Below, one piece after another: positions 1-64,000 of a stretch of DNA of 64,000 nt; the first letter of the stretch is position 1; the number at the start of each line of letters is the position of its first letter. The notes under the pieces were generated by a model that saw nothing but the letters and a program-made list of their open reading frames with translations, was not told the origin of the DNA and did not search any database. The position numbers and the translations under genes were made by a program. The stretch is from positions 10,718,409 through 10,782,408 of the forward strand of contig OY987250.1 of NCBI GenBank assembly GCA_963920765.1, read 5' to 3'. The stretch comes from Ulota crispa. Taxonomy: Eukaryota; Streptophyta; Bryopsida; Orthotrichales; Orthotrichaceae.

Positions 1-78
1 GCATTACAATTTTGAACAAATTCTCATAAATGATTAATAAATGAAATATTCCTTTAGGAGATTTTGTGAGGCCCTAGC

Positions 79-971
79 TTAACTCCTAAAGCCATGTTGT
101 CCCCTCAGGGACAAAAGGGATTTTAGGTAGGTACTCAAGACCTCAATTTTTGTTCTGATATTTTGAAACTATTTTTGAAGATAGAAAAACACATTAGCTT
201 TTGGGGATTTTTTTTTTCCAATCTATGCCCAAGAGCAAAAGTTATGTCCACATAAGCAAAAATTTATGAAGTTTGGGCAAAAATTATTTTTTTACAATTT
301 TTTTTCCCCTTGTAGGTTATAATTTTGTTTACATTCAAAGTTTTGATTCATTCCATTTGGACTAGTTATGATAAAGTTATGAACAATCTTGTTTTTTGGG
401 CAATTCAAGCATCTTTTTGAAAAAATAACTTATAAACTTTATTTTTGAATGCAAGTTTAACATTTTTTCAAAAGAAATTGTTGAAAAAGGTGCAATTTGC
501 TTTCTAGAAAAATCTCACCATTAGGATTATTGCGTTTCAATTCCATTGCAAGGTTATTAACAATTTAAGTTTTTGTTCAATCTCTTACCTTCTTCTACCT
601 AATGTTTTTTTAAAGAACGAAAATTAAGTATTTTTTGTTTTGGTTTTTTTCCAAAAACTTTCAACTCCATTTTCCAACATAAAAAAATTAACCTCAAAAC
701 TCTTTGGTGCAAAAGTTTGAAGTTAAAAAAGTTCAAAGTCAAATAATCTAATCATGCAAGGTGTAGAGAAGTTTGTTTTTTACACTTTAAACACAAATAT
801 CTTGCAATATGTATTGTCAGAGTTTTTGACATTTTTATACTAGTCTAGTATAAGATCCTATGGTTAGATACGCAAAAAGATCAATTTTCAAACTTTTCTA
901 TTATTTGCCAAAGAAATGACAGTTTTGAGTGTCTTTTGACAAAAGAGAGGCCCCACAACTTTAGGGGTTCA
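79..971 (-). mobile_element. Non-autonomous piggyBac-like element, family A
   Basis: Begins with TTAA followed by CTCCTAAAG and ends CTTTAGGGG plus TTCA, which I read as a decayed TTAA. Its left part (dash of text about a 'gggattttagg' motif and 'ttttgaaact') matches the right end of the family A element at 14,578-15,516, and its right part carries, inverted, the 'accataggatctt' motif of the other end. It therefore lies in reverse orientation. About 893 bp, no coding potential. An internally deleted relative of the 8-kb piggyBac at 39,914 is the likely origin. Confidence 0.6.
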
Positions 972-2331
972 TTGTAGTATATTTTGCAACATGAAGCAGG
1001 GAAATTTTCTGTAGACATTTTTCGTTCGTATTCTTATCTCATTTTGACACTGCCTACCTTGACACGTAGAAATATTTAGAGAAAAATGGATGAATTGTCA
1101 TAATCGTCTTGTTAGTCAAATTTTGGATGAAACATGGTAATAATAGTAGATTTTATTGATGAACATGCACACTCCATTCTATCCATTTCTTTATTCCAAG
1201 CTTGCATTCTTGTGTGCATGTGACATTGTGGCTAGACCAACTAAACAACTGAAAAAGTTCCTTGGCTAGAAGCATTGTAATCCGACTTTTCAAAAGTCCT
1301 TTCTCCATAGCTCTTGGCTTTCAAGCATTAATATTCCAAAGTGATTAGAAAATAATCTATCCTTTAATTAAATAATATTTTTGATTCGAGACCGTCATAC
1401 TATCCATTTAAAAATTGGGTGTTTTCTTCCACAATAGATTAATTTATTATTTTGAAATGCAAGAGTGTCACATGTTAACCTTTGGTGGTACAAAAGGGCT
1501 TCAAATATCAAAATTTTTAGATGACTCAAGTCACAATTCACCTCAATGAATTCATTGGTGAACAATAAGGTGAGTCACCTCTAGAATTCAACGTGATGCA
1601 CGTTAGGAGTGAATTTTAGAAACTCATTTTTACGTGACTCATCCTCATGGGTGTTTGAGATGCTCAAACTCCTTACTTGCGCACAAAATCCTAATAACAA
1701 ACTCATGAATGTGTTAGATTTTGGACATGTGGGTGAACCAAAATAATTCAGTAGTGGGCGGGGACCGTGTGAAACTTGTAAAACAGATTTTTATGTTTGA
1801 AGCCCCCTAATAATTATTCTCCCTTATAACACTTCATACATGGTTGAGTTTTTGAAAACCAATTTTTTTCAGTAAAGGGTGATTGAGATGACGTCGTTTG
1901 AACCCATTAAACTATAACATCAATCAATTAATGAAGATCAATGAGGTGGTGTCACTCATTACTATCCACCACTAGCATTAACTTCCACTTGAACACCAAA
2001 ACATGATTCAATGTTGAAATCAAAAGCTTTCAGTACACCTCCAGAGCAAAATGCTCCGATTCAGCTGGAAAGTGCTTCCATCCTTTGAGACCTTGATTGA
2101 TAAGATCTAATCACAAAATCAATATTGAAAAACTCTACATCAGAAGTTGACATCTAACTTGTGCTCTGAGAGCCTAGGAATACCTTTGACAGGAATGGAA
2201 GAATGGAGCAAATAGCAGAAGTGGATATTGAACCACACTGAACTTTCGCAAATTGATCCTAATAATTTTCAGTAGTTCCGTGATATGTTGAATCTCCTCG
2301 AAGTTAACTTGAGCCATACATATGCTTTTCA
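972..2331. other. Intergenic DNA, no gene seen
   Basis: AT-rich up to about 2,000, then rising in GC toward the 3' end of the bHLH gene. No convincing coding frame. The last 300 bases probably include the 3' untranslated region of the gene on the minus strand, but I see no clear AATAAA signal. Confidence 0.5.
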
Positions 2332-4594
2332 TCAGTTGGCATAGAAACTTCTCTTCTCATCATTCTCTGTAAATTGCAATCCAGAGTATCCTAACAAATG
2401 TTTGACGTCAACCTTTACATCTTCCATTGTCATGTCGTTCCAGCTGCTCATCTGGCACAGTATCCACCATGTACTACAGTGAGAATGCCGTGTATTAGGA
2501 GGTTCTGGTTAAAAATCATACGATTGATTACAGAAACACTATGATGTTGAATAAACAGAAAGCGTAACTGCAGCAGTCCATTTGCATAATCGACTTTCTT
2601 CTAACACGGAGCCGAATGTGGAAAGTTACCTTGACAATGAAAGTGCAAGTAACTTTAGTAGAGGAGATGACTACAATGCTGGTGTGGACAACTTCAATCA
2701 CGAAGGACTCGATAGCTTTGCTGAGTTGCACAAGAACACCAGATTGCTGCATACAGATAATGTCTAATTTGTACAATCCATGATCCATTTTGTCGACATC
2801 CAACTGAATCTGTGCACAGCATCCGTGAAATTGAGTTAAAATTGACCACAAGGAACACGCGAGCCTGTAGGTGAGTGACCGCTGTACAAGATCAGAACCC
2901 CAAATGAAAGAACAGTGAATTCTCGCCTCAAACTTGTATTCATCAGCGCCGAAGGGGACGGTTTTCTATCAAGAAGATACGAATCATACGATAGTTCCCA
3001 TGATGCGTCTTAAGTAATCTTGTCATACACTCATGAAGGACGCACAATAAGCCATAAGGATGTAGGACAACCTAAGTGGTCTTCCTGAAGGATTATAGGA
3101 GCCTTAATGAGATATATAATATGAATGAGGTGAAGATGAAGAATCAGTTACTGTAGTGAGTTTCTTGTTGAAGCATTCAGTCAGTTTTTGTCGCTACAAG
3201 GATCCAGGTAGCATGGGTATCGCAATCCATTACGCAAAACCAGTAGACTCATGTAATTGACACTCTTTAAAAGAAATCTAGCTACATTGACTTAATTTGA
3301 TGTCTCCATACAAATTCGTAGCCTGCATGTTCCACATTGGGCAGGAATACTTCAACTTACCTGGTGCAAATTCCATTCTCGACTTGAAGGGCTTGTCTCA
3401 TAATCACAGCGGACTAGCTCATCAGAAACTTCTGAGCAATAAGAGTTGCCCGTTGATGAGTTTTTCTGGTGATCACCTTCGTTTTCAGCATCACTCGTTT
3501 CCAAGTAGTTACAAGAACCCTTGGCCACTTCTGCAGGTTTTCGGTCGGTGCGTAGGTCATCATTAACGTTGACACCTTCACCCTCTAGCAACTCAACTTT
3601 CTGCTTGAGTTCTTGCAAATAATTGATCGCATCTATAAGAATTGACACTTTGTCCATCTGCCACAAACCGACACCCACTTATTATGTGGGCTCATACATT
3701 GGAATTGCTGCCGCAACAACTCCCAAATTGTTTCCTCATTAAGTAACAAATGGCGAGATCAACAATCGCAATTTGTGACCAGCGTCACGTCGTAGACGTT
3801 ACAGAGTCAAGGATAAGCCAACGTACAGAACTCGAATTATGAAAGACCTACTTGGGGAGAATTACGCAATTGATCATGCTACAAATACGAAAACTCAAAG
3901 CTGTTTGTCAAAAATGTTTGAGTCAATGGACGCGGTTGCAAATGGATCCAAAGTTCTGATCACGATCCAACTATTTGCAAAGAAAGTATACACCTGACTT
4001 GTGTCTCACATGGGGAGTTCAGAACTAACCTTCATCGTGAACATTGGAACCAATTCACGCAGAGTGATAAGACCTTTTTGTAATTTTTCTCTCCTCTTTC
4101 GTTCTGATATGAGGTTCTTGGACGCCACCCAGCCATCGGGAGTACCATCTGACACTCGCCGCCGTCTGCCAGTTTTGATCTTCACAACCGGTGCCTCCAC
4201 TTTCTGATGATCGAGTTCCGGTACTATTTCGTCTATGAACGACGCGGTACGATTGGGGATTCTATTACCGGTAACCTGCTGAAGAATCAAAAGGCAACAC
4301 TTAAGGAGTTCTGCTCAGAAGGTCATTGAAAAATTCATTGTAAGCAGATTGGAATTTCAAAACTTGTCCACAATCATATTGTGAATCAACGGACCCAAGC
4401 ACCTCCGGACGTTAAAATTGATTTTTTGTTGGATGGTGAAGTGCACTGACTTGTTCCAGGTGCAGCCATTCTGCTTGATCCAAATCCATTGACACAGCAC
4501 AGTCCCTCATGCTCTTGCAATCATCAAAATCGTCACACAAATTCGCATCTGAAGAGGAGCTCCAGGCCCTTAAGTACGAAGAATTTTGAGCCAT
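2332..4594 (-). CDS. bHLH transcription factor with C-terminal ACT-like domain (five exons)
   Basis: Probable nuclear DNA-binding regulator of the plant bHLH subgroup that includes AMS, DYT1 and FIT. Exons on the minus strand, 5' to 3': 4594-4451, 4278-4030, 3657-3361, 2809-2630 and 2451-2332; all four introns (172, 372, 551, 178 bp) are phase 0 with GT-AG ends, and two donors are AAG|GTTAGT and CAG|GTAAGT. Exon 2 could start 3 bases later. The protein is about 329 aa. The basic region SKNLISERKRREKL lies near residue 101, helix 1 follows, and helix 2 starts MDKVSILIDAINYLQELK at residue 132. An ACT-like fold spans about 231-290 (LYKLDIICMQQSGVLVQL), and the C-terminus includes MTMEDVKVDVKHLLG. 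The start is the first ATG after an in-frame stop at 4705-4703. The usual His of E-box binders is Asn, as in AMS/ICE-type factors. The exact subgroup and function are not settled. Confidence 0.88.
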
Positions 4595-4705
4595 ATCAGT
4601 AGTTAAAAGATCTGAATGCCGTATGTCTCTCAAATGCTGATACTGCTTCCTATAGCTTAGACGGTGCGGACCTTTCAATGGATCACACGGGACGTCAAAA
4701 TGTTA

Positions 4706-7700
4706 CTGGTCGGGATCACGATTTCACGACCAGGAAAATGCCCTACTCTTCCGCAGTCGCTCTGGCGCCGTCAAAAATGAAAAATTACAGGTCGCAGCTG
4801 TATGCCTGCAAGTACGTTAGAGGACACATTTTAGTAATAAGCAGCATCACAAGGACGTGCGGAGTTTGGACAATAGCAACAAAGGAAGTCCACCGCAGTA
4901 AAAGAGCACAAGTACGACTGGTGAAGGTAGATAAGATAGCTGTCGCCGTAATGCAAAGAGCTGGAGTATAAGCCGTTACCATTCAAATAAACAAAAATAG
5001 TTCTCTTAGGAAGCTAATCGGAGATGAAGAGACGCGGTACCTGAACTGGGCGAGGCCCCTACACGAAAATAAAAGGAACTCCATAATTTCAAAATGGTTG
5101 TCGGGTTTTGCGAGTCACCGAGATAACACAGTGATCTACTAGAAACATGTAAGGCCTATCGGAATCTGATACAAAGTGAAGCGCCTACACACTCGGCTCC
5201 CTGCAAGTTCGAACTACCTTTACTGAACTCGCGACACGCATTCCTTGGCAAAGGAATAGCAAATAGAATACGTGTTTGGTGTAGCTCGATCAACTTGTAT
5301 ATGTACAATCCGCAAAAGCAACAAGATAAGCACCTGCCCGTGTCTCCAGAACTGCGCCAATCCACTGAGTGCTTTAGAAGAAGCCGCTCACTAACGCACC
5401 AGACAACTCATCGTCTTGTAGGGTTTAGCACGTTGCTAGTGTTCGCATCCCAGTCCAGAGCTACGGAATCCTCTACCGATCATTCGCCTTTCCCACATGT
5501 GACAAATAGGTTGTCCAAGCAGTCTTCATTGAGAGAAGGAGAACAAATGATTATAAAAACAGTACTTACAGACTACGCATACGGATGCACAAACAGGCTC
5601 TGGGAAGACGACTGACAAAGAGCAAACAAGCATGTGCGAAATGTGCGCCTGGGTGCGCTCTAATACAGAGTCCAACTGGACCACTCCTTCATAACTAGCT
5701 AGGCTGACCGTACTTTGTAGGGTAGCGGAAAGCCTATACAAGCTACAGTAGACTAGCATCAAAGTCGTACCGCTCGCGAACTATCCGGAACACGGTGCCC
5801 AAGGTGGGTGTAATTCCACAGACCGACACGTGGCCCGTTCATCCTTCTGGCTCATACGACCAGGTTCTTGTAACAGAAAGGAAGTCGCTGAGAGGTCTAC
5901 GCACATTTTCTCATGTCTATTTCAATTAGATTATGAAACATTTGGAAATATTAAAACATTATATAAGAATCTTTTTCCGAGGAATCTAAATGTAAATTTC
6001 TACAGAAAACGATGGTTTGATCCAGCTGGCCGGAAGCAGGATTTAACTAAAGTACGCTCGACCCGAATCTCAACCAGACCAGTCGCTGGTGAGATCAACA
6101 CACCTGTATTCACTATCCGCCGGAGCATGCCTCCAGTAAAAGAATTCGGTACTAACAATTGTATCTCATTGATGCGTACAGTACTCAAAATCACTCTAGA
6201 AATCAAGAGAATCATCTCGAGCTATCTCTAGTTCAGGCTGTTCAGCATCAAGCACTACTCCTGATCCCCAGCGAAGGTGAGCCGTTAGCATACTAAATCG
6301 ATTGAGAAATTGTAACCAGTAATTAGACGGCAGCACAAACTCTGCTTGTTGAGATACATGTCTATGCCAGTACGAGTTCAGTCATAAAGGACTGATGGGC
6401 AGGGCCTCAACCAAAGCAGAATGACGCGCTCGGAGGAGGTCGTGATAACTACTAAAAATTGCAAATCCCAGTTTGAATTCTCTCTGGCAAAGTTACAACG
6501 GCCTTCACAGAGTGGCTCGTTCGGAAGGCATGCAAACAAACTACATGGGGATTGGGAAAAAACTTGAATTGGGGAGACAGCCTTGGAGACAAGCTCTGAG
6601 AGAGGGTTGCACTTCATCAATCACTCTTGAGGAAATCATCATTCTACAGTATGCAGGAACACCGTATATTAACAGAAGAAGTCGTCCTTGCAGACGCGTG
6701 ATTCATTCAATTATCTGTAGAGCCAATCCTTAATTCAGAAGCTTCATGACTTAGTCTGCACTTAGGAAGTATAATTCAGCAGGTTATAGACAGTCCTCAA
6801 GGTGCACACAAACCAACGTTTAATTGAATTATAGACTATCAGCTGTGACATCTCAAAATCGAGGCCACTAGTAAATTCGAACCTGCTGACAGTGTTGTCG
6901 TTGTTATGGTCAAGAAGCAAGACAGCATACAAAACAAACTTTGAACTCCTAAGTTGACGGTCTATGGAAAAATCGTTATGTTTCCTTCCCGCATTTCTTA
7001 TTTGCAATAACCGCACTCCTAACCAGGTTAATCACTCTTGAAAAGAGATTTCGAACAGCTGTGTAGTTTCAGTATTACCTGACTTATCGAAAATCCAAAG
7101 ATCTCAGGGTTAATGATGTGCCAGAACAGCACGGATGCTGACGTATATTCTTCCTCACTTCCCCATGCCAACGGTTGAAATTTTAAAGATGAATTCCTTT
7201 TAAGCAGTTAGCGCTGATTTTAGCTAGATTCTCATCTCTAGTAATTTAGACTACATCACATAACCAGGAACAATCGAACAAGCAATCACACTCCACAGAA
7301 TCAAATCTGAATACTTAGAGTTCAACTGTTCAACCAGTGAGAATTATCTGCATCACACTAATCCCCTGACGCTCTCCACAGTCTATGTATACCAGAAGAA
7401 GGAGCTAGCCAGGCTAGAAATAATTCCGAATTTTTTTCTTCTAGATCACACAAAAACCGTAGCACCGTGTCAATAAGTCATGACAGTCAAAGTGTCAAAC
7501 AACAAACTGCATATTTCAATCAGCAAGGAAAAATCGCCTCAGTTCCAAGACGGCATCGATCATCCTTAACATGTGATTAAGCTAAGTCGATTAAAGAAAT
7601 TCGGCATTGTAGTAGCATTACTTTAGCATCGTAACTCATGAAACTTTCTTGTACACATTGAGAGAAATTATAATAACTGCAACTTAAACCTTTCCTCGAA

Positions 7701-8710
7701 TACTATGATACGAACCTGATATCCCTGATATCCCTCTGACAACTATGTCAAACTTAATAATTGATTCCAGGCTGAAGAAGAGGAGTTCAGTTTCGAATAT
7801 TAAGTTATTGAATTGCTTGATAGTTGATACCTCAACATCCTTGACTCATCCAAACATGCTGTATCATCAATCATGTCATGATTGAGATACTTCTATTGAG
7901 AGGCGTCAACCTCCAGCAAATGAATCAGGTTGACCAATACTGAAAACTGGACTGAATACTTCAAATTTTCATGGCAGAAAAGCATCAAAGCTTGCGTTCG
8001 CAGCAGATGAGAGGTAAATAATGCTTCAAAACTACACGATCTACCTCCATGCCTTTCAAAGAAACAGTTATTCTCCTCAACATGTCGCAAATTTATCACA
8101 TGTATCTCATCATATCACATCAACGCGTCGAAGTTTGGAATTGGAATGGAGTTTCGGCTTAAGCACCTGAATCGCAGTCTCGCTCGTGCATTCGATCGAT
8201 GATCACTTTCGCTCAACTTGGAAGGCGCTGAAGTGGTATATTGACTTTAGTAAATCAAATCTTCATGAAATATATCAGTACAATATGACTGAAATGGCGG
8301 GAAGATTGCAGTCAATACAGATGAGTCCTTAAGCGCTCAAGAAGAGTGATTCGTCCAGACCTGTGACAAACGAAAACCACGAGTGATGATCTAAGCATGT
8401 AAATCCCTAGAATGAGGATAAAATTGTGCAATCCGTGGAGACTATCATTAGCACACTTTGATCGACTGTTGGAACTAGGTCCGTCATCTGCTCACATCTA
8501 CGTTGCGAGCACGGCCTGACTGCTGCGGCAAACAAAGCGACATGCAAAGTGCACACCAGTAGTACTGTTATTCATGAATACCAGCATGCAGACCAGCTAC
8601 GTCACGACCAAACATTTGTAATGAGCCCGGCTCTAGGCTGACTACTCCCGTGTAAAACCTGGCGATGCAAAATCTAACGCAAATGCACCTAAGCGTCCTG
8701 CTTGGCAAAT
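4706..8710. other. GC-richer upstream region without recognised gene
   Basis: About 4 kb upstream of the bHLH gene with GC clearly above the AT-rich flanks and no transposon ends that I could find. Open frames reach at most about 133 codons (5,830-6,231 plus), resemble nothing I know, and have no convincing splice partners. It may hold promoter sequence, 5' untranslated exons or a non-coding transcript of the bHLH gene; this is inference. Confidence 0.4.
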
Positions 8711-8715
8711 GCGTT

Positions 8716-9928
8716 AAGTGTTTCGCAATCTTTAAATGTAGTGTGTAGGCACTAATAAGTAGCTACTAAGGCATTGTTCACAGGCGTCTTCTAGAACTGC
8801 ACAGCAAGATTGTATGGAGATCATACAAAACTTCGAGTGCAACCTGCCATTTGTTAAAAAAAACAGATACTCACAGAACAAGAATCAAAAAGAACTTGCA
8901 AGAACGCAGAATGAACACTCGCGAGAGCGATTCTTGATCTGAATCTGGAAGCCTTGATCGCAAATGATCACAAGAACTTGCAAATTTCCAATATATATCG
9001 TCTGAGTGCTTCAGTTTCGTACACAAATGCTTTACGTGTTTCGCAATCTTTAAATGTAGTGTGTAGGCACTAATAAGTAGCTACTAAGGCATTGTTCACC
9101 GTCGTTTTCTAGAACTGCACAGCAAGATTGTATGGAGATCATACAAAACTTCGACTGCAACTTGCCACTTGTTAAGAAAAAAAAGAACATATACTCACCA
9201 AACAAGAACCAAAAAGAACATATACTCACCAAACAAGAACCAAAAAGAACCTGCAAGAACGCAGAATGAACACTCGCGAGAGCGATTCTTGATCTGAATC
9301 TGGAAGCCTTGATCGCAAATGATCACAAGAACTTGCAAATTTCCAATATATATCGTCTGAGTGCTTCAGTTTCGTACACAAATGCTTGAAGTGTTTCGCA
9401 ATCTTTCAATGTAGTGTGTAGGCACTAGTAAGTGGCCAGCTTCTAAGGCATTGTTCACAATCGTCTTCTAGAACTGCACAGCAAGATTGTATAGTAATCA
9501 TACAAAACTTCGACTGCAACTTGCCACTTGTTAAGAAACAAAAGAACATGTAAGCTTATTCACCGAACAAGAACCAAAAAGAATCTGCAAGAACAACGCA
9601 GAATGAACACTCGCGAGAGCGATTCGCGATTCTTGATCTAAATCTGGAAGCATTGATCGCAAATGATCACAAGAGCTTGCAAATTCCAATATATATCGTC
9701 TGATTGCTCCAGTTTCGTACACAGTGTCGGGAAATTTTTAATCACAAGTTGGTGCATCACTTGAAGCAATTCAACAACGCACTCCACTCCAAGAACGCAG
9801 AATAAACACTCGCAAGACCGATTCTTGATCTGAATGTGGAAGCATTGGTCGCAAATGATCACAAGAACTTGCACATTTCCAATATATATCGTCTGATTGC
9901 TTCAGTTTCGTACACAGTGTTGGGAAAA
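8716..9928. repeat. Tandem repeat array, units of about 318-355 bp
   Basis: The marker gtgtttcgcaatctt recurs at about 8,718, 9,036 and 9,391, giving three near-full units followed by a partial one at about 9,790-9,928. Each full unit carries aatatatatcgtctg and the palindromic cactcgcgagagcg. The second unit is longer because a 33-bp segment (catatactcaccaaacaaga) is doubled inside it. A second, overlapping repeat (cgcactccactccaag, at about 9,774 and 9,977) links the partial copies. No open frame is conserved across units, so the array is probably non-coding. Confidence 0.9.
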
Positions 9929-10707
9929 TTTACTCACATGTTCGGTGCGTCATCACTTGAAGCAACAATTCAACAACGCACTCCACTCCAAGCATTCAAG
10001 AAATGTGCAACCGCGTCCCTGAGCTGTCCGCAAGCAAGCATTATAGTTTAATGACAGACAGAATTGGTTATGATGAGTAAACAACCGGAATGAGGCGATG
10101 TTTTGTACTATGAAACACACCTGCCGAATCGTGGAAGAATTGAACGCCGATTATTTTAAGTTTATCCCCGCGTATTCCGAAGGCGCATTGCACAGCGATC
10201 ATCACCCGCAAGCCGCGGCACCACAATTGGTCGGAAAGAGCCGATACCTGGCTTTTAGCGGACTCCATGCTGCTGCTATTATTATGACTGGCTGCGCACG
10301 AATAGGCCATGACGTATCTTAACTCGACAAAAACTTGCCCGACGAGATACACAGAACAGAGGCCTCTTGCAAAATCAGAAAATCGAAGGAAACGCAGACT
10401 CTAACTTAACCTAAAAAACAAAACAAAACCGGATTTAAAAATGAACACAAATTCCAATACAGCAATGCGGCACAGGAAAGAAAGAAAAAACAAATAAGCT
10501 GTGATAAAAATTCGCAGAGCAGTAACGCAGAGGCGATGAAATGGCACCAACCCTGAGCGAGGGGGGGAAAATGGAAGAGAGCTCAATTACGAACCCTGAC
10601 AGCGTTACTCGTGTTGCAAGAGGGTACGGGATTGGAGGAGTCGCTGACAGCGTAGGTAGTGCCGGCGCCTATTTCTGTTCTGATTGCAGTTTGGTTTTAC
10701 AGAGCCA
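9929..10707. other. Unassigned region after the tandem array
   Basis: Moderate GC, with short open frames on both strands (10,098-10,322 plus; 10,068-10,352 minus) that overlap each other and resemble nothing I know. No gene called. Confidence 0.4.
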
Positions 10708-10789
10708 CTGTACACTGTACAGGAGCCACACTGTACAGGAGCCTCAACTAGTCTTTTATTTCTCCTTTTATTTCTCCTTTTATTTCTCT
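10708..10789. repeat. Two short tandem repeats
   Basis: A 19-bp repeat (two copies of a unit containing cactgtacaggagcc) at about 10,708-10,745 is followed at 10,754-10,789 by three copies of a 12-bp unit ttttatttctcc. Confidence 0.85.
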
Positions 10790-10964
10790 GTACTTTTCCC
10801 CTGGGCGACGGGAAATGTGAGGTTCGATCTGAGTGGAACGCTGGGGGTTAACCATTGTTCACCGCTCATATGTTTGGCCTAATTTAGTAAGCTTAGAGCT
10901 TAGGCCTGCCCCTAAACAGTTGGAATCAACGCCATGAAAACAGGGCGGGTGAAGTGTCCTCTCA

Positions 10965-11108
10965 TAATCCTCGCTTGGATGAATGGGCCAGGGGCACTGG
11001 GGCAGGGTTTTTTTTGTTTTCGGACCAATGGCTATGTGGTGTTTTTTGAAAATGGTTTGTAGCTTGTTGGTTCCATTCCTATTTTTGATTGGATCTGAAG
11101 GTGGCCCT
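10965..11108. repeat. Dispersed repeat, copy 1
   Basis: The stretch containing tgaaaatggtttgtagcttg and ending gaaggtggccctta is closely similar to 21,738-21,870 (tgaaaatggtttggagcttg, gaaggtggcccct). Type unknown; no coding potential. Confidence 0.6.
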
Positions 11109-11876
11109 TAGAGTATCTCCTGAGAGTATCTCCACCAGTTGGTCGGTGGAATGACACGCCATATGGCTCAGCTCGGCCCTTTTATGGAGAATCGGCTTGT
11201 TATATAATTCTTGTGTCCACTGGATTGAGTTTAACCCCCGAGCGCCCATCACAAGTTCACGCAAATCCAAACCCTTTAAAACTCATTCCAAACAAACTAT
11301 CACCTAAAAGAGATTCACAAAATTTGACCGTACCGATTGATAGTGAACATAGGCCCGGAGCTCCGAGGATAGGACACGTCCTTTCACTGTACCATTGAAA
11401 AGATTATAACGGTCAAACAAGGTAATTTTTCAAAACTGAGAGGCCATATTTTGGCCCCTTGGGCGCTCAGGGGTTAAGAGGACAAGTTACAAGGTTTGGA
11501 ATTAAAAGCTATTAGTGCCAAAAATAGTTGCAATTTGTGGATGCTCCAAGCATCTTTGCCATTGCAGCATGGGATGCTTTAGGCATTTTTGCCATGATAG
11601 CATGGACAAGTCAGTAGTTTAGACTTTAGAGAATTGATGGCAAATAAATTGGGGCCTCACCAACCATCAAGGCAATAAATTAGAATGTCACAGCCACAAT
11701 TCAAGCACGCTACAAATGAAAACTACCACGTTAGCTGAGAGTGCATGGAACCTTCTTTGACGCGGCTAGGCAAAAATTTGCCATCATTGTGTCAATGCTG
11801 TACACTCTAAAATCAGTAACAATCCTAGAGCCACGGTAAATGACAAGCCAAAGCCAACCGGTGGAGATGCTTTGAG
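11109..11876. mobile_element. MITE of the GAGCATCTCC-type family
   Basis: Starts agagtatctcctgagagta and tctccaccagttgg and ends ccaaccggtggagatgcttt, which are inverted versions of each other. The same terminal motif bounds elements at 16,187, 27,421 and near 52,592. It contains a nested TTAA element at 11,231-11,477. Superfamily not assigned because no clean target duplication is visible. Confidence 0.5.
11231..11477. mobile_element. TTAA MITE (piggyBac-like), 247 bp
   Basis: TTAA plus CCCCCGAGCGCCCA at the left and TGGGCGCTCAGGGG plus TTAA at the right form good inverted ends with a TTAA duplication. It is nested in the larger element at 11,109-11,876. Confidence 0.72.
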
Positions 11877-12714
11877 CACGCTACCTAAGGCCCTTGCTCC
11901 CCAGCCGTGACGGCTTCCTCATTTTCAATCCGCAACAGCACTTGACACATCCTTGTGCAGGTCGTAGGGTCTTCAAATTGAGCTGCATACTCGTCAAATT
12001 TCAGCTTTCAATTGGCCCCCCGTCACAGTCCCTGGCGAGCACTGTTCGTTCTCGCATGACCCCACTCCATAGCCAGGTGTACCCACACAATTTGTTGTAA
12101 CACAGGTGCAGGAGATTTATCTAGGTATTGCAAAGCGTGCTACACGAGATGCTCTTATAAGGTAGTTGGCTTGAACTTTGATAGGGCATTAAAACCACGC
12201 ACCTCCTCAAATCTACTTGACTTGTACATGTTGTTTTTCATAACTTTTCAATTATGTACATGTAACGTACATTTGAGGAGGTGGGCGGTTTTAGAGGGTC
12301 AATTCATCCCTAGCGGATGAATGGGGCCACTGAATCTGTCTGCTGCACATCCATGTTCTTAGGCTAGGGTGGAAAAGCTTAGCAATGTTACAAACAAGGG
12401 TAAAAGTGATAATTTACCCATTCTTTTGGCATTGTTCAATGTTATCATTCTTTGTGGTTCTAATGTGAATTCAAAATTTACAAATTCAATGTCTTTCTTG
12501 TAAATATCCCAACCTCACACAATTTTAGAAATGTGAAACAGTGGTACTTTTTGCTTTCGCCCCCAGATTCTCATAAACAATTGAACAAGCTTGTAGTTGT
12601 AGCCCCATTCATCCAAGAAGGGGATCGGACAATGGGGAGCTTGATTAGTTCACCTTGGCCATGTTTTGATGGCCATGGTGATTTGACTCCCTCATTGCCC
12701 CCCACTTAGATGAG
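11877..12714. other. Repeat-rich intergenic DNA with a small hairpin
   Basis: No gene seen. At 12,191-12,292 an inverted repeat (aaccacgcacctcctcaaat and its complement atttgaggaggtgggcggtt) forms a hairpin; one arm recurs at about 62,728-62,760. The part from about 12,360 resembles the dispersed family found at 24,319-24,945. Confidence 0.5.
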
Positions 12715-12762
12715 TGGGCCTTAGGGTGGGCCTTGGGGTGGGCCTTGGGGTGGGCCTTGGGG
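12715..12762 (+). repeat. 12-bp tandem repeat, four copies
   Basis: Four consecutive copies of tgggccttgggg (first copy tgggccttaggg). Confidence 0.95.
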
Positions 12763-12982
12763 TTTGTCTCGTGCATATTCACGTTTTTGGTTCAAGGTGA
12801 AAAAGTTTTTCTTTTCTATAAACAATAGTTAAATTTTAAATTTATTCTTATTTTTGAGTTGGTCAATTTTATCCTCCTCTAAATTTATAAGATTAAATCA
12901 CACCTCTAAATCTAAATATGAATTTAAAACTCCCAAATTTGATATTGTAATGGTGAAATTTTGAATTCTTACAACTTCTAGC

Positions 12983-13310
12983 ATAGGAAAAAGTAGGTTT
13001 CACCATATTCCTACAAACTCATAAAGCAGTAGATTTAGTCCCCAACTCCCCATCCCCATTCATGCGGGGGCAATGAAAAAACAAGGTTCACCATGTTCCT
13101 ACAAACTCATAAAGCAATAAGATAGGACCACCCATTCCCGAGCAGGTTTTAAATCTAACCCCTTATGTACCCACATTGCTCATTTCAGAACTAAAGAGAG
13201 CAATCTGAATACATAGGAATCAGATTTCTTAAATACTCGAGAATGGGTGGTCCTACATTAGATTGAGTCCCCAACCCCCATCCCCATTCAACTAAGCGGG
13301 GGCAATGACA
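12983..13310. repeat. Tandem duplication with a foldback MITE in its second copy
   Basis: The stretch with tcctacaaactcataaagca, cccccatccccattca and gcgggggcaatgac occurs twice (about 13,005-13,080 and 13,086-13,310). The second copy is split at 13,124-13,254 by a 131-bp element with ends aggaccacccattcccgag and ctcgagaatgggtggtcct. Imperfect TAAGAT and TTAGAT flank it. Confidence 0.75.
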
Positions 13311-14577
13311 TTATCAATTCACCCCAGCCATAAAAAACTGGGGGTAATTTCAACCAACATTGCAGCCTAAATGGCTTCAAGAAGAATCTCGAGCACACAT
13401 TATAACAAAAATCTAATGAGCTTGTTTATTTTGTGTATAAAATCAAGGCCAAAAATTTAATGAAGTTGTTTATCTTGTGTGTAAAGTCAAAGCCAAAAAG
13501 TCAAGACCAAATGGTCGAGACTGAAAAGTGGAGACCAGATAGTTGAGGCCAAAATGCTGAGGCTAACTAGTGCAAATTTTGAAAATTTATATAAAAAAAG
13601 ATCAAAGGGAGATCAAGTAGAACGGTTGAGATTATTATTCCATTTTATGATGATGAATATCTTAAAAGGCTTTTTCTTAGATAATTAGGTTTCAGTAAAA
13701 TTGACAATGGCCCTAGAGTCAAGTATTGGCTTTCCCAATTCAAAGGACATATATTTAAAGGGTTGAAGCCTTGCTGAATTTTGTCTCTTAAATATGCTAA
13801 ATTATGTTTTGAAAATATGACCTTGACTCCTAATGTAAAGATTTTGAGACCATTTTTTTAAAAATCAACCAATAAAAAATCAGAATTGTTAGCTGAAAAA
13901 ACTCCAAAATAACCTTCACTTCTTGTGTACAGTTGCCCTTGTTCCAAATTTTGCTATAGCCCCAAAAGAATGTAAGTATGAAAGTCTTAAATTTGAATTA
14001 TTAGCATATTTAACAGTGCTTTAGCCACTTAAGCTTACTGTAAAATTCATATTAAAAAGAAATTGCATTTAGGATCACTGCTTGTGACTCTTTGAAAGTC
14101 TAACATTTAAACTTTGAATGATGGATAAATGTAAACTGGTCCCATGCATAGAAAAACCCGATTTTTAAATTCCTAAAGCAATCAACAATTTTGAGACCAA
14201 AACTGCCAAAAGTTGAGACCTTTTAAAAAAACGATGTAGAGTGTTCTTCGGTTTTTGAAGAGTTGAATGATTACCTTCCCTTATTGTATTGTGATGGCAA
14301 CATAAGCAAATATCATTTCATAATTTTATTACAATCATAAAATTTTAGTTTTACACCTTAGAGACCGTGGAATAACCTAAATGTCTATTTCCAAAACAAT
14401 GAAGACTATTTATAAAACGCAATGCAAAGAAATAACCAAATGATGAATTTCAAGAAAAAGTTGAATTTTAACCAGAATTTTAAACTATGACCTATAGATG
14501 AGACCCTTACAGTAGGATCTAGCATGGCACTTGTGACTATTTATTAATAACTTGTGGAATGTATAATTTAAAACTCC
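13311..14577. other. AT-rich intergenic DNA, no gene seen
   Basis: A short stretch at about 13,490-13,560 repeats variants of 'aagtcgagacc aaa'. Otherwise no recognisable feature. Confidence 0.4.
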
Positions 14578-15516
14578 TTAACCCCTACAGGACTGAGCCA
14601 TTTTTCAGTGAAAGCACTCAAAATTGCCACTTTTGGGGGTTAGTAAGAAGGTATATTTTTTTGAAAATTTGGGAAATTCAACCATAGGATCTTGTCCTAG
14701 ACTAGATTAGGTACTTGTTGAAAAAAAAATCAAGTCATTCCAAATGGATATGAGTGAGATATTTACATCTAAAGTGAAAAGAAAAGTTTTTTTTCATGTT
14801 GCAACAAAATTTTAGAAGCTTTTGACCATTATTACATGAAAATAATTGCTCTGCGCAACTTTGCGCTTTATTTTCCCCATGTAGGAGATCAAGTTAGTTA
14901 TGTGTGGGAGAATTTTCAAATCAATTGGAACTACTCAACACATAGGAAAAATTAGTAAGTAAAAAGAAGTAGAGAATGAGTCAAATCACTAAATTGTTAA
15001 GATTTAAATTATTAAAATGAAAATTGCAAATCCCAACAATCATAACGTTGTGATAAACAATCTACTTCCTTTGGTTTTGTTTTGTTTTTTCCAAAATAAT
15101 AAAAATTGAGTAAAATAAAGGACTTCAAAGTTTATTTTAGAGTAGAGAATCCATAACTGCCCGCAAACAAAAACTCCTCATAACTTTCATGTCATTGATT
15201 GAAATTTAATGATTCAAAGCTTCTCACCCTAAGAAAAAATCTATAGAACCAATTTCAAATTTTAAATATAAAAAAATTAAAATTTTAAAGAAGTGTTTGG
15301 GCTGCCCAAGCAGGCAATCCTCCCTTGCTTTTCAGATTTTCATGCATAACTTCTTCAATAATTGTCGGAATGAGGAAAAATTAGATGCCCGCATAGATTT
15401 TTGAATTCCCCACCTCTGATAAAAGTTTTAAAAAATCACACAAAATATCTTATCCAAAGGTACATGCCCAAACTCCCACTTGTCCCCCAAAGGGACAATA
15501 GTCCTTTAGGGGTTAA
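14578..15516 (+). mobile_element. Non-autonomous piggyBac-like element, family A (reference copy)
   Basis: TTAA, then CCCCTACAGGACTGAGCC at the left; GGACAATAGTCCTTTAGGGG, then TTAA at the right. 939 bp with no open frame. About the first 370 bp match 39,914-40,290 and about the last 180 bp match 47,690-47,869, the two ends of the transposase-bearing element, so this is best read as an internally deleted copy. Family A copies also lie at 79, 27.87 kb, 48,249 and, as a foldback, 60,855. Confidence 0.82.
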
Positions 15517-16087
15517 ACTGATAATAGAATTAAAAACTCAATTATTTCTTTAAAACAAAAAATCCTCTATGTTTAAAATGATAAGTTTTGTTATGGTATT
15601 TTTTATGACAACAAATTTATGAAGCTGTTTTTGAAAGGTATATCTTGGACATGAAAGGGATTACATTTAAAATGAATCAAGTTTGTACACTTTGGCCTAC
15701 AAATTAATCACACGTAAAGTTTTTGCAAATAAACAGTAAAAAACTGACACAGCTACAACCTAGTAACATTTGATTGGATGAAAAATCAAGTTTCATTATG
15801 CATGAGACATGTTTACATTCATCGATCATTAGCAGCACTCATGGTCCATAATGGGTTTAGAACTGCAATATTTTCCTAATGTGAGGCAAATAGAAGCTTT
15901 ATGTTTCATTTATTTGTATTTTTGTTTATTTTTTTGTATCCTCTGGCTCCCGGATCTCTCCCCCTTGTGTTTCAAGTACTGAGCCCATTATGCCTCAATT
16001 ATTTATTGTACTATAGTTTGTGGCAGAGCAGAGTTCTGTAGGATTTTGCTGCACTTCTTGCAAGTTGCAACGTGGGTCTGGTATGAA

Positions 16088-16155
16088 ATACAGTGTTTAT
16101 TTGTTGTGTATAAAAATACAGTGTTTATTTGTTGTGTATAAAAATACAGTGTTTT
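16088..16155 (+). repeat. 28-bp tandem repeat, about 2.4 copies
   Basis: The unit begins atacagtgtttatttgttg; starts at about 16,088, 16,116 and 16,144. The 570 bases before it (15,517-16,087) show no gene. Confidence 0.9.
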
Positions 16156-16186
16156 TTGTGTTCTGACATCACCTGCTTGCCCTCTC

Positions 16187-16515
16187 AGAGCATCTCCACC
16201 GGTGGCTTTGGCTTGCTCAAACTTGATGAAAAGCAGACAGGCCCCTCTCAGGTCCCTCTTAGGTCCCTCTCAAATTTTCTTATTTGGCAAGTCTAGCAAG
16301 CCACTGTCCAAGCCACTATTCATGCACTATTCACCCTAAATTTAGTGAGTTTTATTCTCTACTTCCCTAAATAAGTGATCAATTGCTTATTAGTGAGGTG
16401 TGTTGGAGTGTAAGGCCACCTTTTCAAAGAACATGGGTGGAGATTGAGAGGCTTCAGGCCTTGCCATACTAGATGGAAAACTTTAAGCAAGTCTCAATCG
16501 GTGGAAATGCTCTTA
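16187..16515. mobile_element. MITE of the GAGCATCTCC-type family, 329 bp
   Basis: Begins agagcatctccaccggtgg and ends caatcggtggaaatgctctt, inverted versions of each other. Its interior (caaagaacatgggtggagat) is found inverted near 52,080-52,110. Confidence 0.7.
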
Positions 16516-16613
16516 GGAATGGAGAGTTTTGCAAGGGGGGCATGCAAGCCCATTGGCTGAATTTCTGTGAAGGTGGTCTCATGAGGCCCAAAAAAACATT
16601 GATATAATATCTA

Positions 16614-17027
16614 CACTAAATAATGCATTTAGGTTGCCCTAAGTATTAGATTGCCCTAAGTATTAGGTTGCCTTAAGTATTAGGTTGCCCTAATTATTAG
16701 GTTGCCCCAAGTATTAGGTTGCCCTGAGTATTAGATTGTCATAAGTATTAGGCTGCCATACCTTTGAAAGATAATGCTTGATTCATTGTTTGACCGCCTA
16801 AAAGTGCAAGCAACTTTCTAGATACTAGGATTTCACATGATTTACAACATGGACAATGATAAAAAAAAAAAATCTTCTACAACATTGTTGTTGTTGAGCC
16901 TTTATAATTATTAACTTTTTTTAATTACAATAATCACTAATAAAAGTTATTTTAATATCAATAAATTTTCATGTAATACAAAATGTCAAAAAATTAGTGT
17001 GGGGCAACCTGAATGCACTATTTAGTG
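16614..17027. mobile_element. TA-flanked MITE with an internal 18-bp tandem repeat
   Basis: Ends CACTAAATAATGCATTTAGG and its near-complement CCTGAATGCACTATTTAGTG, each bordered by TA. The subterminal motif ttaggttgccctaagtat is amplified as about seven 18-bp copies at 16,629-16,756 on the left side only. TA duplications suggest a Tc1/mariner-type element; the CACTA start is an alternative, but I see no 3-bp duplication. Confidence 0.7.
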
Positions 17028-17730
17028 TACGTAATCAAGCAATTCAAGGAAACTTTGAGATTGTCTAGCCTTCACTTCCCACAACTTGTGACAAGCGGAA
17101 TTGCCCACAGTATAATCTTATGTGCACATTGGTCTGATAGCCATCAATATTCTCCGTAATCTTAATTTTGTATGAAATAGTTGATGGCACTTTTATTCTT
17201 GTAGGAGGCATTCATGTGTGAACTTGAAGTTCACGGTGAGGTGGTTAGGCAGTTCAAACCCTCGCGTTGGCTGGGTGCTTAACTGCTTACCATAATAGTT
17301 CACCTAACTATGGTGGAGTCAAATAATCTCATTGTCAAAAGGGGACCCATAAAATTTCAAATTCATGCAGAAAGGAACTAGTTGGATTTTTTTTGTTGGA
17401 CCTACCTCCCTACAAGAGGCATCACATATGGAATTTGCTAGCAGGTTCATTCTGGAAAACACTAAAACTCATGTTGGTCTTAATTGTTTTGACAACCTTT
17501 TTGTGGAGCCAATGTGAAAAGTTTTGCTTCTCAACATGCAAAACCATGTAAGACTTTAGAGATGTCATCAAGAGATTGAGTTTGGGAATTTTTGAATTCG
17601 CATTTAGATTTAAAAACCTTGATTTAGTCTCAGAAACCCAAAAGGAAACAGAAATGACCAACTCCAAAATAAGGGTAGATTCTTATTTTTACCCTTGTTT
17701 ACAAAATAGCAAAGGGAATGTCAATAATCT
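17028..17730. other. Intergenic DNA, no gene seen
   Basis: Holds dispersed-repeat sequence (about 17,560-17,700) that resembles 23,040-23,190 and 24,760-24,900. Confidence 0.4.
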
Positions 17731-18147
17731 AGCACTCTAAATGACTTATCTAATATATATTATTATTTTATGTATGGTGTAAAATTAAAAAATTTGATTA
17801 CTATCATGAGAGACATATACAAATCTCTTTAAGTAAACACAACAATATATGGATTTGGAAATTGGACAATCAAAATAAAGTTCATTGAAGCCAAGCTAAA
17901 AGACAAAGAAAATTTTGTGTGCCATTACCATGGATTCTCCATGTAAAGCATGATTTGCGCACTCTTTTGATTTTTTAGCTTGGCATCAATGGGCTTTGTT
18001 TTGATTGTCCAATTTCCAAATCCATGTGTTGTTGTGTTTGATTAAAGAGTTTTTGTATATGCTTCCAATGATAATAATTACAAATTATTATTTTACACCA
18101 TGCATAAAACAATAATATATCTGGTGAATCACTTAAAGTACTATTTC
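17731..18147. mobile_element. Foldback element, arms of about 190 bp
   Basis: The left arm (tgtatggtgtaaaa, ggatttggaaattggacaat) and the right arm (attgtccaatttccaaatcc, ttttacaccatgcataaaac) are inverted copies around a short centre near 17,920-17,950. No coding potential. The outer ends are diffuse; gatgctctaagagcatc at 18,161-18,177 lies just outside. Confidence 0.75.
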
Positions 18148-18811
18148 GATGATGCTCTAAGAGCATCATGAACCCAAGACAGTGGATGGAATTGTAACTT
18201 CATTATTGTTGGTGGGGCTAGTTGTGTGGGAGAATGAGGTACTTTTAGGGCTCCTACACAACCATGGCAACATATAACCAAAATAGAGTCATGTCTAAAC
18301 AATGTCCTCACACAGCAAATTTTCTCATTTCCCAATGCAATCAAACTTACATTATAACATGTGCTTGAAAGTCAAGTTGTTTGCAAAAGCTCACAACTTC
18401 TCAATCCGCAATAGCTTGTAGCTAAATTCCTTTGGTGCCTAAACTTGCAATGAGAGTGGGAGGATTTGGCCCGTTAGCAAGATTGTAAAATTTTCAAACA
18501 TGGAGTAATGCAAAAGTGACTAGTTCCTAGTCCAAAACCCTATCTCTAGGTTGAGGATGCCCTAGGATCAATGTGCAAGAAAAACCAACTCCTAGTTCAT
18601 TGTTAGCCAGTGAAATGGAGGGAAAACCGGTTGTATTTTGAAATTATTGGAAAAAACCACTTAGATTTCACAAAAAAGTCTAAATATACTGTATTAAATT
18701 GTAACTAGAAAAATGTCTGGCACACTTTGGCAAAAAATCCGTTGTATATGGAAAATGCCGGATTTTAGCTGGTGTAGTCCAAATAATTTCCTAAACACTG
18801 CCTAGGATGCC
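18148..18811. other. Intergenic DNA, no gene seen
   Basis: Part of it (about 18,180-18,260) is an inverted relative of 22,925-22,990, including gagaatgaggtacttttagg. Confidence 0.4.
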
Positions 18812-19764
18812 TTAACCCCTAAAGGACCAAGTGGTTGTTCAACAGCCACTTGAGAACTAAAGTAGGGCCATATGAAGTCATTTCTATTGGATGTTTTCAA
18901 ATTTGTTACACAAAGTGCAAATATGTATCTTGTAAAAGGAGATGTAATTTTTTCCCCAATTGTATGCCCGGTTCAAAAGTTATGTTACCCAAAAGAATTT
19001 GGGCATCTCGGGCAACTTGGGCATCTTTGGAGAATCTTATGCTAAAACTCTCATCAACTTTTGAAATTTGGCAAGTATGTAACTAAAAAAACGTATTGTA
19101 CAATTGTCAAAAAAAAAATTGAACTCTCTCATTACATTCAGAAGGGAATCAAACTTTGTTCTATATTTGTGTCGTTTCAAGAAAAAAAGAATTCCTCTAA
19201 TTTTAGGCTCTATTATCTTTCAATCTATAAATCCAAAACTCTTGAAACTTATTTTCACATATTCCAAATGATTGTCTCTAATTTTTCACCATTCAAGTTT
19301 CAAATAAAAGACCTCATTGCACAAGAAATCATGAAAGAATGACTAATGTATTGCCAATTCACTAAACCTCCTTGCATTGCAAGGTGATTTAGAATAAGCT
19401 AAATTCTATCTTTTGATCTAAAAAATTTCATGAGTGAACCTAACATCATATACTTGTGAATGGTTTAAAAACCCAAATTTGTGTAGAGCAAAAAATTTAC
19501 TCTAGGAAGGCTCAAAGTTTATTGACCTTGTTTTACACAAATGAAAAAAAAGCTATTTTTCTCACTACAAATGTTATAATCTTACAATCCGCGAGGTCAA
19601 AGGGGCTAAATTTTTTTGCACACATTAATTTATCTATTTGACACACTTGTGTACAATTAGAATTGAGAAAAAAAGTTTTTATTTTAAAATTTGGGCAATG
19701 CACTAAAAGTTGACAATTTTTGAGATTTTTTCTCAAAAAACACCCTTGGTCCCCTAGGGGTTAA
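18812..19764. mobile_element. TTAA element (piggyBac-like), family B, 953 bp
   Basis: TTAA, then CCCCTAAAGGACCAAG at the left and CTTGGTCCCCTAGGGG, then TTAA at the right. The interior does not match family A. No transposase frame. Confidence 0.75.
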
Positions 19765-19863
19765 GCTCATTCACGCTCACCCAACAAAAGGATGTTAGAG
19801 CAATTAAGACTTGCATGAGTTTTGGTGCTCTCCGTTCATGTTGGTCTTTCATATATACTAGGG

Positions 19864-20777
19864 TTAACCCTTTAAAGACCACACACATTTTCACAAAATC
19901 CATTAGAAACCGGGGTAGTAAACTTGGATGTGCAATTGAATCAAATTTGACTTGATTTCAATAATCCAACGGTACAAATGGGAACTACACCTAGTTTACT
20001 ATAAAATATCAAAATTTCAACTAGATTTACAATTGGAGATGAAATATTATAATGATTGAGTGATTTGTAGGTGGAAAATCTCTAGTTTTTGTGCTTGTGT
20101 GGTTTTGGATCTTACTACTTCATACAAGCTTTGTTTGAGAAGAGCCTTATATTTCTAGAAAGCAGGGTTTCTCAACTTTCCAATGAGACTAGTTTCACAC
20201 AAAATGGATTAAAATAGCAATCACAAGGTGTAGCTAAGTGGACAAAAAGGGTCAAAAATCCCACTTTATTTGCTACCCAAAAATATGTTTACAAGAAAAT
20301 TGATAAATGCTATGGAAAATCCAATTGGTGAAAATAATAAAGAATTGGCCTTAAATGTAGGACAACAAACTTTTAATATGAAATGATAGCACCATTTCAA
20401 TAGATCTTCAAATATTACAACTATACTACTACTGTATAGAAAAACAATACAAGCATATTTTTTGAGGAGTTTGAAATTTTGTAAGACCACACAATTGAGA
20501 TTTGACATTCTTCTTGGATGTTTGATGTATTGTGTTGTTGCTTTGATCCATCTTTGACCAAATATGGATACATGTTTTGAGGCCATGCCGTATAAACATC
20601 ATTATTTATCAACTCACATGCCTGATTTCATTGTTTTTTATTTGGTTGGATGCAAAATTCTTGTGAACACAAGCGTTTTTTCAAGTCCGGTTTCCAAATT
20701 GTTGAATGATTTTACTCTATAAGCCAAAGACCACTCTCTCGAACCAAAATATGGTTTGGTGGTCTCTAAAAGGTTAA
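19864..20777. mobile_element. TTAA element (piggyBac-like), family D, 914 bp
   Basis: TTAA, then CCCTTTAAAGACCAC; right end GTGGTCTCTAAAAGG, then TTAA. The right TTAA (20,774-20,777) is also the left TTAA of the next element. Confidence 0.75.
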
Positions 20778-21430
20778 CCCCTAAATGCCCAAGTGACCAG
20801 ATTTGGGTTGCGAGGAAACTTTGCAGATGAATAAAACCTTATCAAATCATTATTTTTAGTTTTTTTTTTTTTTTTCAATATAAGTTTGTTATGAAGTTTA
20901 CTTTCAACATCAAAAATCCAATTTTGAAAATGAAAACTGATGGTTTTCTACTTGAGATTTGTACAAGGGTGTCCACTGCAATCTTGAGTTTTCTAGTATT
21001 GGAAGATCTTGAAAATGAGCCTCAAATATAGTAGAGCTTGGAGAAAAATCCACATTAAAAATCCATTTAAAAATAATTTAGAAGTAGATTTTCAAAACCA
21101 TAAATTGATTTGAGTTAGACATGTAATGACCTTTAACCTCATATTTTTATGGTGACCAACTTTTTGGATTTGACATGTGAAATGAGGATTGAAAGACTTT
21201 AAGTCACTTTTGCAATTTTAACACCCTCATGTTCAAACATTATAATCTTTCAAACTATAAGTGATATTGTTGTGTTTTCTTTCTCCATGTAATCTTTAAC
21301 ATGTTTAGCTTAAATTTCTACGGTTACAATTGAAAAAAACTTGATTGAATTCATGAAGAGATTGATTGATTGTTCAAGTTTCATGAAAATTCCAAGAAGC
21401 TCAAATAGGGCTTGGGCATTTAGGGGTTAA
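20774..21430 (+). mobile_element. TTAA element (piggyBac-like), family C, 657 bp
   Basis: TTAA, then CCCCTAAATGCCCAAG; right end CTTGGGCATTTAGGGG, then TTAA. Interior motifs (gcctcaaatatagtagagct, agtgatattgttgtgttttc) recur at 57,981-58,629 and, inverted, at 55,711-56,343. It abuts the family D element and shares one TTAA with it. Confidence 0.8.
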
Positions 21431-22093
21431 TCTTCTTGAAGTTTATAACACGGGAAGAGTTTTAAAAACTAGGTGTCAGTGGCTACTATTCCTACATTTA
21501 AGAGTGCTTTTATGACTTTCCTAACAAAAGAAAGCAACCTCAACAACGCCTTTTTGGGCGATTTTCTAGCTCAGGAGAGCAAGCTCCAGCTTACAACTGC
21601 CAAGCTTACAACAGCAGGCAGAGCACTGACCCTGATCCTGATATCCTGACCGAAGGAGAATGTGAGATTTGGGACAGTGGGATGGCCCTGGCTAGGGACC
21701 AATATTTGTCAACCAGAACTGTTCAGCATGAGTGCCAAATGAAGGGGCCACAGTAAAGAGCAGGGTGTTTTTTTCGGGTTTTCTGCCTAATGTCTGTGTG
21801 GCAGTCTTTGAAAATGGTTTGGAGCTTGCTGGCTCCATCCCTCTTTTGGGTGGAGTTGAAGGTGGCCCCTATGCATGAATTTTTGCAGCAGCATCATGGT
21901 ACTACTAATGAAATTATGGTGGAGAAGTTGGCATAATTAATTTTTTGACTATGTCTTTGGATCACCTTCATCATTAAATGATGACATCAATTTTGAATTT
22001 GATATTTTTTTTATGAAAGCCTCAAGTGCAATGCAACTTTCATTATTGCAATTTGACATTTTTTGAAAAAAATTCCCCTTTTTTTCTATAGGC
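21431..22093. other. Intergenic DNA with dispersed repeat copy 2
   Basis: 21,738-21,870 matches 10,965-11,108. The stretch at 21,540-21,740 has higher GC but no frame that I recognise. Confidence 0.5.
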
Positions 22094-22314
22094 TTAACCC
22101 CCTAAAGGGTCCGTGGGCTTTGGAGTTACTATATCAAATACGGTCGCAACTAATATTTAGAAGTTTAAATTAGTTGGAAATTAAGTGTTGCAACCATACA
22201 TATTGAAGAGTTGTATGATGGTGGGGGCATAATTTTTTTTGAAAAGCCCTTAGAGTGACTCAAATACGTCTATACATATGGCTGCAAAGGACATTTGGGC
22301 CCTTCAAGGGTTAA
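22094..22314. mobile_element. TTAA MITE (piggyBac-like), 221 bp
   Basis: TTAA, then CCCCCTAAAGGGTCCGTGGG; right end TTTGGGCCCTTCAAGGG, then TTAA. No coding potential. Confidence 0.7.
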
Positions 22315-23209
22315 CCTCACTTTATTTTTTATTTTTTAGGCAATTGGCATTCAGTTGCCCAAAAAAAAAACCCTGGTAGAGACCATACACGCAAGGTCTA
22401 GTACAATCGTCTCGAGCCCTTGGTTCTTTGTCCTACCAAAGTTTCGACCTTCCAACTCACGGTGACACAATGGACTTTGGTGGATAGGCCCATCAACCTA
22501 GTTCATGAACGCACCGGATTACTGAAATCCCAGCCTGCATACGGCTGAGGTTACATGACATGCCGTTCTATAGGGCCAAGGTAGAGTATTTTAGCTTTTT
22601 CACTTGAAAATACAAGAGTTTAGGGCATCATCAACCCATACACAAGGTTTGGGATTGGGAACTGGCTGTTTCGAGGTTGCTCTCCATCCCAATAATTTTG
22701 CAGCTCCTTTCTTTAAACAAATCCTCTTAATTTTGACACAATTCCCATTGCAAATTTAGGCACATGAGAAGACACTTGCGAGTTGTTGCCAAGAAGTTGC
22801 GAGCTATTGCAAGCAACATGCCATTTTAGCAGCAAACACAATGGAAATCCCAGGGCACTAGGCAACAAGCAAATTTGCCATCTGAGGAGGTTGTTTTGAC
22901 AGGACCATCTCTTGGTTGTGTGTTGTCGTGGTTGCGTTGGAGCCGTAAAAGTACCTCATTCTCCCGCACAGCTGACCGCACCAAGAAAAATGAAATTACA
23001 ATCTTGCTCCTTGTCTTAGGTTGGTGATACACTTAGAGATTTATCATCAAGAGATGAAATTTGAGATTTTTGAATTCATATTTGGGTTTAGAGACCCTAG
23101 TTTAGTTTTGAATCTTGGAGAAGGATACTACCAAACAATACCATAATAGGGAGAAAATTATTACTTTTAGTTTGGTGGGAAAAAAACTTTGACGTCTTGC
23201 CACCCTGAG
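22315..23209. other. Repeat-derived DNA, no gene seen
   Basis: 22,390-22,560 is GC-richer than its surroundings but unrecognised. 22,620 carries gggcatcatcaaccc, resembling an element end. 23,040-23,190 belongs to a dispersed family also seen at 17.6 and 24.8 kb. Confidence 0.4.
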
Positions 23210-23727
23210 GGCATTGCTAATGCAATCGGTAAATAGGCCCGGTATAACAAATTTGATTTTTGTAATAATAATTCATCCTAATATAAGAATTATACAATTT
23301 GAATGGCAAGACTTTTCTTGTTGTAAAACACACAATAAAAATTAGGTTTAAGATTTAGGGTGATTTAGATACATGGCATCAAATGTTAGCTAGCTTCCAA
23401 AAAAATTTGAGGCCTCACAAAATCAAGCCTAAAAAGGGAAAAATCAGCCAACAACAAAGTATAATGATGATTTATATTGTGCCGTTGATTGATTTTCCCT
23501 TTTTAAGCTTGATTTTGTGAGGCCTCAAATTTTTTTGGAAGCTAGCTAACATTTGATGCCATGTATCTAAATCACCCTAAACCCTAAACCTAATTTTTAT
23601 TATGTGTTTTACAACAAGAAAAATCATGCTATTCAAATCATAGAATTTTTATATTATGATCAATTATTAATAAAAAAAACTCAAGTTTGTTATACCGGGC
23701 CTATTTACCAGTTGCATTGGCGATGCC
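23210..23727. mobile_element. Foldback element, 518 bp, arms of about 230 bp
   Basis: Left end ggcattgctaatgcaa and aataggcccggtataacaaa; right end tttgttataccgggcctatt and ttgcattggcgatgcc. The arms run almost to the centre (about 23,440-23,480). The right arm holds ccctaaaccctaaac, which is only telomere-like by chance. No clear target duplication. Confidence 0.88.
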
Positions 23728-24318
23728 AGACCTCACTAAACGGAGTGTCATCTAACGATTCTAACTCCAGCTGCGTGGCATACGCGTTGACAGAAATTGT
23801 ATGCCGCCAGGTACACTGTATTTCTTGTATGGTTGCCACCCATCAGTCACCAGTCTCCGTGTTATTATCCATCACAAGATATTATTTTCCTGCCATGCCG
23901 GGGCTTCAAGGGTTTTTGTGGCTTTAGCTTGTGATGCACTGATGCCCAATTGCCCATGCGTATGATCCCGTGTTTTGTCCTAGTATGTAGTTAGACCACT
24001 TATTACCGGGCGTCTTCCTAAAAGCGAGACCAAAATTTAATCCCTAAATGTTAGAAAGGTTGTATATATGGTGCCATATACTTGGCATTTGCTACTAACA
24101 AGAAATTTTAACTTGGGATCTCAAATACCTCTCTAGAACTGCATTTATCTATATTCCAACTTCTTTGTTGATCTCAAATGTAGTAGAGGTAAGGATCCAT
24201 TCCAAATACAAGAAAATATGCCATATTGTACTGGTCACAAAGGGCTGTTCTAACGTTTAGGGATTAAAAAGCATGTTCTATGAAATACAATAGGTCGTCA
24301 AAGCCACTTGTACTTGAG
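23728..24318. other. Intergenic DNA, no gene seen
   Basis: 23,730-23,980 has higher GC and short open frames that resemble nothing I know; the rest is AT-rich. Confidence 0.4.
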
Positions 24319-24945
24319 TAGGGCTAGGGTAAAAGATGACATGTAGTTTTGTGGGGGGCCAGAGCAGAAAAGTTTAGTTTTTTTCATTGGCGAGAAAATA
24401 TAAAAGTTTAGAGATAAGGTAGCCACACCCATAACCGTCACTATACCCATAACCATCATCTCTGAAATCTTAAAAAATTTGTGGAAATAAATAGATGTAA
24501 TGGCAAGGATGTACAACATGTGAATATGAAATTTTAATGTTGGTTATGGGTGCAATGGTAGCTTGCTCTTTAAAAATCCACAACTTATTCTCACAGTATC
24601 CAAATAATACATTCAAAATTGCAAACTCATTATTTTTTTGTTGCTAATAGGATCCTATAATTTGCTAGATGTTTATTAAAAATTATCATGTTCAAAACCC
24701 CCTAGTTTGACGGTTATGGGTGCTGTTACCTTATACCCTCCCGAGTTTATATTTCAAGGTTTTGAAATTCACATTTGAATTTTTAGTGACCCCATTTTAG
24801 TCTCCAAAGATGGAAGAGGATACCAACGACCAATGCAAAAATAGGGTGGATTGTTACTATCACCCTAGTTGTGAAAAACTCTAAAGTTTGCCATCTTGGC
24901 CCCTCACAACGGCATGTCATCTAATCCTAGCCCTTTGGTAGGGTT
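24319..24945. mobile_element. MITE family Y, copy 1
   Basis: Left end gggctagggtaaaagatgac; right end inverted, atgtcatctaatcctagccc. Interior sequence is shared with 23,040-23,190. Directly followed by a second member of the family. Confidence 0.55.
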
Positions 24946-25070
24946 GGGGGTTAAATGACATGTTATTGTGTGGGGCAAGTGCGGAAAATCTTAGTAATTT
25001 TATTGAAATAAGGATAAAAGTAAAAATTTGCCCCTTTCGTGTTAGAGTTGGTCAATATCATCTTCCTCTC

Positions 25071-25341
25071 TAAGGTAGGAAGCTCTAATTGCGTTTGGAC
25101 TCTTATTGCATTCACAGTTTAGGAACAAGTGACATGTTCCTTCAAATATCTATTATTGTTTTTGATGAGTTAGGTAAGCTTAGCAAGTTAGAATGAGTTA
25201 GATAGGCTTAGCAAGTTAGGTTAACTTGCTAAGCCTACCTAACTCATCAATAATAGTAATATATATTTGAAAGAACATGTCACTTGTTCCTAGACTGTGA
25301 ATGCAATTAGAGCTCACATGCAATTAGAGCCTCCTACCTTA
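25071..25341. mobile_element. Foldback element, 271 bp
   Basis: Arms taaggtaggaagctctaatt and aattagagcctcctacctta, with further mirrored blocks gaacaagtgacatgttcctt and tgaaagaacatgtcacttgt, and a centre built from taagcttagcaagtta and its complement. No coding potential. Confidence 0.8.
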
Positions 25342-25353
25342 GTTCTAGACTAT

Positions 25354-25730
25354 GGAACAGTTTACAAAGCTTTCCACGTCCCATCTGTGTAGGTCTCACT
25401 TCTACATGAAATCTTACCTTTGTTGAGTTGTTAATGATAAAAAAGAATACTAATGAAAGTCATGTATATTTTATGCAAAATGTTGGTGGAAAATTGGGGT
25501 TTAGAAGTTGGGTTTAGAGCAAAATAGTTGACACAAACCTTGAGTGAAGTCCCATCTTTTTTAGTGCTAGTTTTAAAAAAATGTTGCTATGTAAACAAAA
25601 TACAATGAACCAGGTCATGGAACTTGGAGATAGTGTGAAGTAACAAATTTCAACTTTTGACTCCACACCAATTGGATTCTTAAATTTTAAAGGGACATAG
25701 GACGTGGAACATAGTGTGTAGTGCCCCTAA
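25354..25730. mobile_element. MITE, GTTCCACGTCC family, short copy
   Basis: Left part ctttccacgtcccatct and right part gggacataggacgtggaaca with gtgcccctaa at the end. Its interior aligns with both flanks of the longer copy at 29,031-31,195. Confidence 0.6.
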
Positions 25731-25764
25731 ATTAAGGTGTTTGAATCCAACTATGAACTCAAAA

Positions 25765-25933
25765 CACTAGTAGAAAAAACAAGAATAAACAACTGCACAT
25801 GACTAGTTCACAACAATTGCACAACAATTGCACAATAACTTGCACAACTACAAAATGATTCATTTTATAATTATCCTATTGTTGTGCAATTGTTGTGCAC
25901 TAATCGTGTGCAATTGTTTATCCCTTTCCAGTG
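25765..25933. mobile_element. CACTA-type MITE, 169 bp, AAA duplication
   Basis: Starts CACTAGTAGAAA and ends TTTCCAGTG, flanked on both sides by AAA. The interior is largely self-complementary (ttgcacaacaattgcac and gtgcaattgttgtgc). Three-base target duplications are typical of CACTA/EnSpm elements. Confidence 0.72.
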
Positions 25934-26048
25934 AAATTCCCTAATTCAACCTCTTGATGATAAAAATATAAACTCTTACATTTTTGACATGTGAAAAGCT
26001 AAAGTCTACCACTACAAATACAAATGGCATGCCGTTTGATCCTAGCCG

Positions 26049-26581
26049 TTGGTAGAAATCTCACCAGAAGTCATGCAACTTTACTCACAATGTAGAGAAG
26101 GGAGGTTTGGGAGCCAATGGGTGTATTGGCAAATAACATAATTCTAGTGACGCGATTTCTATAACAAATGAAGAAGAATCGTATGTGGAAGCGGCCCATT
26201 TATTCCATTCCCTCTATTTTGAAATGAGTAAATGAATTATGTAATTTCTAAAAGTCAATGCTAATTTTGAGGAAAAAAGCTAATGAATTTTGTGTTACAT
26301 TAGTGCCTTGCTAAGATGAACCTTTTTAAGAAAAAATATTTGGCTAAGATGAAGTAAATGACCGTTCTTGGTGGTTGGGGAGCTACAAAAGATCTTTTAA
26401 TTACAATGAATGTTTTCCTTATATGAAATGAATTTGTTGTCCGAATACTTTCATCATATCAAGGCACTATTGTAATAGGTTTTGTACAACAAAAGAAGTA
26501 AAAAAAGGCGCCATTTTCAATTCCCTTGGGTTGGTGTAGCTTGTGTAAAGCCAAATTTTAGTAATTTAGTTGTACCAAGGT
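26049..26581. other. Intergenic DNA, no gene seen
   Basis: AT-rich, with no recognisable frame or repeat end. Confidence 0.4.
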
Positions 26582-27286
26582 AGAGCCGCCCATTCCCAAT
26601 CGGGGTTCTATTCCCAAATGCTAGGATGTGCTAGCTTCCAACTAGGGTGTGATGGTATCCAACTAGCCTATTTTCAAGCCTTGAAATGCATATTTTTTCC
26701 CTTTCAAGATTAAGACAAATGAGGTCATGACATGCAGGGTTTAATTTTTGTTTTTGGCGAGGTAGAGCGACCCGCACCCTAGAATGCAGGCAGGTAGGGA
26801 AATTTTAGCTAAAATTGGAACAAATTAATGATCTACAGACGTTCATCCAAAAAACTGCTAATATAAGATACTTTCATCCAAAATCTGGCAAATTGGATCC
26901 TTCTCCAGGAAGAATCTGGCAATTTCATCCAACTTTTCACACGCAAATCTTAGTCTAGCGATAGCCACCTAAAATTTGAGGTAAGACTTAGGCAAAAATT
27001 TGCCAACTTATTAAACGCTAATGACATGTGTCTCAAAAAAAAGTAGGAAGTAGTGAGCAAGAAGTAGTTTGGCTATGATTGGGGTCAGGAGAGTCTAGTG
27101 ATTGTGTATGGGTTGCAAACACTTTATGCACTTCAAATTTTTTATATAATTCAATTTTGCATGAAAATTTTTGAAAAAATTGTGTCGCAATATTTTGTAT
27201 GAAGCCACCAAAGAAAAGTTTGCATTGTATTGTTGCTCTAAAGTGCTATATTGTAGGAGCTTAAATGATTGGGAATGGATGGTTCT
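26582..27286. mobile_element. MITE with CCATTCCCAATC-type ends, 705 bp
   Basis: Left end agagccgcccattcccaatc; right end inverted, gattgggaatggatggttct. The ends resemble those of the 131-bp element at 13,124-13,254 (aggaccacccattcccgag). No coding potential. Confidence 0.6.
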
Positions 27287-27420
27287 TCCTTATGTGCTTT
27301 CATTTTGAAAAAGAGACAAAGAAAGTAACTGGAGGAAACCACCAATAAGTGCTACCTCTAGAAAAGGCCAAATTGGAACAAGAAGGGCAACTTCCTTTGA
27401 AAATATACACTAATTCCACC

Positions 27421-27807
27421 TTAGAGCATCTCCTGCCACTCGCCAAATGAAGCCCATATAAATTAGGTTTGGAATTTGGAGGGAATGGGAGCAACAAGTA
27501 AAGCAATAGGGCGTGATTTTCTCATGCAGCCCAAAAAGTTTCAGGGCCTACATTTGTGTTACAATGAATCGCACGTGTACATCTGGCTGCACATTGCGAA
27601 CAGTGTATGAACAGTCCATGAATATTGCTTGACATGGATTGAGAAGGGGGCTTGGAGAAACCTCAAATTTGATGTGAAAGTGGCTAAATTTGAACGGACC
27701 TGCTCCTGCACATTGATGAGTACAATGCTATTGGAGATTCAATTTGCAGAAGCCGTCACAGGTAGAACACAAAGGGCTCATTTGTTAAGTGGCAGGAGAT
27801 GCTATTA
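27421..27807. mobile_element. MITE of the GAGCATCTCC-type family, 387 bp
   Basis: Left end ttagagcatctcctgccact; right end inverted, agtggcaggagatgctatta. No coding potential. Confidence 0.68.
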
Positions 27808-27869
27808 GTTTGTTGATTGAGCAAAAAAACTTGCATGAGAGCAATAATAAAAGCAAACTATTCCCTTTA

Positions 27870-28751
27870 TTTCCTTGTTTTTGGAGAATGAGTAGAAAGG
27901 TAGGAAAAAGTACATTTTTTGAGAATCCAACTGTAGGATCTTGCCCTAGTCTATGGAAGGTACTTGTGGGATAAAAAATTGGTCACTTCAGATGGTGAGA
28001 AGTGAGATATCAACATTTGTAGTGAAGAAAACAAGTTTTTTTGTTGTCCAAAATTTCAAAAGCCTTTGACCACTCTTATAGCAAAAAAATTGCTCTTCAC
28101 AAAGTTGAGGTTTGTTTTGTCCATGTATAAGACCAAGTTAGGTATGAGTGGGGGAATTTTCAAATGAATTGGGGATGTACAACATACTTCAACAAATCTT
28201 TGAAAGCCGAAAGGTCCTGAAATTTGCAAGTACACTAGGCAAAAATTGGAGGATTTATGTAAAATTTAGAAATGTGAAATACATTAATCCAAACAATATA
28301 AAGCATGGGCTTTGAGCTCACTATAATTTGGAAAATCAATTAATTAAAGAAAAGATACATAAACCTCTTAAAAAATGAAAGCACCAAATTTTACAAGGGG
28401 CAAAAGGAATGGAGTGTTGAAAGTCCCCCAAGAGGGGCTCATTCTACTCCACTCCCCTTTGCCCAAGTATCCACACCTTGTGCCCAAAAGGGCTAACCCT
28501 CTTTAGAGTAAACACCCACTTACAAAGGAGAGACCTTGCTCAAATTGCCCCTCCTTCTCTAGTTTTGATAAACTCTTGCATAACTTCTTCAATAAATGTT
28601 GGAATGAAAAAAACTCTAAATGCTCTCATAGATCTTTGAATTTTCTATCTTCAATAAAAGTTTTAGAAAAACACACAAAATAATTTGGTTATAGATACAT
28701 GCCCAAAATCCCATTTGTGAAATGAGGGGACAATAGTCCTTTAGAGATTAG
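27870..28751 (+). mobile_element. Family A piggyBac-like element, left end lost
   Basis: From about 27,880 the sequence (ccaactgtaggatcttgccc, gttgaggtttgttttgtcca) follows family A, and it ends gacaatagtcctttagagat before TTAG, a decayed TTAA. The left TTAA end could not be found. Confidence 0.65.
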
Positions 28752-29030
28752 TTATCAAGAGGTCTCCCATTGCTTTGCTTAGTTTATAGTTATAAGCCGA
28801 GCTAGTCCCTAATTATGTAGGTAACAGATATTTAGTTAAATATGACACCTACATTACTAGTCCATTTTTAGACCAATGTAGTTCACTAAATGGCTTAGAA
28901 AATGGACGTACCTAGATGAAAACTTGTTGCTCAATCCAATTATTACTTGTTACCATGTCACAATGAACAACTTCACAAATATAAGAGGGTTCTAAACTAC
29001 CTTCAATGAGACTCCTACAAATTCAGATAT
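28752..29030. other. Intergenic DNA, no gene seen
   Basis: Short AT-rich spacer between two elements. Confidence 0.4.
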
Positions 29031-29339
29031 TTAGGGGCGGCTTACACTATGTTCCACGTCCCATTTATGGTAGTCGAATAGCGAAGCCAGATCCCATCTT
29101 TGTTAGGTTACTGAGAACAAAAAATAGTGCTAAAGAAAGTTATGAATATTTTATATAAAATATTGGTGGACTTGGGTTGAAAGTTGGGTCTAGCAAAATG
29201 GTTGACCCAAATTTGGAGTGACGTCCTACCTTTTTTGACACCAAATTTTTTGTAGTCATAGATTCTATAGCTCTGAACTTTTAAAATGCTAAACTTTGTC
29301 TATTTTTATTTTTTCTCTAGTAGTATCAGCATTTAAGGG

Positions 29340-30670
29340 TTAATTGTAAGGTTTCAAAGATACAAAAGGGCTAAGTAGTAAATCTATAATAGTAGTATGT
29401 AAGGCCAGCTGAAAAGTAGTTATATAACCGCAATAGCAAAGGGGTAGAAAAAGGAAATCTATTGAAGCAATCAATTGCAGTGGAGGAGAGCTCTTGCCGT
29501 GTGGAGTTAGTAAGAGAATGCAATAGTATTTTCCATGTAATTGTGTGAAGCAGTTGAATGCCAATTAATAGTTTTCTGAAGTGTGTGTGTGATTGTCTAT
29601 TATTTGGTATTGTGTTTGGAATTGTTTTACTGTGAATGTGTATGTGAGTCAATTGAATTATTGAATGTGTGTATCCATGGTTGTTGGATTGATTTGATGT
29701 GTGAGGATTTGATTGAAATTAATTCTAGATTGTTTATGTTTATGGCTATTGGAATACTGTGAGTGTTGGAAAATAGAATTGAATCCAATTGTGAGTTAGG
29801 GTTGAGAGATTGAGAATTATTGGAGTTCTATGAGTGTTTACAGATGGAGAGAGAAATCAATTGTGAGAATTAAGAGTATGTGTGTTTGGTTTTTATTGAT
29901 TGATTGTGATCTATGAGTGTGTAAGCCAATTGGAATTTGGAATAGGAATTGAATCTATGGCTATTTGAATTTATGGAATGCTTTGAATAGTAAATGCTTG
30001 ATTTGATTGATGTTTGATCATTGAGAGCTATTGTGAGGCTTGGATTGAATTTATAGAATTGGGCTTGGAAGTTTAAATGAATTTGATAGTATCTGGTTCA
30101 GAGAGTAAGAAAGAATAAATCAATAGTAGATTAAAAGTAATCCTGACTGATTTGCAATGATTTGAATGAGGGCCAAATAAGCTGATTGAGTGTAATAATC
30201 AATAGGAGAGAATGTTGATTAAAATCTGAATAGAATCTATGGATAGCGAGAGAGAGAAAGTATTAATTTAAGAGAATTTTGTATTGATAGAGTATGCTGT
30301 GAGAGCTTATGTTTAATTCCATAGGATTTTGAGATAATATTGTGAGAATTTCAATAGCCAACCATGACTAGGTTATGACTGTATCCATAGAGAGTGATTA
30401 ACGAAGCCACAAGGGCTGATTTGTATCGAGTGATTGTTTGAATATGGATTTCTATGGGATGAGAGCGTCCATGTCAATAGAGAGATTATTCCAAGTGGAT
30501 TAGAATGAGAGCTCTATAGTTATAGAATTCTAGAGAGGAATTGTGAGTTATGCTTTGGGAAGCAAAAGAAAAGGAGATCATTATGGAGATCAAATTAAAG
30601 AAAGAAATGAAGACAATGGAGCAAGCTAGATTGGAAATGGAATGAAAGCTAAAGTTAGAGAAAGAAAACA
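29340..30670. other. C-poor, G/A/T-rich unassigned segment
   Basis: Over about 1.1 kb the plus strand has very few C but many G (runs such as gatttgatgtgtgaggattt). No open frame of note. A stretch with ttatataaccgcaatag at 29,421-29,437 looks like a TATA box. It could be the leader of a degraded element or internal sequence of the surrounding transposon; I cannot tell which. Confidence 0.35.
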
Positions 30671-30961
30671 AGATAATTGTTGATAAGTTCTTCTTTCTCT
30701 TTAATTATAATAGAATTAATGTCATCCATTGAAAGGGTTAAGGCATAGATTCTTTTTAAACTTTCTATTGTGCATTCTTTGGGATTTCCAAAAGAACTTA
30801 GAAATTATAATAGGAATCTTTCCTCCCCACGAACAAACTCTAACTATGGATTTTATAATTCTTTATTGAGTGTAAAAATCTATCTACAATTTTCAAAAGT
30901 TTTGTCATGTAAACAGCTAGGACATGGGACTTGGGATGTAGTGTGAAGCATCAAGTTCCAA

Positions 30962-31115
30962 CACTAGAAGAAAACTTTCTTGAAGTCAACATAAACTACA
31001 TGATGTTGTCTTGCTTTCAATGCAAAAATTTGTGTTGTTCAATGCAAATTTCTATGTTAGATACAAGAAAACATCATGTATTTTATCTTGATTTCAAGAG
31101 AGTTATCTTCTAGTG
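30962..31115. mobile_element. CACTA-type MITE, 154 bp, CAA duplication
   Basis: Starts CACTAGAAGAAAAC and ends GTTATCTTCTAGTG, flanked on both sides by CAA. It interrupts the GTTCCACGTCC-family element. Confidence 0.8.
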
Positions 31116-31350
31116 CAACTTTTGGCTCTACACCAATTAGATTCACAAATTTCAGTGGGACTTGGGACATGGAACTTAGTATGAACTACCTCTTAATTGT
31201 CAACTTTGAGATTTAATAATCTATTTGTGTATTAAGACGTGAAACAACATTAATGTAAAAAAGAACTAAATATTGTTTGAACAAAATCCTTTGCATTTTT
31301 GGTTGCCCTTATACTTGTGAATAGTAATGTTAAAAATTGTGGAGTTACAT

Positions 31351-31851
31351 TGTCGAGTAGAAAAGAACGTGCTTTGGAAACATTTGGGGTATCTGACTGC
31401 AATTGTCTCAGTGAATCAAACAAGAAACAATATGCATACAATCACTATCAAAGTAACTCTCCAAGATGATTAAAACATAAGAGAACAAATCACATGAAAA
31501 TATGAATCAAGGTATATGAAAACATACTGTGGTTTCAATGAACAACCTCTTTCAAGTAGGATTTCAAATATATATTATAGAAAGAAAAAATAAAAATAGA
31601 AGGTCCTCCTCTACCAAAATTATACTCAAAGTCCTTCTAAACCATTGGTTTACAAATCCCTTTTAGAATATACTTTAAGAAACTCCAATTAACTAACATT
31701 TCTAAAATGATGTTGCCTCATTAAAACCTTATCTAGGAAAACCTTACTAATCAATGACAAAACTGCAAATAAAGGAAAAAAAGTACAACACTTTATATAT
31801 ACTATAGACTAACAATTTTATTTGTTTTTAATATATGCCGTGATTTACATC
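31351..31851 (-). repeat. LTR (downstream copy of the Ty3/gypsy element)
   Basis: Direct repeat of 38,072-38,580. A purine-rich tract (ggaaggggcgaatg on the minus strand) borders it internally, as expected of a polypurine tract. Confidence 0.85.
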
Positions 31852-34800
31852 TTGACATTCGCCCCTTCCAAACCTGCATATCCTCCGGTATGTGCCAAGT
31901 TCAATTATCTTTACCACCTTGATTGTCTTCAACCACACCTTTCATGCCTTCATCATTTTCTTCAGCTGCTTGACCATTATCTATACTTTCTAGATAAAAA
32001 ATTCTTTCAAAGTCTTCAAGATGAAATGATTTATTCCGTCAAAAAACTTTAATCTGCTCTCCAGCTACAAACACGTGTAGAGAAGTCCCATCCAATTCTC
32101 GAAGTGAATAAGTGCCATTGATGTGCACTTTGATTACTACATAAAGTCTATACCACCTTTTTGCAAATTTGTGTACTGTACTGTATTGATGTTCCAATGT
32201 GCTATCAAATACAATGATCCAATCACCTTTTTTAGTCAATTTTATCTTCAATCAATGCGACTTGTCAAATCGCTTTTTGTTGATGAGTCTAGCAGCTTTC
32301 ATCTTCTCCAATGCAATATCAACGTTCTTTAGCAACCTTCCAAGTTGTTGAATACAAAACTCCAATAACCTTTCTCTGCTTATGTCATCCTCCCATGAAA
32401 AAAACACCCGCATAGGAATATTTTCCTCTACTGGTATAATTGATTTTTGACCATACATAAGCTCTACAAACATGAAACCGATAATCGTACTATGTGTGGT
32501 TCTATCAACCCATAAAGCAAATGGCAATAACTTTGGCCACATACTAGGTTTACCTTTACAAGCTTTAATAAGAGCATGAATAACTGGAGGATGTCCTCTC
32601 TCAATCTTACCATTGGTCTTAGAATTGTAAATTGTTGTAAAAATAATTGCATACCATAACGTTAAAATTTTTTTTTGGCATGAATAGCATTTAATTTCCC
32701 TCTGTCCGCTTTCATTTGGCCAATGCTATCATATCAATTGAAAATATCCTCAAGAATAAACTGGTATACATTTTCCATTGCTTTGGTCCTCAAAGCTCTT
32801 TTTTCAATAAAATTAGAAAGTTTCTCTTATGCCAAAACTAGATACTTTATTCTCCACATTGCATTTGGTATAGCAACTAAATCAATTATCCATTGAAAAT
32901 GAATTGCCAAAGGGTTAGTAAGATGTAACTCATCTCTGTGCCGCATTTTTTATTGTAATTGGCACACTATGCAAGAAGCCACAAATTCTTCAGCATCCTT
33001 GTATAACCCTTTCCACCAATACATCTCATTGATTTTTGTGTAAGTGGCCTAAATACGTTTGTGACCAGCCCAAAATATATCATAAAATTCTTCTAAAACT
33101 TTAATCTTGTTTTAAAATTCTCTACCATTCTCAATGATACTTTTTTAGCTCTTTTTGCTTTTTTCCATAGAAATCATTTTCTAAAAAATATCCATATGAT
33201 TGGCGTTTAATGTCCTTAAATGCTTTATTCATCTAGCCTTCATGCTGCTTTAATGTACTCAAATATAGCATAATATCTCTAAACCTTCATTCATATAGTT
33301 TAGATTAAAAAGGCAATACATGAGTAACAGAGCTTTCACCATCGATCCTTGCCATATAACCTCCTTGCAATAAATTTTCAATACTTTCATATCTTATCAT
33401 TTCCTCTTCATTGAAATACCTTACTCTAGATAACATATCAGCAATAAAATTCCTTTTACCTTCAAAATGAAATAAAACTGGATTCAATGATTTAATATAT
33501 GCTATCCCTTGAAGCATTGCAATGTTTGGTGAAAAACAATTTGCTACCATCCCTAGCAAAAGCAAGCAGTTAATCTCTAATACAACATCCACTCTAATCA
33601 AATAATTTTTCTCTGCCTTCAGAGCTGTAAGAGCACTCTATAGCTCTCTCTTCACTTGCAGATATGCCCTTTGATGCTTTTTTAAAATCATTGCTCCAAA
33701 TTGGATAGCAAATCTCCTCCCATTCTCATCATTTTATTTAACAACCCATCCTAAAGCAATTAGACTTGTGTCTACAGTCACTATCACCGGTCTCTTGCAT
33801 TTGTAATTCACTTGCTTAAGAATTGGCGGTAACTCCAAAATCTTCTTGAACTCTTCCATAGCCAAATTTTGCTTATTTTCCCAGATAAATTTCCCCCCCT
33901 TACGTAATAATTTGTATAGAGGCTCTGATACATTATCAAAATGAGGAATCCATATGAGATAAAAGATACCAGCTCCAAAAAAACCTCCTTATTTTACTAA
34001 TATTGTTACAAGCTTTCATCCGCCCAATTGCATTAACCTTTTTAGAATTAGATTTCCTTCCATAAGAACCACATAAATGTCCAATCACCAAAATTTTATT
34101 CACCCAAATTTTGATATATCAATTGAAAAAGTCAAACTTACCTCTTCAAGTTTGCTCAAGATTTTATCCATATTACTAATGTGGTTGCTTACAAATGCTT
34201 GGCAACCATCACTTTGAAGGATCAAATCTCTTATTTTCTCCTTGCAACCTTTCATTGGAATATCATCTACAAAAGATATAGTCTTCTCAGGCACAAAATC
34301 TTTCAAAATTTAATTTATAGCGTTTTGCATATGTGCCACCAAATTGGTAGTACACTGGGGCAAAGTGCACATTTGCACCAATCCAAGAGAAGTGTTTATG
34401 ATTGTCAAATCCCTGCTTTTGGCAGCTAGTTAGAATTAATCATAACCAGAATACAAATTTTTAATAGAATAAATTGCATGATCAGCAAATGCTTTTGCCA
34501 CTTCATCAACAACTAGACCTGATTTTTTGTTCATAATTGTCACTTTATCGGCAGGTTGCATATCTTGGATGAACCTCAATGCTCCTGATTTCTTTGGCAT
34601 GATGAACTATCAGTTTGAATATAGAGTCATTGAAAGCTCAAATATATCCATGCATGGCTCTTTTTTAAGCAGCTCTACTAACTTTGGAAATAAAGCTCTA
34701 GGCACTGGTATAGGCTTCAAATCTCAAAGTACATAAAGAACTGTAAATATAATCATTGGCACCACAATACTTGGTTGCACACATTCAATTTCATTTGATA

Positions 34801-37800
34801 AAGAAGCAAAAAAAAATTTATGCATTGCAAGCATATGTTGAAATTTCTTTTTTCCAACTCAGTCAAAAATCCACCTCCTCCAATCTTCAAATTCGCTAAA
34901 GCCACTTTAGTAAATTTGTCTCCAATCTTTCTACTCTTCTTCAAATTTGGTTCTTTCTTAGCTTGCTTGATATGATCATTAGTATCAAACGATAGTTGAG
35001 CAATCACTAGCTTCACATTTTTTGCCATAGTCTTGTATTTTGTATAAACCTTAATTTTTGATATCTGTCCATCAACCCTGTAATAACACAACTTTATCAA
35101 CGCTGTGGAAATCTTATGATGCATTGCAGCTGTATGGACATTAATAAAACAATGAATATCCCTATTCATATCCTCATCTTTCTCTAACTCTTGTAAAGTT
35201 TACAAGACATTATTTGGCATACTACTCTTTTCATAAATACCAGAAATGCTCTCCTCTTTTTCTAAAACCTTTAATTTTTTTAGGTTTTTTTCTTCCATTT
35301 TTACTAACCTTCTATCTATATAATTTAGGTCTTTGATATTTTTACAACTCACAAGCCCATTCTTTGTCACACTTAAAAATTCACACTTAGCAGTTGTATA
35401 CGCATTGGGAAATATTTCAACTTCATTGTCAGTGGCATGCGTGAACTCTCGTATCCCACGTGTGCCCATTAAAAATCTGGAAAGTTTAAAAAAGTTGGAA
35501 GAGAAATTTCTTTAAGCTGCAATTAATGCTTTTCATTTTTAGATCTCACAGTCAAAAATTGCACAAATTTTTTTCCATCAATACATCAAATTTGAGCGTA
35601 GTGAGATCCATCATCCAACACTTTAGTCTCTATTTGCGAAGTGGTAATGAAAGGCTGACCTAAAATAACTGGATATGCTCCAGAAAGTGAACAAATTTTT
35701 TTATTCAACTTCCACATTTCTAATCTTTATTGACACCAAAGGACATGCTCTATACAATTGACTTTGTCCGTTGTTAACCGCCCTCATTACAAAGTCATGA
35801 TCCGTATTGATTAGCCACTTGTTCTTTTCATAAATCTTCCAAGATACAATATTGATTTCTAAACCATGGTCCACAATAATTAAATCATATTTGTCTAACC
35901 CACTAACTTTCACCATAGTTTTGATAGTAGCTCTAACCCAATATGGTTGGTGAAAGTCAGACTCAATATCATAAATTTTAATGACAGAATTGTCATACCT
36001 GAAATCAAAGATTTTAATTTCCACTTTTGTTAGATTGTCATCAATCGCCTCAATCTCCAGTTCAATCTTCACCATCTTTACGTTAATAACTTTTTTAACT
36101 GGAACCATCGGATCTTCCATCATGGCAAATACTTTATCAATCTTGATCTCTTCATCTTTGGTTATGTGAGTGTCTAAAACACTCACTTCCACCGACTCCG
36201 TTATCATCCGTCTTTTCCTCTTAATGATGTCAATGATCAACTTATAGAAATTATTTTTAGCTATGCTAAGAACTTCTTGTAAAGTGAATTTGATCTTGGC
36301 ATCCAAAACCCTTTCCTCCAATATTCCCTTCAAATTAGTAAAAATTTTAATGTCTGATTATAGCTTATAGGTAGGAGTTTTCATCTTTAACTTGCTAAAA
36401 TTGATTCTATTAGAATCTATTTTGTTGACACAAGATTGCTACCACTTTTTCCCTAAAAGCGGTGTATCACCAGGATGTATAATACTGGATCATGTGTCCT
36501 TGAACGTGTCATAACTTTATGCTTCAATTTCTTTGCATTATCTTTTTTTGCTTGAGGTTTTTTTATTTTTTATGATGGCTCTTTAATATCTTCAATCTCT
36601 ATCCTTCTATGTTTCTTTTCAACTAAAGCCTCATAGTAACTAATGTTTGTTTGACCTTTCTCTAATAATGTTTGTTTGACCTTTCTCTAAAAAAGTTTTG
36701 ATGCTCATTATACCAACTGAATCTTTCCACCTAGTTACACTCCTGATGACTTTTGCTCCTCGCTTCATTAATGTCAATAGTTGAATAGGTGAGGCACTAA
36801 TCGAATGCTGTTTCACCTCAATATGATATGTTTTGGCTTTCCGCACATGTATAAAGTTAGAACGTCACATTTTTTCCTCCATAAGTTTTTTCATCCCTCC
36901 TTTGCCATAGTTAGTATTTATTGGCAACTTTGTGAACGCATCATGAAGCTTGTTGTTAATAAACTCAACATTCTTATCTTTCAAAGCTTTGGTAAAATCC
37001 GCACAATCTCAAAAACAATGTCTACCATCTTGTTCACCCTTATTACACCACATATATTTCCATGAAAATGATCTTCTTCCATCAAATAATTGTGAAGAGC
37101 CAAATACCTTAGATTTTAGTAATTCAATCATCTCCACCTTCAGTTCTTTGAAACTTTTGATGAATTCATTAATATTGTTCCTTTTATTTGCCTTGGTAGT
37201 CTTTAAGATGGATCCTACAACTGTAGAAGATGAAAGAGCAAATGAAACTTTGGAACTTCTTGAAGATTGAACTTGCTCAGTATTCACTTTCGCTCTACTT
37301 CCTCTTAACTTTGCACATTGTTGCTTGGCCAATAAAGTCACGGTTTCTTCCATCCTCCTCCAATTGTTGGTAAATCTTTTTCTGTATTGCGATATCCAAA
37401 TAGCAAAAAAAATTTATCCTCTAATGCAGCATCAACTACTTGAAAAAAGAACTTTGCCTTCTTGGTATATAACATGAGCTTCTCTGTCATGGGTAACTGA
37501 ACAAACTTCTTCTCGAAGTCTTTGAGCAACTCATAAGCATCCATATTGTCTCTTAGCTGCTACTCTACCCACTCAAAAAAAGCCCTTTTAGTTATCCTCT
37601 CCGCATCATTATCAAAATATTTGTCTTATAATTATTCAGCAAAAGCAGTCTAGGTATGAACCCCTCTGCGGATCTCTCTCACTTGATTACAAATATTGGA
37701 TTTGACTGCTATGTTGAAAGTTGTCATCATTTCATTTTCATCGATTTAATGTACCTCCATCTTACAAACATAAAACCGCAAGAACTTGGATATATTCTTG

Positions 37801-38071
37801 CCGTCAATCCTTCTGCTTTTTGCAACAATCGCCTTCAACGCTTTAGTGGCTATTTGTTCACCTTTGTTTGCACGATGCTGCTCCATAAATGGAGCCAAAG
37901 CCCCTAGAAGGTCCTCCATAGGCACTTGAGCTCCACTCCCACCTCTTACATTAGCGCCAAGAATTTCTTCAGGCACCTCAGAACCACTAGCACCGCTGGC
38001 ACTCTCTTTATTGTCTCCCATATTACCAACTTCAACAAATGCCTCAAAGCTCTCTCAGTGGAAGCACCAAA

Positions 38072-38580
38072 TGTCGGGTAGAGAGGAGCCCGCTTTGGGA
38101 ACACTCGGGGTGTCTGGTTGCAACTGTCTTAGTAAATCAAGTGAGAGACAATATACACACAATCACTATCAACGTAACTCTCCAAGATGATTAAAACATA
38201 AGAGAACAAATCACATGAAAATATGAATCAAGGTATACAAAAATATATTGTGGTTTCAATGAATAACCTCTTCCAAGTAGGATTTCAAATATATACTATG
38301 GAGAGAGATAATAAAAGTAGAAGGTCCTCCTCTACCAAAATTATACTCCAAAGTAAAAGTCCTTCTAAACCATTGGTTTACAAATCCCTTTTAGAATATA
38401 CTTTAAGGAATTCCAATTAACTAATATTTCTAAAAAAATGTTGCCTCATTAAAACCTTATCCGGAAAAACCTCATTAATCAATGACAAAATCGCAAATAA
38501 AGGAAAAAGAGTACAACACCTCACATATACTATAAACTAACAATTTTATTTGTTTTTAGTATATGCCGTGATTTATATCA
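38072..38580 (-). repeat. LTR (upstream copy of the Ty3/gypsy element)
   Basis: Direct repeat of 31,351-31,851; most differences appear to be transitions. Confidence 0.85.
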
Positions 38581-38863
38581 CAACAACGGCACACTACATA
38601 ATGTTATTCTTGCTAGTAAAAAGAGTACGTGGCAATATTTTCTTCAAGCAACATTTATACAAGGGTAATCTCATGAATGCGCCACTTGTTAAGCTTTGCC
38701 CTCATTTCTAATGGCTTAAACGTGAGTATGCCCTTGCATGAGACTCTTGCCTTGCACTTTATATTATGTGTGCATTTAAATATCTAGGTGGGGAATTTTA
38801 AATAACAAAAAAAATGAGTATAGTTGTTGTAATGATCAATAACCAAAAATAATTGTATGATAA

Positions 38864-38866
<3 letters not shown>

Positions 38867-38931
<65 letters not shown>
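38867..38931. repeat. TA dinucleotide microsatellite
   Basis: About 32 uninterrupted TA units, ending 7 bases before the TTAA of the next element. 38,581-38,866 holds no gene. Confidence 0.97.
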
Positions 38932-38933
<2 letters not shown>

Positions 38934-38938
38934 TTGGA

Positions 38939-39642
38939 TTAATCCCTAAATGCCCAATTGACCATTTTTTTGTTGTTGCCTTTTTTTGCGGGTTGCCTAA
39001 GATGAAAAAAAACATTTTTTGAACAAACCAAAAAATTAATCTACTTTCCAACCCAACTTGAATCTTGTCAATCCAAGTTATACTCCATCACTAGAAGAAA
39101 CCTTGTGTTTTTCATAACAAATTTTTTTAGATGTTTACTTGTTTTTATGTTACAATTGATGTGAAAATTAACATCCTGATGTTATGTTTGATGTCATTGT
39201 AATATAAAAACAAGTGGACATCCAAAAAAATTTGTTATAAAAAACATAGGTTTCTTTTAGTGCATCAAGGAGAACTTTTCAAAGACAAACACTTCAATAT
39301 TTGCTAGTAATACAAAATTTAGTATTTTGAAAAACTAATGATGTTCTCTCCTTCAAAAAGGTTGCATTTTTGAACTTTAGAATAAAGCATCTTTTTCTAA
39401 CCAATCATACTAATTTTTAAGTTCTATGAATAAAATTTGTAAATTTGATGAATATTAAATGATAAATGCTTCTGAATTCATTAAATAAGAGTCATTTTTT
39501 CTGAGTGTTTGACCATATGAATAATTATTGAACATCATGATTCTTGTTTTCTTTTTTGAAACAAACTTCATCAAAGTTACAAAAGTATTATTTTATAATG
39601 CATTTATATTTTGCCCTTATCCCTTGGGCGTTTAGGGGTTAA
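38939..39642. mobile_element. TTAA element (piggyBac-like), family E, with nested MITE
   Basis: TTAA, then TCCCTAAATGCCCAATTG; right end CCCTTGGGCGTTTAGGGG, then TTAA. It aligns with 55,143-55,714 in the same orientation, except for the 174-bp CACTA-type MITE at 39,089-39,262. Confidence 0.8.
39089..39262. mobile_element. CACTA-type MITE, 174 bp, CAT duplication
   Basis: Starts CACTAGAAGAAACC and ends GGTTTCTTTTAGTG, flanked on both sides by CAT. The interior is near-palindromic. It is absent from the sister copy of the host element at 55,143. Confidence 0.85.
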
Positions 39643-40422
39643 GCTATTGCTACCCTAGCCATCTTCAAATTTTTGGGCCATTTACTGATCTCGATTGATT
39701 TTCAACTTAATTGATAAAATTAACTGAATTGTTAAAGCTTAAATTTAATTGAGCTATATACCAAGAATTTGTTGTTGCCTTTTCATTCTTTAAAATTCAT
39801 AGAGTTTAGGTACTTATTTATTGCTTTAATTAAGTGAATTTTACCATACAAATCATATCGCAATATAAAAAAATGTCACCTAAAACATTGAATTTGGTGT
39901 TTTTGCATGCGAATTAACCCCTGAAGGACTGTGGCATTATTTCTGCAAATTTCAGTGAAAATTGCCACTTTTGGAAGAGTGAGTAGGATAATAATTTAAA
40001 ATAATAATGATTGAAATCCAATTGTAAGATCCTTACTTAGACTACAAGAACTACTTATTTTGAAAAAAATAGGTAATTTCAAATTGTGAGCAGCGAGATA
40101 TTTACATCAAAAGTGGAAACAATTTTTTTTTGGGACTGTCCAAAATTTTCAGAAGCCTTTGACCATTGTTATATCAAAAAAATTACTCTACACAAAGTTG
40201 AGGTTTTTTTTATCCATGTTCAAAATCAAGTTAGGTACGTATGGGAGAATTTTCAAATCAATTGGAAATACACAACATACTTCTAAAAATCCTACAACGC
40301 TGCAAGGTTTAGAAATTTACAAATACACTAAGCAAAATTGGAGGTTTTGCCAAAAATTCAAAAAAAAGATTGAACACAATCAACACGGTGAAAACATAAA
40401 GTGATTACTACTTTACCGTTTC

Positions 40423-40423
<1 letters not shown>

Positions 40424-40456
<33 letters not shown>
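40424..40456 (+). repeat. Poly-A run, 33 bases
   Basis: Uninterrupted A run just inside the left terminal region of the piggyBac element. It could mark the tail of a retroposed insert, but no target duplication was recognised. Confidence 0.95.
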
Positions 40457-40458
<2 letters not shown>

Positions 40459-40619
40459 CTATGGAGAGTAATGAAAATGCTTGAAATACACAATTTTACT
40501 TTAGGCAGATGCAATGTAGAATTGAAGATACCACAAAATGGATTCACTGCACACCCATTTTGTCCCCATGCATCTAGTAAATGTCCTGCATGTGGTGTCA
40601 TTGGTGTGTGACCTACGGT

Positions 40620-40965
40620 CATTTTCCAACCAGGGCCTGGTTGGCTGTGCTAGTCGCTCATGCTACTGATGTGGCCGCTGCAGGCGGTTCACCCGCTCAT
40701 GCCATTCCGTCGAGCACTTAGGCAAGGCCAATCGGTGCCGGTGCCGAGCTAGCCCGCACTCCCGCAGCGCCGCACCCCTGCAGCTCCACTACTCTGCCTT
40801 GCCACGACCACCTGCGATGTAACTTCCCCCCTGCCAAGTGTTACAGTGATACTGGTCAGCTCACTTTCACCTCTTGTTACTTCATTCTACAACCAAGTAA
40901 CTTTAGTTGCTGCTGCTCATCCAGTTACTGGTATTGGTGCTAGTTCAGGGAGTGTGCTGGTCTAG
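40620..40965. other. GC-rich block inside the piggyBac element
   Basis: Much higher GC than anything around it (ggccgctgcaggcggttcac). Short Ala- and Cys-rich frames on the plus strand resemble nothing I know. It could be captured host DNA or 3' non-coding sequence of the transposase transcript. Confidence 0.4.
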
Positions 40966-43696
40966 GGTGCTGGCTCCAGTAGCATAACCACAGACATTAG
41001 AAATGTGAAAGTATCGTACAGCCATAGGGTTATAATTTATTCTCCATTGTTTTCTGCACCAGAAACTAATTTATAACTAGCATGGCATTGTTGTTTACAA
41101 AATAAAATTCCAATAATTGCCACATAGGAATATAAAGGGTAGTGTTAGGGAAGTGTAAGAAGAACTTACGATAAAATATTTTCTCTTAAATAAGATTTTC
41201 ATGATATTTGTGGAAACACCCCTTCTTCCAACATATGAATTTGTTCCCACATGAGGGACAATATGTTTTGGGGTGTATGAGGGGTAGTGACCCATCATTA
41301 CAAACAACACAAGAGCGCTTTGTAGTAGTAGTTGCCGGGTAGCACACCTTCTTCCCCTTTGCATAAGATACAAGTGCTATAGAATCCCAATTTTGGGTGA
41401 GAGCTTCACATAATTGGGTTCTAAATTGAAGATGTGTCATCAATTTACGCAGAGGCAATTGGGTTTTACACTTGTCAAGGTATATTACATACATATTCAT
41501 AACCGTTGTGTCAATGAGGAAGAAAAATACTCAATGCCACCACTTGTGAGACCAAGTTTGGCAAAAGTAAGACTTGCGGAGTTGATTTGCCACATTAACA
41601 CTGCTTATATGCATCGTATACTCTAGGTGGATAGGGGATGTGACAATGTTCTCCCGAATTGCACCATTCTGCCGTAGAACCATGGCAATGGGAAACTTAC
41701 CAGAACACTGCACTAGTACGGCATGCGTAGAGATAATGCGCACTAGCATTTTGTCCTTCCAGACAATAGCATTGATACCTCTCAACTGGTGCATATGCTA
41801 TTTTAAAGATTCCTATGGTGATTTTGCAAACGCTTTAGTGTTTGTCAACACTAAAAAAAGGCCAATCCTATTAGCCCAAACTTTACTTGTGACATAAATC
41901 TTCTTTTCTCGCATCTCTAAAAATAAAGATATGCTTGTAAAGAAGTTATTCATAGCAAGAACATGACCACATCCCTCATGTAAGGCCAACAATCTCAAGA
42001 CAACATTATGGGCTAATTGTGGATGACCTCAGGGTGCTACTCTATTTGATACTGCAGCTTGATCCTTTCCGCAGAAAATTTTGAAATTCACCATAAACTT
42101 TGATATGAAATCTACAAGGCACCAAATCTTGATCCCCCACTTCTGCGGCTTCTGTGGCATATATTGCCTAACCGGGCAATAAGATCCCTTGTAACGTATT
42201 ATCATCTTGTCTATTGCACCAAATTTCCCAATATTCTAAGCCGAGTGACAACTAACCCTAATTGCATCAATAAGCCATCTCAACTGGCCTATCTTATCAT
42301 AATCAAGTAGGCTTCTATCATGGACATACTTGGCCGGGTTTGTCACATATAAACATTTTGTTAACAATGCAAATCAAGCCCTTGACATAAGCCTTGTAAT
42401 AATGGAGCAATGAAATATGGATCCCTTCTTCTGCCAATATAATTTGATATTGGGTTGCCTCTTTAACCCCATATACATAATGATAGCCATGTATACTTGT
42501 AGTTCCTTTACGTAACAAGGTGTCCACAAAGAGGTCGTTTTGCATTGGCTGTTAGCATCCAATGTGTTTGCATGTCTATTGGTTTCCGTCACAATGTCCC
42601 TAAGGACATGGAAGGGCCAGAAAATGTCAAATAACTGCATGAACGTTGGGAAAAGACGCCATGACACCTTAAAAAAAGATTCACCTATGAATTGGGTGGG
42701 TTTGGGATCATAGGTCATAAAGTCTTGCGTCCATGCCTCATCATGAAAGTTGAACTTGAAGTTGTTATAATGCCCCTAGCCATCATGACTATCAATACTA
42801 TCTTCATCACTCAATGATAAATCTTGGATGTTTGGATGGCTGCCACTGTTGTCATTAGAAAATAACAGTCCTTGGATAATTCTTGGAGAACTAGGAAAAC
42901 CATAGAAATCCAAGGGCATATTCCCTTGCAATCCTATTGACCCACTAGCATGTCCTAACGGACCTGTATGTCAATCACAATAAATTCCAATGCTTAGTAT
43001 GACTCATACAGTACATTACAAAAACAAAAAACATAAGAAAACAGATGCCAATTTCCTCCAAGTAATGATGGCAGACTTAGTGGAACTACATCTATATAAA
43101 GGCAACAATCTAATGTCATAAACTCTAGAATGACATCAATGTATAATTTACAAATACCGTCATTGCATTCATTGAGAGCATGACTGCAACTACCTACATC
43201 ACATCATACTCATAATCCAATTACCATAGTCTGTATGCCTTCACATGTAATTCATTTTTTTATTCCTAAGCTATTCTCTCATTTCCTGAAAGTAGTCATC
43301 ATATTAGCCATGTACAGAAAATTATCGTAATCATGATTATAATCTAATGCTCCGATATACTTCACTCTCTCACAAACTGAAACAGTCGAAAAAAAAAATC
43401 TCCAGCCCTCTAAATCTCACTGCCCCATACCATACCCATGTATGTTTATTATTTATGAAGGCATGTATGTTTATTATTTATGAAGGCCAAGTGCAATTTT
43501 CGAAGTTTATACTTTCATACAAAACCAAAGAATAAAATTAAAAATTATTATGTGACGAATTAGAAATTAGTGTTCAATAACTTCACCGAATTCATTATAT
43601 AAGTGGTTGCAAAGAAAATAACAGAGATATTGTTTACGTCCAGAAATTCAAAAAAATAATGAGGCACTGTCATTATCACATGTGGTACATAGATTT

Positions 43697-44540
43697 GGGG
43701 TTGACATGTCTAGCACACCCTCTCAACTATTATACCACTCACTCGTGATAAAAAATAGGGGACATTACAAATAGGGGTATGAAAATGAAAAATATTATAA
43801 ATATGAGCGTAATTTCAAAATAATTACAAATAGGGGTGCAATTTTAAAATAATTTGTAAATTTTTGTATTTTTTTGGTTTGGATATTGGTTGATTTTGGT
43901 ATATCACATTAAATGTTAGCTAACTTCTAAAAAATTTCAAGGCCTCTCCAAATAAAGCCTAAGTAAAGAGGTTATAGTGAAGAGGACGGCAATTTTTAGA
44001 AATGCGTTTGAGTTTCTAGATAGTTCAATAGAATTTCATATGATGTCTAAATCAACCAATGTCCAAAGAAAAAAAAACAACACATGATTTTGAACTTGCG
44101 CTTGTATTTGTACTTATTTTGAAACTATGCCCCTATATGTAATATTTCTCATTTTCATTCTCCTTTTTGTAATGACCCATAATAAATATATTTCTACCAT
44201 GAAGTACTTGTATATCAGACTTTGGAATTCAGATTCACACTTCAAGACCTTGAGTTTGTGTAGAACCATGAGAAAAAATTGGGATGTCACAATATCCAAT
44301 GAATAAGCTTCTTGTCTCTAAAAACAACAATAAAAGTAAACCTTCTCTCCCAAGCTAAGCTTTTCCATTGGGTGTTGGTCAATTGCAAGTTTTTTTTATG
44401 GTTTTAGACAAAACCAATGTCTCTACTTCCAAATCCAAGATCCAAATTCTCAAATACAACTACTTGATGGTAGAAATAAAAAATTTATCACGGGTGTGTG
44501 GTGTAATAGTTGAAAGGGCGTGCTAGGCATGTCAATCCCC
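43697..44540. mobile_element. Element with long inverted ends in the transposase intron
   Basis: About 55 bp at the left (ggggttgacatgtctagcac ... caactattataccac) is repeated inverted at the right (gtggtgtaatagttgaaagg ... gtgctaggcatgtcaatccc). It encloses a smaller MITE at about 43,758-44,178. No coding potential. Confidence 0.65.
43758..44178. mobile_element. MITE, ATTACAAATAGGGG family, copy 1
   Basis: Left end gggacattacaaataggggt; right end inverted, with ctttttgtaatgaccc and gaaactatgcccctatatgt. It matches the copy at 45,412-45,855 in structure. Confidence 0.65.
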
Positions 44541-45411
44541 TATAAAATTTCTACCAACTGATAATACAACATAAGTGCTTATACTTATGTCCAGTAGTAC
44601 AAATTGATCATTACAAAGAGCAAAATGAAGGTGTATATTTAAAAAATTAGAGTAATTTTTTTGGTCTAATGGTGAGGTTGTAGAAGATGCCAAATTCTAT
44701 CAATAAAAATATCAAAGGCATGTCAATCAGATTTTGAGAAATTTGAAATATTCCAATAACTTGTCCTTGACTTTTGAACAATCTCAATTAGCACAAAAGT
44801 CACGGTACCCTTCGTGAACTCTATTTTCATCTCCTACATTGCACATACAATTGAAGGGAATGTGTAATAAAGTATTTGTTCAACAGAAATACATATGTCC
44901 TAAATGTTTCATCATGTAGTGCTATTGCAATAAATCTATTCTGCCATTGTACAATCAGCACGTGATATGGATTACTATATGTTTTGCCAATAGCAGTTCC
45001 TAGTAAATCTCAAAAACTATTACCATGTCACAGTAAACTTCACAGCATGTGCATGGTTATATTTTCTGCTTGATTCTGCAAAAGCAAAGGTGAATTGTGC
45101 TTTCATAGTGTGCAATTCTTCTTATCAAATATGAAATGAAAATCCAAATCCCAATGTCTAACACATTCTATGAAATACTAGAAATTGTGGTGAGGTATAA
45201 AATTTTCAAGGCACCCATACAGAAAGCATTATAATATGATTCATAATTGTAATTGAATCCAAATAAACAATGACATGCAGAGAATGAAAAAAAATAAATC
45301 ATATTTCAATAATTGCAATACATATATTGACTAAATCCTTCAAATACGTAATCACTAATTGAAATACACCATATACTCCTACACAACAAGTGATGGAAAA
45401 TCACATAATAC

Positions 45412-45855
45412 TTGGGGAGATTACAAATACGGGCATGAAAATGAAAAGTATTTCCACTAGGGGAACAGTTCAAAATAATTACAAATAGCGGCGCAATTGC
45501 AAAGTAATTTGATTTTTTTTTTTTTTTTTTTTTTTGGGTTTGGACATTGGTTGACATAAATATATACATCACATAAAATATTACGTAACTTCCAAAAACT
45601 TGAAAGGCCTCTCCAAATGAACCCTAAATTTAAAAAAAATACCAAATTGGAAGGCAATTTCTAGGAAGACCTCTAAGTTTTTGGAAGTTAGCTTACATTT
45701 GATGTGATATATGTTTATCAAGCAATCTTCAAATCTAAAAAAATTACAAAAAGTCAGATATCATTTTCAAATTCCGCTTCAATGTAATTATTTTGAAATT
45801 GTGCCCCTATTTGTAATATTTATCAATTCCATGGCACTAATTATAATCCCCCCCC
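45412..45855. mobile_element. MITE, ATTACAAATAGGGG family, copy 2, 8-bp duplication
   Basis: Left end ttggggagattacaaatacg; right end inverted, with gtgcccctatttgtaatatt and a run of C. CATAATAC flanks both sides (45,404-45,411 and 45,856-45,863), an 8-bp duplication typical of hAT elements. A T run lies inside at about 45,510-45,535. Confidence 0.75.
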
Positions 45856-46784
45856 CATAATACACTCAAAAGTATGTAAACCTAAATAATGAAATAACAA
45901 AGGAACAATGAGAATAAAAAATAAAAAAAATAACTCCAACGGCCTTACTTGCGACATTGGGCAGTCTATCTTTGATTTGGGCCCCTGCTCCCAAAATGGC
46001 TGGGATGTCGATGCCTGCTCTACTAGCGCTGAAGGGCCGATGCAGCAAATCCTCTACGCCGTCAATGAGGCCGCGCCTTTGAACGACTGCCCTCCCATTG
46101 TCACTGTGTGACTCATCCGGTACCAGCTTCGGGACGGTGACCTTGGTATGCATCCCCGCGCTCCCACCGCCACCACTGCTGTCTTCATGAACTTGACATT
46201 GCCTGCATGCTTGTTGACGCGGATAGTGACGAGCTAAACCGTCAACGTTGTGCAACATTTTAGGTGGCCACATGAATGCCTCCAACAATTTTGCCTCCTC
46301 AACAAACAAGTCTTCATCTTTGAACTCATCCTTCATAAACTCATGAGAAGAGGACTCTAGATTTGCATGGAGTGGGTCTTGACTGTCGAAATAATTAGCG
46401 TCATAATCTCCAATGATGTCTCAAAAAATGTGTGTCAATGAGTTCCCTCTCCTCACATGAAGCTGGAGGAACAAAAGTGGGAGTTGGTAAGTCATTGCAT
46501 GGAGGCAATCTCTCAAGTTGTTGAGGACTTGCACTCTTGCTAAGAGGGGATGGATTCTCCTTTTGTGATGACTTTTGGCCAAGGAGATGGCAACTACGCC
46601 TCACCAGAAGTCCATCCAACTCCACCTGCAAGTTCCATTTTTGTGTTATAAGTACACAAAGAAGAATGTGAGAATAGAAACAAAAAATTGAAAAAGAATA
46701 ATGAGCATGAGAATTTCTGAAATGTTCTTGAATCCAACAACTCACATCATTGTGGGAAGCTTTCCCTACTCTATGCCTTGGCAT

Positions 46785-47650
46785 GATGTGTGCAATGAGG
46801 AAGGGAGCTCAATCAAGATGCAATTCTCAATAACACAAAACACAGAAATTTCTACTATGGTTTAAGTGGCAACAGGGAGACATAAAATCCACATGCAAAA
46901 CACCACAAGCAAAACACAACTAGCAAAACACCATGTGAAGCAAGAGAAGGTGGCCAATGCTAAAAATATGAAATTTTTTCAACGAAGCAACTTTGCAAGT
47001 GGTGTACACGACTCACAGTTCATGAGAATAGCTCTTTCAACTTTTTGAACATGCAAGAAGTCAATGCAAAATCTATAAATAGCCACTACAAATCAATTGT
47101 GCACTATGGTAATCTAAACTTTCAATCTCTAACATAAATGTCAACACCCTAAAAATTACAATGTCGATGCTTCCTTCAATTTGCATTCTAGCGCCACTAT
47201 TCGCATTGTCTTGACCAAGCGTCGACGCACCAAAACCCTCCCGCACCTCCCGGTTGCAGACAAAACCCTAAAACCACCCGTCAGTCGGCAACACCCAACT
47301 GTAGGTCCCCGCAGCTCTAGGAGGCCATTGTTTTGCAATGCAACCGCGTTGACCGGAACCGCTGCACATACCTCCCAGTGCAAACCGCACCGTATCTGCT
47401 GCTCTTGTCGCTCCGCAAAGCTCCCGGCACTCCCACGCAACTCCTGTGCATATCTGTTGCAGGCGGCGTCCCCAAAATTGGGCAACTTGTCAGCAAAAGT
47501 TTGGCCCTCTTCCCCCTTCTCCTTGCTATTTTGGAATGTCAAACCGGGTAACCCCAAAAATAAACCCTCCCTCCTCTACCCACTAAATGTTCTTTCTCTG
47601 CCTTTCTGATCTGCCCACCTATACAGTCAACTCTCCAATACAAAGGGAGT
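46785..47650. other. Upstream part of the piggyBac element, with GC-rich block
   Basis: 47,160-47,600 is GC-rich and open on both strands (about 133-142 codons), but no frame resembles a known protein. By position it could be the promoter and leader of the transposase, or captured host DNA. Confidence 0.4.
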
Positions 47651-48248
47651 GGCTGCCTAAACTGCCTAAGAGTCCTTTGTTTTTTGAAAATTCACTCATA
47701 ACTTCTTCATCTTCTATTGGAATGGACTAAAGATTTCATGCACACGTAGATCTTTGAATTCCTCACCTTCAGTAAACATTTTGAAAAATCTCAGAAAGTA
47801 GTTTAGCTATAGGTACATGCCCGAAATCCAAAATGTCCCTCAAAGGGACAACGGTCCTTTAGAGGATAATAAGATGCTCTTGGTCATGTACGGTTGAAAG
47901 AAACTATTCATGAAAATTTCAAACAACTCTTATGGAAATCATTAACACAACAAAGAAATTCATATGAGATGTGGAAATAACAAATATTACCCAAAAAAAG
48001 CATTTTCTTAGATAGTGAGGTTTGTGTGTGCAAAAACAAATTCAATCTGAAGTTACACTTGTCTGGTCTTTTTATACCCTTGAACATCCCTTTTATAAAG
48101 CATTGGGTGTCAAGCATTGAGTGTTTGTTGGTCACTTGAAATTTAAAATTCAAAGAAGGGGGAGGGAGAGGAAAGGTAGGGAAAAAGCAAGTAGAAGGTC
48201 ACATGTAATTTGAAGGGGAGGGATGGGAAAGGGAGGGTGAAAAGTCCT

Positions 48249-49168
48249 TTAACCTCTAAAGGACTAGACCCCCTTTTTTAGAAACATATCAATTTTAGGC
48301 AGGTACCTGTGATTGGAGCTTTTCATATTTTAGGCTGAAATTTTAATATAATGTGGGGACAAGGTTTTTCTTTCATATGCACTAAATTTCATGACATTTG
48401 GAATCATGAGTAAAAAGCTATGACCTAACATGTTGTTTTTTACGTTCGGCAAGCAGCTTGGGCAAATTTTTAAAAATCACTTTTTTCTAAAACAAAATTT
48501 TAAAATGGATTTAGGAGATTTATGTGAATGTATGAAGCTTTGAACCATTATGTCTCAATCAACAAGATGAGAGTTATGAGGATTTTTTGTTTGCAAGCAG
48601 TTATGGATTCTCTACTCCAAAATAAACTTTGAAGTCCTTTATTTTACTCAATTTTCAACATTTTGGAAAAAGAACAAAACCGAAGGATGAATGTTGTTTA
48701 TGAAAACATTATGACCATTGGGATTGGCATTTTTCATTTTCATAATTAAATTCTTAACAATTTTGTGTTTTGAATCATTCTCTACTTCTTTTTACTTACT
48801 AATTATTTTCCATGTGTTATACAACTCCAAATGATTTGAAACTTTTTGACATGTACTTTATATAGGTGGAATAAAGAATTTAGAGAAGCACCACCCACAT
48901 GGCATGTTTTCTTTAGGAATTTCACCTACTAAAGGGTAGCTGCCCAGTTTTCACAAGACGTTTTTGAATATTCAAATCATTCTAACTTCCAATCCACGTG
49001 GTGGAAAACTCTGAAAGTTTTTCCACATCTTCTAAAACCATTCTTCTACAAGATCCTACAGTCACATATGCATAAAAATGTTTTTGTTTTCAAATTTGGT
49101 TGACGCTCTAAAAATGACATTTTTGAAGAGTTTTTGGTGAAAGCTTTGCTTGGTCCTTTAGGGGTTAA
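48249..49168 (-). mobile_element. Non-autonomous piggyBac-like element, family A, inverted, 920 bp
   Basis: TTAA, then CCTCTAAAGGACTAGACC; right end GCTTGGTCCTTTAGGGG, then TTAA. Its right part, read in reverse, carries gtgaaagcactcaaaa-like and ctgtaggatcttgt-like motifs of the family A left end. Confidence 0.78.
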
Positions 49169-50740
49169 AATTAAGGATATGTTTGCACCTCGTGTTAGGA
49201 TGGATATTAACAGTACGATTGCAACCTAAAGATGTGTCCAAATACATCTAATTTTCCTTTGCTACTACCCCTCTTAAGACCAAGTGTGAACATACCCTAG
49301 GAGACAGACAAAATTTAAGAGAGAGAGACAGCTCATAATTTGGGCAAGTATACTAGTATCATATAAGCTCATTGTAGAAACAATATCCATAAACAAATGT
49401 GGTGGTTTGCCATGTTATTTCTCATACAATAGAACTACTCTAAATTGATATGGTTGGGGACCCCAAGAATTAGATTAGTTTAAGTTATTAGTTAGTTATC
49501 TTGAGGTTAGTGTTGGGATAGCACCAAGGAGTATTACTATTATTGAATTAATTACTTTGGTTTTTGGTTTATGACTCACGTATGATCTGACATTGAGATT
49601 TGTGTTGTATATTAGATTATAGAGACTATCAGTTTAGAGGATATCGGTTTAGAGGAGTTCTACTGTACCAAGGCCTCCATATTACGATTCTCTACAAACT
49701 CTATGGACTTGAACATGTTATGATGTTACCGAAACTGTCAATACAACCTTAGATTATCTCAATTCAAGCAAACCAGGTAATGCACCAATACATGGCTGGT
49801 AAGGAGTCTGCTCAATGGAAAGACCCGATGTTCAAGAAAAAATAGGCAGTGGGTGTGTTGTTTGCTCATTAAATTATTAAAAAAACCGATTGAACTTTGA
49901 AAATATAGGATAGAAATATGCCAATTTTTCAAAATATGTACATTTATATCATATACATACATAGGAATACATATATTTAGGGCGAATACTTAAGAAATTG
50001 GATGAAGATAGGAAATGACAAATATTAGCAAGTGAAGCTCAAAATCATTCTAAACATTGAGAAAATCTCAGGTGTTTGGTTGGTGACAAATCTTAATTCA
50101 ACCTCGTCATTTGTGTTTATAGGACACGGTATTTGTAATGAATTATCCCAAAAAAATTGAGCCATTGATTGAACATGCATTTGAAGAGCATGGTTTTATC
50201 ATGCGGTTTTGTGCTTCATTCATGTTAAGGCGTCATTTGTTCAAGATTATTGAATCAACAATGTGAGATTTTAGGTGGAGAGACACCATCTCATTGATTT
50301 TTTTTCATCAGGGAGTCCGCATGGTGGATCAAAAAGAAGTTTTTGCCATTTGAGGTTTAGCATTCCATGTATAGCAAAAAAGACCAAACAATCAATGCAA
50401 AAATGTGCCCAGAGTCCAAAGGGTGAGTACGTGGTTCCTTAATTTTATGACTGGGAAGATTGTGTGCGCACAATCTATTTACTTCCACATGTATTAGTCT
50501 AAATCTCCTCCTGATCGCAATATGAGGACCAGATGACACTGTTTTGTGAGCGTAAAGAAGTGAACCATGAGCAGGGAAGGTACCAATTTTAAGCTCAAAA
50601 TCAATGAAAAAACTAAAGTATAGCAAAATGGCAAGTTTTTCAAGCAATGAAAATGCACAATTATAGAGTCTTATGTACACAAATATAGATAGAATTTAGT
50701 AATTATTCTTGACAAGAAAAAATCCAAACTCACGGTATGG
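49169..50740. other. Intergenic DNA, no gene recognised
   Basis: AT-rich. A frame of about 107 codons at 50,357-50,680 (minus) resembles nothing I know; it could be a downstream exon of the fragment described next. Confidence 0.35.
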
Positions 50741-51927
50741 CATTCCCCGCTTGTCCTGAAAGAGTTGCCTTCCATTCAGAGTTGAACCATTTTTGTTTTT
50801 GTTTTACTTCCAGAAGGTTAAAGAGTTTCCCTAAGATAGAATCCATCTCAACCATGGACTGAGATCTTCTTGTAGAACGTCCCAAGGCAACCATCGACAA
50901 CTGCAAGGTTAACAATTGCAAGATCAACAATTACAAACAGAGGTTCCATTGCTCGAAGCTTGAGAACCGGTAAACATCAGAAAAAAATACTCCCTCTGTC
51001 CTATTTTAAAGCTCCAAAAAACTTCTTCATAAGGGATTAACTATAATTTTAGTTATAATTTTAGTCGTTATGCTAGTGACAAATGCATTCTAGAATTAAT
51101 ATACCACCTATCAAATATCTGCAAAATTTCAGGTTTTTATGTTGTCGTTTAGACACCCAAATTTCATACAAAAATTACCATATTTGTGCATAGTTTGAGA
51201 AGGCTGCCGGCTCCTCATTATTTTAGACTTTGGATTGATGACACATGCATTCTACAATCAATATACCACCTACCAAATGTGTGCAAAATCTCTAACTTTG
51301 ATGTTGCCATTTGGGCACCCAAATTCCATGCAAAAAGTACTATATTTGTACATGTAGCTAGCTCCTCATTATTGATGATTTAAAGATTAGTAGCAACAAT
51401 GATACCTCATATGGGCAAAGCCAAGCTTGTTAGAAGAAGAATGTTCTTTACTAGCTTAACTTACCCATATGAGATCATTGAACATGACAAATGCTTTCTC
51501 AGAGATTGAAATTAGCAAAAAGGAGAACTATGCCTAATTTGGAGCTTTATATTGGGACAGAGGGAGTATTTCACAAACACAATCAGTAAGCAGTTCAACA
51601 GAATGAGAACATACCATCTCTCTGATAATACAGAAGTAGCAACATCCAAGAACGGAAGAATGGAAGAATGCCGCAAGAGGAATTGTAAACTGCATACAGT
51701 GCATTGCCGTGTTCCCTCGTGTTCTTGGACATAGCCCCCCTGGCTGGATGAGTAGAGAGACAAGGCGTCGAGAAATCCTAAAACTGCAAAAAGATGCTGA
51801 AATCTCTGCCAATACTTCCGAACTCATCAGGGACTCAATCAAGCATGGATTCCAGAACAAGATTGAAAGCCTACAACGGATGAAGAAGCTGGCAGATCAG
51901 ACCAAAACCATGAACCCTAAATCCTAA
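50741..51927. other. Possible degenerate gene fragments around a Stowaway element
   Basis: On the minus strand, 50,900-50,741 looks like an exon with acceptor ccttgcag and donor ACC|GTGAGT, encoding a Ser/Lys-rich stretch (STRRSQSMVEMDSILGKLF). On the plus strand, 51,745-51,927 is open to a stop and encodes a charged, coiled-coil-like tail (EILKLQKDAEISANTSELIR). The two lie on opposite strands, so they may not belong to one gene. No family recognised. Confidence 0.25.
50990..51566. mobile_element. Stowaway MITE (Tc1/mariner type), 577 bp, TA duplication
   Basis: Starts CTCCCTCTGTCCTATTTTAA and ends with the inverted form GGGACAGAGGGAG, flanked by TA on both sides. This is the classic plant Stowaway terminus. 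The interior holds two direct copies of about 170 bp (aatataccacctatcaaat and aatataccacctaccaaat), so it is longer than most Stowaways. Confidence 0.9.
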
Positions 51928-53334
51928 ACCCTGCACAATCCAAGTTCACTCAGCAAAGAAGAAACTCAAAGTCCCAAATCCAGCTCTTCACCAAGTGCAG
52001 TGCTTATAACTTACAGCAAATCAGCACCGGTCCTGGCACGTTCAAAGGTTTCCATCTATTTTGGAAGGGCCTTCAAGCTCCTTGATCTCCACCCATGTTC
52101 TTTAAAAAGGTGATTTTGCACTTCAACATGTCCTAGAAACAATCATTTGATCACTTATTAAGGAAAGTAAAGAATAAAGTTCATTAAACTGAAAATGAAT
52201 AGTGATGAATAGTGTCTTGCAAGCATCAAAAAAATTCTTAGCAAAAATTTGCTTAAATGTTACTCTAAAAAAATGGATGAATTTGCCAAATCCCTCCCCA
52301 AGTTTGCAACACATTTGCCATATTTTGGATAAAAGGTACTATATTAGTAGATTTTAAGGTGGAACAAGCAAACGTTGATCATTCTTTCCAACTCTATCCA
52401 AATTTTCCTTACTTGCTCGCATGGTGGGATGTGTGTTGTTCTACCAACAAAAATACAAAAAGAAACGTTGCTTGCAAGGCCATGGTAGGACAAAGTGTCT
52501 TGAGAGGGTTTTGAAAGGGCCCTTTTAGCACTTTTCATCCACTTTGAGCATGTGTCAAAATCTTGGGAGGGCATTGAGGGAGATGCTCTAAGAACAAGTT
52601 CACACTATAGCCAAAGGTTGAAAGGTGGTCAATTTCCACCACTGAGATTGCAAAAAATCAAAATTTTGGCCTCTCAATCCTTCACAATACAAGTTCAAGT
52701 CTAAAACCCATTGCTTCCAAATTGCCTACATGGCATCACTTTTTAGGTAAAGCACCAGCCTCTTAAAGAAGTTTGGGTTGAGCAAAAACCTAAACCCCAC
52801 TATGATCAAAAAGTTGTCATTTTGTTTTGTAAGATTACCAAAAATTAATAAAATCTAATACATTAGATTAGAAGGTTTGGCTTATAGACTTGGCTTTTGG
52901 AGGCTTCACACTAAGACAAGCTAAAGGTTTCAAAAATAATATTTTATTGCCCATTTTTATTTTTAATTCTGTACCCTCTCAACAAAATTTGGTCACTTAA
53001 CCTTACAGCCTCTTGATTTGATCATCCATAATATGAAGCAGCTCTAAAGTCCTACTTCACAACAACATCAAAAGGACAAGTAGTTAAGGGCACTTTATAT
53101 TAGGGCCGAACTGTTGTTCCAATTAAAGAAACATCAAAAGTGAAATTGCTCAAATCCTCAAATTGGGCTATCAATTGGCTTCTAAGGCCTACTATCAAAG
53201 GTTGATTCAATTGATCTTGTTCAAAACAAGGTCATTTTTTGCCAAGTTTTTGACCCCAAAAATCAAACCCAAGTTAAAAGGATTGGATCACGACATTGTT
53301 TTGACTCAGTTCAAAAACATGGGCCTCATTTATT
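51928..53334. other. Repeat-derived intergenic DNA
   Basis: 52,060-52,592 is an inverted relative of the GAGCATCTCC-type family (shares the complement of caaagaacatgggtggagat and ends gagggagatgctctaag); its other end could not be fixed. The remainder shows no gene. Confidence 0.45.
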
Positions 53335-53726
53335 AAGGGTCTTGATACTGCCACCCCTTTTTGATACTCACTCCTTGATTAACATCATTCTTCAATTATT
53401 AGTCATTTTTGGGGATAATTTTGTAAAATAAATTAGACTTACATATGCATAAAACCAAGTGATCTTTTGTAGGTATTTTTCAAAATGATAAACTGCAATC
53501 AAAATTTATGATAAGAAAAAGACAACACTCTATTATCTTTTTTTGATAAAAAGTTTGATTGCAATTTATCATTTTTAAAATACCAACAAAAAATAACTTG
53601 GTTTTATACAAATTTAAGTCTTTATTTTCTTTTTCTAAATGTCCCTAAAAACAACCAATAAATGAAGAATGATGTTAACCATGGGGTGGTAGTATCAAAA
53701 AGGGGGGTGGCATTATCAACACCCTT
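53335..53726. mobile_element. Foldback element, 392 bp
   Basis: Left arm aagggtcttgatactgccac and right arm inverted, gtggcattatcaacaccctt, with matching inner blocks (gatgttaaccatgg, gataaactgcaatcaaa and ttgattgcaatttatc). The arms are about 180 bp. Confidence 0.8.
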
Positions 53727-54864
53727 TATTAATTTGAAATTAGGACATCAATTGGGCCCAAGGACTTTTTTATGATACTCATAGTTTTCTATAGCATTTC
53801 TTTTTCCAATTGTTGATTGCAAACTTGTACAAAAAGTTGCCAATTTTGCCAAAATCCATTCTACTGCTTCAAGGATTCATCCCTTTTCTCAAAAACTTTA
53901 TCTATTTATATATATTCCATTCATGTCATCCATAATCCACTTTAAACTACAAAACTTTACCATTAATTTTCATTCAGCTATGATTGGGAACTTGTTAAAA
54001 AAACATAGGTATCTTCATTCTTGTTGTAATTTGCTTTCAATAATTCACCACTTCATCTCCACACTTTGTATCTATTTTCACCACCAAAATTTGAGATGGT
54101 TGTCAAATTCTTTTCATCAGTCAAAGTGGCGGAGAAAAACAAAGCTAGTCCCAAGCACATATTCATTTCTATGCTCTAATTGTTCATCCAAAATTAACCA
54201 CTTCAAAATGAAATTCTATTCAAAGTCATTCATTCATAAACATATTGATGAGTATTGTCTTTGAAATTTCTGATTTTGGATAAATGGGTTTAAACCCTGT
54301 CAACGGACACCCTAACAAAAAGCTACTACATTAAACTATCAAAATTCAAAAACATTCAATAATAATAATAATTTTACCTTTATTTTGTTCCTACAAAAGA
54401 AACTTAGAGAAAAAGCTAATTTAAACTACGTAATTAGTCATGGCAATTGATTCCACGCGAGATTCCATGAGAAGTTAAATTTTGTGAAGGGACCTCGGAA
54501 GGGACTAATGTAGTTTGTTTAGCACAAAGCACAAATGACAAGATGTTGCGCAAATAAACATTGTTCTACATAATACATAGAGTACCACGATCCAACATCA
54601 AATTTGAAACCAAACCCACACAAAAAAACAATATAAAAACACCATTAAAAAATGATTTCATAATCTAACACACAAGTCAAGTGCCTCTCAAGCCACAAAG
54701 GGCAAGTTTCAAAGTGCACGTAAGAGGAGAGCGACTCAAAATTTCAATTAAAGGCTACATCGTAGTCGTGCAAACTTCACAACAAGAGCTCTCTCAAAAA
54801 CACTCATAAAACGTGAACTAGCAACAATGCCAAGCCAAAAGGGTCTCAACATAAGCTCCAAACC
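53727..54864. other. Intergenic DNA, no gene recognised
   Basis: AT-rich. A frame of 113 codons at 53,923-54,264 (plus) has biased composition and no recognisable motif. Confidence 0.4.
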
Positions 54865-54943
54865 TTAACCCCTCATTGCCTAAGCAAACAATTTTGTCCC
54901 CAATTTCCATTTTATTTGAGAATTGTTGGCAATGAAGGGTTAA
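54865..54943. mobile_element. Tiny TTAA MITE, 79 bp
   Basis: TTAA, then CCCCTCATTGCC; right end GGCAATGAAGGG, then TTAA. It could be an extreme deletion product of a piggyBac-like element. Confidence 0.6.
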
Positions 54944-55142
54944 GTGCCCTAAATTTGAATCCAAGTGGCTTCCTACTATGTAGGTGACATGGCCCAGCTT
55001 GACGCCAAGTCACGTGAGAGGTAGTTGAGTAGCAATATGTTGATTATGTATGCTTAAAGAATTTAAAATAAAAACTTGTATATTATAGTAATTAGTATAT
55101 TGTTGGGGAGCTCAATTGCAAATGTTAGTTATGCAAGCACTA

Positions 55143-55714
55143 TTAACCCCTAAACACCCAATCAATCATTTTTTGGTCGCTGTCTTTTTTTGCAAATTGC
55201 CTAAAATGAAAAAAGAAAAGCAAAAAGAAAAGAAAAGAATTTTTTTTGAAAAAATTAAAAATATTCTTATATAGGAAGGCAAATCTACTTTCCAATTCAA
55301 TTTGAATCATGCCAATCCAAGTTAAACTCCACCAAGGAAATTTTTTCAAAGACTAACACTTCAATATTTGCTAGTGTAACAAAATTTACTATTTCAAAAA
55401 ATTAATGAAGTTCTCTCCATAAAAAATATTGCGTTTTTGGGCTTTCAAATAGAATGTTTATTTTTAACTAATCATACCAAATTTTAAACTTTGTGAATAA
55501 AATTTGTAATTTTGATTAATGTTAAATGGTAAATGCTTCTAAATTCATCAAATAAGAGTGCAAAACGTTTTTTGATTATTTGACCGTATGGATCATTACT
55601 AAACATCATGATTCTAGTTTTTTCTTTTTCAACAAACTTCATAGAAGTTACAAAAGCATCATTTTAAAATGCATTTATGTTTTGCCCTTACCCCCTTGGG
55701 TGTTTAGGGGTTAA
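55143..55714. mobile_element. TTAA element (piggyBac-like), family E, 572 bp
   Basis: TTAA, then CCCCTAAACACCCAATCAA; right end CCTTGGGTGTTTAGGGG, then TTAA. It aligns with 38,939-39,642 minus its nested MITE. Its right TTAA is shared with the next element. Confidence 0.8.
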
Positions 55715-56343
55715 TCCCAAAACAATTTTGGAGATTCTTGAGCTCCTAGGAATTTGCTCTAATTTGAATAAAAAGCCAATTTTTTTATAAGTTGTATCAA
55801 TTCTTTTCTAATTGTAACCGTATAAAATCAAACTAGACATGTTAGAGATCACATTAGAAAAGAAGACACAACAATATCTTATGGATTGAAAGATTATAAT
55901 GTTTAATCATGAGGATGTTAAAACTGTGAAAGTGATTTGAAATCTTTTAATCTTCTTTTCTTTGGTCACCAAAAAAATACAAGGTTAAAGGGCCTAACAT
56001 ACATAACCCCAATCAATTTATGACCTCAAAATCTACTCTACATTTTCTTTCAATAAATTTTTAATGTGATTTTTTCTCAAAGATCTAGTGTATTTGAGGC
56101 TCATTCCCAAGAGCCCTCAATACTACATAAAGTCAAGATTGCAATGGACACCCATGCACAAAATCTTGAATATAAAAATCATAATTAATAATTTGCAAAA
56201 TCAGAATGTTGAAGCTAAAACTAAACTTCAAAAAAAAAAATTCAAAAAAATAAACTACTAAAAATAGTAATTTTGTAAGATTTTATTTAACTTCAAAGAT
56301 TGGTTGAAGACATAGTCTCTCCTCAATGTTGTTTTGGGGTTAA
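55711..56343 (-). mobile_element. TTAA element (piggyBac-like), family C, inverted, 633 bp
   Basis: TTAA, then TCCCAAAACAATTTTGG; right end TTGTTTTGGGG, then TTAA. Interior blocks (acacaacaatatcttatgg, aactgtgaaagtgatttga) are the inverse of family C at 20,774 and 57,981. It abuts the family E copy through one common TTAA. Confidence 0.78.
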
Positions 56344-57980
56344 ACTAAAAATAATCTTTTTGAACTAAATAACTAGATTTTTTCTACATGTGTAATGTGC
56401 CATACATGGATTGGGGAGAACCGGCAGTTAGTTTATTGTAAATTGGTTGAACTTATAAAAACACAATTCAAACTTGAAACCATCCGATAAAATACCGGTC
56501 ATTTTCTCCAAATAAATCCAAATTTAATATATATCCCAATAGAAATTTAGGATTTTTACAAAAATAATGAGTGCATTCTAATGAAAATCTGGTTGAAACT
56601 AGGAAATGTTGGATTTCAACCGGTGAAGCTAAAGTTTCTCCCCAAACACTGGTGCCATCTATCTCTATTAACCAAATATCATATCAAAGATGGACATATG
56701 ATTATTATTTTTTATATTTCTCAATAACTTCATTTATTAAAACAAAGTATAAACTTTAAACTTCTAATAAACAGGATTTTTTTTTCCAAATCCTATTAAA
56801 AGATTTTCAATCACTATTGCTTTAATTTGAAACTTGTTAGTAAATGTAACCAATTTTTTTCATTTATGTATACAAATCTGTTCTACAAATGATTTTAATA
56901 CCAGACATTTTAAATGCCTCCAGCATTTTCAATAAAGAATCATACCACATGTTATATATAAAATTCCACTTTAATGATCGGTTTTTGTAATTGATATTTT
57001 TTTTGCATATAGAATGATTCAGGAATTTAGTTGGAAATTTACCATAAGCATTAAATTCATCCAATTTTTGATTGTTTTTTTATATGCATAACACTCAATT
57101 AAATTGCTTGCTAGTTGGAATTCATTATAAAATAATTTTTATCCCCATAATTAGTTGGTTTGGTTTTTGGTTTTATTTAATCAACAAAAGTCAAAAAATA
57201 AAAGAAGTCATAAATTTTTATTTTACTAGCACCTTTTCTTTTTTTTAAATGTACGTAGAATGCATAGACATGATCTCAATAAAGGTTGTGTAGAAACAAT
57301 ATTTGTTCTTGTACTTTCGCAAAGCATGTGGAAATGGTGGATTTTTATTCGATTATAGTTTGATACACCTCCATGCCTCTTGCACAACTTATACCACTCC
57401 ATTGCTTCTTTCACTACTTTTCAAAAACCATGGTCAAACTAGCCAATAAGTTTTCAAATTACAATAGGATGTCAAAGAAAATTATGTATATTTTTCTTAC
57501 TCAAAATTGGTATTGAAAACTCTTAATCAACCTTTGTTATTGTAAGATAGTAATAATTTTTTTGAAGCGAACTGCAATTTTGTATTGACTATGATTTATG
57601 AAATTACCAAATAAATCTGATTTTCATTGTTATATTTTTATGAAAACAAACAAGAATTACTCAAATGATGTTTGAATTTTAATTAATGATTAAATTTAGT
57701 TGACTGATTTGCAATTGTTGAATTTCACTTCATGAAAATATCCATGACATTTATGAATATAATTTAGACAACACAAAGCTTAAAAAATCACAGTATAATT
57801 GTGTGCTTAAGGAAGACGTTTCGGAAACCAATGCAATTGTAGACATTAAAATGTGCAGTGTTAGTGCTTTTATAATACATATTTTTATGGAACTTCATTT
57901 CTATTAACACCAATAGTTAAGCCTTTCACTTTATTTGGCTCATTTACACTAAAGATTTTATCAAGAGTGCAATAGCATCT
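56344..57980. other. AT-rich intergenic DNA, no gene recognised
   Basis: Only short frames (up to about 66 codons) without motifs. Confidence 0.4.
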
Positions 57981-58629
57981 TTAATCCCTCACCGCCCAGG
58001 GGACCAAAACTATCCACCTTGTGTTTTAATTTGGAAATTTTTGATTTTCATTGAAGATTAATTTTAGTGGTTAATTTTTAAATTATTCTTATTGAAGGCT
58101 TGTTTTAGTATCAAAAATCTGATTTTGAAAATGAATGACTATGATTTGTTTATTCAAGATTTTGTGCAAGGGTGTTCATTGCAAATCTTCACTTTCTAAT
58201 ATTGAGAACTTTTGGAAATGAGCCTCAAGTACACTAGAACTTGGAGAAACAATCACATTAGAAACTTCATTTAAAAAGTTGTAAAGTAGATTTGAAGAAG
58301 TTATAAATTGATTAGGGTTACACATGTACTTTACATATTCATATTTTTTTTAATATCCTCAATTTTAAATTTGAGATGTGAAAAGAGGATTGAAAGACTT
58401 CAAATTACTTTCACAATTTTAACACCCACATGATCAAATCTTAAAATCTTTCAATCCATAAGTGATATTGTTGTGTTTTTTTTTTTCCATGTGATCTCTA
58501 ACATATTAGTTTGAATTTGTATGATTACAATTTCAAAAAATGATACAACCTATCAAAATGTTGCCACTTTGTTTATTCAAAAGTAGATTTTGAGATACTC
58601 CAAAACGTCCATGGGCGGTGAGGGGTTAA
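57981..58629 (+). mobile_element. TTAA element (piggyBac-like), family C, 649 bp
   Basis: TTAA, then TCCCTCACCGCCCAGGGGACC; right end CCATGGGCGGTGAGGGG, then TTAA. Same orientation and interior as 20,774-21,430. Confidence 0.8.
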
Positions 58630-59169
58630 TGTTTAAGAATACAATACAAATAAACCATGCAGATGCTTTGGTAAAAAAAGAGAGTTATTATTATCAACAA
58701 ATGTACATTATTTAATAAACCTCTGAAATTTCTAAGAAGTACGTAAGAAAATTAGTGGCTTATCTTCATTTATTGTTGTTATGATACTCTACACACTAAA
58801 CTTGCCTTCGTGCGTGATTTCATCTTATTTGACGACATTCTTGGATTCCAAATCCAAACTTTAAAAAAGTATGTCAAAGTAAAATTGTGTGGATTTGATT
58901 TTGATCTATCTTTGTCATGATATTCATTTAGACTGTAATTCTTCTTTAATAACGTCATGATAAATTAACAAACTCTAAAAATTAGTTACATTTTCATACA
59001 AATGTTTTAGTATGTAATAATTCTAAAGAAACACACACTGTTTAGAGTCATTATTTTTCAATATAAAATTAATTTTACAATGAAATAATCCTTTGTGTAA
59101 CTTATAGTGTCATGGATGAGTGTTTCCAAATAAAGAATTCTTATAATATTTCAATGAACTTTCTATATT
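58630..59169. other. AT-rich spacer, no gene seen
   Basis: No repeat end or frame recognised. Confidence 0.4.
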
Positions 59170-59450
59170 TCAACTTATCAATAATTTGTGGAAAGCTGAC
59201 TTTGAAGAAGGGTCAATAGCAAGCTGAGGTTTAGGACATCTAATTGGATCATCAATTTCCATAGGTTCTTTTGGAGATTCCAATGGATATAAATCAAATT
59301 TTAATATTTTGCCTTTTCCACTTCTTTCAATTGAATTTTTCATTAAATATCGTAAATCAATGTGGGCAAAAAATACTCCACTAGAATCTTGTTTAGTGTT
59401 TCTTATGTTTAATCTAATGTAATAATCATCCAACAAAACATGTTAGTTTT
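59170..59450 (-). CDS. Possible 3' exon of an unknown gene
   Basis: An open stretch of about 90 codons ending in a stop at 59,170 encodes a hydrophilic sequence (LKFDLYPLESPKEPMEIDDP) with better amino acid balance than the AT-rich flanks. It has no nearby ATG start, and a usable acceptor may lie near 59,390-59,405. It could be a downstream exon of the frame at 59,835-60,368. Product unknown. Confidence 0.25.
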
Positions 59451-59834
59451 AAATTATAAATGGAGGCAACTAGAATCATGTAATGTGGCAAAATTAAGGA
59501 CATTTGAATAACAACAACAAAAGATATGAATGACACATTTGTAAATTTACTTTGTCATAGGTTTTTAAGAATTGGATTTCTTTTAAATGCACTATTTGCA
59601 TTGAACTATTGAGATTGTTTTAATTTTTAAAACACTCAACCAAAATTGAATCAATCACTCTTTGATTGAGCAATACTCATTTTTACTTGTAATTTGTTCA
59701 ATGATTATTATTTGTGTATCAAAGTAACAAGTTTAATATTCTTAGACATGAAAACCATGTAAAGTTTATTTTGAAAAGTTTCTGTCATCAAATAATTTGC
59801 TATTTTGTTCTTAGAGATCACCTGTAGGCAGTAA

Positions 59835-60368
59835 TTATTCTATTATTACATACAAATGTTGAATCAACATGAACCTGGATTTGTATCTTTCTATGTTACA
59901 ACCATGATTGATGCAATTTTGTTGAAAAATTGGATATTGATAATGTCTGTTTGGATTTTTTGAAGCATAATTGTTATGTCTTCTAGAAGGTTGTAAATTA
60001 ATATAACAATCACTATGTGATTTGCTGTTTTTGCATTGAGGAGAATGATGAGTTATAGAATGACTTCTTGTTAATGTATTTGTACTTGGAGGTTTTGATT
60101 CCTTAAACCAATTCTTGATGTCAAAAAATATTTTCCCAAATTTAGATTGTGGTTCAATTTTTATTAATTTTGTATTATCGTTGACACCAAATGAGTCTTT
60201 TGACCTTGGCCATGAAGTTTTCAAGTAATTAGAAGAATTTTTTGATAAACTAGATGATTGACAACTTTGATTTGTTGAATTTTGAGACAAGATGAATGAT
60301 GAATTCTTATTGCAACATTGTTTTTTATAAATGCTAATCTTATTGCTATTTTCTTTTCGAGACTCCAT
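59835..60368 (-). CDS. Unidentified Ser/Asn/Lys-rich protein, 177 codons
   Basis: The longest uninterrupted ATG-started frame outside transposons, starting MESRKENSNKISIYKKQ. It is hydrophilic and rich in Ser, Asn, Lys and His, with DSFGVNDNTKLIKIEPQSKF and FFDIKNWFKESKPP in the middle and TRSHSITHHSPQ after. No membrane segment, signal peptide or known domain. At this base composition a frame this long by chance is unlikely, but low-complexity AT-rich DNA makes it less telling. Splicing before the stop (possible donors near 59,870 and 59,910) to an exon at about 59,390-59,170 is possible. I do not recognise a family. Confidence 0.4.
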   Translation of the reverse strand: MESRKENSNKISIYKKQCCNKNSSFILSQNSTNQSCQSSSLSKNSSNYLKTSWPRSKDSFGVNDNTKLIKIEPQSKFGKIFFDIKNWFKESKPPSTNTLTRSHSITHHSPQCKNSKSHSDCYINLQPSRRHNNYASKNPNRHYQYPIFQQNCINHGCNIERYKSRFMLIQHLYVIIE

Positions 60369-60854
60369 ATTTTATTAATATTACTATATAATTTGAAATT
60401 TTATATTTGGTTAGATTTTTATTATGTTTTGATATGTATTATCTAAATCTGCCTTGCTGGATGAACAAAACAATTCTTTGATTTCTACGTTGTATTTCGA
60501 GTGGTTATGGAACTTTCGTCGGCTCTTAAATTTAAATCTATCTACCATTTTTTTTTGAATAACATGTAACAGATAAAAATAATAAAGTTTTATTAAAAAA
60601 TTCCGATCCTCTCTTAGAATTAGAAATGCATAAAGAAAATTAGAATGACTGACATCATTTGCATGAATTTACACATAGTGAAAAGAATTAGAACGCATAG
60701 GATGATATGTGTACATGTAATTGTTATCAAACATGATATTCTAGATTTATGAACATTGGTACTAACATTTAATTTCTTACATCAATAGGATACGTAATCA
60801 GAAAAAAATAAGCCTATAATGTTGCACTTGGATGTTCATGAAATTCTTTATTTT
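60369..60854. other. AT-rich spacer upstream of the unidentified frame
   Basis: Would contain the promoter if the frame at 59,835-60,368 is a gene. A stretch at about 60,505-60,560 (cgtcggctcttaaatttaaa) is loosely repeated at about 61,780-61,830. Confidence 0.35.
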
Positions 60855-61581
60855 TGTGCCCCTAAAGGATCACTTATCCCTACGGGGGACAAATGGGATT
60901 TTGGGCATGTACTTATGGTTAAACTACTTTGTGTAATTTTTTGAAACTTTTATGGAAGATGGGGAATTCAAAGATCTATGTGGACATCTAATTTTTTCCT
61001 CATTCCAACATTTATTGAAGAAGTTAAAAATGAATTTATGAGAATTTTAATTTGGCAAGCAGCCCAAAATTTTATTTAAAAATTGAATTTTTTAAAATAA
61101 AAGTTTGAGGCTAGTTCTTCAGACTTATGTATATTTGAGAAGCTTTGAATCATTCAATTCTAATTGATGAGATGAAAGTTATGAGAAGTTTTAGTCTGTA
61201 GGTACATGTGAAAAATCTCAAAACTATGCCTACACGCAAACTAAAACTTCTCATAACTTTCATCTCATCAATTAGAATTGAATGATTCAAAACTTCTCAC
61301 ATATATGTAAGTCTAAAGAACTAACCTCAAATTTTTAATTTAAAAAAATGTAATTTTTAAATAAAATTTTGGGCTGCTTGCCAAACTAAAATTCTCATAA
61401 AGTCATTTTTAACTTCTTCAATAAATGTCAAAATGAGAAAAAAATTAAATGACCGCATAGATCTTTGAATTCCCCATCTTCCATAAAAGTTTCAAAAAAT
61501 TACACAAAGTAGTTTAGTCATAAGTACATGCCCAAAATCCCATTTGTCTTCCGTAGGGACAAGAGGTCCTTTAGGGGTTAA
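60855..61581. mobile_element. Foldback built from two family A right ends, about 727 bp
   Basis: Left arm cccctaaaggatcacttatc ... and right arm ... acaagaggtcctttagggg, then TTAA. Both arms (about 340 bp) match the right end of family A (gggcatgtacttatggttaa, aagatggggaattcaaagat) in opposite orientation, meeting at a short centre near 61,200-61,235. The left end lacks TTAA. No coding potential. Confidence 0.88.
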
Positions 61582-63033
61582 CTAAATTTACATTAAAAAA
61601 ATATGATTTAAAATTATCATTTTTTTTGTTATAGCTATATTTAAACTTCGAAACAAAATTATTTTAAGAATTTACGGCGAAGTTAGAAATTATTTGAAAT
61701 TCTCTGCACTTGAAGGTCCCATCTACTTTATGATTGTTCTTTACGGGTGGGTGAATGAACTAGTTACCTTGCTAATCTCCGTCGACTCTTCAATTTTAAT
61801 CTCACATTTTTTTGAACCCCGTTTTATTGAATAAATATACTTAAAATAACATCTTAAGCGTAAACATCTCTACAAAGTTCTTTGTTATTTTCTTATAAAT
61901 CTAAAAGCTTTGAAAGAACTTGAATGACTTTGCAAAATTCAAGAAAACATGGCATGTCAAGAGTTGTTTAGTATACATATAATTTTAGTAGAAATATTAC
62001 AATAAAAATCATAAGAAATTACAAATTAAATTGGTTATAGCTTTGCGTAACAACTCAATTCAAATATTCATTGGGCAATGTATTTTGTATTAATACATTG
62101 CTTTTTTAGAGTTGATATAAACAAGGCGTTTTCACTTGAACCCTTCAACTGAACCACGCACATGTCATTGTATTCTTGACTTGCGGTTTGGAAGCTGACT
62201 GGATGCTTTTTGCCCCCAAATAGGCACATGCAGCCAAAGTGCAGTAGGCCCACAAACTTTTTTTTTGTCCTCCCTTGCCTGGATTATCCGCCAGCACGGG
62301 GTTTTTACCTGGTTTAGGGTTTAGTTGTTTATTATTGTTTTCATGTTCAGTTTCAGCCCTTGTGACTTGGAGCTCTCTACTGCAAGTTTAGAGTTGGACC
62401 TCCTTTTGCAGCTTCTATCAAGTTTTTGTCACGTTCTTTTAAAATTTATTCTCTAGATTTTGTTTTTGTGCTGTTCATTTCTTGTTTATCTTTTTTTTTC
62501 ATGAAGTTCTATTGCTATAAGAATCTTGAAATAGAGTAGGGAGTATGCAATTCTCATGATGCACTTTGAAACCTATGTTTTACTTCCATTTATTGTCTAC
62601 ATTAAAAGTTGAACTTAATCTATCAGGGCCAAAGTTTACTTTGTTAGGGCAATAAAATTGCTCACCTTCCCAAATGAACTTTGTCTGTACATGTTTGTAT
62701 TCATAGCCTTTTAGTAATGTATAGTGGACATACATTTGAGGAGGTGGGTTGTTTTAGAGCCCTGTGCCCTTTCCACTTCAATATTTCATAACTAACTCCA
62801 CAAAGTTTTAAAAATTATGAAAAAACTTGGGCTAGATGCCAATTCCTCTTGTCTTTCAAGTAAAACTCACTAAAAACTATTTCAAAAATTTCCACCTCCC
62901 AAAATCCAGTTTCAGCCCTTAGATGGTTGGTTTCTGAGCGTCTTACTTTAGCTTCAAAGGGGTAAAACCGGAGCAGAATTACTGTTTGGGAGGGGTCCCA
63001 TATGTGAGGCTGGGCTCTCCCATGTACGGACCC
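61582..63033. other. Intergenic DNA, no gene recognised
   Basis: 62,200-62,420 has higher GC and contains ggtttagggtttagttg. 62,728-62,760 repeats one arm of the 12.2-kb hairpin. No coding call. Confidence 0.4.
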
Positions 63034-63463
63034 TTAACCCCCATAAATGCATTTTGAAAAATCAGATCCAAAACCAAAAGTGCAAAATATGGTGACATGT
63101 GCGTGTACCAAACGTCGAGGTGAATGTTTTTTGTTCTCTGGCTTTGAAAAAACTCTACGGCTACCAAGAAAAAGAAGTTTTTCATCTGATTTTTTTTTCA
63201 AAAGTGATCATAAACACATGGCTCATCATGGAAGGCAAAAATAAAAAACCTCATCAAGTACACTCAATTTTTTGTTAACCCAAATTGTGAGAAGATTCAC
63301 AATCACAGTCTTAGGTCCTTCTTGCAACTGTTTTAAGATGAACATGTATTGTAAACTTATGCGGTAGCTGGACACTTGCTACACCAATGACAACAATGGA
63401 GTTATTGTAGAAATCATTATAGCCAGACTAGTCACAGTGATCAGCCTAATGTTTAAGGGTTAA
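63034..63463. mobile_element. Possible TTAA element, weak
   Basis: TTAA, then CCCCCATAAATGC at the left and CTAATGTTTAAGGG, then TTAA at the right. The ends are TTAA-CCC-like but complementary only for a few bases, so the boundaries are uncertain. Confidence 0.3.
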
Positions 63464-63535
63464 AACATGATAAATCCATAAATTGCCGTGACTAGTCCGG
63501 TGTTTGAGGGTTAAAACATGGTAAATCCATGAATT
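63427..63535. repeat. 51-bp tandem repeat, about two copies
   Basis: gtttaagggttaaaacatg at 63,451 and gtttgagggttaaaacatg at 63,502, each followed by ataaatccat-like sequence and preceded by gactagtc. Confidence 0.85.
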
Positions 63536-63880
63536 AATGGAACTTTGTATGTTCAAAAGTTTGAAACCCAAAAATTGAAACCATATAAGCAACACGTCAA
63601 AGTTTAAATCCCCTTCATGCTGCATTGATATCCACAAATTAAAGACGCGTATTTTCATCATATCGTAGCCTCTTCAGATCGAAAGCCGGACCTGTCATAA
63701 ATGTGAATCAGTATTACACTTCGTTGGGAGAATCTCCAAAAGTTCCCTCTCCCACCCACGTCCGTCAGTCGCCGCCTCTCATGGCCCCTTCGGAGTTCGG
63801 ACTATTTACCGACCAGCCAGTCCTCACTCCTCAGCCGAAACCTCACAGAAAGCACAGTCCCTCACAGTCTGGGAGACCCT

Positions 63881-64000
63881 CCCGTCCACCGGTCAGAACC
63901 CATTTCTTCCCAATAGCCGCTACACGAAGCTTTCCCGTCCACAGGTCAGAATCCATTCCTTCCCAATAGCCGCTACACGAAGCTTTCCCGTCCACCGGTC
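63881..64000 (+). repeat. 53-bp tandem repeat reaching the window edge
   Basis: cccgtccac recurs at 63,881, 63,934 and 63,987, with tcccaatagccgctacacga in each full unit. The period is not a multiple of three and the surrounding frame (63,703-63,969 plus, Pro/Ser-rich) stops within it, so it is probably not coding. The array continues beyond the window. Confidence 0.9.

Follow-up and report, generated by a model that had tools for sequence, protein, structure and literature searches.

DNA transposons of the piggyBac superfamily are known mainly from animals. The element of Trichoplusia ni (T. ni; IFP2, PDB 6x67) is recorded at 2,472 bp with one ORF of 594 residues, targets TTAA and has short terminal repeats. 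The published descriptions of insect piggyBac elements give complete bee elements as 2.23-3.52 kb and beetle families as 2.1-3.2 kb, again with TTAA sites, short terminal repeats and a DDD transposase. Another animal enzyme is piggyBat (PDB 9c0f), the hosts of which we take to be bats. For land plants the entries carrying the PiggyBac label are traces: the repeat table of the fern Ceratopteris lists 1,230 copies at 0.00% (PMC6890710) and that of the grass Stipa a single copy of 75 bp (PMC8319324), in both tables without described elements, and a 2025 paper refers to piggyBac as 'occasional' in plants. Among the matches listed in the open-licence full-text literature we found no description of piggyBac in a moss, and a Niphotrichum moss paper contains the string 'piggybac' twice, one occurrence being 'piggybacking'. 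Because the superfamily is rarely described in plants, the moss element presented here is notable.

We analyzed a stretch of 64,000 nucleotides (the window) from chromosome 9 of the moss Ulota crispa, whose genome note reports 11 chromosomes and 275.00 Mb (PMC11803377). We are highly confident that positions 39,914-47,869 form a defunct DNA transposon of the piggyBac superfamily. An earlier sequence-only reading had proposed an 8-kb element with these coordinates, and they hold, given that two sister copies, on chromosome 1 (L079, 8,023 bp) and chromosome 5 (L080, 7,958 bp), align with it over the full 8 kb. The features of the element are as follows.

39914..47869, minus strand (transposase strand): whole piggyBac element, 7,956 bp; end-to-end alignment with both sisters and sharp ends in genome searches
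39914..39931, plus strand: left terminus TTAACCCCTGAAGGACTG, which departs from the common TTAACCCCTAAAGGACCG at two bases; TTAA at 39,914
47852..47869, minus strand: right terminus TTATCCTCTAAAGGACCG; TTAA decayed to TTAT (minus strand), TTAA in both sisters
46746..46784, minus strand: putative exon 1, 13 codons from ATG; donor GTGAGT (GTGAGC in one sister) in three of three copies
45949..46625, minus strand: putative exon 2 of about 226 codons, including an acidic stretch; acceptor TTGCAG and donor GTAAG in three of three copies; one frameshift in the window copy
42964..45948, minus strand: putative intron 2, 2,985 bp, phase 1; splice motifs in the sisters, two inverted-repeat units inside
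41186..42963, minus strand: exon 3, encoding the catalytic domain and the Cys/His tail; interrupted by seven premature stops, with Asn replacing Asp at two of the three catalytic positions

The frame at 42,963-41,186 matches PF13843 (DDE_Tnp_1_7) at 1.5e-52; its score is 179.5 bits, where the family cut-off is 22.4, and the genome search gave 180.9 bits. A single-sequence search of the PDB with exon 3 of the window copy finds T. ni piggyBac (1.2e-13) and piggyBat (1.9e-5), and a profile of seven moss copies finds piggyBat as the best match (1.1e-46) and T. ni piggyBac at 1e-43. These protein searches bear out the proposed piggyBac assignment, and the concern that the transposase might group with another superfamily fell away. 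The D, D, D positions of T. ni piggyBac align with the moss profile. Exon 3 ends in a C-x2-C ... C-x2-C ... C ... H pattern; T. ni piggyBac also has a Cys/His tail, as does piggyBat, to which the pattern was aligned by eye in a weak segment of the alignment. Among the motifs originally read from the sequence, the first catalytic Asp and the Cys/His tail stand, but the 'DN-FFTS' and 'VDxxDQ' blocks are degenerate in the window copy, since they read MNNFFTS and VNVANQ, with Asn in place of the second and third catalytic Asp. The catalytic blocks are intact in other copies, such as the divergent L003 (IDEMM, LDNFFSS, VDVADQ). Looking for relatives outside the genome gave 23 pattern matches in viral contigs and 73 in prokaryote genome contigs, none of them confirmed as relatives.

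At the ends of all three copies TTAAC or TTATC precedes a motif of the CCCTAAAGG type, and in genome searches with the two 500-bp ends the copies found stop at the identical terminal base. Both sisters carry TTAA at both ends and the window copy an exact TTAA at one of two, so the clear TTAA ends first described apply to the left end, the right end reading TTAT. In the terminal inverted repeat 19 of 24 end bases agree in each sister and 16 of 24 in the window copy. The two ends fold unremarkably as single strands (z -1.22 and -0.30), and the idea that they form special hairpins was dropped.

A split gene of three exons is supported, with both introns: the predicted splice sites of the 120-bp intron 1 and of intron 2 recur in the sisters, which favors the long, phase-matched intron and upstream exons that had been proposed. 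The position of intron 1 is matched in L003 (37% identity in exon 2, 48% in exon 3), where a candidate splice acceptor lies at the same place before exon 2. In the chromosome 1 sister the exon-2 frame is intact save for one stop, and its protein has 43 matches in the genome, merged into 36 places, with 30% to 59% identity outside the three sisters. Of these 36 places, 11 are followed on the same strand, no more than 6 kb downstream, by a PF13843 match; the other 25 have no PF13843 match listed, in a search that scored 116 of 528 candidates. The acceptor in L003 and the conservation of exon 2 in divergent copies argue for an old split gene. Elsewhere, L081 (chromosome 1, 1,180,200-1,182,500) is a divergent piggyBac transposase in which an apparent intron splits the catalytic domain; both domain pieces are open and the frame changes near the tail.

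The window copy differs from its two sisters by 13.5% and 13.4%, and the sisters differ from each other by 8.1%. In exon 3 of the window copy, seven premature stops precede the one at 41,188 that is probably the natural stop; the chromosome 1 sister has nine stops and a shift near the end of this frame, and the chromosome 5 sister has 20 stops. Selection acted on exon 3 before the lineages of the window copy and of its sisters separated: dN/dS between them is 0.41 and 0.38, compared with 0.64-0.99 for the same pairs when the intron is read in three frames. Between the sisters it is 0.58, a value that the intron readings of this pair (0.55-0.71) bracket, and hence no selection is visible on those branches. 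Transitions per site on the window branch amount to 0.250 in CG, 0.207 in CHG and 0.071 in CHH context, and on every branch CG and CHG transitions are about two to four times those in CHH. This excess of C-to-T changes fits methylated plant DNA, methylation being what the pattern suggests.

Across chromosomes 1-11, PF13843 has at least 120 matches, some of which are pieces of one copy. A tree of twelve moss stretches and the two PDB animal enzymes (L080 and L083 left out) contains three moss groups with support of 100/100, 100/99 and 99/99 and a fourth with 89/89, and the presence of at least three deep piggyBac lineages in the Ulota crispa genome is strongly supported. Three pairs of PF13843 matches in opposite orientation have equal or near-equal scores (chromosome 7 at 18.20/18.22 Mb, chromosome 2 at 36.77/36.78 Mb and chromosome 10 at 0.68/0.79 Mb) and are perhaps inverted segmental duplications or assembly palindromes.

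Besides the 8-kb element, the window is rich in short elements bounded by TTAA. A 14-base terminus motif, with one mismatch allowed, occurs 16 times against 0.20 expected, and the window, which was not chosen by similarity, holds nine terminus pairs, seven with exact TTAA on both sides. The seven miniature elements, listed below, make up 4,976 bp or 7.8% of the window.

14578..15516, unstranded: non-autonomous TTAA-bounded element with both ends as in the 8-kb element (73% over 371 bp, 74% over 197 bp)
18812..19764, unstranded: TTAA-bounded miniature element with a CCCCTAAAGG-type end, without interior similarity to the 8-kb element
20774..21430, unstranded: TTAA-bounded miniature element with a perfect 20-bp terminal repeat, without interior similarity to the 8-kb element
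24037..24267, unstranded: TTAA-bounded miniature element with weaker ends
38939..39642, unstranded: TTAA-bounded miniature element; 271 bp separate it from the left end of the 8-kb element
48249..49168, unstranded: TTAA-bounded miniature element; 379 bp separate it from the right end of the 8-kb element
55143..55714, unstranded: TTAA-bounded miniature element

Such ends abound in the genome. Exact TTAACCCCTAAA termini number 30,972, compared with 77 for the reversed control, and TTAACCCCTAAAGGACC occurs exactly 8,154 times, compared with 0 for the reversed pattern; CCCCTAAAGGACC occurs 9,597 times (control 3), with TTAA directly before it in 8,154 of the 9,597. The window is ordinary in this respect, with 9 exact termini in 64 kb against approximately 7 per 64 kb genome-wide. 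The TTAACCCCTAAA motif contains CCCTAAA, the plant telomere unit. At the loci examined it also occurs in inverted pairs, 68 distinct ones within 1.5 kb, of which 56 have TTAA at both ends and 49 measure 880-990 bp, rates that are biased because the motif used includes TTAA and the loci were mostly chosen by similarity. Eight other transposase domains were checked and had no termini within 1.5 kb. For non-autonomous relatives, rather than for the 8-kb element itself, empty sites were seen: the joined flanks of one miniature element (L027:1005-1961) match an uninterrupted 120 bp of another locus, L031, with 83% identity and one TTAA, which is what a TTAA-duplicating insertion leaves, and the elements of L032 and L055 appear nested likewise in other miniature elements.

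Other features of the window fared unevenly. The neighboring bHLH-ACT gene of the sequence-only reading is represented by a bHLH exon that is real but weak (4,009-4,209, minus strand; PF00010 E 8.8e-4), its 19.5 bits being just below the cut-off of 20.7. The Stowaway element was not borne out, a Stowaway-like terminus giving 6 matches against 2.14 expected, all with two or three mismatches. An LTR retrotransposon occupies 31,351-38,579, with direct repeats at 31,351-31,851 and 38,072-38,579 that are 88-92% alike; its minus-strand frames look gypsy-like by eye, and four of them matched no Pfam family at 0.01. Neither the Rfam nor the tRNA scan of the window yielded anything at its threshold.

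Two alternatives concern the gene itself. Its exon structure, together with the purifying selection on exon 3 between the window copy and its sisters, could instead point to domestication of a piggyBac gene. However, the seven premature stops, the loss of catalytic Asp and the presence of full-length copies, their termini conserved, at three places leave this reading practically no credence, and a domesticated PGBD-type gene in the sense of an intact frame without mobile ends is refuted for the window copy by the stops and the mobile-element ends. For intron 2, most of the 3 kb could stem from later repeat insertion into a short or absent intron, which would make the 8-kb size secondary. The intron does contain two inverted-repeat units, related to each other, each about 430 bp long and probably nested miniature elements (43,756-44,181 and about 45,407-45,853), and in L003 exon 2 is just 0.96 kb from the catalytic domain. 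L003 is nevertheless one of 11 places with exon 2 and a downstream domain, and at the other ten the gap is 3.3-5.6 kb, which suggests that intron 2 has long been of this length in all of them; between copies the intron is, moreover, as well conserved as the exons. We therefore prefer an old long intron and consider late expansion somewhat unlikely.

The remaining alternatives concern origin. Given that piggyBac is chiefly an animal superfamily, for which horizontal spread is often proposed, and that the tree has animal enzymes as its only references, the element might be a recent acquisition from an animal or a contaminant and not part of a resident plant family. The host points the other way. 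The best PDB matches of PsaA and PsaB on the plastid contig are 7ksq, 6l35 and 8htu, which we take to be Physcomitrium photosystem I, and because moss photosystem I is matched best the contig is that of a moss. (Plastid psaA/psaB fragments are numerous in the nuclear chromosomes, 46 of 48 PF00223 matches lying outside the plastid contig.) The land-plant host first suspected thus proved to be a moss, and the worry that the contig could be contamination or non-plant was not upheld, the element being on a moss chromosome with relatives on all eleven chromosomes of a chromosome-scale assembly. The moss transposases, moreover, differ down to 28-29% identity between lineages and have 19-26% identity to the animal enzymes (19-26% in the domain for piggyBat, about 20-26% for T. 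ni piggyBac), yet all twelve lie on one side of a 99/98 branch, a split in which the animal rows are long branches and which 37 of 500 label shuffles equal. A recent arrival is accordingly quite improbable, and a resident family is preferred. As for the miniature elements, most of those with TTAACCCCTAAA ends could belong to another TTAA-targeting superfamily with ends that are merely piggyBac-like, and of the window's nine terminus pairs eight indeed lack interior similarity to the 8-kb element, the remaining one sharing both ends with that element. In the wider, largely similarity-picked set, however, 42 of 54 examined elements share both ends with it, two numerous groups of 25 and 18 members among those examined have both of its ends, and PF13843 transposases are plentiful and varied in this genome. 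We judge a foreign superfamily unlikely and regard the miniature elements as relatives that the transposase of the 8-kb family may have moved, as their shared ends suggest.

The living element would have carried a three-exon, minus-strand gene for a transposase of roughly 830 residues, in the order short exon 1, acidic exon 2, 3-kb intron, and catalytic domain with Cys/His tail. Splicing is predicted from the motifs, and the enzyme would have cut and inserted at TTAA in the manner of piggyBac. The family and its relatives would then have spread through the genome, spawning many shorter, gene-less elements with the same ends, before the copies decayed with the excess of C-to-T in CG and CHG context. 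In contrast to T. ni piggyBac and to the insect elements as described, the moss element is approximately 8 kb long and split, with a three-exon gene and, in exon 2, an additional region; piggyBat differs from it in its animal host. The Ceratopteris and Stipa entries share a land-plant host and the PiggyBac label, but amount to traces in their tables, whereas Ulota crispa has tens of thousands of termini. As plant piggyBac is little described, we class the element as a piggyBac of differing architecture from a little-described host group.

More tentatively, and at odds somewhat short of even, mosses may have their own old, intron-bearing piggyBac branch that diversified in plants, grew to about 8 kb with its gene split and seeded miniature elements amounting to several percent of the genome, a share roughly guessed from the 7.8% cover of the window and the similar terminus density. 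If many divergent piggyBac families and very numerous TTAA-bounded derivatives do reside in a moss, the range of the superfamily widens, its phylogeny would gain a plant branch, and the element would illustrate how a piggyBac came to be split and 8 kb long. The results also suggest that the repeat annotation of mosses may be overlooking a large class II component.
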